Assembly (NCBI GenBank): GCA_021646415.1
Contig: SOEU01000008.1
Coordinates: forward strand, 1 to 64,000
DNA from: Candidatus Brocadia sp.
Lineage (GTDB): Bacteria > Planctomycetota > Brocadiia > Brocadiales > Brocadiaceae
Length of the DNA stretch: 64,000 nt
Reading direction: 5' to 3'
Shown here one piece after another: positions 1 to 64,000 of this stretch (within the stretch, counting starts at the first letter, position 1; each line of letters starts with the position of its first letter). Position numbers and translations under genes: made by a program. Below the pieces are notes generated by a model. The model saw only the letters and a program-made list of their open reading frames with translations. It was not told where the DNA came from and did not search any database.

Positions 1-232
1 ATGTGATATCGATAGTCACTTATCATATTATTTCAGCTTGAAACAACTCGCTTTTGAAAAATAGTGCCTGCTAGGGTTTCTTTTTCAAACTTTTTTGTCA
101 AAGAACAGTTTCATTTGGCACAGTCTGGATGTTTATCCGTGCCACCCTTCCTGTATAAAATTCCCCGAATTTATTTCGGCATCTTGCCTTGGATGTAAGA
201 AGACCTCACATGGCGAAATTTATCATTGGTTT

Positions 233-2428
233 TTATATTACCCGTTCTAATTTCGCATATGCCAGCATGAGATGCTTTGTCCCACCGACATTAAAACTCA
301 CCTTGACGCTTGCCTTTTCATTGCTGCCGGAGACTTCCAGTATCCTTCCAATACCAAAAAGGGGGTGTCTGACCACTTCCCCGCTCGAAAACGAAAGAGA
401 ATTTCCTCCCGGTGTTGCGCTTGCCGGATTGGCGGTGTCTAAATCAAATTCAGATGGTGTGTCATGAAATGACGGGCTTTTATTGTAATACGTGTTATAA
501 GAATACTCACGATTTGTTTTATCAATCGCATCTACGATTTCATACGGTATCTCATCTAAAAACCGGGATGGCTTGCATACGTTCATTTGCCCGTATCGCA
601 TCCTGCGCTTGGCATGGGTAAGGAAGAGCTCCTTCATTGCCCGTGTGATGCCCACGTAACAAAGCCTTCGCTCTTCTTCAATTTCTTCATCTACGTCGTT
701 TGATTCGGAATGGGGCAACAACCCCTCCTCCATGCCGGTAAGAAAGACAACGGGGAATTCCAGTCCCTTTGCCGTGTGAAGTGTCATGAGGGTCACTGCT
801 TCAGCGGTATCTTCCAGTTCATCCACGTCGGAAACAAGCGCTACCTCCTCTAAAAACCCCTGTAAATCACCCTCTCCATAAGTTATGTCGTATTCATGAG
901 CGGCATTGACCAGTTCTTCCACGTTGGCGATACGGTCCTCCGATTCCTTTTCCCCGGATTCCCTGAGAAATGCAAAATAGTTTGTCCTTTCAATCACTCG
1001 TTTAATAATATCTTCTGCGGGTGATCTGGGCAGTTGCTGTAAACCGGAGATGAGTTCAGAAAATCTCTTTATTGCTAAGGCCGATTTACCCGTAATTTCT
1101 GGTATGGAGCCAACGTGTTGTATGGCATGAAAAAGACCTGTGCCTTGTGCAGCAGCCCAGTCTTTCAGCTTTTTCACGGTGGTATTTCCTATACCACGGG
1201 TAGGGGTATTGATGGTACGTTCCAGGGCCACCTCGTCATGTGGATTGATGCACAATCTCAGATAGGAAAGGATATCCTTTATTTCCTTCCTTTGATAAAA
1301 TTCAACACCACCAATAATTGTGTAAGCGATCCCGGAGTTTCTCAAAGAGATTTCCAGTACTCGGGACTGGGCATTGGTACGGTAAAATACCGCAATCTCA
1401 GAATATTTCATACCTCTGTTTTTCAGTTCTCTTATTAATCTGGCAATTTCATCTGCTTCACCGTGCTCGTCTTCACAGTAAACTACCTTGATCTTTTCTC
1501 CCAGGGTGTTTTCTGTCCACAGGGTCTTCTGTCTTCGGTATTTGTTCTGCTGAATCACACTGGAGGCCGCATGGAGGATGTGTTTCGTAGAGCGGTAATT
1601 CTGTTCTAACAACACCACTTTAGCATCGGGATAGTCCTTCTCAAAATCCATAATATTCCGGATATCCGCCCCGCGCCAGCCATAGATGGACTGGTCAGGG
1701 TCTCCCGTTACACAGATGTTTCTGTATCTGTTTGCCAGGAGACGGGTAATGGTATACTGGGAATAATTGGTGTCCTGATATTCGTCAATGAGGATAAACC
1801 TGAATTGGTCCTGGTACATCTCCAGAATATCGGGATGGGTCTTAAACAGCTCGATGGTTTTTATCAGGAGGTCGTCAAAATCCAGTGCATTATTGGCTTT
1901 AAGAAGAGCCTGATATTTTTTATAAATCTGGGAGACGTTGAGGTTGTAAAAGCCTGAAGCAGTCGAGCTAAAGGTTTCGGGGTCAACGAGTTTGTTTTTG
2001 GCATTGCTAATGGAGCTGATAACACTGCGGGGTTTCCACCGCGTGGTATCCAGTTGAAGCTCGGCCATAATGGACTTCACCCGGTTCAGTTGATCGGTCG
2101 TGTCGTAGATGCTAAAGTCCCTTGAATATCCGAGCCGGTCGATGTTGCGTCTCAGGATGCGTGAACACATCTTATGGAATGTAGAGACCCAGAGTCCTTT
2201 ATGTGATGAAAATTGCTTTACCCGTTCATACATCTCGTCAGCCGCCTTGTTGGTAAAGGTAATAGCAAGGATGTTGTGAGGCCTTACACCCTGCGACATC
2301 AGATAGCCGATGCGGCGTGTAATCACGCGTGTTTTCCCGCTCCCGGCTCCTGCCACCACCAAAAGAGGTCCTTCGATGTGGGTAATTGCCTCACGTTGCT
2401 TGTCGGTAACGTCTTGTAATAGTGACAT
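233..2428 (-). CDS. pcrA: ATP-dependent DNA helicase PcrA/UvrD (superfamily 1)
   Basis: 3'-5' SF1A DNA helicase acting in nucleotide excision repair and replication-fork upkeep. Motifs are in the family order: Walker A GAGSGKT near the N-terminus, motif II DEYQDTN, motif III around GDPDQSIYGWRGA, QNYRST, TLHTAKGLEFPVVF and the late motif VGITRA. The length (about 731 residues) is normal. The frame stays open 12 codons upstream to 2464, but I chose the ATG at 2428: homologues begin close to the Q-motif, a GGAAA stretch precedes this ATG, and the upstream codons lie within a dispersed repeat (2445-2573) also found at 55122. The gene is followed by 230 bp with no clear gene to the window edge. 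Confidence 0.95.
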   Translation of the reverse strand: MSLLQDVTDKQREAITHIEGPLLVVAGAGSGKTRVITRRIGYLMSQGVRPHNILAITFTNKAADEMYERVKQFSSHKGLWVSTFHKMCSRILRRNIDRLGYSRDFSIYDTTDQLNRVKSIMAELQLDTTRWKPRSVISSISNAKNKLVDPETFSSTASGFYNLNVSQIYKKYQALLKANNALDFDDLLIKTIELFKTHPDILEMYQDQFRFILIDEYQDTNYSQYTITRLLANRYRNICVTGDPDQSIYGWRGADIRNIMDFEKDYPDAKVVLLEQNYRSTKHILHAASSVIQQNKYRRQKTLWTENTLGEKIKVVYCEDEHGEADEIARLIRELKNRGMKYSEIAVFYRTNAQSRVLEISLRNSGIAYTIIGGVEFYQRKEIKDILSYLRLCINPHDEVALERTINTPTRGIGNTTVKKLKDWAAAQGTGLFHAIQHVGSIPEITGKSALAIKRFSELISGLQQLPRSPAEDIIKRVIERTNYFAFLRESGEKESEDRIANVEELVNAAHEYDITYGEGDLQGFLEEVALVSDVDELEDTAEAVTLMTLHTAKGLEFPVVFLTGMEEGLLPHSESNDVDEEIEEERRLCYVGITRAMKELFLTHAKRRMRYGQMNVCKPSRFLDEIPYEIVDAIDKTNREYSYNTYYNKSPSFHDTPSEFDLDTANPASATPGGNSLSFSSGEVVRHPLFGIGRILEVSGSNEKASVKVSFNVGGTKHLMLAYAKLERVI

Positions 2429-2444
2429 AGTATTTTCCAAAGAT

Positions 2445-2573
2445 AATTTTGATATTTTCAGCAAAAAGATGAATAAAATTAACCCTGTCAGGGTTTAAAA
2501 CCCTGACAGGGTTGACTCACGAATTTCGTGCTTCGGATTTTGTCTTTTCCGACTTGTTTGGGTTAGGAATTAT
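2445..2573. repeat. Dispersed repeat with 33-bp palindrome, copy 1
   Basis: About 129 bp closely matching 55122-55252. Both copies contain a 33-bp palindrome (2481-2513 here) with 16-bp arms AACCCTGTCAGGGTTT around one central A, and the same flank running into TTTCGTGCTTCGG. Similarity continues on both sides of the palindrome, so this is a mobile-type intergenic element rather than a simple terminator. It touches the 5' end of pcrA. No coding content was found. Confidence 0.8.
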
Positions 2574-2634
2574 TATAGTTATTCATTCGAAAATGACATA
2601 CTGTGTAAAAGCATATTCCTGTTGGTGACTTAGT

Positions 2635-2664
2635 GTGGTGTCAGGAGTTAACTCCTGACACCAC
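2635..2664. repeat. Perfect 30-bp palindrome
   Basis: Arms GTGGTGTCAGGAGTT and its exact reverse complement with no loop. It lies between pcrA and the methyltransferase gene and is followed by short repeats of the type ATCTGTG. It has no T-tract, so it looks like a dispersed palindromic element rather than a classical terminator. Confidence 0.7.
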
Positions 2665-2731
2665 AAAATCTGTGAAATTTAATAATCCAAAAATCTGTGC
2701 AATCTGAGAAATCTGTGGTTCTAAACGTTTT

Positions 2732-3397
2732 TTATTTCTTTGCAATCAGGCTCGCAACGGCTTTTTTGTTGTTTAAAACCAGTTCCCGGTAATAAATAAC
2801 TTTAAGGTCCTTGAAGAGGTTTAAAAGTTCATTCGGTTTCAATAAGTAATCCTTATTTTTCGGGCCTTCGAATCCGCGTTCCCAATTTTCTATGGTATAG
2901 GTCTCGTAAATAATCATCCCTCCCGGTTTTAGCGCCTCTTTCATCTGAGGAATGAGGTCGCGTTGCAGATAATAAAAACACGCTATCACATCATAGGTAG
3001 CTTTGGGCAATTGGTAAGTCTCTAAATCAGAGACAAAGGCATGGATCGCGACATTGTGTTCCCTTGCCAGTTCTTTGGCTTTTTTAACAGCTATTTCTGA
3101 GATATCACAACCATCCACCGCAAACCCGTTTTTTGCCAGGAACACAGCATTCCTTCCCTCACCCATGGCAATATCCAGTGCCTTTCCCCGGGGCAGGATG
3201 TCAATATGCTCTTTTAAGAATTCAACCGGTTCTTTACCAAAGATATAAGTCTCCGTTTCGTATTTCTTATCCCAAAAAAGTTTGTCCTGGTTATTTGCAA
3301 ACAACGACAATAAAGTGCTTCCGATAAGAACGTAAAAAACCATTATATACAAAAAAAAGATGGAAGAAGGAATAGATTTTTTAATAATAAATTTCAT
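2732..3397 (-). CDS. Membrane-anchored class I SAM methyltransferase (TehB-like)
   Basis: 221 residues. An N-terminal hydrophobic segment (about residues 12-34) should anchor it in a membrane or act as an uncleaved signal. The rest is a Rossmann-type methyltransferase: motif I is ALDIAMGEGRNAVFLA, followed by an acidic strand end (DGCDIS), a DVIACFYYL strand and LKPGGMIIYET. This resembles the TehB/methyltransferase-25 group, which includes tellurite and thiopurine methyltransferases, but the substrate cannot be read from the sequence. The gene begins 4 bp after the purD stop, so the two are probably cotranscribed. A hydrophobic leader is unusual for this family. Confidence 0.75.
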   Translation of the reverse strand: MKFIIKKSIPSSIFFLYIMVFYVLIGSTLLSLFANNQDKLFWDKKYETETYIFGKEPVEFLKEHIDILPRGKALDIAMGEGRNAVFLAKNGFAVDGCDISEIAVKKAKELAREHNVAIHAFVSDLETYQLPKATYDVIACFYYLQRDLIPQMKEALKPGGMIIYETYTIENWERGFEGPKNKDYLLKPNELLNLFKDLKVIYYRELVLNNKKAVASLIAKK

Positions 3398-3401
3398 TTC
3401 A

Positions 3402-4679
3402 CTAAGTCTTTAGATAAATGGCCTTTGCGCCAATATCTCTTCGATAATGCGCCCCCTCGAAAGATAATTTTTGAATTGCACCATAAACGGTCTTCTGCGC
3501 CTCTGGTATATTTTTTCCCAAAGCCGTGACCGCCAGCACCCGCCCGCCATTGGTTATAACCTTGCCATATTTCATGGAGGTCCCAGCATGAAAGACCTGG
3601 ACATTATCCAGTCCTCTTACTGTTTCCAGTCCCGAAATGGGAAACCCCTTTTCATATTTATCGGGGTAGCCCTTAGAGGCCATAACTACGCATATGGAGG
3701 CGCCGTTATCCCATTCAATTTCAGTATCTTCTAAAGTATTCTTTCCCGTTGATAACAGGAGCGGGACCAAATCACTCTTCATTCTCATGAGAAGTACCTG
3801 AGTCTCGGGGTCACCAAATCGGGCATTAAATTCAAGCACTTTTGGGCCGGTGCTTGTGATTATTAATCCTGCATAAATGACACCGCTATAAGGTCGGTTT
3901 TCTCTCTTCATGGCATGAATGATGGGTACCAGGATATTTTCCTCTATGGAAAGCTGCATATCTTCTGTAATCGATGGTACGGGTGTGTATGCTCCCATAC
4001 CGCCGGTGTTAGGCCCCTTGTCACCATCATAAATGGCCTTGTGGTCTTGCACAGATGGAAGGGGTAAAATGGTATTTCCATCGGTAATTGCAAGCATGGA
4101 GACCTCTTCTCCTGAAAGAAACTCTTCGATGACGACCTTGTCACCCGCGCATCCAAAGATTTTTTCCTTCATGATATCGTCTATGTGTTTGCTGGCCTCT
4201 TCCAATGTCTTACAGATAAAAACACCTTTTCCCTTGGCCAAACCATCGGCTTTAACAACCAAAGGGAATTCGCATGCCGACAGATGTTTTTTTGCCTGCT
4301 TTAAATCTTCAAAGACCTTAAAATCGGCAGTAGGGATGCCGTGTTTTCTCATAAGGGTTTTTGCAAAGACCTTGCTTCCCTCGAGAATCGATGCTCTTTT
4401 ATTGGGTCCAAATATATTCAGATGTCCATCCCTGAATCTGTCGACGATGCCGGCCATTAAAGCATCTTCTGGACCAACAATGGTCAGCTCTATTTTTTGT
4501 TTGACGGCGAAGTTGTAAAGACCATCAATATTTTCTGCCTCTATATCAATGCATTCAGCAACTTCTGCAATTCCCGGATTTCCCGGTGCGCAGAAAATTC
4601 GTTTTACCAGTGGCGATTGTGCAATTTTCCATGCAAGTGCGTGTTCTCGTCCTCCGCTTCCAATAATCAATATTTTCAT
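3402..4679 (-). CDS. purD: Phosphoribosylamine-glycine ligase (GARS)
   Basis: Catalyses ATP-dependent ligation of glycine to phosphoribosylamine in de novo purine synthesis. The N-terminal domain starts with the typical KILIIGSGGREHALAWK, followed by APGNPG. The ATP-grasp domain has VVKADGLAKGKGV and the signature GPNTGGMGAYTPVP, then EFNARFGDPETQ. 425 residues is the normal single-domain length. The ATG at 4679 gives the family N-terminus exactly. The methyltransferase gene follows 4 bp downstream. Confidence 0.97.
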   Translation of the reverse strand: MKILIIGSGGREHALAWKIAQSPLVKRIFCAPGNPGIAEVAECIDIEAENIDGLYNFAVKQKIELTIVGPEDALMAGIVDRFRDGHLNIFGPNKRASILEGSKVFAKTLMRKHGIPTADFKVFEDLKQAKKHLSACEFPLVVKADGLAKGKGVFICKTLEEASKHIDDIMKEKIFGCAGDKVVIEEFLSGEEVSMLAITDGNTILPLPSVQDHKAIYDGDKGPNTGGMGAYTPVPSITEDMQLSIEENILVPIIHAMKRENRPYSGVIYAGLIITSTGPKVLEFNARFGDPETQVLLMRMKSDLVPLLLSTGKNTLEDTEIEWDNGASICVVMASKGYPDKYEKGFPISGLETVRGLDNVQVFHAGTSMKYGKVITNGGRVLAVTALGKNIPEAQKTVYGAIQKLSFEGAHYRRDIGAKAIYLKT

Positions 4680-4710
4680 TTGGTTTTCTACCTTAATTGT
4701 TTATCAAATA

Positions 4711-4761
4711 ACAATGAGTCCCGAAGGGACGAAAGAGTATAGCCAGGGGTAAAGCCCTGGG
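4711..4761. repeat. Intergenic element with two short hairpins
   Basis: Contains GTCCCGAAGGGAC and, shortly after, CCAGGGGTAAAGCCCTGG. I have seen this paired-hairpin arrangement (hairpin, GAAAGAGTATAGCC, hairpin) as a dispersed intergenic element in other bacterial genomes; this is recall, not a search. It lies between purD and the tRNA promoter. Confidence 0.55.
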
Positions 4762-4842
4762 GAAGAAATCATTGTGTTTTTATCTGGGCCGTCGCAACTA
4801 TTGTATCAAAATAGGTGTGTAAAAAGGAAAGTTTTTTTATTC

Positions 4843-4870
4843 TTGACAGTTCGGCATGGACTGATATACT
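4843..4870 (+). promoter_or_regulatory. Sigma-70 type promoter for the tRNA gene
   Basis: TTGACA at 4843-4848 and TATACT at 4865-4870 with a 16-bp spacer, about 60 bp upstream of the plus-strand initiator tRNA. The neighbouring genes are on the minus strand, so this promoter most likely serves only the tRNA. Confidence 0.75.
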
Positions 4871-4930
4871 GATGAAAATACTACTTAGTGATGAATGGAA
4901 TATCTGGTGAAGTAAATATTTGCACAATAA

Positions 4931-5007
<77 letters not shown>

Positions 5008-5087
5008 ATAAAATTAAGGGTTTGCGGTTACGCCGTACTCTTTTTTCATGTAGGTGTGATAATTAGATTATTGTACGAATTTTTTAC

Positions 5088-6665
5088 CTATTCCTGCTTC
5101 TGGAAAACAACGCTGTATTTCTTTCCAAACCATCTTTTCTTCAGGGTATAAACGGTAACAGAGTTACGGCCTTTCTTCTTGGATTCAAATAAAGCTTTGT
5201 CTGCAAAGGTAATAAGATCATCTTTCGTAAAAGTATCTACAGCGGGCTTTATTTCTGCTACACCGAAACTTGCCGTAACATGATATTTTTTGTTATTGTT
5301 GATAAAGATGTGCATAGCAATTGATTCACGTAATTTTTCCGCCACGGACTGAGCTTCTTGCCCGGTCGTTTCAACAAGAACAATTGCGAATTCTTCGCCG
5401 CCATAACGAGCGATTATATCATAGTCCCGTAGTGATTTTTTCATTAATTTGCACAATTCTGTTAAAATAAAATCACCGGTTTGATGTCCATATTTATCAT
5501 TAAAACTTTTGAAATAATCGACATCTGCCAGTATGATGCTGAGATTTGAGTTTTTGCGGGCTGCCAGGTTAATTTCCTTTTCAAGAAGGTTTTGGAAATA
5601 GGCGTGATTGTATACTTTTGTTAAGCTATCCAGGTGTGCAAGTCTTTCAAGGATTTTGTTTTTTTCCTGAAGCTCTTTGGTGAGTTTTTGCAATTGTACT
5701 TTGGCGGCAACGAGTTCTCTGTTCATTTGATCATATGTCATATTTATAATACTCAGGGCCGCATTGGCTTCCAGCAGGATTTCCTCAATTGATTTGTGAT
5801 CTTTGGTATGAAAGCCAAATAAACTGGTAGCCTCTGTTATTTCTGAGACAACGTGTTCTAGTATCTTCCCGATGGTCTTATCAGTGAAGCCAAGCATTGT
5901 CTTGGATTCGTTCACAAATTTTTGGTGGTACATCTGGGGTTTATTCGAGTAGAGAATGTTGACAATCATTCCTGACAAATAGACAATATCAATGGCGAGC
6001 TTAAGCTTTTTATCGTTCCCTTTATAGTCTTTTGGACAATGGTGGTATTGAACAGGAGTAAACAATACAGGGGGGAACCCCCAATTTTTAGAGACCTCGT
6101 ATCCAATGAATGTATGGTTTGCTCCGATCAATTGCTCTTCCAGTTCAGTGATGCCTTTTTTACTGTTGGATATCTCTGATAAGACCTGATTATATTGTTG
6201 CGGAAACGAAAGTGCCAGAATTAATATTCCGATATTTTGTAACAGTCCGGCAATGAAAATTTCTTCCCAATCGAATTTGGTAATCTCTGACATAATAAGT
6301 TTCGCAGCGACAGCACCAGACAGGGATTGTTCCCAAAATTGCTCATAGTTAAAAATATCTTTTTTCTCCCCTGATGTTATTGAAAAAAAAGAAAAGGAAA
6401 GAACAAGACTTCGAATTGCATTTATTCCAATTCTCGATACAGCCTGTTGTATCGTGCTTATCTTACAAGGAAAATTATAAAAAGCCGAATTAGCTATTTT
6501 GAGTACTTTTGCTGATAGTGAGGCATCCATGGAGATAAGTTCTGCAATATCTCTCATGCCAGTTTCTTCTTTCGAAGAGACTGAAATAAGTTTACACGCT
6601 ACTGTTGGTAAGGTAGGCAAAGAAGGTGATTTCAAAACAATCTTTAAGACGTCATTCTTTGTCAT
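5088..6665 (-). CDS. HDOD domain-diguanylate cyclase (GGDEF) protein
   Basis: 525 residues. An HDOD domain (about 10-220, starting SPSLPTLPTVACKL) is followed by a helical linker and a C-terminal GGDEF domain (about 355-510). The active-site loop is RYGGEEF (GGEEF at 422-426). The RxxD product-inhibition site RDYD lies five residues before it, so active and feedback-inhibited c-di-GMP synthesis is likely. There is no transmembrane segment, so it is cytoplasmic. It is the last gene of a minus-strand signalling block with two receiver proteins and a hybrid kinase. The HDOD ligand is unknown. Confidence 0.9.
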   Translation of the reverse strand: MTKNDVLKIVLKSPSLPTLPTVACKLISVSSKEETGMRDIAELISMDASLSAKVLKIANSAFYNFPCKISTIQQAVSRIGINAIRSLVLSFSFFSITSGEKKDIFNYEQFWEQSLSGAVAAKLIMSEITKFDWEEIFIAGLLQNIGILILALSFPQQYNQVLSEISNSKKGITELEEQLIGANHTFIGYEVSKNWGFPPVLFTPVQYHHCPKDYKGNDKKLKLAIDIVYLSGMIVNILYSNKPQMYHQKFVNESKTMLGFTDKTIGKILEHVVSEITEATSLFGFHTKDHKSIEEILLEANAALSIINMTYDQMNRELVAAKVQLQKLTKELQEKNKILERLAHLDSLTKVYNHAYFQNLLEKEINLAARKNSNLSIILADVDYFKSFNDKYGHQTGDFILTELCKLMKKSLRDYDIIARYGGEEFAIVLVETTGQEAQSVAEKLRESIAMHIFINNNKKYHVTASFGVAEIKPAVDTFTKDDLITFADKALFESKKKGRNSVTVYTLKKRWFGKKYSVVFQKQE

Positions 6666-6833
6666 AGTCCGATTCTTTGTAAAGCTAGAAAAATGGCAAA
6701 TGGCACAACTGTAAGACCATGCATTTCTTTACAAAACAAGAAAGTTCTATGGTAATTAGTAATATTTCACATCCTTTTGTAAATAGTATTATCGGTTAAA
6801 AAAGGCGATATTTTATAAAAATTTTATTTGAAT

Positions 6834-7565
6834 TCATGTATTTTCCTTTTTTACAATTAATGTAATACCGACGATATTTCCGTGCTCATCGAATATCTTT
6901 GTCATCCTGGCATTTGCAGGAAGGGGGTGTTGAGTATTTGAAGGCAATATCTGAAAATCTGTGGTTTTTTCTTGAATATTCCTGAGGGTATCCATGGATA
7001 TGGACAATTTCATACGTGATAGATGAGCCAGGAGATCCATATCTTCGGTGTCGGCCTGGATATGTAAAAGTTCTTGTGCTGTCTGATTCATGTTCTTTAT
7101 TTTCCATTGTCCATCGGTAACAACTACACCTTCCGCCAGACCAGATAAGATCGTGTCCAATACCGGCGTTTCATCCTTTTTTTTGGTTGGCTGTCTCATG
7201 CGGAGCAGCGATTTTACCCTGGCAAGGAGTTCTGTTTTATTAAAGGGTTTACTGATGAAGTCATCGGCGCCTGCTTCAATTCCCTTGATACGATCGTCCA
7301 TTTCATGCAAGGCGGTAATCATTACGATAGGTATGTTTTTTGTTGTCCCATCAGCACGCAACTTCCGGCACACCTCGTATCCAGTTAACCTCGGCATCAT
7401 AATATCCAGTAATATTAAGTCGGGATTTTCCGTTTTTGCTTTTTCTAATGCTTCTTCACCGTCATATGCCTCAATTACATCATACTCGGACGCTGTCAGA
7501 ATCACTCTGAGCAGTTTTACATTTTGTTTGATATCATCAGCCACTAATATTTTTGCCTTGTCCAT
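6834..7565 (-). CDS. Response regulator with C-terminal PAS-like domain
   Basis: 243 residues. The receiver domain (1-120) has acidic pair D10-D11, phosphoacceptor D54 in LILLDIMMP and the conserved Lys in FISKPF. A linker leads to a PAS-like fold (about 138-240; VLDTILSGLAEGVVVTDGQWKI, then EHGNIVGITLIVK). No output domain for DNA binding or catalysis is visible, so it probably passes its signal to a partner protein. It starts 3 bp after the stop of the upstream CheY-like gene, indicating one operon. Confidence 0.88.
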   Translation of the reverse strand: MDKAKILVADDIKQNVKLLRVILTASEYDVIEAYDGEEALEKAKTENPDLILLDIMMPRLTGYEVCRKLRADGTTKNIPIVMITALHEMDDRIKGIEAGADDFISKPFNKTELLARVKSLLRMRQPTKKKDETPVLDTILSGLAEGVVVTDGQWKIKNMNQTAQELLHIQADTEDMDLLAHLSRMKLSISMDTLRNIQEKTTDFQILPSNTQHPLPANARMTKIFDEHGNIVGITLIVKKENT

Positions 7566-7568
7566 ATC

Positions 7569-7940
7569 CTATTTTTTAATATATTTTTCTATGATGAGCG
7601 GCAGCTCCTGTGTGTTGATAGGTTTACTAACATAAGCATTACAGCCCGTATCTAAGATTTTTTGTTCGTCTCCTTTCATGGCATAAGCGGTTACGGCGAT
7701 AATGGGGATGTCTTTTGTAATTGCGTCTGCCTTGATTTGTTTCACCAGGGTAAGGCCGTCTATTCCAGGAAGTTGGATATCCATAAGAATAATATCCGGT
7801 TTTTGATTCTTTAAAATGGCTAATGCTTCTTCACCGGTGATTGCCTCGATCACATTGTATCCCTTTGCCTTAAGTACTACACGCATGAGTTTTCGGTTTT
7901 TTTCATTGTCTTCTACAACCATTACATTTTTGCCAGACAT
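7569..7940 (-). CDS. Single-domain response regulator (CheY/DivK-like)
   Basis: About 123 residues forming only a receiver domain: acidic residues E10-D11, phosphoacceptor D54 in IILMDIQLPG, conserved Thr in AVTAYAM and Lys in YVSKPI. I start at the ATG at 7940 because AAGGGA lies just upstream; the open frame to 7973 has no better site. It lies downstream of the hybrid kinase gene and just ahead of the REC-PAS gene, so it is a likely phosphotransfer partner of that kinase. Confidence 0.9.
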   Translation of the reverse strand: MSGKNVMVVEDNEKNRKLMRVVLKAKGYNVIEAITGEEALAILKNQKPDIILMDIQLPGIDGLTLVKQIKADAITKDIPIIAVTAYAMKGDEQKILDTGCNAYVSKPINTQELPLIIEKYIKK

Positions 7941-8036
7941 ATAATTTCCCTTATCGAATGACGGATTATTCAATATTTAACCACAGAGACACTGGTATGC
8001 ACAGAAAAAAAATACTAATTTCGGGTTTAGAACTTA

Positions 8037-10478
8037 TTATGAACTCTCTGCCTCTGTGGTTTCTTTTTTACCACGGAACTGTTCTATCTTCTTAATAGCC
8101 GCAAGAAGATCTTCCTTCGTGTGGCTACTCTTTTGAACGATAGCTAAAATATTGCCGTTTAATACTTTTTTCTCCTCAGGGGTAATATCTTTTGCAGAAC
8201 AAATAATGATGGGAATCCCCTTTGCTGCTGGATGAACCCTGAGCCTTTCAATTACATCAAAACCGCTTACCTCCGGCATCATAAGGTCGAGTATTATGAG
8301 ATCCGGATTACTGTTAACAGCGAGATTGATTCCTGCTTTACCGCTGTATGCCTTCAGTGCCTCAAAGCCTGCATTTTCAAGTATAGTGCTCATATACTTA
8401 ACGGCCTTTTCATCATCATCCACGACCAATATTTTCATAGGTTTACCCTCAATCCTTTCAATAGGAATGCAGGCATTCACTGTAGTAATGAGTTTTTCCC
8501 TATCGATGGGTTTAATTAAATATTCTACTGCGCCCAGGCTGAAACCGAGTTCTTTATTATCTACAATCGACACGATAACTACCGGTATATCAGCGACGTC
8601 TTGAGAATTTTTCAGCTCAGAAAGGACGTCCCATCCATCTTTTTTTGGCAACATAATGTCCAGGGTAATCAAAAAAGGGTGGAATTCCTTTGACTTCTTA
8701 ATAGCATCTTCTCCGTCAACAGCTACGATAACATTATAGCCGGCATTTGTTAAGTACAGGGTAAGAAGGTCAGCAGCCATACGGTCATCTTCAACAACCA
8801 AAACGGTTTTTGCCTCCTTTTCCCCGGTGGGTATTACATGGCGAGGCTTGGCCTCGCTCTCTTTAGGGGGTATTGTTCTGACCGGGGCATTTACAGGTAA
8901 TGCAAAATAAAATATACTCCCTTTTCCGTATTCGCTTTCAAACCAGATTTTCCCCCCATGCATTTCGACAATCCTTTTTGTCAGGGCAAGCCCTAATCCC
9001 GTTCCTTCATACTTTCGGGCAAACGAGCTATCTGCCTGCCAGAACTCTTTAAACACCTTCTCCTGATCTTCTGATTTCATTCCAATTCCCGTGTCAGATA
9101 CTGATACCTGCAGCATATCATCCACAAGGCCAGCCTCTAAGGTAATTTTACCATTCTCCGAAGTAAATTTTATGGCATTCGAGAGCAGGTTATACAAGAT
9201 TTGTTTGAATTTGACCCGGTCCGCTTCGATGTTTTTTACATCCGTCAATATTTCTGTCTTTAATTCCAGATGTTTTTTACTGGCGAGTCCTTTTAGTATG
9301 GTATACACATCCGCAATGGCCTCTGGCACATGAAAGACTTCGTACTGTAACTCCATTTTGCCTGCTTCGATCTTAGATAAGTCTAATATGTCGTTGATCA
9401 TTTGGAGGAGGTGGCGGCCACTACTGTGGATATCATTAACAAAGTCCATCTGTTCTTCATTTAAGTCGCCGGCAATCTTATCCCTGAGTACCTCTGCAAA
9501 GCCAATTATTGCGTTGAGTGGTGTACGCAGTTCGTGTGACATGTTGGCCAGAAACTCCGATTTCATTTTATTCGCTCGTTCTAAGGCCAAAACGGCCTGT
9601 TGCAAATGAGCGGTCTTTTCGGCAATTCGTTGCTCCAGCGTAACATATGTAGATTGCAATTTGGTAGACATATCATTAAATGCCCTACCCAGTTGTCCCA
9701 CCTCATCCTTAGACGATATATCTACTTTTGTTGTAAGGTCACCTGTTTTCGTGATGGTAGCCACAGCAGCCGTTAACCTTTCTATCGGCTTCATAAATTT
9801 TCCTGTTGTCAGAAAGATAATAGCCACGAGCAGCAAGATACTAACAGAACTGGCAGTAATGAAGAAAACAACGTTCGCTGCAAACCGTTGTTCAGCGATT
9901 TCTTTTGGAATAATGACACTTATTGCCCCTCGCAATTCTCCTACTTTATAATCGTAACCTGCAGCGTAATTTTTTCGAATAAATTCCGGGGCTTTTTCTT
10001 CTGGTCCGTGGCAAAGGAGACAATCCTCTTTTACGTATAAGGCATACAGATAACGTTCCACCCTTTTCCCATCTATAACATCATCATTCCAATACTCAGT
10101 AAGGTTATGATCTTCTTCCATTTTCCTGAGTACCCTTTCCTCAAAGGGATCAGGTTTATTGAATAAATTCCGATACCTCATGCTGGTTTGCTTTATAATG
10201 TAGCCTGTCTTTTCGGCATATTTCATCCCGATGCCATGGCCAGAAACGGCAGGAATAAAAAGTTTTGTCTGTTCGTTGATTTCTATTTTGGATGTTTGCA
10301 GGGCAGAGGCAAGATAATTTCGGGTGGTTTCTAATTCCATGGCAATTAACTTGGCCTTTTCCCGGACCTCTTTGATAAATTCGTGGCGTGTTCGTTTATA
10401 AATTGAAAAGGCAATTACGCCGTTCAAAGTAACCAGCAACACGGCCAATAGTATTACGAGTTTGTGTCTAATCTTCAT
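8037..10478 (-). CDS. Haem-c binding hybrid sensor histidine kinase (DUF3365-HAMP-HisKA-HATPase-REC-REC)
   Basis: 813 residues. TM1 is at about 7-25. A periplasmic Tll0287/DUF3365-type sensor domain (about 30-195) carries one haem-c motif CLLCH (C153, C156, H157). TM2 is at about 202-226 and a HAMP domain at about 227-280. HisKA has phosphoacceptor H315 in [10 protein letters not shown]. The HATPase has SDTGIGM and GTGLGL. Two receivers follow, with D607 (ITLDIMLP) and D731 (IILDLMMP). It probably senses redox state or a haem ligand outside the membrane and relays to the two downstream receivers; the ligand is inferred. A low-similarity 450-bp gap lies upstream. Confidence 0.93.
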
Positions 10479-10930
10479 TTAATTGAATTTGCAATATCTT
10501 CAACTTTTAATTCGACCGTAATTTCGATGCTCATTTTCTTCTCCATATGATAATAATCATTTTATACATATTTTAACAATCTTAATCCCCTGCGTCCAAT
10601 TCTTTACTTACACGTATTTAATATCATAGTTGTGAGCTACGTCGAAGGGATGAAATGCAGTCACGCATCTGTGTAATAAGATATTCATGCTTAAACAGTG
10701 AAACCCTACCCGGCAGCGGCATAATACGGCGATGGCACAATCGGATATGCCCGATAGACATGGTAAAAATGCTATGTCTCAGAATAAATGATTCTTAAAC
10801 AACGTATAAGTCTCAAAATAGTTGAGTTTTGTAAGATTTCTTGAACCATAAAAAACTCAGGGCAGAAGGATCGATTGTTGTTGGTAGACATCATCCTCCT
10901 GCCCCTTTCCCCCCGTAAAGGAGGTATTGC
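10479..10930. other. Gene-free gap before the insertion-sequence remnant
   Basis: About 450 bp between the kinase start and the IS ORF. I see no convincing gene, tRNA or clear inverted terminal repeat. It includes part of the presumed left end of the element, ending in a strong AAAGGAGGT ribosome site for the ORF at 10931. Confidence 0.5.
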
Positions 10931-11656
10931 GTGGTTATTGTAGAAAAAATCCGTGCGCATGAAAAGGATATTTTGACAAAACAGACACCTTGTCTCTGTC
11001 CAAACGGTAAAAGTACCCATCGCGTTTTTACTCTCCATGAGCGAAGACATCGATTGTTTCACGTTATTATTGACTCCCTTGTTCATACGATAGAGTCTTT
11101 CCCGGGGCAGTGGAAATGCTCCGTGTGCAAGATGACGTTTACTTTCTATCCGGAGTATGCACTCCCCTACAAGCGGTACGTAAAAGACCATTGTTTCTCC
11201 TTCAGTCAAGCTTATCTCGAAGATGATACAGAAACCTACCGGAGCGTCTCCTCTGCCATCGGATATACCACCCGCACACCTGTCTGCGTGCAGCCACGCA
11301 CAGGCAGGCAGGAAATAGATGATCGCATGCTTGCAGGGCCAACCGTTTGGAGGTGGCTGAGCTTCTTCGGCTCACTCAAAAATACCCTCCGCAACGCCTT
11401 TGACCTCATCAGACAAACGTCAAGAGACTTCCGGGTCTTTCGCCAAATATCTCCCATCCATCCCAGAAAGTATCAAAGCAATGAACGAAAAACCCTCCTC
11501 CAGCATGCCCTTCGATTGCTTCACGCAGAGTCGGCATATCGCAACCTTTTTGGCTTTTCATTTTTCCCCGACCTGGCAACAAAAAACTCCTGGTCTTCAG
11601 TTACAATCACCTCCACATTCAACAAAGCATGTCCTCATGCAAATGGGGAGAGGTGA
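10931..11656 (+). CDS. Zinc-finger protein of an insertion sequence (DUF6431-like)
   Basis: 241 residues starting at GTG, with AAAGGAGGT spaced five bases upstream. It has two Cys-rich clusters: CLCPNG followed by basic HRVF...RRHR, and WKCSVCKMTFTFYPEYALPY, a CXXC knuckle. I recall such proteins, annotated DUF6431, sitting directly upstream of rve-type transposases. Here the transposase start lies 3 bp beyond the stop, with GGAGAGG before it. The family name is from memory. The frame is intact although its partner is broken. Its role in transposition is unknown. Confidence 0.6.
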   Translation: MVIVEKIRAHEKDILTKQTPCLCPNGKSTHRVFTLHERRHRLFHVIIDSLVHTIESFPGQWKCSVCKMTFTFYPEYALPYKRYVKDHCFSFSQAYLEDDTETYRSVSSAIGYTTRTPVCVQPRTGRQEIDDRMLAGPTVWRWLSFFGSLKNTLRNAFDLIRQTSRDFRVFRQISPIHPRKYQSNERKTLLQHALRLLHAESAYRNLFGFSFFPDLATKNSWSSVTITSTFNKACPHANGER

Positions 11657-11659
11657 AAG

Positions 11660-12740
11660 ATGAAATCAAAAGACAAAAAATGGGCTTTATTCTGGTGTAA
11701 ACTTCTCCATCCGGTCATCTTCGGTGAGATTGAAAAGAGGCAGACCAATCAGTATCTGAAAAACCCTCTCTCAGCAGGAGGCCCTCTTTCCCAACGGAAA
11801 GCAGAAAAGACCCAGCATCTCTACCCTCAGGCGAAAACTCGACCAGTATCTCAAAGGCGGGTTTCGGTCTCCTGCACGAAAGACTCGATCTGACCGTGGC
11901 ACACCAAGAAGTCTTTCAAGGGAAATTATCGACAAGGCCATCGAACTCAAAAAAGTACAACCCCTCCGCAGTGACGATTGCCTCAACAGATTCCTGCAGA
12001 GTACTACGGGAAAACCATACCCAAATCTACCCTCTATCGTCATCTCAGACTTGCAGGGGCAACACGCCTTAAGCTCGGCATCTCTCACCAAAAGGTGCGC
12101 ATACGCTGGACTCGTGACCATACCCACGACCTCTGGATCGGAGACTTCCAGGAAGGACCCTACGTCCTCCTTGATGGTGAAGCCATTCCCACCAGCCTCT
12201 GCCTCTTTATCGACTGTTACAGCCGTTACGTAGTCGAAGGCCGGTACTATCTCAAACAAACCCTCCATATCCTTATCGATTCCCTCCTCAGGGCATGGGC
12301 TACTTACGGCTCTCCCAAAGAACTCTGCCTTGACAATGCAAAAGTCTACCACTCGGATGCCTTACGCTCTGCCTGTTATGCCATTGGCATGAAACTCATC
12401 CACAGAACCCCAGGCGACCCAGCCCCAGGCGGTCTGGTCGAACGATTCTTCGGCACCAGCCAAACCCAGTTCGAATCAGAAGTCCGCTCCGCTGATATCC
12501 TCACCCTTGAGAGTCTCAGCCAGGCATTCTCCGCTTACCTTGCCGTCGTCTATCACACAAGAACCCACTCTGAAACCAATCAATCCCTTCCAGTTTTTCC
12601 CGGACGTGGGTGGATTCCTTAAAGTTGAGAGTGCTTTACGTGAATATTTAGGGCTTGTTTGGGCAAAGCTGAGGGGGGCAGATATAAAAGATAAACTTTT
12701 GACAATATGTACAATCGTTTTCACTGGTCGTCTTTACTGA
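11660..12740 (+). pseudogene. Frameshifted DDE (rve-type) transposase
   Basis: Remnant of a Mu/IS481-like integrase-core transposase. The N-terminus MKSKDKKWALFWC is in frame 2. At about 11762 the HTH part continues in frame 3 (LFPNGKQKRPSISTLRRK, then RSDRGTPRSL), consistent with an extra C. At about 12000 it returns to frame 2 (YYGKTIPKSTLYRHLR). The catalytic core 12000-12560 keeps the DDE residues: D in LWIGDF, D in LCLDNAKVY, E in LVERFFGT. Near 12590 it shifts again (PFQFFPDVGG), and the C-terminal barrel region ends early. Several independent lesions make activity very unlikely. Confidence 0.8.
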
Positions 12741-13106
12741 TACAAAAACTTAAGGAAGTAAAAGACACCTTTTACTTTGACCACCACCAGGCCAGACATA
12801 TTGGAATCCCGTTCGACTGAGCTCACGACGAAGTCTGCCTTATCAGATAGACACTTGTTTTACTGGATAAAACAAAATACCTGTCTTAATGAAACCCTTG
12901 AAACTACTCTTACTATCTTTAATAAACTCAAACTTGCTATTAATTCCTTGTTTGAATTCGCCTCAACTCATACTTTATCAAAGAACGATTCTTTTGCCCA
13001 TGAATGCTTCAAAATCAAATCGAAACACACAAAGAAAAATTTGGTCGCTTAATTTAACTAAGTACTGTTAATATTTCCTTTTCCATGAATCTGCAGAAAT
13101 AGTAAC
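12741..13106. other. Non-coding DNA right of the IS remnant
   Basis: Short open stretches exist (for example 12777-13052) but I recognise no domain and no good ribosome site. Probably degenerate mobile-element DNA. Confidence 0.4.
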
Positions 13107-14645
13107 CTAATCAGACCGTTTTAACACAAAGCGGTATCTTAAAAGTTTAAAGATAACTATGGGACCGGCTGTAAATATCATACTAATAAATAAATTTTCT
13201 AATCTCGTAACTCTGCCGCTAATTCCTGCAGTAATGCCTTCCAATAAAAAAGGAGGTAATAGAATACCACTGCATAATATTAGTACCTGTATAACAAAAT
13301 GTCTTTTTATTTTAATTGTGAAAGCCAGTAAAATACCAAAAGGGATAAACATAAGTGCGTAGTAAAAAATCTTAACGGACTTCATGCCAAACTCGTGTGA
13401 AGGGAATAAATAACTTATAAGATTTGATACAGGATTAAATTCAAAAATGTGAGAATTATGCACATCATCCACATATATCGTAAGAATCGACCCATCGTAA
13501 GTGATAACCAACTTGTGAGGCTTTGTGGTCGAAAAGACATTGTGGACTATTGATTCAGGGTTGGTTCCATTTCTTCCGGTAAGAGGCGTACGGAGTCGAA
13601 AGACTAAGTCACTGCCCTGTTGTGCCAAGGTAAAATTGCGACATGAGGGATCCGCTGAAAGCGAAACGATTCGAGCAGGGCCACTCTGCGTCGTGTCGGC
13701 TGTGGTCACCGTTACGATTAAAGTAAATTGAGAATGCTTCATTATCCTTTCTGTCAAATATTCCGCTGGGGCTGCTGTTGTCAACCAATGATCAGCCCCA
13801 AGGAATACCTCTCCGCTATGTTGAACATCCAGCGGTTCCCCACACCAGACTAAATCAGGGAGATGCCCCATTTTATCGCGATAGCATCCTCTATCTGTCA
13901 ATTGATACAAGGCTACAAGAGAATCTCTGATTGGATCAAATAAACCTTTTCCGGAAAAGGCGTATGCCGCCTCTGTCTCTGGAATCGCTTGATCGGCAAT
14001 ATATATTTCAGAAATGTAACCACGCCATGGTCGGTTCCCAGTCCTCTCGTTACCAAAAATAAGATGGAATGTCTTATCCCAATTGACAAGACTCGTGGAC
14101 AGTGACAAGAAGACAGAAATGAGAATTGCTAAAGCTGAGTAACCTAAAAATGCGTGTAGTAAATTTATTTCCACAAAGTCCAATGTAAAGCGCGTGACCT
14201 TACCTTTACTCTTCAATAGATAAAAGCAAAAAAACCCGAATAATGCACCTATACTGTTTGAAAAAACATCGGCTAAAGAGGAAAACCTAGATTGCAGGAA
14301 ACCTTGCAGAAATTCAATGAAGTATGATAATCCGAAGCTAATCAAAATGGTTATCGCAAGAGACGCAACCGCATCCAGACATAGCCTCTGGTGTAAGTAA
14401 CCAGCAAGACCAAAGCCTAAAGGGAAAAACAACAAAATGTTGCAGATAACATCAAAAAAGCCTAGATTTCGCAGTTCCAAAATAATGAGGAAATAATGAA
14501 TTAAGCCGGTGTCCTTTTCTTTAAAGGAGAAATTGTAAGGATAGAGGGTTATAACCAAAATAAGTACAAGGTTGAAGAAAATTATCTTTATGCTGGCTCT
14601 CGCCCATTTTTCGAACAGGCCTTCGCGAAATAGTTTGGTTATCAT
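13107..14645 (-). CDS. VanZ-like membrane protein with inserted LamG/concanavalin-like domain
   Basis: 512 residues. The N-terminal half is VanZ-like: several TM helices with DVICNILLFFPLGFGLAGYL and the helix-loop SRFSSLADVFSNSIGALFG. After another TM (about 165-190), a soluble region at about 195-420 looks like a LamG/concanavalin A lectin fold (RPWRGYISEIYIADQAI, then HKLVITYDGSILTIYVDD). Two or more C-terminal TMs follow. The lectin domain would face the periplasmic side, suggesting cell-surface glycan binding. VanZ function is not well defined. It stands alone beside the IS remnant. Confidence 0.75.
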   Translation of the reverse strand: MITKLFREGLFEKWARASIKIIFFNLVLILVITLYPYNFSFKEKDTGLIHYFLIILELRNLGFFDVICNILLFFPLGFGLAGYLHQRLCLDAVASLAITILISFGLSYFIEFLQGFLQSRFSSLADVFSNSIGALFGFFCFYLLKSKGKVTRFTLDFVEINLLHAFLGYSALAILISVFLSLSTSLVNWDKTFHLIFGNERTGNRPWRGYISEIYIADQAIPETEAAYAFSGKGLFDPIRDSLVALYQLTDRGCYRDKMGHLPDLVWCGEPLDVQHSGEVFLGADHWLTTAAPAEYLTERIMKHSQFTLIVTVTTADTTQSGPARIVSLSADPSCRNFTLAQQGSDLVFRLRTPLTGRNGTNPESIVHNVFSTTKPHKLVITYDGSILTIYVDDVHNSHIFEFNPVSNLISYLFPSHEFGMKSVKIFYYALMFIPFGILLAFTIKIKRHFVIQVLILCSGILLPPFLLEGITAGISGRVTRLENLFISMIFTAGPIVIFKLLRYRFVLKRSD

Positions 14646-15038
14646 GTTAATTTCAGGAGGGGCTTATCTTCCCATTACAATTTGAATTTAAGTAAACTTT
14701 GCAAAATAAACTTGGCGTAATTTTTAACAAAGTACGATATAAAAGGATGGCAATTTGGTATATTTTGAAAAAAACTTATTTTTTAGCAAGTATTTGCATT
14801 CTGCTGTAAGGCGAACTTAAGTCCGCCCTATTTTCAACCCGTTTCACAGGGAGAGAAAGAGAGGGTTAATTTGGTTGCGGTGGAGCTTCTCTCAGTTGCT
14901 ATTGCGTACAATTAATGAAGATGTGCGGCTTAGAAATTTAGATGTATTTATTTTTACGGTCCTTAAGACAAAATGAATATTTTGTCGAACTCTGACTTTC
15001 CGTAAAAAAACAGGTGAGAGTCAATCTTGTCTTGGCAA
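14646..15038. other. Gene-free gap with a short palindromic element
   Basis: No gene seen. A hairpin built on GGCGAACTTAAGTCCGCC lies near 14813, resembling the dispersed palindromes elsewhere in the window. The rest is AT-rich. Confidence 0.45.
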
Positions 15039-16055
15039 TTAAAATTGGTCCAATAATTCCTTCTTCTTTTCGTTATAATCATCTTCTGAAATCAGCCCTT
15101 CAGATTTCAGGTCTTTTATCTCTTGCAACTGTTCCTTTATACTCATATCGCCCATGGCTTCCCTGAGCATTTTTGCCTTTTTGTAATCATAATCCTCTTC
15201 AGAAATAATCCCATCGTTGACCATCTCACGCAGAACGATTAGCTTGCTTTTTATTTTGCTTTCAGTGCGGATTGCTCTTGCAGGCGTGGTTGATTCAAGC
15301 TCACTCGTTTCTCCGGCAGTCCCCATCTTTTCTTCCAATTTCCTTAGGCGGGCATCCAGTTCAGAGGTACCAACTTTGATCTTTTCATCAACCGTCCCTA
15401 TCCTTTGCGCTACCGGTTGTTGGTACATTTCGTTGGACAAGTCTATAACAAGCCAGTTTTCATGACTTGGTTCTAACCTTTGTCCTGCTGACGGAATCAA
15501 CTTCCAAAAGCGGCTGTGACTTATCCGCGAAGGATTCTCTTTTGCCGTTGTATATCTTTTTTTCTCTGACATAGCATCATTATATGACTGAAACATATGA
15601 ATGCGGCTGAAGGCAATGTTAAGATTACGCTCTGAAATGAATACGGCACAATAATTCTGCTGGTCGGTCAAAAGCATGCGCTCAGAATAGGACGAAACAG
15701 TAACAACCTGCGTCGGCGTTGCAACGGAAAGCGCCTGTATAATCAGGGGAACTAATTTCCTTATTTCATCGTCCTGAAAGACCCTCAAGGTTCCTTTCTT
15801 TTTCAACAGGCCCTTCTCTTCAAAATAGATATAAGACAATGCATTGGTAATAACATTCCCAGCCAGTTCATAGGGATGATTAAATTGAATACGACGGCCA
15901 TTCTTTTTAACGGGTAATTCCTCGTGTTTTACCACAATCCTATCGTCTGTATAAGTATCTGCACAGGCATCAAAAAATCTACAAAAGAATATCATGCAGA
16001 CAATGCCCAGAAACAAAAGTGTGTGCTTCAATCTTTGATTTCTCACGAAATTCAT
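15039..16055 (-). CDS. Secreted protein with two C-terminal SHOCT-type motifs
   Basis: 338 residues. A signal peptide or anchor (about 10-32, LLFLGIVCMIFFCRFF) is followed by a domain I do not recognise. A coiled-coil stretch (about 230-250) leads to two tandem SHOCT-like segments at the C-terminus (LREMVNDGIISEEDYDYKKA and IKDLKSEGLISEDDYNEKKK). SHOCT domains often sit at the ends of membrane or secreted proteins and may mediate oligomerisation. The ATG overlaps the radA stop as ATGA, so translation is probably coupled. Function unknown. Confidence 0.7.
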   Translation of the reverse strand: MNFVRNQRLKHTLLFLGIVCMIFFCRFFDACADTYTDDRIVVKHEELPVKKNGRRIQFNHPYELAGNVITNALSYIYFEEKGLLKKKGTLRVFQDDEIRKLVPLIIQALSVATPTQVVTVSSYSERMLLTDQQNYCAVFISERNLNIAFSRIHMFQSYNDAMSEKKRYTTAKENPSRISHSRFWKLIPSAGQRLEPSHENWLVIDLSNEMYQQPVAQRIGTVDEKIKVGTSELDARLRKLEEKMGTAGETSELESTTPARAIRTESKIKSKLIVLREMVNDGIISEEDYDYKKAKMLREAMGDMSIKEQLQEIKDLKSEGLISEDDYNEKKKELLDQF

Positions 16056-17410
16056 CCTATGATTTCTACAGCCTCAGAAAGATAGCATACTTCGCTCAGT
16101 TCTATTCCCGGGTCCTTAGCAATCCCCTTTGTATTATCCTTAGGAACAACTGCCCTTTTAAAACCCAATCTCTGTGCCTCTTTTAATCGGATCTCAATTT
16201 GGTTTACACTCCGCACCTCTCCTCCCAACCCTACCTCTCCAACAAATACGATATCGGAAGGAATTACTTTTTCTTTAAAGCTCGACGCAATTGTCATGGC
16301 GATACCAAGATCAGCTGCGGGCTCATCCACCTGAACTCCTCCCACGATATTCACAAAGACGTCCTGTCCCCCGAGCTTTAGTCCTATCCGTTTTTCAAGA
16401 ATGGCAAGGATCATTGAAACCCGATTATAGTCTACTCCGCTGACTTTTCGTTCAGGCATACCAAAGTTCGCCCTGGTTACAAGCGCCTGTATCTCGACTA
16501 GTAAGGCACGAGTCCCTTCCATGCAGGAAATAATAGCGGAACCGGCTGTGATCCTTCGACCTTGTGAAATAAATATCTCAGATGGATTATCCACCGGTCT
16601 CAATCCATTCTTTCTCATCTCAAATATTCCAATCTCATCGGTAGAACCGAACCTGTTTTTTACCACTCGCAAGATGCGATAACACTGAAATTTTTCTCCC
16701 TCAAAATACAAAACCGTATCCGCCATATGTTCCAATACTTTAGGACCGGCAATAATGCCCTGTTTGGTGACATGCCCTACCAGGAAAATGGCAGAACCCG
16801 TAGATTTAGCCACGGAAATGAGATCATTGGCACATTGACGTACTTGAGCAACCGTACCGGGTGCGGATTCTATTTGTGGCTTGTAAATCATTTGAATCGA
16901 ATCGATTACAACAAGGGTTGGACGGATATTGTGGATGTTTTCCAGTATGAAATCCAGATTTGTTTCCGCAACGACAAATAAACTATCCGACAAAATGGAC
17001 AACCTCTCTGCGCGAAGTTTTGTCTGAGCAACCGATTCTTCCCCCGTCACATAAAGGGTGGTATACCCTTTTTTGCTAATATACTGACATACCTGTAAAA
17101 GGAGCGTGGATTTACCTATTCCCGGTGTCCCTCCGATCAATACAGCCGAACCAGCAATCAATCCACCGCCAAGAATCCTGTCAAATTCTTCCATCCCTGT
17201 TTCAATACTAGGACATTCCAGCAGTTTTACCTGTGTTATTGGTTGTGGCAATTCACGACTGATGGTAAATGATTTATGACCCGAACCAGCGGGCGTGATC
17301 AGCTCTTCTATCGTCGAATCCCATTCCCCGCAACCTCCACAGCGTCCTACCCATTTCAGACTTTTCCAGCCGCAATGTTGGCAAACATACACCACGCTTG
17401 TTTTTGTCAT
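16052..17410 (-). CDS. radA: DNA repair protein RadA
   Basis: RecA-like ATPase/helicase that processes recombination intermediates. The N-terminal zinc finger has YVCQHCG and GRCGGCG. The Walker A is GGTPGIGKSTLLLQ, the RadA-specific motif is KNRFG (VVKNRFGSTDEIG), and the C-terminal part is Lon-protease-like (GGVQVDEPAADLGIA). I chose the ATG at 17410 (MTKTSVVYVC) because it gives the family N-terminus. The upstream in-frame ATG at 17449 directly abuts the T-tract of the clpC terminator. Overlaps the next gene by 4 bp. Confidence 0.95.
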   Translation of the reverse strand: MTKTSVVYVCQHCGWKSLKWVGRCGGCGEWDSTIEELITPAGSGHKSFTISRELPQPITQVKLLECPSIETGMEEFDRILGGGLIAGSAVLIGGTPGIGKSTLLLQVCQYISKKGYTTLYVTGEESVAQTKLRAERLSILSDSLFVVAETNLDFILENIHNIRPTLVVIDSIQMIYKPQIESAPGTVAQVRQCANDLISVAKSTGSAIFLVGHVTKQGIIAGPKVLEHMADTVLYFEGEKFQCYRILRVVKNRFGSTDEIGIFEMRKNGLRPVDNPSEIFISQGRRITAGSAIISCMEGTRALLVEIQALVTRANFGMPERKVSGVDYNRVSMILAILEKRIGLKLGGQDVFVNIVGGVQVDEPAADLGIAMTIASSFKEKVIPSDIVFVGEVGLGGEVRSVNQIEIRLKEAQRLGFKRAVVPKDNTKGIAKDPGIELSEVCYLSEAVEIIG

Positions 17411-17450
17411 ACCTACACTAGCTAATCTGTATACTACAACGGATTTCATG

Positions 17451-17483
17451 AAAATAAAAAAAGGGAAGAGTTTTACTCTCCCC
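17451..17483 (-). terminator. Rho-independent terminator after clpC
   Basis: Minus-strand hairpin GGGGAGAGT-AAA-ACTCTTCCC followed by a long T-tract, 30 bp after the clpC stop and ahead of radA. It suggests that radA is expressed by read-through or from its own promoter. Confidence 0.8.
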
Positions 17484-17512
17484 TTTTGTTCGTCTTTTTG
17501 TCACATTTCATC

Positions 17513-19993
17513 CTATAGGCTACTTTCGGCATTTGCCAGTGCAGGTTCCGGGGTTTCAATTACTTCGTCAAAGACCAGTTTACCATCCTGTACCCTCGCC
17601 TTCACAAGTTTCTTCCCCTCGAATCTGCCCTGTAAGATTTCTTCTGAAAGGGGATCCTCTAAATAACTTTCTATCGCCCTTCGAAGTGGACGTGCCCCAA
17701 AATTTTGATTGTACCCTTTTTCTATCAAAAAGTCTAAAACCTCGTCGGTCAGCGTAATGCTGATGTTGAAGTTATACAGCCTCTTTTTAACACCGATTAA
17801 TTCTATTTCAATGATCTTTTTCAAATCTTCCTTATCCAATGGCTTGAAGACAATTATATTATCCACCCTGTTTAAAAACTCCGGACGGAAGTGTTTTTCG
17901 ACTTCTTTCTTTAATTGCTCTTTCATCATTTCGTAAGTATGTGCATCCGTTACTTTTTTGAAACCTAAAGATGCCTGGTTCTTGATAACATCTGCTCCAA
18001 TGTTTGAAGTCATAATAATAACCACATTACGAAAATCCACGTGACGTCCGAAGCTATCCGTTAATTTCCCATCCTCCATAATTTGCAGTAACATGTTAAA
18101 TACATCCGGATGAGCCTTTTCAATTTCGTCAAGCAGTACAACGGCATACGGGCGACGTCGGATTTTTTCTGTAAGCTGCCCGCCCTCTTCATAGCCTACA
18201 TAACCGGGAGGAGCGCCAATCAATCTGGAAATGTTATGTTTTTCCATATACTCAGACATGTCAATCTGAACAAGGGCTTCCTCTTCACCAAACAGGAATT
18301 TCGCCAGTGACCTGGCAAGGTGCGTCTTCCCAACGCCGGATGGCCCTACAAATATAAAAGAAGCCACAGGACGATTTGGATTCTTCAACCCTGCACGGGA
18401 ACGGCGTATCGCTTTAGCAACCGCTTTTGTAGCCTCTTCCTGGCTAATCACCATCTTGTGAAGTTCTTCTTCCATGCGCAGCAATCTTTTGGCCTCGGCA
18501 GATTCGATACGTGTCATGGGAATTCCTGTCATTTTGGAAACGACTTCGGCAACTATTTCGCTATTCACGACACCTTCAACCTCAGCGCGGGTCTCCCGCC
18601 ATTCTTTCTCAATGGTTTCCTTTTTCTTTTTCAGCTTATCAGCCTTGTCTCTTAACCGGGCCGCCCTTTCAAAATCCTGTATTGCCACAGACTCGTCTTT
18701 ATCTTTTTCCAGCTTATTGATCTCTTCCTCTATATGTCTTAAATCTGGTGGCTGGGTGGTTGCCTTAAGCCGTACCCTTGCACATGCTTCATCAAGCACA
18801 TCAATTGCTTTATCAGGGAGATATCTTCCCGTAATGTAACGAATGGATAGTTCGGTTGCGGCTTCTAAAGCATCGTCCGTAATTTGAACTTTGTGATGCG
18901 CTTCATAACGGTCACGAAGTCCTTTTAATATTTCAATCGTTTCCGGTTTTGAGGGAGGCTCGACAATAATCGTCTGAAACCTTCTTTCTAAGGCACCGTC
19001 TTTTTCAATATATTTTCTATATTCATCCAGGGTAGTAGCGCCAACGCACTGGATTTCCCCCCGCGACAATGCAGGTTTTAATACATTGGAAGCATCGATA
19101 GCACCCTCTGCACCGCCTGCCCCCACCAGGGTATGTAACTCATCAATAAACAGAATAATATTCTTCGCCCTTTTTACTTCGGACATTACGGCCTTTATAC
19201 GCTCTTCAAACTGACCTCTGTATTTCGTGCCGGCCACCATCATTGCAAGATCCAAGGCCACAATCCGGCGATCCCGTAATAGTTCAGGGATATTCCCCTG
19301 CACCACAGCCTGCGCAAGACCTTCAACAATAGCCGTCTTCCCAACCCCTGCCTCGCCTAACAACACGGGGTTATTCTTGGTTCTACGGCACAAGACTTGA
19401 ATTACACGCTCAATCACATCTTGTCGTCCGATAACCGGGTCGAGTTCATGTTCGCGGGCCTGCTGTGTAAGGTCGCGGCCAAAAGAATCCAATGCCGGAG
19501 TTTTTGATTTCCCCTTCTTTTCCTCTTTTTCCTGATTCACACCGCCCTGCACCGCTTCCGAACCCAAAAGCCCAATAACTTCCTCCCGAACATCTTCGAG
19601 TTTTACTCCCAGATTTAACAATACTTGCGCAGCAACACCTTCCTGTTCCCTGAGCAAACCCAATAACAAATGCTCTGTTCCTATATAATTATGCCCTAAC
19701 GCCCGCGCTTCCTCCATCGCATATTCCAGCACCTTCTTTACGCGCGGGGTGAAAGGTAACTGCCCCACAGAAACAAGATCCGACCCACTTTGGACAATTT
19801 TTTCTATCTCCAGACGTATCTTTTTTAGTTCAATATCCAGGTTTTGTAAAACATTGGCAGCAACCCCGCTACCTTCTTTCACAAGCCCTAACAAGATATG
19901 CTCTGTACCAATATATTCGTGATTAAATCGCCTGGCCTCTTCTCGTGCAAGCGCCATAACCTTTCGAGCACGGTCAGTAAATCGATCAAACAT
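17513..19993 (-). CDS. clpC: ATP-dependent Clp protease ATP-binding subunit ClpC
   Basis: 826 residues, normal for ClpC. Hsp100 unfoldase that feeds substrates to ClpP in the cytoplasm. Two Clp_N repeats (1-150; [12 protein letters not shown] and [12 protein letters not shown]) precede AAA1 with [14 protein letters not shown] middle region contains a UVR motif (about 420-455), and AAA2 has [16 protein letters not shown]. The C-terminal ClpB-D2-small domain includes [11 protein letters not shown]. It lies downstream of mcsA-mcsB, the usual partners that mark proteins with phosphoarginine for ClpC. No clpP or ctsR is adjacent. Confidence 0.97.
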
Positions 19994-20000
19994 AATACAC

Positions 20001-21089
20001 CTATCCTTTCAAACTTTCTGCTTTTCCCAGGCGTTTTCTTACATACGTTGCTCGAATAATATTCCTTTGAAGAGAAGTAAGTTCTCGCCCTTCTAACTTT
20101 TGTAAGTGCCCCGGTAATGTGAAAATGAAAAGCTCATTTAAAGTTTTCATTTCAATATCATTAATTATTCCTAAATTAACCCCCATACGGACCTGAGATA
20201 GTAGATGCATAATCTCCTCAGAAGTAATCATCCGCGCCACCTTCAGCATACCATAAGAACGCCACACACGATCTTCTAATTGTTCACGGCTCTCAGAAAT
20301 CAATGCCTTCCGTGCCATCCGCTCATAACTGGTAATTCTGGGAATTACACTTTCTATAATTTCAATAATTTCTGACTCAGACTTTCCGAGGGTGAATTGA
20401 TTTGATATCTGATACAGGTCTCCGGAGACCTGCGTCCCTTCACCATATAATCCCCTTACCACCAAACCCAGCTTCATTACCGCATTAAAAACCTTTTCAA
20501 TATGGTGCGTCATCCCCAATGCTGGCAGATGCAACATAACTGATGCCCTCATTCCCGTACCAACATTGGTAGGACAGGCAGTCAAATAACCAAAACGTGA
20601 AGAATATGCATAATTTAACTTTTTCTCTAACTTATTATCGACCTCGTTAATTGTTTTCCATGCCTCTTTTAGTTCAAACCCGGAACGAATTACCTGAATC
20701 CTTAAATGATCTTCTTCATTGACCATCAGGCTGATGGTCTCGGACTTCCCAAAGGCCACACCTCTTTCACCTTCTCCCCCTGCATGTTCTCGGCTGATGA
20801 GATGTCGTTCTACAAGAAAAAGTCTGTCTACGGGATTGATTTCTGCAAGGTTTATGTAACGAAGATCCGAAGTAATCTCTGCTTCTCTGATTTTATCTCT
20901 GACAATCTCTTCCAGTTCCTTTTTTTGCTTTACATTAGCCCTTGAAAGAAAAGGGAATCTCGCCACATTCCTAGCCAAACGAATCCTGCTGCTGATAACA
21001 ATGTCCGACTCAGGTCCTGTACCTCTCAGCCATTCCCCTGTATTATCAGCCAGATCACTGATCTTCACTGGTGTCGCCTGAAAGTTCAT
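20001..21089 (-). CDS. mcsB: Protein-arginine kinase McsB
   Basis: 362 residues, a phosphagen-kinase-fold enzyme that phosphorylates arginines on proteins to target them to ClpC. Diagnostic stretches are GEWLRGTGPESDIVISSRIR, the NEEDHLRI loop and the nucleotide-binding TACPTNVGTGMRAS. The ATG at 21089 lies inside the end of mcsA (35-bp overlap) but has a strong AAGGGATAGGA site, so I keep it; a GTG at 21068 is an alternative. clpC starts 7 bp after its stop. Confidence 0.95.
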   Translation of the reverse strand: MNFQATPVKISDLADNTGEWLRGTGPESDIVISSRIRLARNVARFPFLSRANVKQKKELEEIVRDKIREAEITSDLRYINLAEINPVDRLFLVERHLISREHAGGEGERGVAFGKSETISLMVNEEDHLRIQVIRSGFELKEAWKTINEVDNKLEKKLNYAYSSRFGYLTACPTNVGTGMRASVMLHLPALGMTHHIEKVFNAVMKLGLVVRGLYGEGTQVSGDLYQISNQFTLGKSESEIIEIIESVIPRITSYERMARKALISESREQLEDRVWRSYGMLKVARMITSEEIMHLLSQVRMGVNLGIINDIEMKTLNELFIFTLPGHLQKLEGRELTSLQRNIIRATYVRKRLGKAESLKG

Positions 21090-21555
21090 AAATCCTATCC
21101 CTTAACTCTGCTGCCTTTTCGTAATCCTCTTTTTCGACTGCCTTGTTCAGCTCATTTCGCAATTGCATGAGTTCATTTTTCTTAATTAATTCTTTCCCAG
21201 CCCTCGAAGGCACCTTTCCCACATGCTGGACACTGCCATGCATCTTTTCTAATAATGGAATTAATCCTTTTCTAAAAATCGTATAATCCATCGGACAACC
21301 TAGCCGACCGTGGGAGCGAAATTCCAGATAAGTTAATCCACATACAGGACAAACAATCTTAGACATCTCACTAATTTCTGGCGCTACCTGATTGATGAGG
21401 CTTGTTAATATCTCAGTAGGTGAGGGTATTTTTGTGAGCTGTGTATTGATACTCTGTGCACATTCTTCGCAGAGATGCCGTTCTTTTTTCACCGCGCCGA
21501 CAATCTCTGTTAAATGGACTGTCGCATGCTTTTTATTACAAGATTCACATTTCAT
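21055..21555 (-). CDS. mcsA: McsB activator McsA (UVR-domain zinc-finger protein)
   Basis: 166 residues. Four Cys pairs form two zinc knuckles (MKCESC/HLCEEC and IVCPVC/GLGC-type RLGCPMD). The C-terminal UVR motif KAVEKEDYEKAAELRDRI binds the Clp ATPase. In the family it activates the arginine kinase McsB. The 35-bp overlap with mcsB implies coupled translation. In Firmicutes this operon starts with the repressor gene ctsR; here the preceding gene is the Hps-RraA fusion instead, so regulation must differ. Confidence 0.92.
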   Translation of the reverse strand: MKCESCNKKHATVHLTEIVGAVKKERHLCEECAQSINTQLTKIPSPTEILTSLINQVAPEISEMSKIVCPVCGLTYLEFRSHGRLGCPMDYTIFRKGLIPLLEKMHGSVQHVGKVPSRAGKELIKKNELMQLRNELNKAVEKEDYEKAAELRDRIYELSGDTSEDQ

Positions 21556-21595
21556 TTATTCAGTTGCCTCAAACAAATCTCAGATCCAACTCTGT

Positions 21596-22900
21596 TTATC
21601 GCTTTTCCCATTTTAACACATCTATAACTTTTCCTAAAGAACTTTTTTCAGACAATATCTCTTCCCGTATCCTATTTTCTTTTTCCAAACAATCCATCCC
21701 GTAATTGACCCAGGCATCGGCCACTGAAGTGGGGATTACCATCAACCCATCGTCATCCCCTATAATCCAATCTCCCGGATTGATGTGGATTCCCGAGATA
21801 TTGATTGGTATATTAATCTCCCCAAATCCTTTTGGCTCCCCGGCAGTTGGCATTACGATTTTTGTAAAGATGGGGAAATTTAATTTTCTAACCTCCGCAA
21901 GATCACGCATTGCGCCATTGATAACGACCCCACTTATTTTTTTCTGCAATGCGCTATGGGTTGCCAATTCCCCCCACACGGCAGGCCCAACACCCCCTGC
22001 ATTTATTACAATCACGTCCCCTTCTTTTGCAATATCTATAGCTTCAACAGGCTTTGCCCAATCACCCGGATACGTCCGAACGGTAACAGCATTCCCTATT
22101 AATTTAATACTTGAATATATCGGATATAATCCAGTAATACCTTCAGCACGGTGACTGCCATCCGATATATTTGCCGTAGAAAGTTGCTTTAACGATTCAC
22201 GGATACCTTTACCCGTCACCCTTTTGAATAGCGTAGTAGAAATCCTTCGGTTTTCTCTGATTGCATTTTTAATAGTCTCTGTCGCAATTTTTACATCTTT
22301 TGATTTACTAATATATCCGCCAACTATGACAACGCTCGCCCCAGCGCTTACAGCATCTACTACATTTTCAGAATTTATACCACCTGCTACGGCAACCGGT
22401 ATCTTTATTTTACTGCAAACATGTCGCAACGTGTCAAACGGCGTCTTACCATGCATTTGATCATCTATGGCAGTGTGAACGGCAATATAATCAGCACCCC
22501 ATTTTTCTATATCGGCAACACGACCCTCAATGTCAGTATCGTTAATGCAGTCTACACAGATTTTTATACCATAATTTTTCCCTGCCTGTATACACTCCCT
22601 GATAGTTGAGGCCGGGGCATTTCCCATCACAACAGCGATGTCAGCGCCGGCTTTGGCGGCTATTTCCATTTCTGCACGACCCGCGTCCATAGTCTTCATA
22701 TCCGCAATCAACGTTCTGCCGGGGAACAATTTTCTCAAGTGGCGTACCGCATTCATCCCTTCGCTTTTAATAAGCGGAGTACCTATCTCCAGCCAATCCG
22801 CGCCGCCTTCAATTGCCGCTTCAGCAACCTTTACGGCCCTGTGAAGATCCACGAAGTCCAGGGCTACTTGTAATATTACCGTCATACTATCTACACTCAA
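21596..22900 (-). CDS. hps: Bifunctional 3-hexulose-6-phosphate synthase / RraA-like fusion
   Basis: 434 residues. The N-terminal half (about 6-215) is a KDPC/OMPDC-superfamily barrel with the signature DMKTMDAG and AVAGGIN, typical of 3-hexulose-6-phosphate synthase (formaldehyde + ribulose-5-P, or the reverse). The C-terminal half (about 225-425) is RraA/HMG-aldolase-like, with VGPAVWGELAT, GAMRDLAEV and GDDDGLMVIP. Such fusions are known in archaea and some bacteria. The start may be the TTG at 22900 (AAGGG upstream) or the ATG at 22885. It lies between queD and mcsA on the same strand. No 6-phospho-3-hexuloisomerase is in the window. Confidence 0.85.
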   Translation of the reverse strand: MSVDSMTVILQVALDFVDLHRAVKVAEAAIEGGADWLEIGTPLIKSEGMNAVRHLRKLFPGRTLIADMKTMDAGRAEMEIAAKAGADIAVVMGNAPASTIRECIQAGKNYGIKICVDCINDTDIEGRVADIEKWGADYIAVHTAIDDQMHGKTPFDTLRHVCSKIKIPVAVAGGINSENVVDAVSAGASVVIVGGYISKSKDVKIATETIKNAIRENRRISTTLFKRVTGKGIRESLKQLSTANISDGSHRAEGITGLYPIYSSIKLIGNAVTVRTYPGDWAKPVEAIDIAKEGDVIVINAGGVGPAVWGELATHSALQKKISGVVINGAMRDLAEVRKLNFPIFTKIVMPTAGEPKGFGEINIPINISGIHINPGDWIIGDDDGLMVIPTSVADAWVNYGMDCLEKENRIREEILSEKSSLGKVIDVLKWEKR

Positions 22901-22915
22901 GTTGTAAAAGAGCCC

Positions 22916-23284
22916 TTATTCGGAATATGCGGCCCCGCAACGGTCGGACTCCCAGGTTGTGACCTTTGATACCTTTACCCCTATCGGTAAGACATTCTTT
23001 AATCCATCATAAAGTATTTTGGACAGATTCTCGGTAGTAGGGTTTAAAACCTCAAAATCCGGGAGTTCGTTCAAATAAACATGATCAAATCTATTGATAA
23101 TTTCCCCAATAACCTTTTTCGCATCTCTAAAGTCCATTACCATACCCAATTTATCCAGCTTTTCAGCCTTTAAGATGACCTGTACCTTCCAATTGTGACC
23201 GTGAAGCCTTTCGCATTGCCCTTTATATTCTCGCAAGTTATGCGCTGCGGAAAAATCAGTTTCAACGACAAGTTCAAACACCAT
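22916..23284 (-). CDS. queD: 6-carboxy-tetrahydropterin synthase (QueD/PTPS family)
   Basis: 122 residues, the short bacterial length. Converts dihydroneopterin triphosphate in queuosine/7-deazaguanine synthesis. Zinc ligands are visible as the His in FSAAHNL and the two in LHGHNW; the catalytic Cys is in KGQCERLHGH and the conserved C-terminal Glu in TTWESDRCGAAY. It lies 15 bp ahead of the hps fusion. Upstream, at about 23310-23335, a 7-bp stem TAGTTAC/GTAACTA could be a leader structure, but it does not match the preQ1 consensus I know. Confidence 0.92.
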   Translation of the reverse strand: MVFELVVETDFSAAHNLREYKGQCERLHGHNWKVQVILKAEKLDKLGMVMDFRDAKKVIGEIINRFDHVYLNELPDFEVLNPTTENLSKILYDGLKNVLPIGVKVSKVTTWESDRCGAAYSE

Positions 23285-23455
23285 TGAAGCACCAAAAATG
23301 CCTTGTTTTTGCCCTAGTTACAGAAACCCGTAACTAAATACATGCAAAAAATCTTATCACTCGTAAAAATAAAAGTCAAGGGATTTCTCATTGTTTACAT
23401 AGGCCTAAACACTCATCATAAAAAAACATAGGATAATTCAAATTTATCGAACTAC

Positions 23456-25348
23456 CTATTTTCTCTTAAATTGTTTTTGCAACTCATCCAGTGAAAAATA
23501 CAGAGTTGTGGGCCTGCCATGGGGACAGTTATTTGTATATGCATTTATCCTCTTTTTCATTTTCAGAAGCTCCTCTATTTCTTGCGGTTCTAATCTCTGG
23601 CCTGCCTTAACGGCGCCCTTGCACGCCATAATGCTGATCAATTTATCCAAAATGATATCTTTCCCCTTCAGATAATCTTCATCGCTCAACCCGGCCAGCA
23701 AGCTTTCTATAAATTCCTTGCCATGTAATCGCCTCAGAACTTGCGGGAAGGAGCGAATTGCAATTGTACGCAGCCCAAACTCCTCAACCTCAACCCCCAG
23801 CCCCCTCAGATTTTCTTTTAAGCTGATAATGTTGAAAAAATCCTTTGGACTTAATTCTACCAGTTCCGGGATCAACAAACGCTGACTTGGTGATTGGGAA
23901 GTGCGCATGCCCCTTTCTATTTCATGGTATAAAATTATTTCATGCAATGCGTGTTGATCGATAATATTTAACCCGCCATCTGTCTCCTCAACAATGAAAG
24001 CATCATGTATTTGAAAGCAGGTTTTCTTTTTTCCAGTACCCTCAGAAGGAAATGCTTTTTCTTTTCTCTCTGCTTCATCACCTGCTTGAACAGTATTGCA
24101 ACCCCCTGATTTTCCTTCATTCGGAAATCCTTCTCCATCCACTTCCCTGCCCTCCTCCTTCATCAACTTTTCCTTTTTACAGGGGGAATTAAGGGGGATT
24201 TCCATCCTCTTTTGGAAGTCAAGACCAGTGAGGTTTGGGTCCGTTTTTCTAAAGGAAAACTGTTCCCAGAGAGATTTTTTTACAAGGTCAGCCTCTTCCG
24301 CCGCTACTGATTCCTTTTCCAATCCCGGAAGCGGAGACGACACCGCAATCGTCTTCGCTGTTGATTTGCTCAGTCCCTCTTTTAACGCAGAGAGGACATA
24401 ATTATAGATTGCGTTGGTATTCCGGAAGCGCACCTCGGTCTTTGTTGGATGGACATTCACATCTACTTCAGTCGGCTCTACCTGTAAAAACAGAAACAAA
24501 ATCGGATATCTCTTATGCATTAATTTCCCGCGATAGGATTCGCTAATGGCACGGAAGATTGCGCCATCTTTGATATAGCGGCCGTTCAAAAATATGAACT
24601 GCATCCTCGCATTGGCTTTGTCAAAAAAGGGTGGCACAATGAATCCCGAAAGGACAAATTGCTCTTCCCGAAGAAACACGGGAATGAGTTGTTTTTTCAT
24701 CTCATCTCCAAAACATATTGCAATTCGTTCAGCCGTATCCCGGACAGGAGGAAGATTAAATACCGTCCTGTTGTTGTGCATGAGGGTAAAATGAATCGCC
24801 GGATAGGAGAGGGCAAACCTCGTGAGTACTTCGGAAATGTAAGCCATTTCTGTGGGTATCGTCCTTAAAAATTTCTTGCGGACAGGGACATTAAAAAACA
24901 GATCGCGTACCTCAACTTGTGTGCCTTCAGGCGCACCACATTCCTTAATTTTGCCCAAAATTCCTCCATCAATCGTTACTTCCGCACCATGCAAAGACCC
25001 TTTTACCCTGGAGATAATGCTGGCATGCGAAACGGCTCCGATGCTCGACAATGCCTCTCCGCGAAAACCCAGGGTATGGATTGCAAACAGTTCGTCTGCA
25101 TTGCGAAGTTTACTGGTAGCATGGCTTTGAAATGCAAGGGCAAGGTCTTCTGCATCCATTCCAATACCGTCATCCGATATTTGTATCAACTTTCTTCCTC
25201 CATCCTCCAGATGGGTATCAATCCTTGATGCGCCCGCATCAATTGCATTTTCAATTACCTCTTTTACGACAGCCGCCGGACGATCAATCACCTCACCTGC
25301 TGCAATTTTGTTTATAACGGCTACGGGAAGAATCTTAATCTGTGACAT
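23456..25348 (-). CDS. mutL: DNA mismatch repair protein MutL
   Basis: About 630 residues. The GHKL ATPase has [26 protein letters not shown] and TLGFRGEALSSI. A Lys/Glu-rich linker (about 340-430) leads to a C-terminal dimerisation/endonuclease domain with DQHALHE, ACKGAVKAGQ and CPHGRPT. That set indicates an endonuclease-type MutL, although the last Glu of the DQHA motif is displaced by one residue (LYHE). I start at 25348 (MSQIKILP); the upstream frame to 25372 adds eight residues not typical of the family. Its 5' part is duplicated at 26891-27130. Confidence 0.95.
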   Translation of the reverse strand: MSQIKILPVAVINKIAAGEVIDRPAAVVKEVIENAIDAGASRIDTHLEDGGRKLIQISDDGIGMDAEDLALAFQSHATSKLRNADELFAIHTLGFRGEALSSIGAVSHASIISRVKGSLHGAEVTIDGGILGKIKECGAPEGTQVEVRDLFFNVPVRKKFLRTIPTEMAYISEVLTRFALSYPAIHFTLMHNNRTVFNLPPVRDTAERIAICFGDEMKKQLIPVFLREEQFVLSGFIVPPFFDKANARMQFIFLNGRYIKDGAIFRAISESYRGKLMHKRYPILFLFLQVEPTEVDVNVHPTKTEVRFRNTNAIYNYVLSALKEGLSKSTAKTIAVSSPLPGLEKESVAAEEADLVKKSLWEQFSFRKTDPNLTGLDFQKRMEIPLNSPCKKEKLMKEEGREVDGEGFPNEGKSGGCNTVQAGDEAERKEKAFPSEGTGKKKTCFQIHDAFIVEETDGGLNIIDQHALHEIILYHEIERGMRTSQSPSQRLLIPELVELSPKDFFNIISLKENLRGLGVEVEEFGLRTIAIRSFPQVLRRLHGKEFIESLLAGLSDEDYLKGKDIILDKLISIMACKGAVKAGQRLEPQEIEELLKMKKRINAYTNNCPHGRPTTLYFSLDELQKQFKRK

Positions 25349-25756
25349 ATACCAACATTCCATAAAAAGCAAGCGCCCATTCCCGAACCTGCCAGGAATG
25401 GTGCTTGCAGATCTACAATAAACAAAAACCCTTTAAGTATACATCAAATAATAACACTTAATTTATTTAAATCATAATAAATTTGTATTCCATATATTTT
25501 CATACGTCAGCTGCAAAAAACAAATCGTGTGTTATATACACAAAATTATTGTACATCAAACAAACAACAATCTACAGAGCCGGATTAAAGGATCATACAG
25601 GCGGTGCAAAACTTCATGAAAGAGTATAAGCTACCAACAAAATAAAAAAGATTAAATTTTTTCAGGGACATTCCGATAATATCGTTAATGCATACTGTTC
25701 TTTATAAGTTACTGCTGTTAAGTTAAACAGTCATTTTACTAAGGAGGAAGAAGACG
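25349..25756. other. Divergent intergenic region mutL / secreted protein A
   Basis: About 400 bp, AT-rich, without a gene. It is homologous to 27131-27501 as part of a tandem duplication, but the two have diverged. It ends in a strong AAGGAGG site for the gene at 25757. Confidence 0.6.
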
Positions 25757-26734
25757 ATGAAAAAACATCTTACATTAGTAGGTTGGTTTTCTTTTGTAAC
25801 AATTCTATCATTAATATTTGGAACAAAAGGATATAGCAACAACTTATATGAAACCAGCCTGACCGTCGCATCTTCAAGCTCCTATTCCGCTGGGGCAGAA
25901 GCAAAGATTAGTATAAGTGATACCGGCAAAGTAAAATTATTTATAGAAGGATTACGATCTGCTGATGATCAACTCATCAATCAGGATAGTATACTTGTTA
26001 CCGAAACAGAGATTAATGACAGCCCAAAAACGTATTCAGAATCATTTACCATTACGGATGGAAGAGCTGAATTAGAATTTACTCTTGATAACCTTGACAA
26101 AGGCGATAAACTAGAGATTCTCAATGTCGTAATCAATAAAGCAACGTCTCCAACGCCTACTCCAATTATAACCGCTTCACCGACGCCAACCAGTTCTCCA
26201 ATAGCGACGCCTGTAGCAACGCCTACACCATCTCTTACACGCACAAGTTCAATCCTGGCAATCCTGGTACCAGGCGGCATAATCTCAGAATTTACGGCAG
26301 CAACACCTACACCCATTACCACGCCTTCAGCTACTCCAGTGGCATCCCCCACGGCCACACCCGCAGTTATACAGGCAGACGTTGACATAAAGCCCGAAAC
26401 CATCAACCTCAAGAGCCACGGCAAATTTAAGGCATTTATCAAGTTTGATTCTGATTCTCCTTACGATGTAAATAATATTGTAACTAAAACGGTTGAATGC
26501 GAGGGGGCAGAAGCCATTGATGGGAAGGTGGATGAAAAACGGTTTATCGCAACATTTAACAGACAAGACTTGGATCTAGATTCCGAAACAAACTTTTACG
26601 GAGTTCAGAAAAGAGATGAAAAAGAAAAGCAGGAACTCACCGTTACCGGTGAATTAGAAGACGGTACAAGATTCGAGGGGAGTGATACAGTAAAAATAAA
26701 GGACCGGGGAACGAATGATGATAATGATGATTGA
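25757..26734 (+). CDS. Secreted protein with Pro/Thr-rich linkers and Ig-like C-terminal domain (paralogue A)
   Basis: 325 residues. A signal peptide (1-26, cleavage near GYS) is followed by a beta-rich N-terminal domain (about 30-130), two Thr/Pro-rich linkers (about 131-160 and 186-215), a C-terminal domain (about 217-315, VDIKPETINLKSHGKFKAFI) and an acidic tail. The C-terminal domain resembles the repeat found in many archaeal and planctomycete surface proteins (INLKSKG motif), probably an Ig-like extracellular module. AAGGAGG precedes the ATG and an intrinsic terminator follows. It is the longer of two tandem paralogues. Function unknown. Confidence 0.75.
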   Translation: MKKHLTLVGWFSFVTILSLIFGTKGYSNNLYETSLTVASSSSYSAGAEAKISISDTGKVKLFIEGLRSADDQLINQDSILVTETEINDSPKTYSESFTITDGRAELEFTLDNLDKGDKLEILNVVINKATSPTPTPIITASPTPTSSPIATPVATPTPSLTRTSSILAILVPGGIISEFTAATPTPITTPSATPVASPTATPAVIQADVDIKPETINLKSHGKFKAFIKFDSDSPYDVNNIVTKTVECEGAEAIDGKVDEKRFIATFNRQDLDLDSETNFYGVQKRDEKEKQELTVTGELEDGTRFEGSDTVKIKDRGTNDDNDD

Positions 26735-26780
26735 TGATCATGGGAAAAAGAGGCATCGTTAAACGAAATACTTTTAAAAT

Positions 26781-26816
26781 AAAAAAGGGAGGCCTAAAAA
26801 GCCTCCCTTTTTTATT
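26781..26816 (+). terminator. Intrinsic terminator after paralogue A
   Basis: Stem GGGAGGC/GCCTCCC (26787-26807) with a seven-base loop, flanked by A-run and T-run, so it can work on both strands. An identical hairpin lies at 28090-28110. Confidence 0.9.
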
Positions 26817-26890
26817 TTCTCTTTGCTACAATTATTCTTAGTAACAAACCAAAAATCTTTTCATACGAAAAACTATTGTGGCGGGGAAAA

Positions 26891-27130
26891 TACTGGTAGC
26901 ATGGCTTTGAAATGCAAGGGCAAGGGTCTTCGGCATCCATCCCAATACCATCATTCGATATTCGTATCGATTTTCTTCCCCCCATCCTCCAGATGAGTAT
27001 CAATCCTTGATGCGCTGGCATCAATTACATTTTCAATTACCTCTTTTACGACAGCCACCGAACGATCAATCACCTCGCCTGCTGCAATTTTGTTAATGAC
27101 AGTTATGGGAAGAATCTTAATTTGGGACAT
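26891..27130 (-). pseudogene. 5' fragment of mutL (duplicate)
   Basis: Copy of the first ~80 codons of mutL, beginning [20 protein letters not shown] at 27130. A one-base insertion (AAGGGTC against AAGGTC in mutL) and other substitutions break the frame, and the copy stops exactly at the duplication junction. It cannot make MutL. Confidence 0.9.
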
Positions 27131-27342
27131 ACACCACATTCCATGAAAAGCAAGCGCCAATTTCTGAACCTACCATGAGCAGTGATTATAGATTCTACAG
27201 TGAACAAAAGACCCTTGAAGTTATGCGTTAAATAATAGCACTTAATTTATTAAATCATAATAAATTAGTGTTATATTGCGAAACGACTCAGTTGTAAAAA
27301 ACAAAATCTGTGTTATTTATCAACAAAAGGGCAATAATATGC

Positions 27343-27371
27343 TTGACAAATTTATACATATATAAAATAAT
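27343..27371 (+). promoter_or_regulatory. Putative sigma-70 promoter of paralogue B
   Basis: TTGACA at 27343-27348 and AATAAT at 27366-27371, spacer 17 bp, about 130 bp ahead of the ATG at 27502. The corresponding region of copy A has no equally good match. Confidence 0.5.
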
Positions 27372-27501
27372 TAAATTTATTCAGGAATGTGCCGATTATT
27401 TAAAACAAGCACTAATGTTGTCTTATTGAATAATATTTTTTTCTTAAGTTTTTACTTGTTGTTTAAGTGAAAAAGATTTTCCTAACACAGGAGGAAGAAA
27501 A

Positions 27502-28047
27502 ATGATAAAAAAATATTTTACTTTAATAGGATGGTTTTCTTCTGTAACAATTCTATCGTTGATAATTGTTACAGAAGGATATAGTGTTGAAACTCCAACG
27601 CCCACTTCAACGCCAACACCTACACCAGTTACCACTCCGTCGCCTACTCCAGTAGCGTCTCCTACGGCCACACCCGCAGTTATACCTGCAGAGGTTAAGA
27701 TAAAACCAAGAACCATCAACCTTAAGAGTAAAGGCAAGTTTAAGGCATTTATTAAACTTCCTTCTCCCTTTGATGTTAACGATATAGTAACAGATACCGT
27801 TGAATGCGAAGGGGCAGAAGCCATTAAGGGAAAAGTAGACAAAAAACGGTTTATCGCAACATTTAACAGACAAGACTTGGATCTAGATTCCGAAACAAAC
27901 TTTTACAGAGTTCAGAAAAGAGATGAAAAAGAAAAGCAGGAACTCACCGTTACCGGTGAATTAGAAGACGGTACAAGATTCGAGGGGAGTGATACAGTAA
28001 AAATAAAGGACCGGGGAAAGAATGATGATGATGACGATGACGATTGA
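27502..28047 (+). CDS. Secreted protein with Ig-like C-terminal domain (paralogue B, short)
   Basis: 181 residues. It has the same architecture as paralogue A but lacks the N-terminal beta-rich domain and the first linker: signal peptide (1-26), one Thr/Pro-rich linker (about 30-60), the INLKSKGKFKAFI domain and an Asp-rich tail. AGGAGG lies just upstream. The last 60 codons are nearly identical to paralogue A even at synonymous sites, which suggests recent gene conversion. Probably exported; function unknown. Confidence 0.75.
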   Translation: MIKKYFTLIGWFSSVTILSLIIVTEGYSVETPTPTSTPTPTPVTTPSPTPVASPTATPAVIPAEVKIKPRTINLKSKGKFKAFIKLPSPFDVNDIVTDTVECEGAEAIKGKVDKKRFIATFNRQDLDLDSETNFYRVQKRDEKEKQELTVTGELEDGTRFEGSDTVKIKDRGKNDDDDDDD

Positions 28048-28083
28048 TGAAAGAGACTTCATCAATCGAAATACTTTTAAAAT

Positions 28084-28119
28084 AAAAAAGGGAGGCCTAA
28101 AAAGCCTCCCTTTTTTATT
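28084..28119 (+). terminator. Intrinsic terminator after paralogue B
   Basis: Same GGGAGGC/GCCTCCC stem as at 26787, here 28090-28110, with flanking A- and T-runs. It separates paralogue B from the oxidoreductase gene 75 bp downstream. Confidence 0.9.
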
Positions 28120-28194
28120 TTCTCTTTGCTACAATTATCCTTAGTAACAAACCAAAAACTTTTCACAAGAAAACTATCGTCGTGGGGAAAATAC

Positions 28195-29469
28195 ATGATT
28201 ACTAAGGAGTGGGAAATAGAAATTAACAAGTGCGCCAAATGTGGTAAATGTCGCTCTGTCTGCCCCGTTTTTATCGAGACGGGTAACGAATCCATGGTAG
28301 CACGCGGACGTATCAGTCTGGCCGATGCATTACAAAATGGTGAAATTTTTTACACGGAACTCTTGAGGGATTATCTCCTTTCCTGCAAGAAATGCCTCCG
28401 ATGCTCCAGTATCTGCCCATCGGGTGTTGATTATGACTTCATCATCCAAACCATGCTTGACGATCTGGCAAATCACCTCGGAATATGGCTTATACCACGG
28501 ATTGTATTCAGACTGTTCCTGACCCGAAGATGGCTCTTTAATCTGCTTTTGAAAACTGCCAGTACCTTTCAAAATCTTGTTCCACTAAAGCGACACGGTA
28601 CCATGCGGCATCTGCCCTTCATGTTTATGGGTGGCAGGTGGATTCCTCCTTTGGCGAAAGAGACTGTACTTAAAAAATATCGAAATGCGAAAAAGATAAA
28701 ATCTCCTAAAATGAAAGTGGGGTTTTATGTAGGCTGTCTTATCAATTACGTCTATACCGATATTGCTGATGCAGTAATTGAGGTATTAAACCATTTTGAG
28801 GTAGAGGTTGTTGTCCCCCCAGCACAATTGTGCTGTGGCATTCCTGCAAGATCGTTGGGGGACGTCAAAACAGCACGAAGACTGGCAGAAGTAAACGTGG
28901 AGGTATTTAAGAAGGCCAACGTCGATTTTATTATCACTGCATGTGCCACCTGCGGGAGGACATTGAAAAGAGATTATCCCCATATCCTGGGGAATCGTGC
29001 CTTAAAATTCACGGACAAGTTATACGACATATCCGAGTTTATTGAAAAATATTTTGCATACGAAACAAAGACATTAAATACAAAGATTACCTACCATGAT
29101 CCGTGTCATCTCTACTGGGGTCAAAACATCTCAAAACAACCCAGAGATATTTTGAGACGTTCTTCCACGTTTCAGGAGATGGAAACCCCTGAACGATGCT
29201 GCGGCGGTGGTGGCGTATTTAATTTAATACATTATGACCTCTCCACAAAGATTGGTGAACATAAGGCACGAGCCATTGAAAAAAGCGGTGCGGAAGTTGT
29301 GGCAACGGGTTGCCCGGGATGTCGGCTTCAGATTGAAGACCTCCTTGCTGCAAGGGGTTCTCAAGTGAAATGTACACACACTGTACAGATATTACGAGAC
29401 GCATTATCAAAAGCTTCCCAGTTAAAAGATTGTGCAAGGCTAAGAGAGATAGAAGGAACCATATCTTAA
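28195..29469 (+). CDS. GlcF/GlpC-like iron-sulfur oxidoreductase subunit
   Basis: About 424 residues. Two [4Fe-4S] ferredoxin motifs (CAKCGKCRSVCP; CKKCLRCSSICPSGVD) are followed by two CCG domains (LCCGIPA and RCCGGGGVF, with an HDPC-like DPCHLYWG). The family transfers electrons from a flavin dehydrogenase (glycolate, lactate or glycerol-3-P) to quinone or a heterodisulfide-type site. I start at the ATG at 28195; the open frame to 28126 runs through duplicated non-coding DNA. No flavin subunit is adjacent; a GlcD-type one lies at 58113. Confidence 0.88.
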   Translation: MITKEWEIEINKCAKCGKCRSVCPVFIETGNESMVARGRISLADALQNGEIFYTELLRDYLLSCKKCLRCSSICPSGVDYDFIIQTMLDDLANHLGIWLIPRIVFRLFLTRRWLFNLLLKTASTFQNLVPLKRHGTMRHLPFMFMGGRWIPPLAKETVLKKYRNAKKIKSPKMKVGFYVGCLINYVYTDIADAVIEVLNHFEVEVVVPPAQLCCGIPARSLGDVKTARRLAEVNVEVFKKANVDFIITACATCGRTLKRDYPHILGNRALKFTDKLYDISEFIEKYFAYETKTLNTKITYHDPCHLYWGQNISKQPRDILRRSSTFQEMETPERCCGGGGVFNLIHYDLSTKIGEHKARAIEKSGAEVVATGCPGCRLQIEDLLAARGSQVKCTHTVQILRDALSKASQLKDCARLREIEGTIS

Positions 29470-30425
29470 AAAATAAAATTGATTACATCGTCTCTTTTTG
29501 TCAGGACGATTTCTGCATTAGCCAGAACGCGTGCCCCATAGTCAACCGCCTTAATAAAAACTTTATTAGGGATATTGATATCAGCACAAAAAAAACCGCA
29601 GCAGGTTTTAGTGGCCTGATAGTAAACATTGTTTTCCGAATATCAACTGTTACATAAAATCTATAATCTCTTTGGGTTATCATGCGTGAAACCCGTTGCT
29701 GTAACTCCTGCAAAGCCACCACCTGCCGTAATCTTCATTATGAGTCCAGATTCGGAATTGGCAGTATAAAAATTTTGTATATGAGATCACTCCCTCCTCC
29801 TGAGTCCTGATACTATTGATGATTAGAGACAAATTTTCTCCACTATTGCCATGAAGAATTTCAGAAGCAGATGGATTATTAACTAAAATTGAACCTTTAC
29901 CTCCAGATTTTATGGGATGGTTAGTGTAAATCTCAATAGAATTACGATTACCTGTAATTTCCTTTATTAATCCTTTTACAAAATCTTCATAACGATATAC
30001 AACCCCCGGTATTATATTGATAAGATTTTGTTGACCTGCATTCAAAAATGATTTACTTTCACCAGTAAGTTTGATTTTTTTTCTCTCAGTAATCCATCCA
30101 TCTTTATGTTCAGAACCGACTAAAGAAAATCAAGTGATGCTAAAAACCAAAAACTTTGATTGATAAAATTCCAGAATCAGAGTTCGAACTTTCAGAACAA
30201 GGAAAGGCAAAAGTCAGGGAAGCCTTAGAGGATTAAGAAAAGAAGAATATGAGCGAACCTTTCCGTTCGGCAAAAGAAATGAAAAAAGGATACGGCACTA
30301 GAAACAAAAATCAAAAACCTTTAACTCTTGCCATTCCACATCCATTTTTACAAAGTAGAACCACAGATTACCTTAAAATTATTCAGGGAAAGCTTTTCTA
30401 TATAGTGTGCTATATTAGAAGTCTA
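29470..30425. other. Region without an intact gene; probable decayed gene on the minus strand
   Basis: In the minus direction, protein-like stretches appear in different frames from about 30045 to 29470 (GGGFAGVTATGFTHDN; then INIPNKVFIKAVDYGARV; AEIVLTKRDDVINFIF), interrupted by stops and frame changes. I cannot name the family. 30100-30425 has no convincing gene either. Confidence 0.4.
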
Positions 30426-31433
30426 TTACAACAGTTTCTCTGCAATCTGGATTGCGTTCAGGGCCGCACCTTTTCGGAGATTATCGCTCACAATCCAGAG
30501 ATTGATCCCATTTGCAACGGATTCGTCTTCGCGGATACGACCTACAAAGACATCGTCTTTCCCCACCGCATGTATAGCGAGGGGATACATTTGATTAGCA
30601 GGGTCGTCCACCAGGGTAACGCCTGGCGCACTTGAAAGAAGCCTTTTTACTTCAGCTACGGTGATTTTTTTCTCTGTTTCTACATTCACAGACTCGCTAT
30701 GACCACGAATAACAGGTACACGCACGGTAGTTGCAGTTACCTTGATGCTATGATCACCCATAATTTTTTTTGTCTCGTCCACCATCTTCAGTTCTTCGGA
30801 TGTGTAACCATTAGCGAGAAATGCATTACTCTGGGGAATCTGAGGCAATACATTAAAGGCAATCTGGTGGGGAAACAAATTTCTCTTAAAATCTTCCTTG
30901 CCACCGAGAATACTCGCAGTCTCCTTTAAGAGCTCGTTAACGGCTTTCAAACCAGCACCAGATACAGCCTGGTATGTCGATACAACAATCCTCTTTATCC
31001 GCGCAACATCATGGATCGGTTTTAAAGCAACTACCATCTGAATCGTGGAGCAATTGGGATTAGCAATTACCCCATGATGCCTGGCAATTTCTTGAGGATT
31101 TACCTCCAGCACCACCAGGGGCACGTCATCGTCCATCCTGAATGCGCTGGAATTATCTACACAAACGGCGCCACTTTCGATAGCGTAAGGTACATATTCC
31201 CTGCTGATGCTTGCCCCTGCACTAAAAAGGGCAATCTTTATCCCCTGGAATGAATGCTTTGTTAATTCCTGTACTGTATATTCAGCCCCGCAAAACCGCA
31301 TCTTTTTCCCGGCAGAACGCCTCGAGGCTAATAATCTCAATTCTTCAACCGGAAATTTCCTGCTTTCCAGTATTCGGAGAAATTCCTCACCCACTGCGCC
31401 TGTTGCACCTACCACAGCCACATTTACAGCCAT
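30426..31433 (-). CDS. asd: Aspartate-semialdehyde dehydrogenase
   Basis: About 335 residues. NADPH-dependent step from aspartyl phosphate to the semialdehyde (lysine/DAP, threonine, methionine). N-terminal NAD(P) loop VAVVGATGAVGEEF, phosphate-binding LASRRSAGK, catalytic Cys in NPNCSTIQ and the typical RVPVIRGHSESV. I use the ATG at 31433 (MAVNVAVVG), with AAAGGAG 12 bases upstream; an in-frame TTG at 31442 is possible. It is separated from the upstream RNase HII-like gene by 123 bp containing a CCACAGAGACC-type dispersed repeat. Confidence 0.95.
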   Translation of the reverse strand: MAVNVAVVGATGAVGEEFLRILESRKFPVEELRLLASRRSAGKKMRFCGAEYTVQELTKHSFQGIKIALFSAGASISREYVPYAIESGAVCVDNSSAFRMDDDVPLVVLEVNPQEIARHHGVIANPNCSTIQMVVALKPIHDVARIKRIVVSTYQAVSGAGLKAVNELLKETASILGGKEDFKRNLFPHQIAFNVLPQIPQSNAFLANGYTSEELKMVDETKKIMGDHSIKVTATTVRVPVIRGHSESVNVETEKKITVAEVKRLLSSAPGVTLVDDPANQMYPLAIHAVGKDDVFVGRIREDESVANGINLWIVSDNLRKGAALNAIQIAEKLL

Positions 31434-31565
31434 CTCTTCCAAAAACTCCTTTCGTTGTTAAGGCCTTTAACCACAGAGACCACCGAGGAAAGAACCCTTA
31501 CAAATTCCTTTTATTCCGCGTTTAAATGCTCTTTTCTTTCTCTATGTCCCCTAGGCTTAAGCCAT

Positions 31566-32525
31566 TTACTTAATACGTATTAAAAGATCATCCGGAATCG
31601 CTTCTTTTTTCCGAACATCCGCTATCTGTGACAAAAATCGCTGCGCATCACTATAATAGCCGGCAGTTGGTTTTAAACCAGGGAGAAGTTGAACCCAATA
31701 TTGATTTTCCAACCGCATGAACAACTCCCGAATATATTTACTAAACATTGATGCAAGGGCTACCGACATGCAGATATCTTCACCCTTTTCCACAAAGGAT
31801 ATCTTCATTCTCTTGCCGGTATCGAACACCTCGTATGTTGAAACCCTGGCACTTTCGCTTAAAATTCTTATATCTGCCATAGGCAATTGGGCTTTCAACA
31901 GGCTGGTATACGTATTTCTGCCACCCTGCTTGTCAACAATCAAACGTATATTGCCATCACATAAATTCCACAGTCTGGAGATAAGTACTGCGCAATTATT
32001 AAATAGGACAACAGACTTATTTCCAAACGACCTTACCTGTTCATTAAACTCCTGAACAGTTACAACACAACTCTTTGCATAGGAAAACCGTACATTGTGC
32101 TTCTGAAAAACATACGTTAATAAATCTGTATAATTTAACAGAACAGAAATACTCGTAGTTACCGGTAGGGAATAATCCTTATTCTTATACCATGGATACC
32201 AAGCAATAACATCTGTATTGCAACATGATAAGCTGCCCAGCAGTTGAAAAAACGATGTAATCTGTAAACCTTTGGACAACAAAAATGAAAGAACAGCATC
32301 CTCCAACGGTTTCAAGCCATTGTGTGCGTTGTATAATTTTTTACTATCCCGAACGACAAGTCGTTGTTTCCGTGCTTTACGCTCAGTTGATACGGCTTCC
32401 TTCAAAAGCTCCCACAAGGAACAATCTGCCTTCTCATCCGGCACATCAATCGCAACGACGGTAACTACCATTGGCCCAAGCGTTGGACCGTATCCAGCCT
32501 CATCTATACCTGCTATTACCGCCAT
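31566..32525 (-). CDS. RNase HII-like protein (atypical)
   Basis: 319 residues, longer than standard RNase HII (about 200-230). The N-terminus AGIDEAGYGPTLGPMVV matches the RNase HII D-E signature (D8, E9). Later IVDKQGG provides a third acidic residue and SVALASMFSKYIREL aligns with the usual SxxAKVxRD motif, where the last catalytic Asp appears as Glu. A roughly 100-residue middle segment is not in ordinary RNase HII. It probably cleaves RNA in RNA/DNA hybrids, or is a divergent relative with another role; no other RNase H is in the window. Confidence 0.7.
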   Translation of the reverse strand: MAVIAGIDEAGYGPTLGPMVVTVVAIDVPDEKADCSLWELLKEAVSTERKARKQRLVVRDSKKLYNAHNGLKPLEDAVLSFLLSKGLQITSFFQLLGSLSCCNTDVIAWYPWYKNKDYSLPVTTSISVLLNYTDLLTYVFQKHNVRFSYAKSCVVTVQEFNEQVRSFGNKSVVLFNNCAVLISRLWNLCDGNIRLIVDKQGGRNTYTSLLKAQLPMADIRILSESARVSTYEVFDTGKRMKISFVEKGEDICMSVALASMFSKYIRELFMRLENQYWVQLLPGLKPTAGYYSDAQRFLSQIADVRKKEAIPDDLLIRIK

Positions 32526-32616
32526 AACAAATTATTTTAAAGAAGGCAATTATATCACTTTACAAGAAAATGTCAAAACGAAACCAACCGGTAATGCCAC
32601 CAATCTGAGTAATATC

Positions 32617-33765
32617 TCAATTCTGAAAATGGTAACTACTGATTACCTCAGCCGGGGTATTTCTATTTGAGGTAGAACCATCTCCCAGTTGACCGTTTTT
32701 GTTTAATCCCCATGCCCATATGGTACCATCGGCTTTTAAGGCAATGCTGTGTTGTCCTCCACCAGAAACAGAAATGACATTGTCGAGTTTTTTTACAAGA
32801 ACGGGGATGTCTCTCTTTGTAGTAGTTCCTTCCCCCAACTGACCTGAACTATTACTCCCCCAAGCCCATACGGTTCCGTCTGATTTCAGGGCAAGGGTGT
32901 GGTCTCCTCCACCGGCAATTGCAGTGACTTTTCTAAGCTCCTCTATGGAGAATGGAGTACTTCCGTTATCAGTCGAACCGTTTCCCAACTGTCCATATTG
33001 ATTAAATCCCCATGTCCACACGTTACCGTTGTTCTTCAGGGCAATACTGTGGTCTCCCCCACCATTAATAATACTGACGTCCGCAAGTCCGCACACCGGA
33101 ACAGGGATTGCCCTGTCAGTGGTGGAACCGTCTCCCAACTGATTATTTCTGTTGAGACCCCAAGCCCAGATGGTGCCATCTTTCTCCTTGGCAAGGCAGT
33201 GGTACCCACCTCCGGCAATGGAGACAATGTTGCTAAGCCCTCTTACCTGTACGGGTATATTTTTATCTGTAGTGGTTCCGTCTCCCAATTGTCCGTATGC
33301 GTTTCTCCCCCAGGCCAAAACGGTTCCATCAGACCTCAGCACAATACTGTGTTGTCCTTTCGTGGCAATCGCCAAGATACCACTAAGGCCATTTATCTGT
33401 ACTGGTATGTTTCTGCTCTTAGTCGTTCCTTCTCCCAGCTGCCCCGCCCAGTTGCCTCCCCATACCCAGACTGTACCATCTGTTTTCAAAGCAATACTGT
33501 GCCACACTCCTCCTGCGATTGCAGCAACATTGTCCAGCCCCTTTACCTGTACCGGTATCTTCCTATCTGTATTTGTTCCATCACCAAGCTGACCGTACAT
33601 ATTTAATCCCCATGCCCAAACAGTGCCGTCTGATTTCAAAACCAAGCTATGAAAACCACCACCCGACACCTGCACAATTGTTGAGGCAGAAGCCACCATA
33701 TTAAAGGGCAAAAACAGAGAAAACAAGATTACAATCCAGCATAAAATGATACGTTTGTTGTACAT
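32617..33765 (-). CDS. Secreted RCC1-repeat beta-propeller
   Basis: About 382 residues from the ATG at 33765, which opens directly onto a signal peptide (MYNKRIILCWIVILFSLFLP). Seven RCC1 repeats of about 51 residues follow, each with the WAWGxNxxGQLGDGT motif and xxGGGxHSxALKxDG, which fit a complete seven-bladed propeller. Bacterial RCC1 proteins are usually surface or periplasmic binding proteins; the partner is unknown. The frame extends to 33834 but that part has no ribosome site and would bury the signal peptide. Confidence 0.85.
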   Translation of the reverse strand: MYNKRIILCWIVILFSLFLPFNMVASASTIVQVSGGGFHSLVLKSDGTVWAWGLNMYGQLGDGTNTDRKIPVQVKGLDNVAAIAGGVWHSIALKTDGTVWVWGGNWAGQLGEGTTKSRNIPVQINGLSGILAIATKGQHSIVLRSDGTVLAWGRNAYGQLGDGTTTDKNIPVQVRGLSNIVSIAGGGYHCLAKEKDGTIWAWGLNRNNQLGDGSTTDRAIPVPVCGLADVSIINGGGDHSIALKNNGNVWTWGFNQYGQLGNGSTDNGSTPFSIEELRKVTAIAGGGDHTLALKSDGTVWAWGSNSSGQLGEGTTTKRDIPVLVKKLDNVISVSGGGQHSIALKADGTIWAWGLNKNGQLGDGSTSNRNTPAEVISSYHFQN

Positions 33766-34376
33766 CACGGTATTACACACTCCTCCCGAACAGGAATACT
33801 TGATATCGATATGATTAAAAAGTGCTTTTCCCATAAACAGTTTAAGGATTTTTACTTATTATTTCTTTTTTCTCACGGGATGCGTCTTTGGAAATTCCCC
33901 GGGAATTCTGGCTGTTTCCGGGGAACATTGCGAATGGTCACAGTCACTGGAGCTAATACCATTGATAATATCATAAACAATATTGTTATCTTTGCGGGAC
34001 TAACCCAGCAAGAATATATTCCAGATTCAGTCTATGCCGCACATTTTCCATGTGACGTTGTGGTCAGCATACGGGCTATCGCCGCTGACGTCTAAAACAC
34101 CAACAATTTTTCCCTCTCAAATCTATCGTCGTTCTCAGGTGGTCAACCTTGCCATGAACATACATTATCATATACGTAGACTATGTACCGATACTGTGCA
34201 ATTGTCAAGAAATTTCTGATGATTTTCACAAGACAACAGGCAATCAAATTTCTTTCATTTATGACATACAGACTACTCACTTGTGATGGTTTTGCACGAT
34301 GCTTACCATTTTTAGTTTTCCTCACAGACACCGTTTTGCTGAAGACAGGTGGTACTATAAACCGTTTTCATTTTCC
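33766..34376. other. Gene-free gap upstream of the his genes
   Basis: About 600 bp. A plus-strand frame 33835-34095 is open but matches nothing I recognise and lacks a good start. I see no RNA gene. Possibly decayed coding DNA. Confidence 0.4.
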
Positions 34377-34405
34377 TTGACAACAATATCAGCAGAAAAT
34401 ATAAT
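34377..34405 (+). promoter_or_regulatory. Consensus sigma-70 promoter of the his cluster
   Basis: TTGACA (34377-34382), 17-bp spacer, TATAAT (34400-34405): both hexamers are perfect. Predicted start near 34412, giving an ~85-nt leader before hisD. Confidence 0.85.
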
Positions 34406-34459
34406 TTTTAACCATATATTGCGTTAACAGATAGATAACCGATTTGTATTAATATGACA

Positions 34460-34488
34460 AACGAGGCATAAGGCCTCGTTAATTTTTG
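34460..34488 (+). promoter_or_regulatory. Terminator-like hairpin in the hisD leader (possible attenuator)
   Basis: An 8-bp stem AACGAGGC/GCCTCGTT with a 5-base loop followed by AATTTTTG, ending about 10 bp before the hisD ATG and downstream of a perfect promoter. It would terminate or pause transcription inside the leader unless overcome. I see no His-codon leader peptide (the only small ORF is MTNEA), so the control mechanism is unknown. Confidence 0.55.
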
Positions 34489-34496
34489 AGAATGCG

Positions 34497-35813
34497 ATGA
34501 TGAGGATACTCAGGACTTGGGAATGTAAGATTGATAAGGAAATCGAAAAACTCAAACAGCAATTAAACATTTTAGATAGCATATCCGCGAATAGAACAAC
34601 GGTACTTAAGATTATCCAGGACGTCAAAAAGCGAAAAGATAAATCACTTGCGAAATATAGCAAACTCTATGATAAGGCACATCTTTCACCGAAGGATTTT
34701 CGGGTAAAAGATAACGAAATCGAGGAGGCCTACAGGAAAATATCGTCCCCCTTTGTAAAGTCCATACAACATGCTATCACTAATATATGGACATATCAGG
34801 AACATATACGAATCCGCAACGTTAGCCCGTTAAAGACGAACGGCATTGTACTTGACACCTTGTATTCTCCTTTAGAAAGTGTGGGAGTGTACGTTCCAGG
34901 TGGTGCCGCTTCTTATCCATCTACGGTATTGATGAATGCGATACCAGCACGCGTAGCAGGCGTAAACAAGATAATTATGACTACACCTCCTTCGAAGGAT
35001 GGAACTATTCCACCCGAAAGACTGGTCGCGGCAAAGGAGGTAGGTATTCATGAGATATATAAGGTTGGTGGCGCACAGGCTATAGCTGCCCTTGCATTTG
35101 GTACGGAGACCATTCCAAAGGCAGACAAAATCGTAGGACCTGGGAATATTTTTGTAACGCTTGCAAAAAAAGAAATCTTTGGATATGCTGGCATCGATAT
35201 GCTTGCGGGACCCAGCGAAGTATTGATTATAGCGGACGACCATGCAAACCCGTCGTTTGTAGCATCTGACTTACTATCACAAGCAGAACATGCACCCGGT
35301 ATCTCAATACTGGTCACTTTCTCCGAATTGCTGGTGAAACAAGTTACATCAGAGTTAAATCAACAAATAACGAAACTCAGGCGGTGCGCAGACACAAAAA
35401 AATGCCTTAAAAAATTTGGTGTTATTATATTGGCAAAAAACATTGATGAATGTGTCGAAACAGCCAACACATTGGCCCCGGAGCATTTACAAATTATGAC
35501 ACAAAACCCCAGGACCCTGCTGTCGGGTATCAAACATGCCGGGGCGATCTTTTTGGGACCGTATACCCCGGTTGCGTTGGGAGATTATATTGCGGGACCC
35601 TCACATGTACTTCCAACAAGCGGGACGGCACGCTTTTCATCCGGATTATCAGTGAATGATTTCCTGAAGAGATCCAGCGTAATAACCTATTCAAAGTCGG
35701 CGCTCAAGGCCGCTTATACTGATTTAGCTGAAATTTCAGGGGCCGAGGGTTTGGATGCACATACACGGTCTGTTCAAATCAGACTAAAGCCAAAAAAAGG
35801 AGTATCCTATTGA
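34497..35813 (+). CDS. hisD: Histidinol dehydrogenase
   Basis: 438 residues. Last two steps of histidine synthesis (histidinol to histidine; NAD, Zn). Signature motifs: GVYVPGGAASYPSTVLMNAIPA, KVGGAQAIAALAFGTETIPK, KIVGPGN, AGPSEVLI, SQAEHAPG and the C-terminal GPSHVLPTSGTARFSSGLSV. Two consecutive ATGs (34497, 34500) are possible starts. First gene of hisD-hisC-hisB; its stop overlaps the hisC TTG start. Confidence 0.97.
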   Translation: MMRILRTWECKIDKEIEKLKQQLNILDSISANRTTVLKIIQDVKKRKDKSLAKYSKLYDKAHLSPKDFRVKDNEIEEAYRKISSPFVKSIQHAITNIWTYQEHIRIRNVSPLKTNGIVLDTLYSPLESVGVYVPGGAASYPSTVLMNAIPARVAGVNKIIMTTPPSKDGTIPPERLVAAKEVGIHEIYKVGGAQAIAALAFGTETIPKADKIVGPGNIFVTLAKKEIFGYAGIDMLAGPSEVLIIADDHANPSFVASDLLSQAEHAPGISILVTFSELLVKQVTSELNQQITKLRRCADTKKCLKKFGVIILAKNIDECVETANTLAPEHLQIMTQNPRTLLSGIKHAGAIFLGPYTPVALGDYIAGPSHVLPTSGTARFSSGLSVNDFLKRSSVITYSKSALKAAYTDLAEISGAEGLDAHTRSVQIRLKPKKGVSY

Positions 35814-36904
35814 GCTATTTTCGGGACAACATCGAAAGAATGTCAGGATATACGCCAGGTGAGCAACCAAAAGACGGCATCTACATAAAGCTCAATACAA
35901 ACGAAAATCCATACCCGCCTTCCCCAAAGATATTACATGCCATTAAAGAGGCGGTGAACGAAAACCTTCGCCTTTACCCTGACCCGATTGCAACGGCAGC
36001 CAGAATAAAAATTGCCGAAATAGTAGGCACAAAGCCGGAACGCGTTATGGCAGGAAACGGTTCCGACGACCTGCTGTCTATAATTATACGGAGCTTTGCA
36101 GGCCAGGGGGATAAGGTTGTTTTCCCTTACCCGTCTTATATGCTCTACAAGACACTTGCAGAACTGCAAGATGGGGTTGCGTGCGCCATAGATTTTACAG
36201 AAGATTATTCTCTTCCCAAAGATTTCATTGTAAAAGGGGCAAAGGTTACATTTGTCGCAAATCCGAATTCACCTTCCGGGACAATGATATCACCGGGAGA
36301 AATATCAAAGATTGCTTCTAAGATAGATGGTGTACTCGTTGTTGACGAGGCATATGCTGATTTTGCAGACGATAATTGCCTCTCTCTGGTCGAAAAACAC
36401 ACCAACATCCTTATCCTGCGCACACTTTCAAAGTCATATTCGCTGGCAGGCATCAGACTTGGGTTTTGTATTGCCCAGGAATCTCTTATTCAGGGAATGA
36501 TGAAGGTAAAGGATTCATATAATGTTGACCGACTCAGCATCGCTGCAGTAGTTGCAGCTCTGGATGACCAAAAAAGCATGAAGACTCACACTGAAATGAT
36601 AAAGGAAACGAAACACTATCTCACGAAATCCTTACAGGAGATGGGATTTTTCGTATATCCTTCACAAACCAACTTTGTACTGGCACGGTGCATGAATGGA
36701 GTCCATGCACACACTTTATACCAAGCTTTGAAATCACGAAAGATATTGGTACGATACTTCAATATGAGACGACTGGATGACTGCCTGCGCATTACGATTG
36801 GCACAAGAGAAGAAATTGATATTTTACTGAAACATCTAAAAGAACTTGCAAGTATAACGACACATGCGAATGCGACGACGCATTCGCCTGTTATCCTTAG
36901 ATGA
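35810..36904 (+). CDS. hisC: Histidinol-phosphate aminotransferase
   Basis: 364 residues. PLP-dependent, fold type I: NTNENPYPPSP, GNGSDDLL, NPNSPSGT, DEAYADF and the PLP-lysine segment RTLSKSYSLAGIRLGF. The start is TTG at 35810, overlapping the hisD stop (TTGA) with AAAGGAG eight bases upstream, so translation is coupled. The final ~15 residues after the last conserved strand are variable. Confidence 0.95.
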   Translation: MSYFRDNIERMSGYTPGEQPKDGIYIKLNTNENPYPPSPKILHAIKEAVNENLRLYPDPIATAARIKIAEIVGTKPERVMAGNGSDDLLSIIIRSFAGQGDKVVFPYPSYMLYKTLAELQDGVACAIDFTEDYSLPKDFIVKGAKVTFVANPNSPSGTMISPGEISKIASKIDGVLVVDEAYADFADDNCLSLVEKHTNILILRTLSKSYSLAGIRLGFCIAQESLIQGMMKVKDSYNVDRLSIAAVVAALDDQKSMKTHTEMIKETKHYLTKSLQEMGFFVYPSQTNFVLARCMNGVHAHTLYQALKSRKILVRYFNMRRLDDCLRITIGTREEIDILLKHLKELASITTHANATTHSPVILR

Positions 36905-36929
36905 GGGCACCTGTATCCATGCAATTCAG

Positions 36930-37520
36930 ATGACAAAAAGGACAGCTACAATCTGCAGAAAAACCCGAGAAACACAGGTCGAATTAACCCTTACGATTGA
37001 TGGGGATGGAAATAGCAATATTTCTACTGGTGTTGGCTTCCTGGATCATATGCTTGATATACTCACCAAACATGGTCTGTTCGACTTAACTATTAAAGCA
37101 AGCGGAGACCGCATTGTGGACGACCACCACACAGTAGAAGATGTGGGGATATGTTTCGGTCTGGGAATTAAAGAGGCATTAGGCAACAAAAGGGGAATTC
37201 GGCGCTTCTCAAGTTCAAGCATCCCTATGCAGGAAGCCCTTGCCAATATCGCGATCGACATCAGTGGCAGACCTGCGTTGGTCTTTAACGTTACATTCCA
37301 TACAGAAAAAATAGGAAATTTTGATGTGGAACTTATTGAAGAATTCTTGGAGGCCTTTAGCACAAATGCGGGCATTAACCTGCACGTGAATGTTCCGTAT
37401 GGCAGCAACGCTCATCACATAGCAGAAGCAATATTTAAAGGACTGGCCAAGGCGTTAGAAGATGCTGTTCAGGTTGATAAACGCATAAAAGATATCCCAT
37501 CAACGAAAGGGGTACTTTAA
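36930..37520 (+). CDS. hisB: Imidazoleglycerol-phosphate dehydratase
   Basis: About 196 residues, the monofunctional form. Two half-site repeats contain the metal-binding DHHTVED and SNAHHIAEA motifs, with FLDHMLDILTKH in the first half. The frame is open from 36864, within hisC, but family alignment favours the ATG at 36930 (MTKRTATICR); no strong ribosome site is visible, so the start is uncertain. Confidence 0.95.
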   Translation: MTKRTATICRKTRETQVELTLTIDGDGNSNISTGVGFLDHMLDILTKHGLFDLTIKASGDRIVDDHHTVEDVGICFGLGIKEALGNKRGIRRFSSSSIPMQEALANIAIDISGRPALVFNVTFHTEKIGNFDVELIEEFLEAFSTNAGINLHVNVPYGSNAHHIAEAIFKGLAKALEDAVQVDKRIKDIPSTKGVL

Positions 37521-37548
37521 AAACTTTACAGACAAAAGGAAATTTTGT

Positions 37549-38688
37549 ATGTTGAAAAAATATATCCAGTTTTGTGTCCCACCGATATTTGTTTTTTTCC
37601 TACTTACTGTCTTTTTATCTTTCGCGCTTTATGCGCAGCTTGCTGACACACCTTGGCCCATGTTCAGGCACGACATACAACACACAGGAAGAAGCCCTTA
37701 TGTGAGCATTCAAAAGCCAGTTCTAAAGTGGACATTCCAAACCCAAGGACCTATTGCTTCTTCTCCAGCTATTGGGGAAGATGGCACAATTTACTTTGGC
37801 TCGAAAGATAAAAAACTCTATGCCGTTACACGAAATGGTAAACTTAAATGGGTATTCGAAACACAGGATGAGGTTGATTCATCACCTGCCGTCAGAAAGG
37901 ACGGCACGATTCTCTTTGGTTCCTGGGATAGCCATCTCTATGCGTTGAATCCTGATGGGAGTATCCTTTGGAAATATAAATCCGAAGGCGGTATTATTTC
38001 TTCCCCGACCATTGCGCCCGACGGAACGATCTATGTCGGATCCTGGGATAAAAAACTTCACGCTATTACTAAAGATGGCAAATTAAAGTGGACGCAAAAG
38101 ACCGCCGATCACGTGGCCTCATCACCAGCCATTGCACCTGATGGTATGATCTATTTTGGTTCCGGGGACTATTATTTATTTGCCATGAAACCAGAAGGCA
38201 AGGCTGTATGGAGTTTTGGCACCAGGTACCTCTTAGATGCCTCTCCCCTCATCGCTCCCAACGGGAACATTTACATAGGTTCTGAGGATGCCAGATTTTA
38301 TGCCTTTCGTGCAGACGGACATACAGAATGGACGTTTGACACCAAGTACGATATCGATTCTTCTGCAGCTATCGACACAGACGGAACTATATACTTTGGC
38401 TCGGGAGACAACAATCTCTATGCATTTACTTCCTCAGGAAGGCTAAAGTGGTGTTTTGAAACTGACTCCTCTGTTCATTCATCTCCCGCTATTGGCGCAG
38501 ACGGTACCATTTATGTTGGTTCCAGAGATAAAAAATTGTATGCCCTCAATTCCGATGGAAATGTGAAGTGGATTTTTGAAACGGGAAGCGCAATAGAATC
38601 GTCACCTGCTATTGATGCCGATGGCACCATTTATATCGGTTCTAATGACGGGAAACTTTACGCTATAGGGGAAGCTTTCCAACAATAA
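37549..38688 (+). CDS. Secreted PQQ-type eight-bladed beta-propeller
   Basis: 379 residues. A signal peptide (about 10-30) is followed by a short linker (WPMFRHDIQHTGRSPY, typical of PQQ-binding-like repeat proteins) and eight repeats of about 40 residues, each with the pattern DGTIYFGSxDxKLYA and xxSSPAIGxDG. This forms a complete propeller, as in BamB or quinoprotein families, but no catalytic PQQ ligands or haem are seen. Probably a periplasmic scaffold. AAAGGAAA precedes the ATG, 28 bp after hisB. The repeats are also visible at DNA level with a 120-bp period. Confidence 0.85.
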   Translation: MLKKYIQFCVPPIFVFFLLTVFLSFALYAQLADTPWPMFRHDIQHTGRSPYVSIQKPVLKWTFQTQGPIASSPAIGEDGTIYFGSKDKKLYAVTRNGKLKWVFETQDEVDSSPAVRKDGTILFGSWDSHLYALNPDGSILWKYKSEGGIISSPTIAPDGTIYVGSWDKKLHAITKDGKLKWTQKTADHVASSPAIAPDGMIYFGSGDYYLFAMKPEGKAVWSFGTRYLLDASPLIAPNGNIYIGSEDARFYAFRADGHTEWTFDTKYDIDSSAAIDTDGTIYFGSGDNNLYAFTSSGRLKWCFETDSSVHSSPAIGADGTIYVGSRDKKLYALNSDGNVKWIFETGSAIESSPAIDADGTIYIGSNDGKLYAIGEAFQQ

Positions 38689-38764
38689 TTAGCGTAAAGC
38701 CTCCGAACAAGAATAAAATTTTTATACCTTCTTTGTTTTATTTGTTTTCTGTAACAATCATAAG

Positions 38765-38793
38765 AAAAGGCCAGCATTTTATGCTGGCCTTTT
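38765..38793. terminator. Bidirectional terminator between convergent genes
   Basis: A 13-bp perfect stem AAAAGGCCAGCAT/ATGCTGGCCTTTT with a TTT loop, midway between the plus-strand PQQ propeller gene and the minus-strand FocA/NirC gene. Confidence 0.92.
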
Positions 38794-38871
38794 CGTTTAG
38801 TTGTGTCTGAAACTTTTTCTGAACAATCTTCTATCAGTTTATCGTCCAACCTTGACGGTTTCATTACGAAT

Positions 38872-39765
38872 TTATGACTTCATCTTCACCTTAACATCTT
38901 TAATTTCTTCTGGAGACCCACCAGCTCGCGGTAACCCAGCGCTTCCAGAACCTCCTTTTATGGCCTCCATCTTCCTGGCGCCCTTTTCATCCATGGCATT
39001 TGCAAACCAATACAGGAATGTAACAAAAAATGTACCGCCCACAATGTTACCAAGGGTAACAGCGACAAGATTCCAACCAAACATCTTACCCCATGAAATT
39101 GCCGCTGGATCATGCGGTAATAAGTTCGCAATTGTTAATATTGTCATATTCGCAACGCTGTGTTCCATGCCTGTCGTAATGAAAGCAAATAAACACCACC
39201 AGATCATAATCAACTTGCCGGAATCGCTCGTACATCTAAAGCAAGACCATATTGCCAGACAGACCAGCCAGTTACAGAAGATACCCCTGAAGAATAGCTC
39301 CCACCATGGTGCAGTAGACTTATAGGTAGCCACCTTGAGTATAAATGACTTCCAGGGATCAGGGGCAAAGATACCGGCGACAATAATCATAAGTGCAAAG
39401 AGCATTGATCCACCCAGGTTCCCTAAGTATGTCCAAAACCAACCCAGCATGGAATCGGCGAGCGTTATAGTGCCCCTCAGTGTTCCTTTAAATACAAGCA
39501 GGTTATACCCGGTAAACAACTCGGCTCCACCAATAATTACTAATGACAATGCAATACCAAAGGTTGCACCCGCAACTATCTTACCAATTCCTGGATTTAG
39601 TGCCGCAACAGGCGCCGCACAAATAAATGCAAGGATGACGCCAAACCCAATATAAAAACCAGCCATCACAGAAAGTGTCAAGAAACCCGTTAGACTATGT
39701 TTCATTGCAGTGGCTTTCTTGAGAGACACCGCTGCAATTGCATCTACGTTCGCAGTATATAACAT
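38872..39765 (-). CDS. Formate/nitrite transporter (FNT family, FocA/NirC)
   Basis: 297 residues with six TM helices. FNT signatures are present: GAELFTGYN after TM2, the CNWLVCLAIW loop-helix and MEHSVANM with the central pore histidine. In an anammox bacterium, nitrite or formate are both plausible substrates; sequence alone cannot choose. A strong GAGGAG site precedes the ATG. Upstream on the same strand are a receiver, a coiled-coil protein, a PAS sensor and an HPP protein, suggesting a regulated uptake locus. The charged C-terminal tail after TM6 is longer than in E. coli FocA. Confidence 0.93.
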   Translation of the reverse strand: MLYTANVDAIAAVSLKKATAMKHSLTGFLTLSVMAGFYIGFGVILAFICAAPVAALNPGIGKIVAGATFGIALSLVIIGGAELFTGYNLLVFKGTLRGTITLADSMLGWFWTYLGNLGGSMLFALMIIVAGIFAPDPWKSFILKVATYKSTAPWWELFFRGIFCNWLVCLAIWSCFRCTSDSGKLIMIWWCLFAFITTGMEHSVANMTILTIANLLPHDPAAISWGKMFGWNLVAVTLGNIVGGTFFVTFLYWFANAMDEKGARKMEAIKGGSGSAGLPRAGGSPEEIKDVKVKMKS

Positions 39766-39965
39766 TAATTGTTCTCCTCTAAAATGTTGTTGTGAATATC
39801 AACTTCAAAACAACACCCCTTTTTTAACATATCTCTCCTCTTAGTACAAACTTCTAACATCCAACATTCAAAAACTTTTTTAACAATTTTTATTTTTTAT
39901 CATACCTCCTTTCCCTTATTTCTTAACAACCAGTCAAACAAATACCTCATCATTTGAACCACGCT

Positions 39966-40397
39966 TTAACTCTTTTCCTTGAGAATCATTTTGTTCATAT
40001 CCATGATTTGTTCCAGGTTGCGTACCTTGTCTGCCAATTGTTTTTTTTCCAACGCTTTCTTTCCTATATCGATTACATCTTTTTGTCTGAACGGCTTCAG
40101 TATGCAATCATACACTCCACAGCTAGCCATCCGGTCTGTATCGTAGATATTCGGGGAAATAATTGCTACAAGCTCTGCATCAGGGTTAGAAAATTTGATC
40201 TTCTTTAACATTTCGCAACCTTCGGAAGGCCTTACACCTAAATCGACAATAATCAGATCGTAGGCATTTCTCCCGAATAACTCTGCCGCACCACTCCATC
40301 CAGTGCCATCGCATGTTCCGAAACCTTCTCGCCTAAAGGCACTTACCAATGACATTCTAACCTTCTCCTGCTCTTCTATAATTAAAACCTTTGACAT
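39966..40397 (-). CDS. Stand-alone receiver domain, NtrC-type
   Basis: About 143 residues. Receiver fold with acidic E8-E9, phosphoacceptor D52 in LIIVDLG and Lys in CILKPFRQ, then the helix KKALEKKQLADKVRNLEQ, which in NtrC proteins links to the AAA+ domain. Here it ends after that linker with a short helix. The linker wording closely resembles the full NtrC at 44298 (KKAIEKKSLKDRVRYLEG). I read it as a truncated paralogue that kept only its receiver. Start at 40397; upstream codons lack homology. Confidence 0.85.
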   Translation of the reverse strand: MSKVLIIEEQEKVRMSLVSAFRREGFGTCDGTGWSGAAELFGRNAYDLIIVDLGVRPSEGCEMLKKIKFSNPDAELVAIISPNIYDTDRMASCGVYDCILKPFRQKDVIDIGKKALEKKQLADKVRNLEQIMDMNKMILKEKS

Positions 40398-40432
40398 AAA
40401 GATCTTTTCGATTTTAACACAAATATAATGTT

Positions 40433-40963
40433 TTATTGTTTGGGAAGACTCCATTCTGGGGTTTTCGCGTGCTCTTCAATCTGTTTTTTGAGCATCGCAT
40501 TTTCTTTTTCAACTTGCTCCAAATTCCCCATAAGTTCCCGAATAGTCACATCCTTGTTACTCAATGTCTTCTTTGCAAGGGACAGCGAGTCTTCTAATTC
40601 CCATATCTCTCTTTGCAACCGGGCCTTTTCCTCCTCCAGTTTTGCTTTTGCATCTTCGAGCTTTATGTTCACAACCTTCAGTTGTTCACCCTGCGTCTTA
40701 AAAGAAGCTGCTATTTTTTCTGCATCTTCTTTTTGCCGTGTAATATCACTAACCATCTTATTCAGCTCTTCCATAGAACCAAAGGCCTTCATCACTCTTT
40801 GTTCGAGTTGTTCGTGGAAGGTTTTTTCTCTGACATAGCCAGCTTCCTTCATGGCATAGTATTTATTTATCATCTTGGATGCGAACCCCACATTCACAAA
40901 CAGCAGTATTATAATAAGGGTTTTCGCATTGACGGATAAGCCCTTTACAGTTTCATTTCCCAT
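40433..40963 (-). CDS. Membrane-anchored coiled-coil protein
   Basis: 176 residues. One N-terminal TM (about 14-32, AKTLIIILLFVNVGF) followed by an almost continuous heptad-rich coiled coil (about 55-165) and a short tail. No enzymatic motif. GGAG lies just ahead of the ATG. It sits between the truncated sensor and the stand-alone receiver on the same strand with gaps of 50 bp or less, so it may be a structural partner of that sensor. Function unknown. Confidence 0.8.
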   Translation of the reverse strand: MGNETVKGLSVNAKTLIIILLFVNVGFASKMINKYYAMKEAGYVREKTFHEQLEQRVMKAFGSMEELNKMVSDITRQKEDAEKIAASFKTQGEQLKVVNIKLEDAKAKLEEEKARLQREIWELEDSLSLAKKTLSNKDVTIRELMGNLEQVEKENAMLKKQIEEHAKTPEWSLPKQ

Positions 40964-41014
40964 AATTTTCTACTCCTCGTTCAGCGTATTTAAATTCTTC
41001 TAAAAATAATCGCC

Positions 41015-43303
41015 TTATCTTTCCGTAATATCCCTAAATACACCTTCAATTCGTACCGGTTTACCGTTTTCGTCACGCACAAGATTGCACGTCCTTTCTG
41101 AAATGAATCGTTCACCATTTTTTCTCTTGCAATATGATGTAAAATCCCGCCATACCCCCTCTTTTTCCAGCTTCTCGACCAACTCTTTCCGATCTTCGGG
41201 ATTTACATATACATCTTTAACCCGTGTACCAATTACTTCTTCCGGTGAACTGTAACCAAGTATCTCGGCACCCGCCTGGTTGATCCATGTAAATACCCCA
41301 TCTTCAGTGGGTTCACACTGATATATCCCTTCTTTCAACGAATTCAGTAATTGCCTATGATGTCTTTCAGATTCTTGCAATTCCTCCTCGAGTTTCTTTC
41401 GTTCGGTAATATCTCTGAATATTCCATCAATACGAATAGATTTACCCTTCTCATCGGTGACCAGATTGGATGTCCGTTCCATATAGAAGCGTTCACCATT
41501 TTTCCTCTTACAAAAAGACTCAAAACCCTTCCAAACGCCTTCTTTGGAAAGCTTTTCAACAACTTTCATACGGTCATCCGGATTTACATAAATATTCTTT
41601 ACCTTCATTCCGATTACTTCTTCAGGAGATTCATAACCCAGAACTTCGGCTCCGGCTCGATTAATCCATATAAACGTCCCGTCCACTTCGGGTTCAGATT
41701 GATAAACACCTTCTTTTAGGGAATCAAATAACAAACGATATCTCTTTTCTGACTCGGTGATTTCTTGCTCTGCCTTCTTTCTCTCTGAGATATCCCTGAA
41801 TACTCCATAGATAGCCACGGGATTTCCCTTTTCATCCCTCAACATATTACTTGTACGTTCTGCATAAAAATTCTCACCATTCTTCCTTTTGCAAAGGGAC
41901 ACAAATTCCCTCCACACCCCGTCTTTTTCGAGTTTATCACAGAGGCGTCTCCTGTCCTCTGAATCTACATAAATATTTTTTACCTTTGTCCCTATCACTT
42001 CTTCCGGGGTGCTATATCCAAGTATTTCTGCACCGGCCTTATTGATAAATGTAAATACACCCTCAACACCAGGCTCAGATTGATAAACACCTTCTTTTAT
42101 GGAGTTAAATAATTCTCTATACCGCTTTTCAGACTCCACTACCTCTCTCGTTTTCTCATCCAGAGATTTCGCCATTGCATTAAAGGAATTCGCTAATTCA
42201 CCAATCTCGTCTTCCCTCTTTATGTCAACCCTTTGGGACAAATCCCCGGAGGCCATTTTTTTCGTTACTTCAGTCAGCTTAAGAATCGGTATTGAAGTCT
42301 TTCTGCCAATAAAGTATGCAACCATCACAATAGGAAATGCAATCGCCAATAACACAGAACTCACGATATAATTAAGATTATAAGCCGCACCGTAACCTTC
42401 ATCCCTGTCGATTTCAGCAACAACCCCCCAATTATACTCTGGCAACCAGCGCCATACCCCCAGTACCGTTAAACCGCTGTAGTCCTTATAACCTTTTGCA
42501 TCAAAACCGCTATTCCCTGCAATACACTGCTGAACACCGCTGGTTAATTCACCGGTTTCCGGATTAACCAGCTTTAATTCCAATGCGCACCTTTTTTTCA
42601 CCAATCCCATCTCTCTTAAATGTGCAGCAAATCTCGATTCGGTGATCATATACCCATCTTTATTCACCAGATACGTCTCTCCCGTCTTCCCCAAATGAAG
42701 ACTTAACATCAGATCGTTCAGGGTATTTGTATCAATTCTCAGCGAAACAACACCAACTACAACCCCATCCCTATCTTTTAATGGTGTTGAAACAAACATA
42801 GTGGGCAAACCTAGTTCTTTCTCACCCAATTCATTGATAAGTGGAATTTCAGACGGAATAACGCTAGATATGAAGGTGTTCCCTTGCATCGACTGTTTGA
42901 AGTAATCCATTTGTGAAATATCGATTCCTACGCCTTCTTCTACAGTAGCAACTGTTACCAGCCCCTTATCGTTGCTTACAAGAACACCCTTATAACCATA
43001 CTCATCCCTCACTACCTCAAGATACTGTACGATATCCGGATAATCTTTATCATCTTTTGTGATCTTTGCACATTTCACCATCAACGGATTATTTGCAATT
43101 ACGCGGGCATTCTTCATCCTTTCCTGTACCCAGGTAGTTACCAATTCTGCCTGTTTATGCCCAATACCATCGAGGTTTCGTATGAGTACTTCTTGAAGGT
43201 CTGCCTGGACCCTTGGATATGCTATGATCCTTAATAAAACAAACGGGAGTAGCGTAAATACAATGAGTAAAAAAATAAGCCGGTTTTTAATCGAGATATA
43301 CAT
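41015..43303 (-). CDS. Cache-HAMP-PAS-PAS-PAS sensor protein lacking a kinase domain
   Basis: 762 residues. TM1 (about 7-26), periplasmic dCache domain (about 30-300), TM2 (about 305-328), HAMP (about 330-385), then three very similar PAS-PAC repeats of about 126 residues (each with RYRELFNSIKEGVYQ-like starts, INKAGAEILGYSTPEEVIG and ending RDITER). The stop codon follows directly after the third RDITER, exactly where homologues continue into HisKA. The remaining 50 bp before the next gene hold no kinase remnant. Good GGAG site upstream. Ligand unknown; context suggests nitrite or another nitrogen species. Confidence 0.88.
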   Translation of the reverse strand: MYISIKNRLIFLLIVFTLLPFVLLRIIAYPRVQADLQEVLIRNLDGIGHKQAELVTTWVQERMKNARVIANNPLMVKCAKITKDDKDYPDIVQYLEVVRDEYGYKGVLVSNDKGLVTVATVEEGVGIDISQMDYFKQSMQGNTFISSVIPSEIPLINELGEKELGLPTMFVSTPLKDRDGVVVGVVSLRIDTNTLNDLMLSLHLGKTGETYLVNKDGYMITESRFAAHLREMGLVKKRCALELKLVNPETGELTSGVQQCIAGNSGFDAKGYKDYSGLTVLGVWRWLPEYNWGVVAEIDRDEGYGAAYNLNYIVSSVLLAIAFPIVMVAYFIGRKTSIPILKLTEVTKKMASGDLSQRVDIKREDEIGELANSFNAMAKSLDEKTREVVESEKRYRELFNSIKEGVYQSEPGVEGVFTFINKAGAEILGYSTPEEVIGTKVKNIYVDSEDRRRLCDKLEKDGVWREFVSLCKRKNGENFYAERTSNMLRDEKGNPVAIYGVFRDISERKKAEQEITESEKRYRLLFDSLKEGVYQSEPEVDGTFIWINRAGAEVLGYESPEEVIGMKVKNIYVNPDDRMKVVEKLSKEGVWKGFESFCKRKNGERFYMERTSNLVTDEKGKSIRIDGIFRDITERKKLEEELQESERHHRQLLNSLKEGIYQCEPTEDGVFTWINQAGAEILGYSSPEEVIGTRVKDVYVNPEDRKELVEKLEKEGVWRDFTSYCKRKNGERFISERTCNLVRDENGKPVRIEGVFRDITER

Positions 43304-43382
43304 AATTTTCTCCGTAATTTAACAATTACTTCTCCAAATCCGTGAATAATTCCCCCCTCTACCATCGTGTCGCACAAACACA

Positions 43383-44066
43383 TTACCACCAATGTGTCGG
43401 ATAATCCCTTTTCCCCATTTTATTAAAAATGACACCAATTAATACCAAAATAAAAGCGCCCAAAATAACAGGATTTAAGATGTACATATATCCAACACCT
43501 AATCCCCCGGTCTGAACAGCCACATATGCCGTTGCACCTGCCGGTGGATGGATCGAATAAGTAACCGTCATAAGCACAAGCGCAAGGGCAACACCAAGCG
43601 CTATAGACCAAAATGCTGTACCAAAAAAGTCATGTATCGTTACACCAATACATGCTGCAAGAAAGTGCCCGAGTAAAACATTTCTCGGCTGTGCGAGTGG
43701 TGCCTTATAAGCGCCATAAATCAACACGGCGCTTGCGCCAAATGGCCCCAACAGCGTGGGACACTTCCAGAGATACGCAAGCAACGCTGTAAATCCTACC
43801 CCCAAAAATGCACCCCACAAAGAAAGCCATACCTCCCGTGCAGGGATCGCAGGTTGGGGCGATCTGGGTAACTTTTTTATAAACGTACTAATCTTACTTA
43901 TCTCGTCCATTATCGGCATGTTTCTATTCTCCCTATTTGAATACCCTCTAAAAACGCCTTTTAAACGCGATGAAAAACCCTCTTTAGCTTCTTCAAAATC
44001 CTCTTTTACCTCAAACTTAACGTCTATAACTTTTTTAACCTCGGTAGTTTTTCTCCTCTTAAACAT
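43383..44066 (-). CDS. HPP-family membrane protein (putative nitrite transporter)
   Basis: About 227 residues from the ATG at 44066. A soluble N-terminal segment is followed by four TM helices of the HPP family, with the name-giving motif HPPAGATA and LLGPFGASAVLIYGAYKAPLAQPRN. HPP proteins of cyanobacteria and plant chloroplasts have been linked to nitrite transport. The open frame reaches a GTG at 44168, but its ribosome site is poor, so the start is uncertain. It lies between the NtrC gene and the truncated sensor on the same strand. Confidence 0.82.
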   Translation of the reverse strand: MFKRRKTTEVKKVIDVKFEVKEDFEEAKEGFSSRLKGVFRGYSNRENRNMPIMDEISKISTFIKKLPRSPQPAIPAREVWLSLWGAFLGVGFTALLAYLWKCPTLLGPFGASAVLIYGAYKAPLAQPRNVLLGHFLAACIGVTIHDFFGTAFWSIALGVALALVLMTVTYSIHPPAGATAYVAVQTGGLGVGYMYILNPVILGAFILVLIGVIFNKMGKRDYPTHWW

Positions 44067-44160
44067 CTGCAGTACCTGATTATCCTCCACAACTGGAGAC
44101 TGAAATTTCCATTGTCCTAATAGAATAACGAAAGATATACCAACTTCTGACGAAAAACAA

Positions 44161-44191
44161 AATGCCACCTATATTTCATATAAGTGGCATT
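44161..44191. promoter_or_regulatory. 31-bp imperfect palindrome upstream of HPP gene
   Basis: Outer arms AATGCCAC/GTGGCATT plus inner TATAT/ATATA, one mismatch per arm, small centre. It lies in the 230-bp gap between the NtrC stop and the HPP gene. It may be an operator or a transcript hairpin. It has no GG-N10-GC match, so it is not a sigma-54 promoter itself. Confidence 0.5.
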
Positions 44192-44297
44192 AAATCAACA
44201 GCTTATTACAATAACAACATTCTTTTGTGTCTCTAGTACCCAGGGTTTACTTGTTCACAAATACATTCCATTATGCAACGATAGTTTCATGATGAAA

Positions 44298-45704
44298 TTA
44301 TATACCGATCGTGTCCGAGATTTCGTGCTGTGGTTTAATCCGGTATTTTTTAATCTTCCGCCAAAGGGTCGTTGTTGATATTCCAAGTACCTGAGAAACC
44401 TTTGTTTGATTACCACCATATTTGTTCAGGGCCTCAACAATTGCATTTTTTTCCTGTTCTGCGAGCGTTGTCACAATAAACGATTTCCTCTTCTGGTCCT
44501 CCAGGGGCTCCCGGCTAAGTATTGCAAATTCTTCCACAGGGAGCGGAAGTTCGTCTACATTTATTATCTCGCTCTTAGACAAAGTAACAGCCCGCTCTAT
44601 TATGTTCTGAAGCTCTCTGATGTTACCAGGCCAATCATAGTTCACTAACGTCCGCATTGATTCTTTGGAAAAGACCCTTTTCCCTTTTTTCAGTTTTTCT
44701 AAAATTTTTTCCAAAAAATATTCCACCAAAAGCGGAATATCTTCCCTCCGTTCTCTCAGCGGTGGAAGATGAATGCGTATCACGTTAATCCGATAAAAAA
44801 GATCCTTTCTGAATTTCCCCAACTCAACAGCTTTTTCTAAATTTTCATTGGTAGCCGCAATGATTCTCGCATCCACATACATGGCTTTGTTTCCGCCAAC
44901 CGGTCGTATCTCACCATCTTGCAAAAACCGCAAGAGTTTTACCTGTGTAGAAGGTGAAGTCTCACCAATCTCATCTAATAAAATCGTCCCCCTTTGCGCC
45001 TGAAGAAATAACCCAACCTTATCTTTAACAGCCCCCGTAAATGCTCCCCTCATATGTCCAAACAGTTCGCTTTCCTGTAAATTTTCCGGTAACGCACCAC
45101 AATTAATTACGACAAATGGGCCGTCTTTCCGAAGACTATTGTAATGGATAGCCCTTGCAATCAGCTCTTTTCCCGTCCCACTCTCCCCCGTAATCAGGAC
45201 TGTACTTTCTGTACGACATACATGTGAAGTTATTTTTAATACCTCCAGCATGGCGTTAGAATTACCCACAATACCCTCGAATTTATATTTATCTCTAATT
45301 TCTCCTTCGAGATACCTGACCCGGTCTTTCAAGCTCTTCTTTTCGATCGCTTTTTTTGCAACTTTCAAGATTTCCTGGTGACGAAATGGCTTCGTCACAT
45401 AATCGTATGCCCCATCCCGAATCGCTTGAACTGCCGTGCTAATGGTACCATAAGCAGTAATCAGCACCACTTCCGTGGATGGATTTGCAGCTTTTACAGC
45501 CTTGAGCACTTCCAGACCGTCAACTTTTTTCATCTTTAAGTCGGTGACTACCAGGTCATATACATTATGACTATCCAGTTTTTGAATGGCCTCTTCCCCG
45601 CTTGCAGCACCTTCAACCTGATATCCCTCATCTCTAAAAGCAATCACGAGGGATTCTCTCATGGCATCTTGATCTTCCACAACAAGGATTTTACCGTTTT
45701 CCAT
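44298..45704 (-). CDS. Sigma-54 dependent response regulator (NtrC family)
   Basis: 468 residues. Receiver domain with D55 (LVVTDLKMK), AAA+ sigma-54 interaction domain with Walker A GESGTGKELIARAIH and the sigma-54 contact loop GAFTGA, then a Fis-type HTH at the C-terminus (NKYGGNQTKVSQVLGIS). It should activate sigma-54 promoters when phosphorylated by the kinase encoded 10 bp upstream. Targets are unknown; I did not find a convincing GG-N10-GC site before the HPP or FNT genes. Confidence 0.93.
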   Translation of the reverse strand: MENGKILVVEDQDAMRESLVIAFRDEGYQVEGAASGEEAIQKLDSHNVYDLVVTDLKMKKVDGLEVLKAVKAANPSTEVVLITAYGTISTAVQAIRDGAYDYVTKPFRHQEILKVAKKAIEKKSLKDRVRYLEGEIRDKYKFEGIVGNSNAMLEVLKITSHVCRTESTVLITGESGTGKELIARAIHYNSLRKDGPFVVINCGALPENLQESELFGHMRGAFTGAVKDKVGLFLQAQRGTILLDEIGETSPSTQVKLLRFLQDGEIRPVGGNKAMYVDARIIAATNENLEKAVELGKFRKDLFYRINVIRIHLPPLRERREDIPLLVEYFLEKILEKLKKGKRVFSKESMRTLVNYDWPGNIRELQNIIERAVTLSKSEIINVDELPLPVEEFAILSREPLEDQKRKSFIVTTLAEQEKNAIVEALNKYGGNQTKVSQVLGISTTTLWRKIKKYRIKPQHEISDTIGI

Positions 45705-45714
45705 AGCTCTTACA

Positions 45715-48700
45715 TCATCCCATTAAAAAGTTACTCTGGATTGCCAATTTTTCATTTCCCACAGGCAACTTGACATAGAAGGTTGTCCCCTTGTTCTCTT
45801 TACTCTTCGCGTCAATGGTTCCCCCGTGGTCATCAATAATACGCTGGACCACTGAGAGACCCAAACCTGTACCTTCTGATTTCGTCGTATAAAAAGGTTC
45901 AAATATTTTGTCCAACTCATGGGCAGGTATACCGGCCCCGGTATCTGATATCACAATCTCCACAGCATCTCTTAAAAAAAGATTTGTTTTTCTTACCATT
46001 ATCTTGATCTGCCCACCATTAGGCATAGCCTCCAGAGAATTTACAAACAAGTTCCACAATACCTGGTGGATTAAATCCGTATCAATGTAGACCTTCGGTA
46101 ATATGCTTTCATAAATCTCCTTTATCTCTATCTGGTCTGTAAATCGACTATCCTGCTCTAACAGGAAAATGGTATTTTTAATTACTTCCCGGATATCCTG
46201 CAGGGAAAAGGAAGGTTCTCGCGGATGAGCAAAAGTCAAGAAATCACTGATGATCCTATCCAATCTTTCGGATTGTCCTACAATCATCTCCAATAAATCC
46301 TTATCCTGACCTGTCAGTTTCAAATGGGTATCCAGAATTCCCACAGAGTTACAGATCGCCCCCAGAGGATTTCTGATCTCATGTGCAATCGCTGCAGCAA
46401 GCTCACCCATTGAGGCTAATTTTTCTGATCTCCGTACTTGCTCCTCCATCTTTTTTCTTTCTGTAATATCCCTTACAAATGCCCTCACGCAAATACTTTC
46501 GCCCGTTTTGGTATTATAAAGGCTTGTTCCATTAATCTCGACATTGATTTCCTTTCCTGATTTTGTCAGGAACACAGTTTCTAATTCATTGCTTCCAGTT
46601 TCTTTGATCCGTTTCATATGTCTCTTTATTTCCTCGCGGCATTCATCTGGTACAATGCCTTCGAGTGTCATCTGCCTCATTTCTTCTATTGAATATCCCA
46701 GTTTATTCAATTCCGTCTTATTTACGTTTATAAATTTCCCTTCGAGACTAATTTCATGAATCATTTCCGGTGCGTTTTCTACCAGATCCCGATATTTTTT
46801 CTCTGACTCCTTTATCGACAGAAAAAGCCTTTTATTTTCGATGGCAATAGCCAATTGTGGAGTAATTTGATTTAATAAGCCAAAATGTACCTCCGTAAAA
46901 GCATCTTTCCTTCTGCTCCCCAGCGTAATAGCACCGGTGGTAATTCCTTTCAATTTCAACGGAAAACATAAATAAGAATGTATACCCTTCTCGTACAATT
47001 TCCGATCAAACAGATACTCTCCTTCGGTCGTATCCGCAACAACAACTGGGACGCCCTTTTCCATAGCGATACCCTGCGCCGTTGCATGAAATGGATACTG
47101 ACAGTCCATAAACCAATCAGTGGATAATAATACACCTTCAACAATATTGGAATTTTCCGTAATTTCTGTCCCATCGATGAGGTGCGCAACACCGAACCAG
47201 GTAAAATCGATCATGCGTTTCAGCTCAAGATAAATATTTTTGTAAACCTCTTTAATATCTAAACCCGATGCAATTACCTTATTGACATTATTTATAATTT
47301 CTTTTTCAAGCGCCACCAATTTCTCTTTTGTAATATCCTTTGATATTACTACAAATCCAATCGGATACCCATTTTCATTGCGTCGTAATGTAAAAGTGAC
47401 ATGAACAGGAAAGATCTCGCCGTTTTTCCTCCTTCTTATTACCTCACCCTCATATCGACCCGTTCTCCGCGCCACATCTAAAATACAATCCACCTTCCCC
47501 GATTTCACATCTTCGGCAGTATGAAGATCCCTCACATTGGCTATTCCAATCACTTCTTCAGGTCTATAACCATAAATCAGGCTTGCTCCCGCGTTAAACG
47601 CAAGAATATTTCCATTCAAATCTTGTGCAATGATGGAATATTCTGTTGAACCAGCCAAAATACTATTTAAGAAATTCGTTGTCTCCTGCAGCTTAAGGGT
47701 TCTCTCCTTTACGGTATTTTCCAGGTCAGTCGTATAATTTTTTAATTTGACCGTTTTTTCCTCTAGAGATTCTGCCATAACGTTGAACGCCTGCGACAGT
47801 TCACTAATTTCATCTTTTTTGCCACTGTCTTTTACCCGTTGTCCCAGGTCGCCACCGGTGATTCTTTTCGTTACTTCTGTTATATTGAGAATGGGGGCTG
47901 AAATCCGTTTACCAAGGTAAAATGCCGCCAGAAGCAATGGGAAAGCCAACACCAGCAGCATTGAAAGAACAAATCTTTTCAAGCTGTAAGCCGCCCCATA
48001 CCCTTCCTTGATATCGATCTGCGCAAGCAAACCACAGTTATGCTCGGGAATCCAACACCATGCCCCCAGGACATTCCTGCCATCGTAATTCATATAACCT
48101 TCCATATCGTATCCGTCTCTACCATTCAGGCATTTTTGAGCCCCATCGGTAAGCTTTCCCGTATGAGGATTTACCACCCTCAATTCTAATGCTGTCCTTT
48201 GGTGAATTAAACCCGCTTTTTTTATCACATCAGCAAACCTCGACTCCGTTAGCATAAAGCCCTCTCGGTTGACAAGAAAAGTTTCTCCTGTTTTTCCCAG
48301 CTTCGCACTTTTCATGATTTCGCTGAGTGGTAATGTTGTTATTTTGAGAACGACCGCCCCGAACATAAGATTGTCAGAACCAATGAGCGGAGCCGATATA
48401 AACATCATCGGTTCATCACTATCACCCTTTTTGTTCTCGCCTTCACCCGGAAGAAGACGTTGAATTCTGGATATAAAAATACGTCCATTCAATGCCTCTC
48501 TGCAATAATCGTAACTTATCATGTTGGAGCCTACCTGTTCCCTTTCCGTGGACACAAGCACTGTTCCGTCCCGCGAGGTAATATATACGGATTTATACCC
48601 GTACTCTGTTTTAACCATCTCGATATACTCATAGAGCTTTGAAAAGTCCCGGTTCCTGCCATCTACACTACGTTCCCATACGGCAGAGACATTTTTACTG

Positions 48701-48912
48701 ACAACCTTTGCGTCATGCTTCCTTTCGCCAAACCACATTTTTACAATTTCTGCCTGTTTTTGCTTTACCCCCTCCAGATTTCGTATCAAAGCCGCTTCCA
48801 AATCCTTTTGTGCCTTGGGAAAAGCCATAAAACGCAATAACAATAATGGCGCAAATGAACATACTAAAAGTATCAGTATGAGCTTGTTTTTAATAGACTT
48901 TAATGAAAACAT
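45715..48912 (-). CDS. Cache-HAMP-PAS-GAF-PAS sensor histidine kinase
   Basis: 1065 residues. TM1 (about 7-25), dCache (about 35-300), TM2 (about 312-335), HAMP, PAS (about 415-530), GAF (about 545-695), PAS-PAC (about 700-820), HisKA with phosphoacceptor near H844 in AAIAHEIRNPLG, and HATPase with ISDTGAGI and GTGLGLSVVQ. Cognate partner is the NtrC regulator 10 bp downstream. Its Cache-HAMP half resembles the truncated sensor at 41015. The start overlaps the end of the radical-SAM gene by 13 bp, so translation may be coupled. The signal is unknown. Confidence 0.93.
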   Translation of the reverse strand: MFSLKSIKNKLILILLVCSFAPLLLLRFMAFPKAQKDLEAALIRNLEGVKQKQAEIVKMWFGERKHDAKVVSKNVSAVWERSVDGRNRDFSKLYEYIEMVKTEYGYKSVYITSRDGTVLVSTEREQVGSNMISYDYCREALNGRIFISRIQRLLPGEGENKKGDSDEPMMFISAPLIGSDNLMFGAVVLKITTLPLSEIMKSAKLGKTGETFLVNREGFMLTESRFADVIKKAGLIHQRTALELRVVNPHTGKLTDGAQKCLNGRDGYDMEGYMNYDGRNVLGAWCWIPEHNCGLLAQIDIKEGYGAAYSLKRFVLSMLLVLAFPLLLAAFYLGKRISAPILNITEVTKRITGGDLGQRVKDSGKKDEISELSQAFNVMAESLEEKTVKLKNYTTDLENTVKERTLKLQETTNFLNSILAGSTEYSIIAQDLNGNILAFNAGASLIYGYRPEEVIGIANVRDLHTAEDVKSGKVDCILDVARRTGRYEGEVIRRRKNGEIFPVHVTFTLRRNENGYPIGFVVISKDITKEKLVALEKEIINNVNKVIASGLDIKEVYKNIYLELKRMIDFTWFGVAHLIDGTEITENSNIVEGVLLSTDWFMDCQYPFHATAQGIAMEKGVPVVVADTTEGEYLFDRKLYEKGIHSYLCFPLKLKGITTGAITLGSRRKDAFTEVHFGLLNQITPQLAIAIENKRLFLSIKESEKKYRDLVENAPEMIHEISLEGKFINVNKTELNKLGYSIEEMRQMTLEGIVPDECREEIKRHMKRIKETGSNELETVFLTKSGKEINVEINGTSLYNTKTGESICVRAFVRDITERKKMEEQVRRSEKLASMGELAAAIAHEIRNPLGAICNSVGILDTHLKLTGQDKDLLEMIVGQSERLDRIISDFLTFAHPREPSFSLQDIREVIKNTIFLLEQDSRFTDQIEIKEIYESILPKVYIDTDLIHQVLWNLFVNSLEAMPNGGQIKIMVRKTNLFLRDAVEIVISDTGAGIPAHELDKIFEPFYTTKSEGTGLGLSVVQRIIDDHGGTIDAKSKENKGTTFYVKLPVGNEKLAIQSNFLMG

Positions 48913-50663
48913 TTTCCCTTACTATGAGTAATATATAACAGACCATCGGACATTGAATAATTATATGGAAAGGGACAAAGCCTCTCACTTAATTGGCTGA
49001 TAACGTATTGATACATCCCCTCGGCTTCTTCCGGCGACATACCCTGCTCTGCCTCGTAAAAATAACCTAATCCCAAATCCTCGCCTCTGGGTGCCATTAT
49101 ACTCCTTAATCCATATTCTAAAGGGTTTTGAGTAATCGGAGAATCCTTTTCCATTCCAAAAAGAGACGGCAAACAGGAATAGCCCAGCGATTCGAGATAT
49201 TCTTTTTTGAGTACGAAGTCAAGTGTTTCCAATGCTTCTTTTTCCGTTTCTGTTGGAAACCCAATAATTATATAGAGGTGGAATGCTATGCCTATTTTCA
49301 AACATTCATCTAATATCCTTTTTACGACGTCCACTTTTATTCCCTTTTTCATTAAATTCAACACACGCTGATGGTACGATTCCAGGCCAAAAACCAATTT
49401 TTGACATCCGGATTCATACATCTTCCCCAGCACATCACCATTAAGGGCATTCTCAAATCGTACCCCTCCCATCCATTTTATATCCCATTTGTTTTCGAGC
49501 AGGCCTTGAGATATCTCCCGTAACTGATTAACGGGAACGGATTCATCCGTAAAGAAAAAATATGGCGTATTGTATTTTCGCGAGAGTTCATGGATATCTT
49601 CCAGGAGTAAATCCGCTTTCCGCAACCGAAAGTTCCTATGGTCCAGATGCAGGTTACAAAAGGCACATTTCCTGTAATAACATCCTCTAGATGTTTGCAC
49701 AGGCAGGACGGATGCAGGGGCGTGATAAAGCCTCAGGGGAAACCCATCAAAGTCGGGTGTAGGAAGCTTATTCAGGTCTTCCGCATAAAATGGCTCATTG
49801 ATCCGGGTAACGTTGTTTTCCCGATAAATCAGATTGGGTACCTTTTTAAAATCCCTCTTGCCATCAAGCTGTGCTGCGAGTTCCAATAAGGCATGCTCGC
49901 CCTCAAAAACAACAAAGCTATCCACAATCGAAAAGAGACTATCCACCTTTTTCAAATTTTCAATGAGCTTCGTAAAAACACTTCCACCTATGGTAATGTG
50001 CACCTCTTTGTTCCGATCCTTTACCAGTTTTGCAAGGGTGAGCCCCGGAATAATCTGAGAAGTGCTGGTAATGGAAATCCCCAACAATTTTGGAGAAAAG
50101 TCCAGGATGGAAGAAAGAAGATGATCCTTATAAAGGTTGAGGAATATGTTTTCTTCCTCATCATCCAGTGCCTTAAAAATTTCCAGGGAGGAATAGACGG
50201 AATACCGCATATCGTTGTTGAACGCGGTCAGCGATGAAGGATAATACAGGGTTGACATGATCCTAAGGGATTCATTAACGACATTGACACTTTCAATATA
50301 CCTTTCGAGGTCATAAAAACCCTCAGACCTTAAGGTATGTTTCGCGGGTTCCACCTTTTTCATTATATCAGGAAGGGTTTCCATCGCATGAATCAGGGCC
50401 TGGCGTTTTTCGTGTTCACCAGGAGCGGCACCCCAGTGGGGTGCCGCTCTCATAGTATCCATGTGCCTTAATTTATCTATAAGCCTCTGATAAAATTCAC
50501 CGCAGGTCTTTTCGCTAAGGAGTATATCCAGCAACTCGATATTAACATCTCTCTGGACGACATCATGAACACCGTTTTGTCTTAAAAAAGCCGTTAAAGA
50601 GGGTAAGCTGAGGTAAGGCTGTGAAGGATGCCACGACGGTGGGAATATAAGCAGTATTTTCAT
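48900..50663 (-). CDS. B12-binding domain radical SAM protein
   Basis: About 587 residues. The N-terminal part (ILLIFPPSWHPSQPYLSLPSLTAFL; LLGISITSTSQIIPGLTLAK; TIGGSVFTKL) is a cobalamin-binding-like Rossmann domain; the radical SAM core has Cys residues in SRGCYYRKCAFCN (CX4CX2C spacing) and FGLESYHQRVLNLMKKG. GGTGAAGT precedes the ATG at 50663. The substrate is unknown. It sits between argG (13 bp) and the sensor kinase (overlap), so it is cotranscribed with both. A perfect inverted repeat lies inside the coding sequence at about 50424-50448. Confidence 0.85.
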   Translation of the reverse strand: MKILLIFPPSWHPSQPYLSLPSLTAFLRQNGVHDVVQRDVNIELLDILLSEKTCGEFYQRLIDKLRHMDTMRAAPHWGAAPGEHEKRQALIHAMETLPDIMKKVEPAKHTLRSEGFYDLERYIESVNVVNESLRIMSTLYYPSSLTAFNNDMRYSVYSSLEIFKALDDEEENIFLNLYKDHLLSSILDFSPKLLGISITSTSQIIPGLTLAKLVKDRNKEVHITIGGSVFTKLIENLKKVDSLFSIVDSFVVFEGEHALLELAAQLDGKRDFKKVPNLIYRENNVTRINEPFYAEDLNKLPTPDFDGFPLRLYHAPASVLPVQTSRGCYYRKCAFCNLHLDHRNFRLRKADLLLEDIHELSRKYNTPYFFFTDESVPVNQLREISQGLLENKWDIKWMGGVRFENALNGDVLGKMYESGCQKLVFGLESYHQRVLNLMKKGIKVDVVKRILDECLKIGIAFHLYIIIGFPTETEKEALETLDFVLKKEYLESLGYSCLPSLFGMEKDSPITQNPLEYGLRSIMAPRGEDLGLGYFYEAEQGMSPEEAEGMYQYVISQLSERLCPFPYNYSMSDGLLYITHSKGKCFH

Positions 50664-50676
50664 TACTTCACCTTTT

Positions 50677-51960
50677 TTATCCCCCCTCTGCCTTGCCAAG
50701 GGATTTAACCTTTGGCGGCATGATCGAATCCAGATGCAACGCCTCCCTCCCTGCCAGAACGTCCATTTGCTTTTGGGCCTGTATTTTTACCGGTAAACCA
50801 TATATCTTGATGAATCCAAGAGATGCACTATGATCGAAGGTATCTTCTTTCTGATACGTAGCCAATTTTTCGCTGTAAAGGGACAGCGGTGATTTACGCC
50901 CCACCACGATACATGTCCCTTTCGATAATTTCACACGGATCGTCCCCGTCATAAGACGCTGACTGCTCAGCACGTATGCTACCAGGTCCTGGTGAAATGC
51001 AGAAAACCAGAGTCCATTATAAATCAAATCCGCATAGTGCGCAGAAACAATATCCTTAAACCGCAAGGCATCCTTTGTCATGATCATACCTTCCAGCGCC
51101 TTATGCGCCGTATGCAGGATAACAGCTGCAGGTGACTCATAGATCTCCCTTGACTTGATGCCTACCAGTCGATTCTCAAGGTGATCAATACGGCCAACAC
51201 CGTGCTTTCCTCCCCTCGCATTCAAGGTATTGATAAGAGTAACCCCATCCATTTCTACATCGTTAATAGCCACGGGAGTCCCCTTTTCAAAAAGAACCTC
51301 TATATATTCCGGTTCATCGGGAGCATCCTGTGCACCTTTTGTCCACTTGTAGACATCCTCCGGAGGCTCAGCCCACGGGTCTTCCAATATTCCACACTCA
51401 ATACTTCTCCCCCAGAGATTTTCGTCCGTACTGTAAGGACTCTTGATCTTTGCCTCTACCGGGATATTATGTTCCTCAGCATATCGAATCTCCTCATCAC
51501 GCGTCATCTTCCACTCACGTACGGGGGCAATAATCTGCAACTTAGGATTCAATACCTGCAGGGATACATCCAGGCGTACCTGGTCATTCCCTTTACCAGT
51601 GCAGCCATGGGCCACGGCATCTGCCTTCTCCTCCTGTGCTACATCTGCCAGTAATTTTGCAATGAGCGGTCTCCCTAAGGCCGTCGCCAATGGATAAACC
51701 CCTTCGTATAGTGCCCCAGCCTGTAAAGCCGGAAAGATAAAATATTTGACAAAGGTATCCTTTGCATCAATGACAATTGCCTTCTTTGCACCAATTTTCA
51801 ATGCCTTTTCCCGAATGGCATCAAGATCCTTTACCGCACCAAGGTCAATAGTCACCGTAATAACATCCATATTATATTTTTCGGGAATCCACTTGATCGC
51901 CACGGAGGTATCCAAACCGCCCGAATAGGCCAGTACTACCTTCTTCCGTTGTTCAGACAT
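50677..51960 (-). CDS. argG: Argininosuccinate synthase
   Basis: 427 residues, slightly longer than usual through its C-terminal tail. ATP-dependent joining of citrulline and aspartate. PP-loop motif AYSGGLDTSVAIKWI, then AHGCTGKGNDQVRLD and YSTDENLWGRSIECG. First gene of a tightly spaced minus-strand run (radical SAM, kinase, NtrC). That regulatory genes follow a biosynthetic one may only reflect neighbourhood. Confidence 0.96.
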   Translation of the reverse strand: MSEQRKKVVLAYSGGLDTSVAIKWIPEKYNMDVITVTIDLGAVKDLDAIREKALKIGAKKAIVIDAKDTFVKYFIFPALQAGALYEGVYPLATALGRPLIAKLLADVAQEEKADAVAHGCTGKGNDQVRLDVSLQVLNPKLQIIAPVREWKMTRDEEIRYAEEHNIPVEAKIKSPYSTDENLWGRSIECGILEDPWAEPPEDVYKWTKGAQDAPDEPEYIEVLFEKGTPVAINDVEMDGVTLINTLNARGGKHGVGRIDHLENRLVGIKSREIYESPAAVILHTAHKALEGMIMTKDALRFKDIVSAHYADLIYNGLWFSAFHQDLVAYVLSSQRLMTGTIRVKLSKGTCIVVGRKSPLSLYSEKLATYQKEDTFDHSASLGFIKIYGLPVKIQAQKQMDVLAGREALHLDSIMPPKVKSLGKAEGG

Positions 51961-52188
51961 GTATTAAAATCTCCCAATGTTTATTTCGGATTTAGATATT
52001 CGAATTTCGTATTTATGCCTATAGCAGCACCATTTCAAAATGAAATTATAGCACACCTGGGGTAAGAATCAAATCATTTTCAATATGAAATAGTTAACCA
52101 TAGCACACTTACTCAAAATAAATATCCATTTGACAAACCTTGAAGGAAGTGCTGAAATGGCAAATGTCTTTTTGTGGAACAGTTTATC

Positions 52189-52413
52189 ATGGCAAAGAAA
52201 ATACCTGACCGATTTCAAAAATGGATTGAAGCAAGGAAACGTTTTCGCCTCTCCCATGCTCATATTCAGATGGCCAGAGAACTAGGAATGGAACCGGGGA
52301 AATTTGGGAAGTTGGCAAATCACAAACAAGAACCCTGGAAAGCCCCTTTACCAATATTTATTGAAAACCTTTACTTTAAGAGATTCGGCAAAAAATGCCC
52401 GGATGCGGATTGA
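52189..52413 (+). CDS. Conserved small protein
   Basis: 74 residues from the ATG at 52189 (MAKKIPDRFQKWIEARKRF). Basic, with a helical stretch LSHAHIQMARELGMEPGKFG that looks like a helix-turn-helix, and a tail NLYFKRFGKKCPD. I recall similar short proteins in many environmental bacteria, always uncharacterised. No linked operon. Confidence 0.65.
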   Translation: MAKKIPDRFQKWIEARKRFRLSHAHIQMARELGMEPGKFGKLANHKQEPWKAPLPIFIENLYFKRFGKKCPDAD

Positions 52414-52851
52414 GCAATCCGGAACTGAATCGGAAGAAATTTAGTAAATCTGCTGTAAGGAGCGCGTGTGATAAAATCCCTCTGTTCATCATAGTCATTT
52501 TAATGAAATGAGTGGGAAAGGTTCCGCCAAAACTAGTGTAGTAAAGGTATTATATAGAAATCGGGACAAAAAAGAGGCAAAATATTTTATGTTGACAACC
52601 ACAGAAAACTTATTTAAAAGTAAATTTATTCTGAAAACTTTGCTCTTTGTGATGCCTAAGTCTCTTAATAAAATATTCTGACTATTTTGGCAAAAATTGA
52701 TAGGGGAAGGGTTTCTCCTCCCCTCCAAACCGCACAGGCAGGCGGTAGATAAACCCTGCGTTACGAGTTTCTACTTACTCCGCTCAGGATATAATTTTTT
52801 ATTCGACTGAATAAAAAAACTCTTCGAACACTCGCAAAATGAAGAAATAAA
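52414..52851. other. Gene-free gap
   Basis: No gene. Contains TTGACA-like sequences and, near 52705-52745, a GC-rich stretch (CTCCTCCCCTCCAAACCGC) that could be the end of a mobile element; I could not place it. Confidence 0.35.
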
Positions 52852-53460
52852 ATGGCAGAAAGACCAAATAAAACCACTGAAGAGCAGAGACCTAAAAGGA
52901 TGGGTGAAAGACCAGTTGGTATAGCAGGTATTATCCCAATTACAGCATACCTCATCATCTTCTCCGGCTTTCTCCTTTATAGCATCATTCAATTCTGGCC
53001 AATTTTACCTCCATCAGAAGGAACAAATCCTGATCAGTTAGTAACCTTCCTTTTTTCAACCTTTTCAATTTCAGATGAAATACGTTCCATCCTCATTGTA
53101 ATGCTTTCAGGCGCTCTGGGTAGCCTGGTTCATGCCCTCAGGTCATTTTATAAATACGTCGGTAATCGGGAATTGGTGTGGAGTTGGCTTGCTATGTATA
53201 TCATGTTACCTTTTGTCGGTGCAACCCTCGGATTTGTTTTTTACCTTATCATTCGCGGTGGTTTTTTCCCGCAGACGGCAGCCAAGGATACAAGTCCCTA
53301 TGGTTTCATGGCAATGGCCGCGCTGGCTGGTCTATTTTCAGAACAGGCAATTCTTAAACTGAAAGAAGTAGCGGAGACCTTACTTGCCAAACCTGAAAAA
53401 GGGAAAAATCGCATATCTGAAAAACAAGAGCAAGGTGCAGAGGAAAACAAGAAGATGTAA
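52852..53460 (+). CDS. Conserved membrane protein, four TM helices
   Basis: 202 residues. TMs at about 24-46, 84-102, 112-134 and 148-165, with the motif MLSGALGSLVHALRSFYKYVGNR and FVFYLIIRGGFF; charged N- and C-terminal tails. I recall related unnamed proteins in cyanobacteria and proteobacteria. It precedes the decayed SIR2/nSTAND genes and might belong with them, but nothing shows that directly. Confidence 0.6.
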   Translation: MAERPNKTTEEQRPKRMGERPVGIAGIIPITAYLIIFSGFLLYSIIQFWPILPPSEGTNPDQLVTFLFSTFSISDEIRSILIVMLSGALGSLVHALRSFYKYVGNRELVWSWLAMYIMLPFVGATLGFVFYLIIRGGFFPQTAAKDTSPYGFMAMAALAGLFSEQAILKLKEVAETLLAKPEKGKNRISEKQEQGAEENKKM

Positions 53461-53548
53461 AGCGAAAAACACAATAATATTTTCATAAAAACGGGTTTTT
53501 CCGTTGGTCTTATACCCGGCTATAACTAATTCAATGGGAGATTTTTAA

Positions 53549-54188
53549 ATGCCAAATACACTTGAAGATAAAGATTGGAATAATCTTCTTGATAGAATCA
53601 AAGCTGGAAAATGCACTCCCTTTCTTGGAGCAGGCGCATCTTATGGATTACTTCCGCTGGGGAAAGATATTGCACAAAAGTGGTCAAAGGAGCATGACTA
53701 TCCATTAGAAGATTGCAGCAATTTAGCCCGAGTAGCTCAATTCCTTGGATAAAGTTAGTCCCGATATAGCAAATCCAATAGTATTCCACCTTCATGGTTC
53801 TGTCGAAATGACAGAATCTCTTGTACTTACCGAAGATGATTATTTAGATTTTCTTATGAGTTTCTCACAGGATCAACAGCTACTTCCACCAATAATCCGG
53901 GCGGCATTTACGGGTACATCGCTTCTTTTTATAGGTTATCAAATATCAGATTGGAATTTTCGGGTTCTTTTCCGCAGTCTTGTAAGTTATATGAAAAAAA
54001 GTCTTCAACGATCTCATATATCTGTACAGATAGCGCCTGGAAAAGAGACGGATCCAAAGGATCAAAAGAAAAAAGTGCATGAATATCTTGATCATTATTA
54101 TAAAGGGCTTAATATAAAAGTATATTGGGGAACAGTTGATCAATTTACCACAGAATTGAGAAGCCGATGGGAGGCATTTAAAAAATGA
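53549..54188 (+). pseudogene. SIR2-like NADase gene with internal deletion
   Basis: The N-terminal 68 codons carry the SIR2 nucleotide loop (CTPFLGAGASYGL) and stop at 53752. The continuation, 53745-54188, in another frame, supplies the C-terminal half (FHLHGSVEMTESLVLTEDDY, FIGYQISDWNFRVL). The middle section with the catalytic Asn region (TTNYD in relatives) is missing, so about 100 codons and one frame are lost. The end overlaps the next reading frame as ATGA. In relatives this domain is the effector of SIR2/STAND antiphage systems. Confidence 0.75.
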
Positions 54189-54676
54189 CGCGAGTATTCC
54201 AACCTTACATTGGTCCACGCCCATTCGAGGAAAATGATCGTAATATCTTTTTGGACGAGATCATGAAGCAAATGAACTCCTTTCTCTGATTATTGCTCAA
54301 AGAGAAGTACTTCTTTGTGCCCAATCAGGTGCAGGAAAGACAGCACTTCTGAATGCCAAACTAATTCCCATACTATTATATATCCAATTAGGAGATTGTT
54401 ATAGGTTAAGCGGAAATTATGACAAGGCAATGCAAAACATCGAGAGGGCAATAGAATTGTCTCCAAAAGATGCCTATGCTTATGGAGTTCTGGGAAGAGT
54501 TCAATTTGCCCGGAATGATCATGAGAATGCAATTGATAGTGCAAAGAGAGCAATTAGAGTACAACCCTGATTATGGGAATGCTTATTCTTTATTAACAGA
54601 TGTATATTGTGAACAAAATCAGAAAGAGTTCGCGGAAGAATTACTGAAGGAATATCTTAAGAAATATCCGGAATGA
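54185..54676 (+). pseudogene. nSTAND1 NTPase/TPR protein remnant
   Basis: Starts MTRVFQPYIGPRPFEENDRNIF, the nSTAND1 N-terminus. A one-base loss in a T-run near 54250 breaks the frame; after it the protein continues GRDHEANELLSLIIAQRE and the Walker A SGAGKTAL at about 54331. Just after KLIP the sequence jumps to TPR repeats (LGDCYRLSGNYDKAMQNIER), so most of the NTPase is deleted. A second frame change precedes the last TPR (NAYSLLTDVYCEQNQ). With the SIR2 fragment it is the wreck of a two-gene defence locus. Confidence 0.75.
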
Positions 54677-55297
54677 ATTAATTTCATCAATAATACTTCT
54701 GAGATTTTCTAACAAGTTCATAAGCAGCTTAAAAGTTACTTTTCACATTCGTACATCATTTTGCCCGCAACAGTCTTATTTCCTCATAGGCGCTTAGCGC
54801 CTCATGATCGACAAAATTTTGTCGATGTTTTGTTATATAGTTCAGTTCATGGAGGGGGTTTCGTGGCATAGATAACCCCCTGACTCCCTTTTTTTAAGGG
54901 GGACTTAAGGAACTTGCACTTTGTTAAAGGGGATAAGCCACCTCATACCCTGCCAGCGGGGACAGAGAAGTCCCCCTTAGCAAACTATGGGGCAAGGGGT
55001 TGTAATGCTGCTGGTATTTCGGGTTTGGTTTAATTGTTCAAGGTTGCTGTAGTTATACCTGCCCTTTAGGGCCACCTTTCCCAAGCAGAGTCTTGGGAAA
55101 GGCGTAGTATCTTATAAAAAATATTTTGACATTTTTAGCAAAAATATGAATAAAACTAACCCTGTCAGGGTTTAAAACCCTGACAGGGTTGACTCACAAA
55201 TTTCGTGCTTCGGTTTTTGTCTTTTTCCGACTCGTTCGAGTCAGGAATAATCATTTCTAACTTTCCCTCTTGGTTCGCGGGTGTCCCTCAGTTCGTT
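54677..55297. other. Repeat-rich intergenic region
   Basis: No gene. Holds palindromes AGGCGCTTAGCGCCT (54788) and ATCGACAAAATTTTGTCGAT (54807), G/C-run elements of the CCCCTTTTT...AAGGGGG type (54880-55000), CTTTCCCAAG/CTTGGGAAAG (about 55074-55100) and the dispersed repeat at 55122. Confidence 0.6.
55122..55252. repeat. Dispersed repeat with 33-bp palindrome, copy 2
   Basis: Second copy of the element at 2445-2573, same orientation, with the identical palindrome at 55158-55190. It ends just before a truncated gene at 55298. Confidence 0.8.
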
Positions 55298-55579
55298 TCA
55301 GTGAAACCGGCATTGAAAATTTTGCTCAGGCACCACTTCGGCTAATGCCTCTCCTATGCGCCAGTTAGGAACATCTACATCATCGTTTTCCAATGACTGA
55401 ATATCTACCATTAATCCGTCAGAAGAAAATCCGGTTTCTTTCTGAAGGGCCCGCAAAACATCTAATAAAGACTCCCGTTGCCCCCTATCAAGAAGATTAC
55501 CCTTTACCGAACCCTCTAAATTCAGAAGGCATTCAAATACCGTTTGAATTTCATGCCGTTTTTTGATAACATTTCCCAT
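55298..55579 (-). pseudogene. Short truncated protein gene of unknown family
   Basis: 93 codons from the ATG at 55579 (MGNVIKKRHEIQTVF) with a normal-looking hydrophobic/charged pattern. After CRFH a TGA stop appears, and the following codons NELRDTREPRG read on like protein, suggesting a TGG to TGA change and then loss of the rest next to the dispersed repeat. Divergent from the protease gene with 1 bp between the start codons. Could instead be a real small protein. Confidence 0.4.
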
Positions 55580-55580
55580 T

Positions 55581-56390
55581 ATGGAATCGCTTACTCCAGT
55601 AAACTTCCTCGGCAAGGCGCGCATACATGTCTTGCTCTTTATTGCAACGTTTTTGACCACGTATTATGTTAATGGTTTATGGTACTCCATTACCATAATG
55701 ACCATCCTGCTTTCGCATGAATTAGGACACTTTTTCATGTGCAGGAAGTATCGTGTTGCAGCCACGATGCCTTATTTTTTGCCCCTTCCGTTTCCGCCCT
55801 TTGGCACCTTCGGCGCTGTGATCAAGATGAAGGGGCTTATACCTGATAAAAGGGCTTTGTTCGACATTGGTGCAGCTGGCCCTTTGATTGGACTTTTATT
55901 TTCCATCCCTGCTATCATTATCGGGCTCATCCTTTCTGATGTACGCCCTGTACCCAGCGATACCTCCCAATATCTCGGACTTGGAGAACCGATCCTGTTC
56001 TCATTTATCGCCAAACTCGTACTGGGAAATCTCGCCGATGGTATGGATATTTATCTTCACCCGGTTGCCTTTGCCGGTTGGGCAGGACTGTTTGTTACAG
56101 CACTCAACCTATTGCCAATCGGACAACTTGACGGCGGACATGTCATGTATGCATTGTTGGGCAAAAAAAGTAAAATTGTTTATACGATAGGTATTCTTAT
56201 TTTTTGCGTAATCGCCATATTGCTGTATCCGGGATGGATGGTCTTTGCCGTACTGCTCCTGCTTTTTGGATTCCGACACCCCGCCCCAATAGACGAGAAC
56301 TCCGCACTCGACCCTAAACGTAGGATACTCGGCGTTATCCTGTTTATCATATTTTTCGTATCCTTTACCCCAGTGCCACTTAAACTTTAA
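55581..56390 (+). CDS. Site-2 protease family (M50) membrane metalloprotease
   Basis: 270 residues with six or more TM helices. Zinc-binding HELGH at 46-50 within a TM, and the third-ligand motif NLLPIGQLDGGH near 185. The core lacks PDZ and CBS domains. Such proteases cut TM anchors of regulators; the substrate is unknown. The mnmA start lies 5 bp after the stop, so both are likely cotranscribed. Confidence 0.88.
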   Translation: MESLTPVNFLGKARIHVLLFIATFLTTYYVNGLWYSITIMTILLSHELGHFFMCRKYRVAATMPYFLPLPFPPFGTFGAVIKMKGLIPDKRALFDIGAAGPLIGLLFSIPAIIIGLILSDVRPVPSDTSQYLGLGEPILFSFIAKLVLGNLADGMDIYLHPVAFAGWAGLFVTALNLLPIGQLDGGHVMYALLGKKSKIVYTIGILIFCVIAILLYPGWMVFAVLLLLFGFRHPAPIDENSALDPKRRILGVILFIIFFVSFTPVPLKL

Positions 56391-56395
56391 TTGAT

Positions 56396-57481
56396 ATGAA
56401 GACAAAAGTAGTTATTGCCATGAGCGGCGGCGTTGATAGCAGTGTTGCCGCACATTTTCTGGTAGAACAGGGCTATGAGGTCATCGGCTTGTTCATGCGT
56501 CTGGGTATTGACAAACTTGATGCGATAACAAAGACAAAGGTCTGCTGCAGCCTTGAAGATGCCAACGATGCCAGAAGTGTAGCAGATCAGCTGGGTATCC
56601 AATTCCATGTCTTAAACTTTAAGGATGCCTTTGATCGCATCATTGACACCTTTTGCACCGAATACCTCAACGGAAGGACGCCCAACCCATGTATTCTCTG
56701 CAATCAGGAACTCAAATTTGGCCGGTTGTTGGATTTCTCCAGGATGCTGAATGCCGATTTTGTCGCCACCGGACACTATGCAAGGACAGAAATGTATAAT
56801 GACAGATATCTCCTAAAAAAAGGTATTGATGCCCGTAAAGACCAATCATACGTGCTGTTCTCATTGACTCAGGGTCAACTCTCGAGAACCCTCTTTCCAT
56901 TAGGTACGATAAACAAAGAGTCTGTTCGTGAAGTGGCCAGAAACTTAAATTTAAAAACCAAGGATAAACCAGAAAGCCAGGATATCTGTTTCGTCATGGA
57001 CAATAACTACCATACCCTTTTATACGAAAGGTTCGGAAATTGTATAACTTCCGGAGTTCTCAAGGATACGCAGGGAAATATTCTGGGAAGGCATCCTGGG
57101 GCACCTTTCTTCACTATTGGACAGCGTAAGGGACTTGGCGTTGCCCTGGGAACACCACGATATGTCGTTGATATTAATCCACGGGAGAATACCGTTGTGA
57201 TTGGTACCGATGACGAACTTCTGGAAGATGAATTAGTGGCATCAACTCTCAATTGGGTATCTCTTGATGAACTTGATACACCTATGAAAGTACAGGCGAA
57301 GATACGATACAATCACGTCCCGGCACATGCTACCGTGTATCCTTACGGACCAGATAAGGTACGTGTCGTGTTCAAAGAGCCACAGAGGGCCATTACCCCA
57401 GGGCAGGCAGTTGTTTTTTATGATAATGATACGGTCGTCGGGGGGGGATGGATTGGGAGGAAAAACAGGGAAACTGCTTAG
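56396..57481 (+). CDS. mnmA: tRNA-specific 2-thiouridylase MnmA
   Basis: 361 residues. Forms 2-thiouridine at wobble U34 in Glu, Gln and Lys tRNAs. PP-loop SGGVDSSVAA at the N-terminus, NPCILCNQ with the first catalytic Cys, GHYAR, RKDQSYVLFSL, and the second catalytic Cys in ESQDICFV. The C-terminal beta-barrel has ITPGQAVVFYD. Five bp downstream of the protease gene. Confidence 0.96.
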   Translation: MKTKVVIAMSGGVDSSVAAHFLVEQGYEVIGLFMRLGIDKLDAITKTKVCCSLEDANDARSVADQLGIQFHVLNFKDAFDRIIDTFCTEYLNGRTPNPCILCNQELKFGRLLDFSRMLNADFVATGHYARTEMYNDRYLLKKGIDARKDQSYVLFSLTQGQLSRTLFPLGTINKESVREVARNLNLKTKDKPESQDICFVMDNNYHTLLYERFGNCITSGVLKDTQGNILGRHPGAPFFTIGQRKGLGVALGTPRYVVDINPRENTVVIGTDDELLEDELVASTLNWVSLDELDTPMKVQAKIRYNHVPAHATVYPYGPDKVRVVFKEPQRAITPGQAVVFYDNDTVVGGGWIGRKNRETA

Positions 57482-58112
57482 CCATGTCGGGCTTTAGACT
57501 CAATGGCCATATCGCAAGCGGCTCCCGTGAGAGCTTATTGTAGCAGCGACAATAATATAAAGAAACAAATCCCCTTGGCCCCTCCTTTACTAAAGGGGAA
57601 TTTATGGGAATTAATTTACGTTGTTCACTATAGATGTTTTGATGAGCTCTCTCGCCGAAAACAAAGCAGTATGGGACGTACATGGGTTTCGGTGTGTGGA
57701 CACAACCGAAACAGCGAGGCAGTTGACCCTATTTTTGCAACATGAAAGAATGTTATCTTATCTTGAAATTTTCTATCTTCATTCTTCATTTTCCACTTTA
57801 TCAATCTCACCTGATCTACCCTCCTGGTTAACTTTTCTTTTCCCTTTGGCAAAGGGAAAAGAATTTGACTTATTTCTCCAAATTTAATAAAGTAAACACC
57901 CGTAAATATTTGTTCTACAAAGGGCATAAAATCTCCCTTAAAAGTAGTCCGCCTTTGGCAGCGACTTTTAGATACACGACAAATGCCGGTTAAAAACAAC
58001 CCCCTCACCCCCTTTATTAGGGGGGATTTTTTAGTAGAGACGACCCGGCGGGTCGTTTCTACCGGCCTCCTATAGGAGGCCAGGGGGGGATTCAGGGGTT
58101 GTCTGTTATGCT
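57482..58112. other. Repeat-rich intergenic region
   Basis: No gene. Contains CTTTTCCCTTTGGCAAAGGG-type hairpin (about 57836-57860), the element CCCCTCACCCCCTTTATTAG at about 58000, and at 58034-58080 two tight palindromes (GTAGAGACGACCC...GGGTCGTTTCTAC and GGCCTCCTATAGGAGGCC). Confidence 0.6.
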
Positions 58113-59546
58113 ATGATACAAATTTTGAAATTTCTAAACATGAACACGACTACCATTAAAAAGTCAAAAACAACCGAATTAACAAATGAGCTAAATCGGC
58201 TCATCGGAAAGGAAAATGTGCTTCACAAACTGGAAGACCGGATATGTTATTCATACGATGGCTCCAAACAAAAATGCGTACCGGATGTTGTTGTGCGGCC
58301 ACAGTCTACCCAGCAAGTCTCCGACACATTACGATTTGCAAACGAACACGAAATCCCTGTTTATCCACGTGGTGCCGGCTCAGGGCTTACCGGTGGCGCT
58401 GTACCGGTAAAAGGCGGGATTGTGTTAGATTTCACCAGAATGAATCACATGCTGGAGATCATTCCTGAAGACCTCACAGCTACCGTGGAACCGGGAGTTG
58501 TCACCCAAACATTACAAAATGAGGTAGCAAAATACAAACTCTTTTATCCACCGGACCCTGCAAGTGCTCCATTCTCCACTATAGGCGGCAATGTCGCTGA
58601 ATGTTCAGGCGGGATCACAGGTTTAAAATATGGGGTTACCAGGGATTATATTCTATCACTGGAGGTTGTCCTTGCCGACGGAAGTATTATCCATACGGGC
58701 CGCAAGACCTTGAAGAGTGTTACGGGTTACGACCTCACTCGTCTTTTCGTAGGTTCAGAGGGTACGCTGGGTGTTTTTACAAAGATCACGGTAAAACTGA
58801 TTCCACTTCCGGAAAAAATTGAAACACTTTTGGTCTTTTTTGCGGAGCCACAGGACGCAGTTTTAGCCTCAAACCGGATCATCTCCAATAATCTCTTGCC
58901 TCGAGCACTTGAATTTATTGACAAATCAAGTATCGACTGTGTGAAGGGGTATAAGCAGGAAATCCAAATCCCTGCAGAAGTAAATGCCATTTTGCTCATA
59001 GATATCGATGGAAAAGATACCAGTGTTAAAACAGAAGTTTCTCGCATAGAGAAAATTGTCGCAGAAAATCATGCACTGAAGATAAGTTCCGCAAAAAACC
59101 CTCAGGAGCGGGACGCACTCTGGGAGGTGAGGCGCGCCATCTCTCCGGCACTTTATCATATAGCCCCTTATAAGATCAATGAAGATATCTGCGTTCCACG
59201 GAGTCAAATATTAGAAATATTGCACAGAATAAATGATATCAACAAACGATATCCTTCTTTAAAAGTTGCTTCCTTTGGGCATATTGGAGACGGCAATATT
59301 CACGTGAATGTTATGTACCACGAAGGAGAGCAACAACGGTTATCGGCAGAAAGGATGATCGAGGAGATTCTCCGCAATACTGTCGAACTTGGTGGAACAA
59401 TTTCCGGCGAACATGGCATTGGGAATGTAAAATCGGCCTTTCTCTCCCTTGAGATTCCGCCCATGGAATTAGGAATCATGAAGGATATTAAGCACATCTT
59501 GGATCCCAAGGGTATATTGAACCCCGGGAAAATGTTTTTAGAATAA
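58113..59546 (+). CDS. GlcD-type FAD-linked oxidase subunit
   Basis: 477 residues (468 if the ATG at 58140 is used). FAD-binding_4 domain with YPRGAGSGLTGGAVPVKGG, GGNVAECSGGITGLKYG and TGYDLTRLFVGSEGTLG; C-terminal FAD-oxidase_C with SFGHIGDGNIHVN and SGEHGIG, ending DPKGILNPGKMF. The family oxidises glycolate or D-lactate and passes electrons to a GlcF-type Fe-S subunit; a candidate is encoded at 28195. The start is uncertain; neither ATG has a good ribosome site. Confidence 0.9.
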   Translation: MIQILKFLNMNTTTIKKSKTTELTNELNRLIGKENVLHKLEDRICYSYDGSKQKCVPDVVVRPQSTQQVSDTLRFANEHEIPVYPRGAGSGLTGGAVPVKGGIVLDFTRMNHMLEIIPEDLTATVEPGVVTQTLQNEVAKYKLFYPPDPASAPFSTIGGNVAECSGGITGLKYGVTRDYILSLEVVLADGSIIHTGRKTLKSVTGYDLTRLFVGSEGTLGVFTKITVKLIPLPEKIETLLVFFAEPQDAVLASNRIISNNLLPRALEFIDKSSIDCVKGYKQEIQIPAEVNAILLIDIDGKDTSVKTEVSRIEKIVAENHALKISSAKNPQERDALWEVRRAISPALYHIAPYKINEDICVPRSQILEILHRINDINKRYPSLKVASFGHIGDGNIHVNVMYHEGEQQRLSAERMIEEILRNTVELGGTISGEHGIGNVKSAFLSLEIPPMELGIMKDIKHILDPKGILNPGKMFLE

Positions 59547-59700
59547 ACACTGTTTTAAACCACAGAGACACAAAGGCACAGAGAAATTTATAAAAGTATT
59601 TATTGTTTAATATTTCAGCTTCTGTTCTCAGTATCTCAGTTCATCTGAGTTATTTTATTTACTGAAAAAAGCATATAACCAGAAAAGGAGATTTTTGTAT

Positions 59701-60888
59701 ATGGCGTTATCCAGAATTGCCAGGGAGGTAAAGACATCGGCAACACTTGCCATCACCGCCAGGGCCAAACAATTAGTGACAAAAGGCGTTGATGTTATTG
59801 GCTTTGGTGCGGGAGAACCTGACTTTGATACACCTGAAAATGTAAAAAATGCTGCCATCAAGGCTATTAAAGACGGCTACACGAAATACACCCCTACCTC
59901 AGGCGCACCGGTATTAAAAGAGGCCATCTGCGAAAAACTTTTTAAAGATAATCACCTGAAATATAACCCCTCACAAATCATTGTGTCTGCCGGAGCAAAG
60001 CAAGCCATTCTGAACATTGTTCTTGTTTTATGCGACACAAGAGACGAAGCAATTATTCCCACACCCTATTGGGTAAGTTACCCGGAAATGGTGATCATGG
60101 CGGGTGCAACACCGGTATTTCTAAAAACCACAGACAAAGAACATTTTAAAATTAGCAAAGAGTCTCTCGCAAAGGTTATCACACCAAGATCTAAATTACT
60201 CTTTATAAACAGCCCCGGTAATCCGACAGGTATGGTTTATACAGAAAAAGAACTACGGGAAATCATAGACTTTGCTGTAGAAAAAGGACTTTATGTCATC
60301 TCCGATGAAATTTACGAAAAGATATTATACGATGGCGCCCGACATTTTAGCCCGGCATCTTTTCATGAGGAATGTTATAAAAAGGTTATTACAATAAATG
60401 GTTTTTCAAAGGTATATTCCATGACCGGCTGGCGTTTAGGTTATGCCGCAGGCCCCGAAGAAATCATCAAGGCAGCAACCAATATACAGGATCATACAAC
60501 TTCCGGAGCCAACTCTATTACCCAACTGGCAGGCGTAGAGGCACTCAAGGGCAATCAGGATTCCGTAGGGATGATGGTTCATGAATTTGATAAACGAAGA
60601 AAATATACCGTTGAGCGGCTCAATAAGATAACGGGGGTGTCTTGTTTACTCCCGCAAGGGGCCTTTTATGCCTTCCCCAATGTGTCTGATTTGTACAAAA
60701 AGAAGATTGGCGGACAGTTGGTAACGAACTCATTCGATTTAGTAAACCTGTTACTTGAAAGGGCACATGTCGCCTTTGTCCCCGGCGCCCCTTTCGGGTC
60801 AGATGAATACATCCGGATTTCCTACGCAACCTCCATGGGGAATATTGAAAAGGGGCTTGACCGGTTTGAGAAATTTTTGGGCTGCTAG
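59701..60888 (+). CDS. aspB: Aspartate aminotransferase (class I PLP enzyme)
   Basis: About 395 residues. GAGEPDFDTP, TPTSGAPVLKEAI, the substrate loop TPYWVSYPEM, NSPGNPTGMVY, SDEIYEKILYDG and the PLP-lysine segment NGFSKVYSMTGWRLGYAAG, as in the subgroup Ib enzymes. AAAAGGAG sits ten bases before the ATG. Transaminates aspartate/oxaloacetate; prephenate activity is possible in this subgroup. The 5' flank has a CCACAGAGACACAAAGG dispersed repeat. Confidence 0.94.
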   Translation: MALSRIAREVKTSATLAITARAKQLVTKGVDVIGFGAGEPDFDTPENVKNAAIKAIKDGYTKYTPTSGAPVLKEAICEKLFKDNHLKYNPSQIIVSAGAKQAILNIVLVLCDTRDEAIIPTPYWVSYPEMVIMAGATPVFLKTTDKEHFKISKESLAKVITPRSKLLFINSPGNPTGMVYTEKELREIIDFAVEKGLYVISDEIYEKILYDGARHFSPASFHEECYKKVITINGFSKVYSMTGWRLGYAAGPEEIIKAATNIQDHTTSGANSITQLAGVEALKGNQDSVGMMVHEFDKRRKYTVERLNKITGVSCLLPQGAFYAFPNVSDLYKKKIGGQLVTNSFDLVNLLLERAHVAFVPGAPFGSDEYIRISYATSMGNIEKGLDRFEKFLGC

Positions 60889-60968
60889 TGTTTGTTCTAA
60901 GTGGAGTACTGCTGCAATCCAGGCGCTGTCCAAAAGTATTCTGAATAAGGTCGAACAGGAAAGGATTA

Positions 60969-61117
60969 TGGAACACCTGCGTGAATATATTGCAGATTCA
61001 GAAGATGAGAACCGATGGGACATTTTATTCACGGATACGCAATCAGAATTATCAACACTTGCAGAAGGTGTAAGAGAAGAGATAGCCGAAGGTAAAGCTA
61101 ATGTAAGAAATGACTAA
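60969..61117 (+). CDS. Small antitoxin-like protein (possibly partial)
   Basis: 49 codons from the ATG at 60969 with AGGAAAGG just upstream: MEHLREYIADSEDENRWDIL then SELSTLAEGVREEIAEGKA. The pattern (acidic helix, RWD, EIAEGK tail) resembles small type II antitoxins. The same frame upstream (60900-60968) also reads like it (LSKSILNKVEQERI), so the original protein may have been longer and lost its start. No toxin gene follows. Confidence 0.45.
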
Positions 61118-61256
61118 CAACTCACTTCTGTAGACATACTCCCGCACACCACTGAATTTAGCAGATTTGAGCGTGACATTCACAATCCCGTGTTAGAAAA
61201 TGCCGACAATTATAGAATAAAGATAAAAATGAATGTTGGGCATCAAATAAATTATC

Positions 61257-62069
61257 ATGGACTACAAAATTAACAGACTTTCCGATTACTCCGATGACAG
61301 TTTGCTCAATGAACTCAAGCGAGTTGCAAAGCTGATCGGGAAAGATATCCTGACCCAAAAAGATTTTAGTCAGCATTCTAAAACAAACCATAGCACTATT
61401 GTTAAAAGGTTTGGATCATGGAACTCTGCCTTAGAACGAGCAGGGCTTCATGTTGGCAGAAAAGCTAACATATCTACTGAAGACCTATTTAGCGAAATCG
61501 AGAAGGTTTGGAATCGCCTTGGACGTCGACCACAATATAGGGAGATGGAGCGATTTGGAAAATTCTCATTGAAACCCTACGAGAATAGATTCGGAAGTTG
61601 GATAAAAGCAGTCGAAAAATTCGTTAAGTGGAAAGAAGATAAAAGACCTATAGTCGAAAAAGAATTGAATACCATTAGCCCAGAAATTCTAATTGATACT
61701 GTTAAGGAACGAAAAAAAGTCAAAAAAGTTGAATATGGAGAACCAATAGATTTCTTAGGCCTTCGCCATGCACCATTAAATGAACAAGGTGTTGTATACC
61801 TATTTAGTATCCTCAGTAGAAAACTGGGATTCATTATCGAAGCTGTTAGAACGGATTTCCCAGACTGTGAGGGGAAAAGGGAGATACCAGGGAAACCAGG
61901 TAGGTGGGAAAGGGTGTCTATTGAATTCGAGTTTAAAAGCTCCCATTTCAAAGATCATGACCATAACCCTGACGAATGTGATGTCATTGTTTCCTGGGAA
62001 AATGACTGGAAAGATTGTCCTATTGAGGTAATTTCATTAAAGGAAATAATGCTAAAGGCAAAAAAGTGA
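61257..62069 (+). CDS. Putative nuclease: HNH-associated repeats plus PD-(D/E)xK-like domain
   Basis: 270 residues. Two copies of the homing-endonuclease-associated repeat motif RFGSWxxAxE (51-61 and 111-121) in a helical N-terminal half. The C-terminal half (about 165-255) has FPDCEG (201-206), EFEFKS (223-228) and ECDVIVSW (240-247), a plausible PD-(D/E)xK nuclease core (D202, E225, K227). It may bind and cut DNA; no methylase is adjacent, so it is not a normal restriction system. AT-rich flanks suggest an acquired gene. Confidence 0.65.
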   Translation: MDYKINRLSDYSDDSLLNELKRVAKLIGKDILTQKDFSQHSKTNHSTIVKRFGSWNSALERAGLHVGRKANISTEDLFSEIEKVWNRLGRRPQYREMERFGKFSLKPYENRFGSWIKAVEKFVKWKEDKRPIVEKELNTISPEILIDTVKERKKVKKVEYGEPIDFLGLRHAPLNEQGVVYLFSILSRKLGFIIEAVRTDFPDCEGKREIPGKPGRWERVSIEFEFKSSHFKDHDHNPDECDVIVSWENDWKDCPIEVISLKEIMLKAKK

Positions 62070-62257
62070 CATTTGCCCAACAACTGCATGCACAAGGGCG
62101 CCCTTAAACTCGTGCCTGTGATGCAGGACGTATGCCGTAAAATTATTTCACTTAAGAAAACTAATGAATTTGCCTAATGTGAATTAGTCATTGGATAATA
62201 GAAAAACAGTCTACAACACCAAGATTGATTACTGCACACCCAAAATAGGAGGAAACC

Positions 62258-62488
62258 ATGATAAAAGAACATGATCGAATTGTTTTGTTGAAAGACTTAC
62301 CGGAAGATGGTTTACAGGCTGGCGACGTCGGTACGGTTGTTCATATTCATCGTCAAGGTGAAGCATTTGAAGTCGAATTTATGACACTTGACGGTGGAAC
62401 AGTTGCTGTTATAACTTTGCTTTCATCTCAAATACGAGCAGTTAATAAAAGGGACATCACGCATGTTAGAGAACTTACCGTCTCTTGA
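62258..62488 (+). CDS. DUF4926 domain small protein
   Basis: 76 residues, single DUF4926 domain (DRIVLLKDLPEDGLQAGDVGTVVHIH, then FEVEFMTLDGGTVAV). Strong AGGAGG five bases before the ATG. Often found near toxin-antitoxin genes or cyanobacterial accessory genes; function unknown. Followed by a strong terminator. Confidence 0.85.
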   Translation: MIKEHDRIVLLKDLPEDGLQAGDVGTVVHIHRQGEAFEVEFMTLDGGTVAVITLLSSQIRAVNKRDITHVRELTVS

Positions 62489-62520
62489 TTAAAAAAGGAT
62501 TTTTCTTTCATTTTAAAAGG

Positions 62521-62557
62521 AAAAAGGCTTAATCCATTTTTTGGATTAAGCCTTTTT
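62521..62557. terminator. Bidirectional intrinsic terminator
   Basis: A 16-bp perfect stem AAAAAGGCTTAATCCA and its complement around a five-T loop, with T-run on each strand. Ends both the DUF4926 gene and the convergent cytochrome gene. Confidence 0.93.
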
Positions 62558-62590
62558 GTTTATTTTCCAGAAACTTGTTCTTTTGAAAAC

Positions 62591-64000
62591 TTATTCAACC
62601 AGGCAGTTTTCTCCCTCATGCATACATGCTGATTTGTCTACGTCACCCGGCTTTCGCTTCCACCCCAGGAGCAAATCCGTATACTCACCATGCTTCCAGA
62701 AGTCGTATGCCTTATGCTGTATACCTACCTGATCCTCCAGCGCTTTAAGTCTCCTCAGTCTGCTGGCCTCGGCCTTAATCTGAACAAGCCAACGATCCTG
62801 TAAGAAGGCGCCTTTCCCGTAAGTTGCACCGTACATAGCCCCGTGAGCCATGGCCTTATATACGGCATTGGTTATATAGACCAGCATTTCAAAGGCAGTA
62901 CGTTCTACATCAGAAACGTTGTACATCCTGCCCTCACCACCGAGCAGACTGAAGGTATAGTGCCCAGCATAGTCTGGAGCCAGGTCACTTGGCATGGGAT
63001 CTAGCATGCCATCGTTATAAAGATCGACCACGATCTTCATGGCCTCACGCCACTTGGTAAAGCTGACCTTTACTGCTTCATCCATAGCCTCTAACTGGTC
63101 TGTCGCCCACCTAGGGGAGTGACAACCCTTGCAGGTATTAATCCAATTCTGTCTGGCCTCCTTAAATTTCGGCGCCCCTCGATCCACGAGTGCTGTACCC
63201 ATGTGGCTGTTTATTGTGGAGGCTTTCTGTGCGTTATGTTCGCCGTCTTTCATGTGACAATATGCACAGGTGGGGGTTTTATAATTTGCTGGTTTCATGG
63301 GTTTTGTCCAATCCCAGGTATGCTGCTCTGATTCATAAATCATCCCATGATATGATTCTTTGTACATTTCATATTCATAGTGATCAAGACCGGTATGGCA
63401 GATACCGCAGTTGTTGGGTTTTCTTGCCTCAGCCATAGAAAAGTCATGTCTTGTGTGGCACCCATCACATCTGTTCTCGGCTATACCATGACATGTGGCA
63501 CATGCCGTCACCTCCGCCGCCGGCTTTGCTACCTGCCACGGAGTTTCTATTACGCTTACATGGAATGCGTAAGTGTGGGACCCAATCTTGCCAGCACGGT
63601 GACCATTCTTCTGGTCCGGATGACACTCACCGCAATGCTTCCAGGAAGGCATGTGCAGTTGCTGGTGATTATTCCCATGACATTTGTCACACCCCACAAC
63701 ACCCTTTTCTGTAGATGCGTGTTTGCTCTTTTTCCATTGTGCAACGATACCCGGTGTTTGTACCGTATGGCACATAATACACTCTTCTTGCTTAAACTCT
63801 CCTGATACATTCATATTTGGTGTATAGTAATGATCGGGGTCATACCATCTGATAAGAGGTAAAAACCCAAACAGTTTTCCAAATTTCCCCTCACCAGGCA
63901 ACACCTCTTCCGGCCCTGTATACGTTGCCGTTAATCCACCGTGGTATAAGTCACCTGAATTGTCAGCGCCAATCTTTTCTCCTGTAACCGCAGAAATGAT
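62591..64000 (-). CDS. Octaheme hydroxylamine-oxidoreductase-like cytochrome c (5' end beyond window)
   Basis: The frame is open to the window edge, giving 469 codons; the N-terminus lies outside. Eight CXXCH motifs occur in order (CIMCH, CDKCH, CGECH, CATCH, CDGCH, CGICH, CAYCH, CKGCH), followed by a ~150-residue helical C-terminal domain (GHYTFSLLGGEGRMYNVSDV), which is the HAO-family plan. Such proteins in anammox bacteria oxidise hydroxylamine or hydrazine or reduce nitrite; whether the cross-linking Tyr of oxidative members is present cannot be decided here. Probably located in the anammoxosome. TTG at 63904 is not a start. Confidence 0.92.
   Translation of the reverse strand: MISAVTGEKIGADNSGDLYHGGLTATYTGPEEVLPGEGKFGKLFGFLPLIRWYDPDHYYTPNMNVSGEFKQEECIMCHTVQTPGIVAQWKKSKHASTEKGVVGCDKCHGNNHQQLHMPSWKHCGECHPDQKNGHRAGKIGSHTYAFHVSVIETPWQVAKPAAEVTACATCHGIAENRCDGCHTRHDFSMAEARKPNNCGICHTGLDHYEYEMYKESYHGMIYESEQHTWDWTKPMKPANYKTPTCAYCHMKDGEHNAQKASTINSHMGTALVDRGAPKFKEARQNWINTCKGCHSPRWATDQLEAMDEAVKVSFTKWREAMKIVVDLYNDGMLDPMPSDLAPDYAGHYTFSLLGGEGRMYNVSDVERTAFEMLVYITNAVYKAMAHGAMYGATYGKGAFLQDRWLVQIKAEASRLRRLKALEDQVGIQHKAYDFWKHGEYTDLLLGWKRKPGDVDKSACMHEGENCLVE

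Follow-up and report, generated by a model that had tools for sequence, protein, structure and literature searches.

In the present work, we examine a membrane sensor encoded at 41015..43303 on the minus strand of a Candidatus Brocadia sp. contig (SOEU01000008.1), of which a stretch of 64,000 nucleotides, called the window here, was analysed. We will show that this protein ends at the boundary of its last PAS domain, that its intact orthologues and close paralogues examined in anammox bacteria are likewise without a kinase, and that its gene is paired with that of a small transmembrane coiled-coil protein (CC). As the sensor has retained its sensing parts without a kinase and is co-inherited with CC beside genes for nitrite or bicarbonate uptake, contact with a partner is probably its way of signalling, instead of phosphorylation. 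The explanation that we favour, tentatively and at a little less than an even chance, is a kinase-independent receptor complex that would act on nutrient uptake by protein contact, with CC as the partner. Anammox, which removes much fixed nitrogen as a major sink, begins with the uptake of nitrite. How this uptake is controlled is poorly understood; a conserved output-less receptor with a defined partner makes the question testable in a heterologous host.

Results and Discussion

The open reading frame of the sensor starts with ATG and encodes 762 residues; its coordinates are exact and the frame is complete. All features of the window given here lie on the minus strand. Two transmembrane helices, TM1 (residues ca 5-28) and TM2 (ca 310-332), enclose a periplasmic dCache_1 domain (residues 36-296, 42416..43198). 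They are followed by a HAMP domain (residues 335-382, 42158..42301) and by three PAS units, comprising residues 391-516 (41756..42133), 517-642 (41378..41755) and 643-762 (41018..41377), the last of which runs up to the stop codon. A dCache domain between two transmembrane helices, followed by HAMP, is the arrangement of a dCache-type transmembrane receptor. Pfam identified no HisKA, HATPase_c, MCPsignal, GGDEF or other output domain in the 762 residues. The protein thus has neither the HisKA/DHp and HATPase_c domains of a sensor histidine kinase nor the MCPsignal domain of a methyl-accepting chemotaxis receptor, and HATPase_c is also missing in the paralogue and orthologue forms that were scanned.

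The AlphaFold2 model (mean pLDDT 82.6, ca 90 in the last PAS) contains TM1, the dCache domain, TM2, HAMP-type helices and three PAS domains, and the chain terminates four residues past the last PAS beta strand. Pfam and the model confirm the initial annotation, which had described a membrane PAS sensor that ends exactly at the PAS boundary without an output domain. It had also stated that no kinase remnant follows, and indeed the stop codon is separated from the CC gene by only 51 bases, which leaves no room for one. The fold neighbours of the dCache domain are amino-acid, C4-dicarboxylate and other dCache domains, and their nearly equal scores (Z 17-20) single out no ligand. A sequence search of solved structures with the sensor returned only PAS and HAMP relatives.

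The three PAS units repeat in register with an exact spacing of 381 nt (127 aa), and they share 66-69% identity. They end, in order, in FRDISER, FRDITER and FRDITER-stop; the stop was previously placed after a third RDITER, which is right for unit 3, but the first unit has a different ending. The internal duplication suggested at the same time is real and ancient. A tree was built from 156 PAS units, with low support at many inner forks. In it, the Brocadiaceae units mostly cluster by position (first, second or last) across genera, and the duplication is therefore older than these genera. A recent or assembly-made tandem duplication is ruled out by the same clustering.

We now turn to the question of whether the kinase-less end could be a sequencing error, or the sensor a pseudogene or a decaying kinase. 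The same genome contains a paralogue on contig 38 that is 82% identical over the full length and has its stop directly behind the corresponding DITER. A kinase is also missing from every intact orthologue and close paralogue examined in anammox bacteria, many of them from metagenome-assembled genomes. The orthologue frames are ca 767-784 aa long. Among the paralogues, the four-PAS frames have ca 890-937 aa and the two-PAS frames mostly ca 639 aa, while the one-PAS forms of Scalindua have ca 522-577 aa, such that members of the family carry one to four PAS units. Brocadiaceae frames terminate at the PAS boundary or a few residues beyond it, and Scalindua forms extend up to ca 20 residues past it, which is too short for a kinase.

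The sensor is, moreover, under strong purifying selection, with dN/dS of ca 0.05. The whole-gene values are 0.03-0.065 (ten orthologues and the paralogue, where dS could be computed), and those of the last PAS, which is the most constrained part in most comparisons, are mostly 0.01-0.05. The end shared by the paralogue and the orthologues excludes a sequencing error or a recent nonsense mutation at the stop. With this conservation and selection against it and nothing in its favour in this genome, the error or decay explanation has practically no probability left. Two concerns attached to the initial annotation, an error at the stop and a kinase domain in all close relatives, can thus be set aside, and the search that it had proposed for the same truncated form in relatives found this form in both orthologues and paralogues.

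A tree based on the dCache-HAMP region unites the kinase-less proteins of Brocadiaceae and Scalindua in a single clade (support 99/97) with no kinase inside it. The full histidine kinase of the same locus, together with NarK-linked proteins described below, is a possible sister of this clade (92/86). Histidine kinases of the dCache-HAMP-PAS type (for example the locus kinase and that of L047) share the TM-dCache-TM-HAMP-PAS plan of the N-terminal part with 42-43% identity; in contrast to them, the sensor clade lacks HisKA and HATPase_c and ends at the PAS boundary throughout. The L047 kinase belongs to a related family without a coiled-coil gene. Across 392 sampled genomes of the phylum, strong sensor matches are confined to two families, those to which the named anammox bacteria belong. 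The loci nearest to the present one are those of Candidatus Brocadia, then Jettenia, other Brocadiaceae and Scalindua. In the literature covered on anammox transport genes, output-less PAS/Cache sensors and transporter-linked PAS domains, where subscription papers were poorly represented, we did not recognise a description of this receptor family.

CC (176 aa, 40433..40963) is encoded just downstream of the sensor. It consists of a conserved N-terminal transmembrane segment of ca 20 residues and a long coiled coil, and it matches no Pfam family. Its distribution is as narrow as that of the sensor (30 of the 392 genomes), and a sensor gene lies directly upstream on the same strand in 31 of the 36 genomic CC matches, with a gap of ca 50 nt in most Brocadiaceae. 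At least one of the five remaining matches (L172) is at a contig end, with the last PAS of a sensor just upstream. At least one other, the CC gene of L125, is truly without a sensor, its neighbours being FNT and PII.

In the Scalindua loci L099, L107, L110, L112 and L130, CC runs on into a PAS domain, with the N-terminal ca 70 residues kept and strongly conserved. This PAS nests among units 2 and 3 of the Scalindua sensors in the PAS tree, and in most Scalindua loci whose CC carries a PAS the sensor has only one. The PAS of CC is sensor-derived, a link of the Rosetta-stone type, and a module common to two neighbouring proteins is good evidence of their joint action. By the same token, the C-terminal side of CC would be cytoplasmic.

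The pair is embedded among transport genes. In the window, the sensor is preceded by an HPP family transmembrane protein, a putative nitrite transporter (43383..44168; PF04982, 160 bits, cut-off 27.2). Beyond CC there are a receiver-only protein (REC, 39966..40397, which probably starts at M20 of the ORF 39966-40454) and an FNT family formate/nitrite channel (38872..39765; PF01226, 238 bits, cut-off 34.6, full length), whose match to TIGR00790 is below the cut-off of that model. An NtrC-type sigma-54 response regulator (44298..45704), present at the Brocadiaceae locus and not in the Scalindua loci, and the full histidine kinase (dCache-HAMP-PAS-GAF-PAS-HisKA-HATPase, 45715..48912) complete the set. 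In Brocadia, Jettenia and others, the order of the Brocadiaceae locus is kinase, NtrC, HPP, sensor, CC, REC and FNT. The second locus of the same genome, on contig 38, has HPP, sensor, CC and FNT, and several Scalindua loci have FNT, HPP, sensor and CC. The core unit is thus HPP, sensor, CC and the FNT nitrite channel. The initial annotation had missed HPP and FNT, the nitrite transport proteins that are the constant neighbours, as well as the nature of REC.

The complete kinase in the Brocadiaceae locus raises the possibility that the sensor is a co-receptor of it, tuning NtrC phosphorylation and transporter transcription through mixed oligomers or PAS contacts, with REC competing with the NtrC receiver. 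The conserved gene order is consistent with such a role, as are the homology of the kinase (42% identity over dCache-HAMP-PAS, and the possible sister position) and the relationship of REC to the receiver of the locus NtrC. However, the locus kinase was found in 24/24 Brocadiaceae genomes searched and in none of the other genomes searched, with 0/6 in Scalindua-family genomes that keep sensor and CC. There is likewise no kinase next to the contig 38 locus, where sensor and CC persist, or next to L175 and L176, two operons of Kuenenia. Matches to sigma-54 type promoters in the window are, furthermore, no more than chance (31 against 28.6 expected) and are uninformative. We consider this co-receptor explanation rather unlikely overall. 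In Brocadiaceae the sensor may tune the neighbouring kinase, but as an ancestral or general function this is unlikely, since a kinase missing from Scalindua is not a general partner. Modulation of the adjacent full kinase, which had been offered as one way in which the sensor might act, is accordingly weakened as a universal rule. One weak sigma-54 site is located upstream of HPP (44274-44289).

The nearest relative of REC is the receiver with linker helix of the locus NtrC (41%). The window protein has the acceptor Asp, which is replaced by Val in L078 and by Ala in L084, and several orthologues show erosion of the acidic pair, so that the conserved acceptor Asp and acidic pair of a phosphorylatable receiver are not kept across the orthologues. 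The linker helix, KKALEKKxLxDKVRxLE, is on the other hand nearly invariant. By sequence, REC is a degenerate relative of the NtrC-type receiver encoded next to it, and REC may work by contact and not by phosphate. It resembles CheY-like receiver-only regulators in having no output domain, and differs from them in that the Asp and acidic pair are not universal and the NtrC-type linker helix is the best-kept part.

The sensor-CC pair is also found away from nitrite genes. In Scalindua its neighbours are carbonic anhydrase and SulP or NhaA, and in a Kuenenia-group genome they are carbonic anhydrase, DabA and an antiporter-type subunit; the pair has, judging from these neighbourhoods, moved together to inorganic-carbon loci. 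The earlier suggestion was that the sensor may act through protein contact, for example with the neighbouring coiled-coil protein. CC as a likely partner is well supported by this joint relocation, by the high rate of adjacency and by the PAS common to the two proteins in Scalindua.

In the receptor complex that we favour, the sensor would be a stable kinase-free membrane receptor whose dCache domain detects a small solute in the periplasm. The change would reach the three-PAS stack through TM2 and HAMP, and this terminal stack would serve as a docking surface. CC would be the dedicated partner, the two proteins forming a membrane complex via PAS/coiled-coil contacts and with no phosphorylation, and the PAS stack would dock on a transporter through CC or directly. 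REC could be a further docking partner. Given that the genes of the pair lie among those for HPP and FNT or, where it has moved, among those for inorganic-carbon uptake, direct uptake control, in terms of transporter activity, assembly or placement, would be the most likely output. We infer the physical complex, a ligand, the direction of the signal and the control of the transporter from the domain content, the kinase absence in orthologues and the purifying selection, and from the CC pairing, the PAS exchange between sensor and CC and the transporter neighbourhood.

It is important to point out that some observations count against this contact model. Some sensor copies are alone or beside non-transport genes (L118, L108, L106), and L125 combines CC and FNT without a sensor. 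A gene neighbourhood can also reflect co-regulation instead of contact, and in Brocadiaceae, where the locus holds a complete kinase/NtrC pair, the complex may affect that pathway. Another option is that the sensor is a free PAS adaptor, passing its state by PAS heterodimerisation to partners from other loci (kinases, diguanylate cyclases or further PAS proteins), while CC only anchors or multimerises it. The 54 sensor matches in the genome (3.81 Mb), which are mostly other multi-domain signalling proteins, fit this picture, as do the lone copies away from transporters and some Scalindua sensors (L098, L099) beside a HisKA_3-type kinase and a LuxR-type regulator. It leaves unexplained, however, the constant pairing with CC and the transporter context of the paired copies, and we regard it as improbable.

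Further copies have other contexts. RND-type (Czc/Cus-like) efflux clusters hold four-PAS or two-PAS sensor copies (L093, L123 and, by sequence, L010), which are without CC. In three genomes the sensor, again in copies without CC, carries an N-terminal SemiSWEET/PQ-loop domain (L124 5364-7856, L171 2355-4847, L170 2370-4562), and in two of the three this fusion is followed by a stand-alone SemiSWEET gene. We count the fusion in favour of the receptor complex.

Coupling of the kind proposed for the receptor complex can be compared with known systems. The cytoplasmic PAS (PASC) of DcuS binds the transporter DctA in E. coli (PMC3892338). As in DcuS-DctA and DcuS-DcuB, a periplasmic PDC/Cache-type sensor has a cytoplasmic PAS linked to a transporter (PMC3892338). 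The anammox sensor shares the cytoplasmic PAS and the genetic linkage, but not the kinase output; DcuS has a kinase and is informed by the transporter, and the transporter contact of the anammox sensor is putative. By analogy, the sensor would have retained the DcuS-like contact part after loss of the kinase. PII (GlnK)-AmtB is similar in that a small regulator is encoded beside a nitrogen transporter, but the proteins are unrelated, and PII is soluble and reads cytoplasmic metabolites. In KCNH potassium channels the PAS (eag) domain serves gating or docking and not a kinase switch, but it is part of the channel polypeptide (PMC7515569). The sensor family is a clear natural example of PAS stacks as terminal modules instead of kinase relays, and a whole family is available for asking how kinase-less PAS signalling works.

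Under nitrite limitation, Kuenenia upregulates a putative operon that contains focA_2 (KSMBR1_1070), as well as the HPP gene KSMBR1_1075, five locus tags from focA_2 (PMC7438415), which speaks for the receptor complex. By gene order, the locus L122 (genome G020) is a candidate for this focA_2/HPP locus. In three Kuenenia-group genomes the HAMP domain of the sensor is lost, and the membrane and PAS parts are in separate frames. This would suit a further alternative, in which the sensor is a titrating ligand-binding protein or scaffold, the dCache domain holding solute near the channel and the PAS stack only clustering transporters. Elsewhere, HAMP and PAS are strongly conserved, and we judge this alternative very improbable. 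A run of ten A marks the exact point of the frame change in the sensor genes of the Kuenenia-group genomes and of G018 (A AAA AAG or A AAA AAC, -1 shift into the PAS frame; L122 8662-10463, L175 7850-9639, L176 6028-7817, L121 7001-8907), and it occurs at two different sites within the gene. This could reflect programmed slippage, genuinely split genes or a restart at GTG. The split halves are under purifying selection, with dN/dS of 0.10 and 0.08 (one pair tested).

Another dCache membrane protein that lacks a kinase (470-494 aa, ca 478) precedes NarK in 30/30 loci, with a PAS-only gene (ca 130 aa) between the two in the loci read; this separate case also speaks for the receptor complex. Such dCache-PAS-NarK clusters are located at L013 6023-9115, L014 6235-9376, L134 2029-5184, L172 1840-4978 and L173 7693-11024. 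A broader generalisation can be formulated, namely that anammox bacteria have a phosphorylation-free receptor system for nutrient uptake in which ancient Cache-HAMP-PAS receptors discarded the kinase and gate nitrite, bicarbonate and other transporters directly via interchangeable PAS domains and a transmembrane coiled-coil adaptor. From the sequences this would be possible, though we hold it to be more likely wrong than right.

The dCache and PAS-only pair accompanies both NarK genes of the source genome, and in genome G005 (L134) the NarK cluster is directly followed by HPP-sensor-CC-FNT. Most Brocadiaceae CC proteins end in ..PxxW(S/N)LPxQ (40433-40500 in the window), and NarK-linked dCache proteins (C-termini of L150 and L153) end in ..QSPEKxVxxWELKx; this is possibly a shared docking motif, or chance. 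A family search of the source genome, on which the census of its dCache proteins rests, gave five further dCache proteins without an output domain (L135 1198-2415, L139 613-2397, L141 1360-2388, L142 796-2376, L146 1324-2886). They comprise a dCache-HAMP protein of 406 aa, a tandem dCache protein of 595 aa, dCache proteins of 343 and 521 aa, and, as the fifth, a dCache-HAMP-PAS protein of 527 aa.
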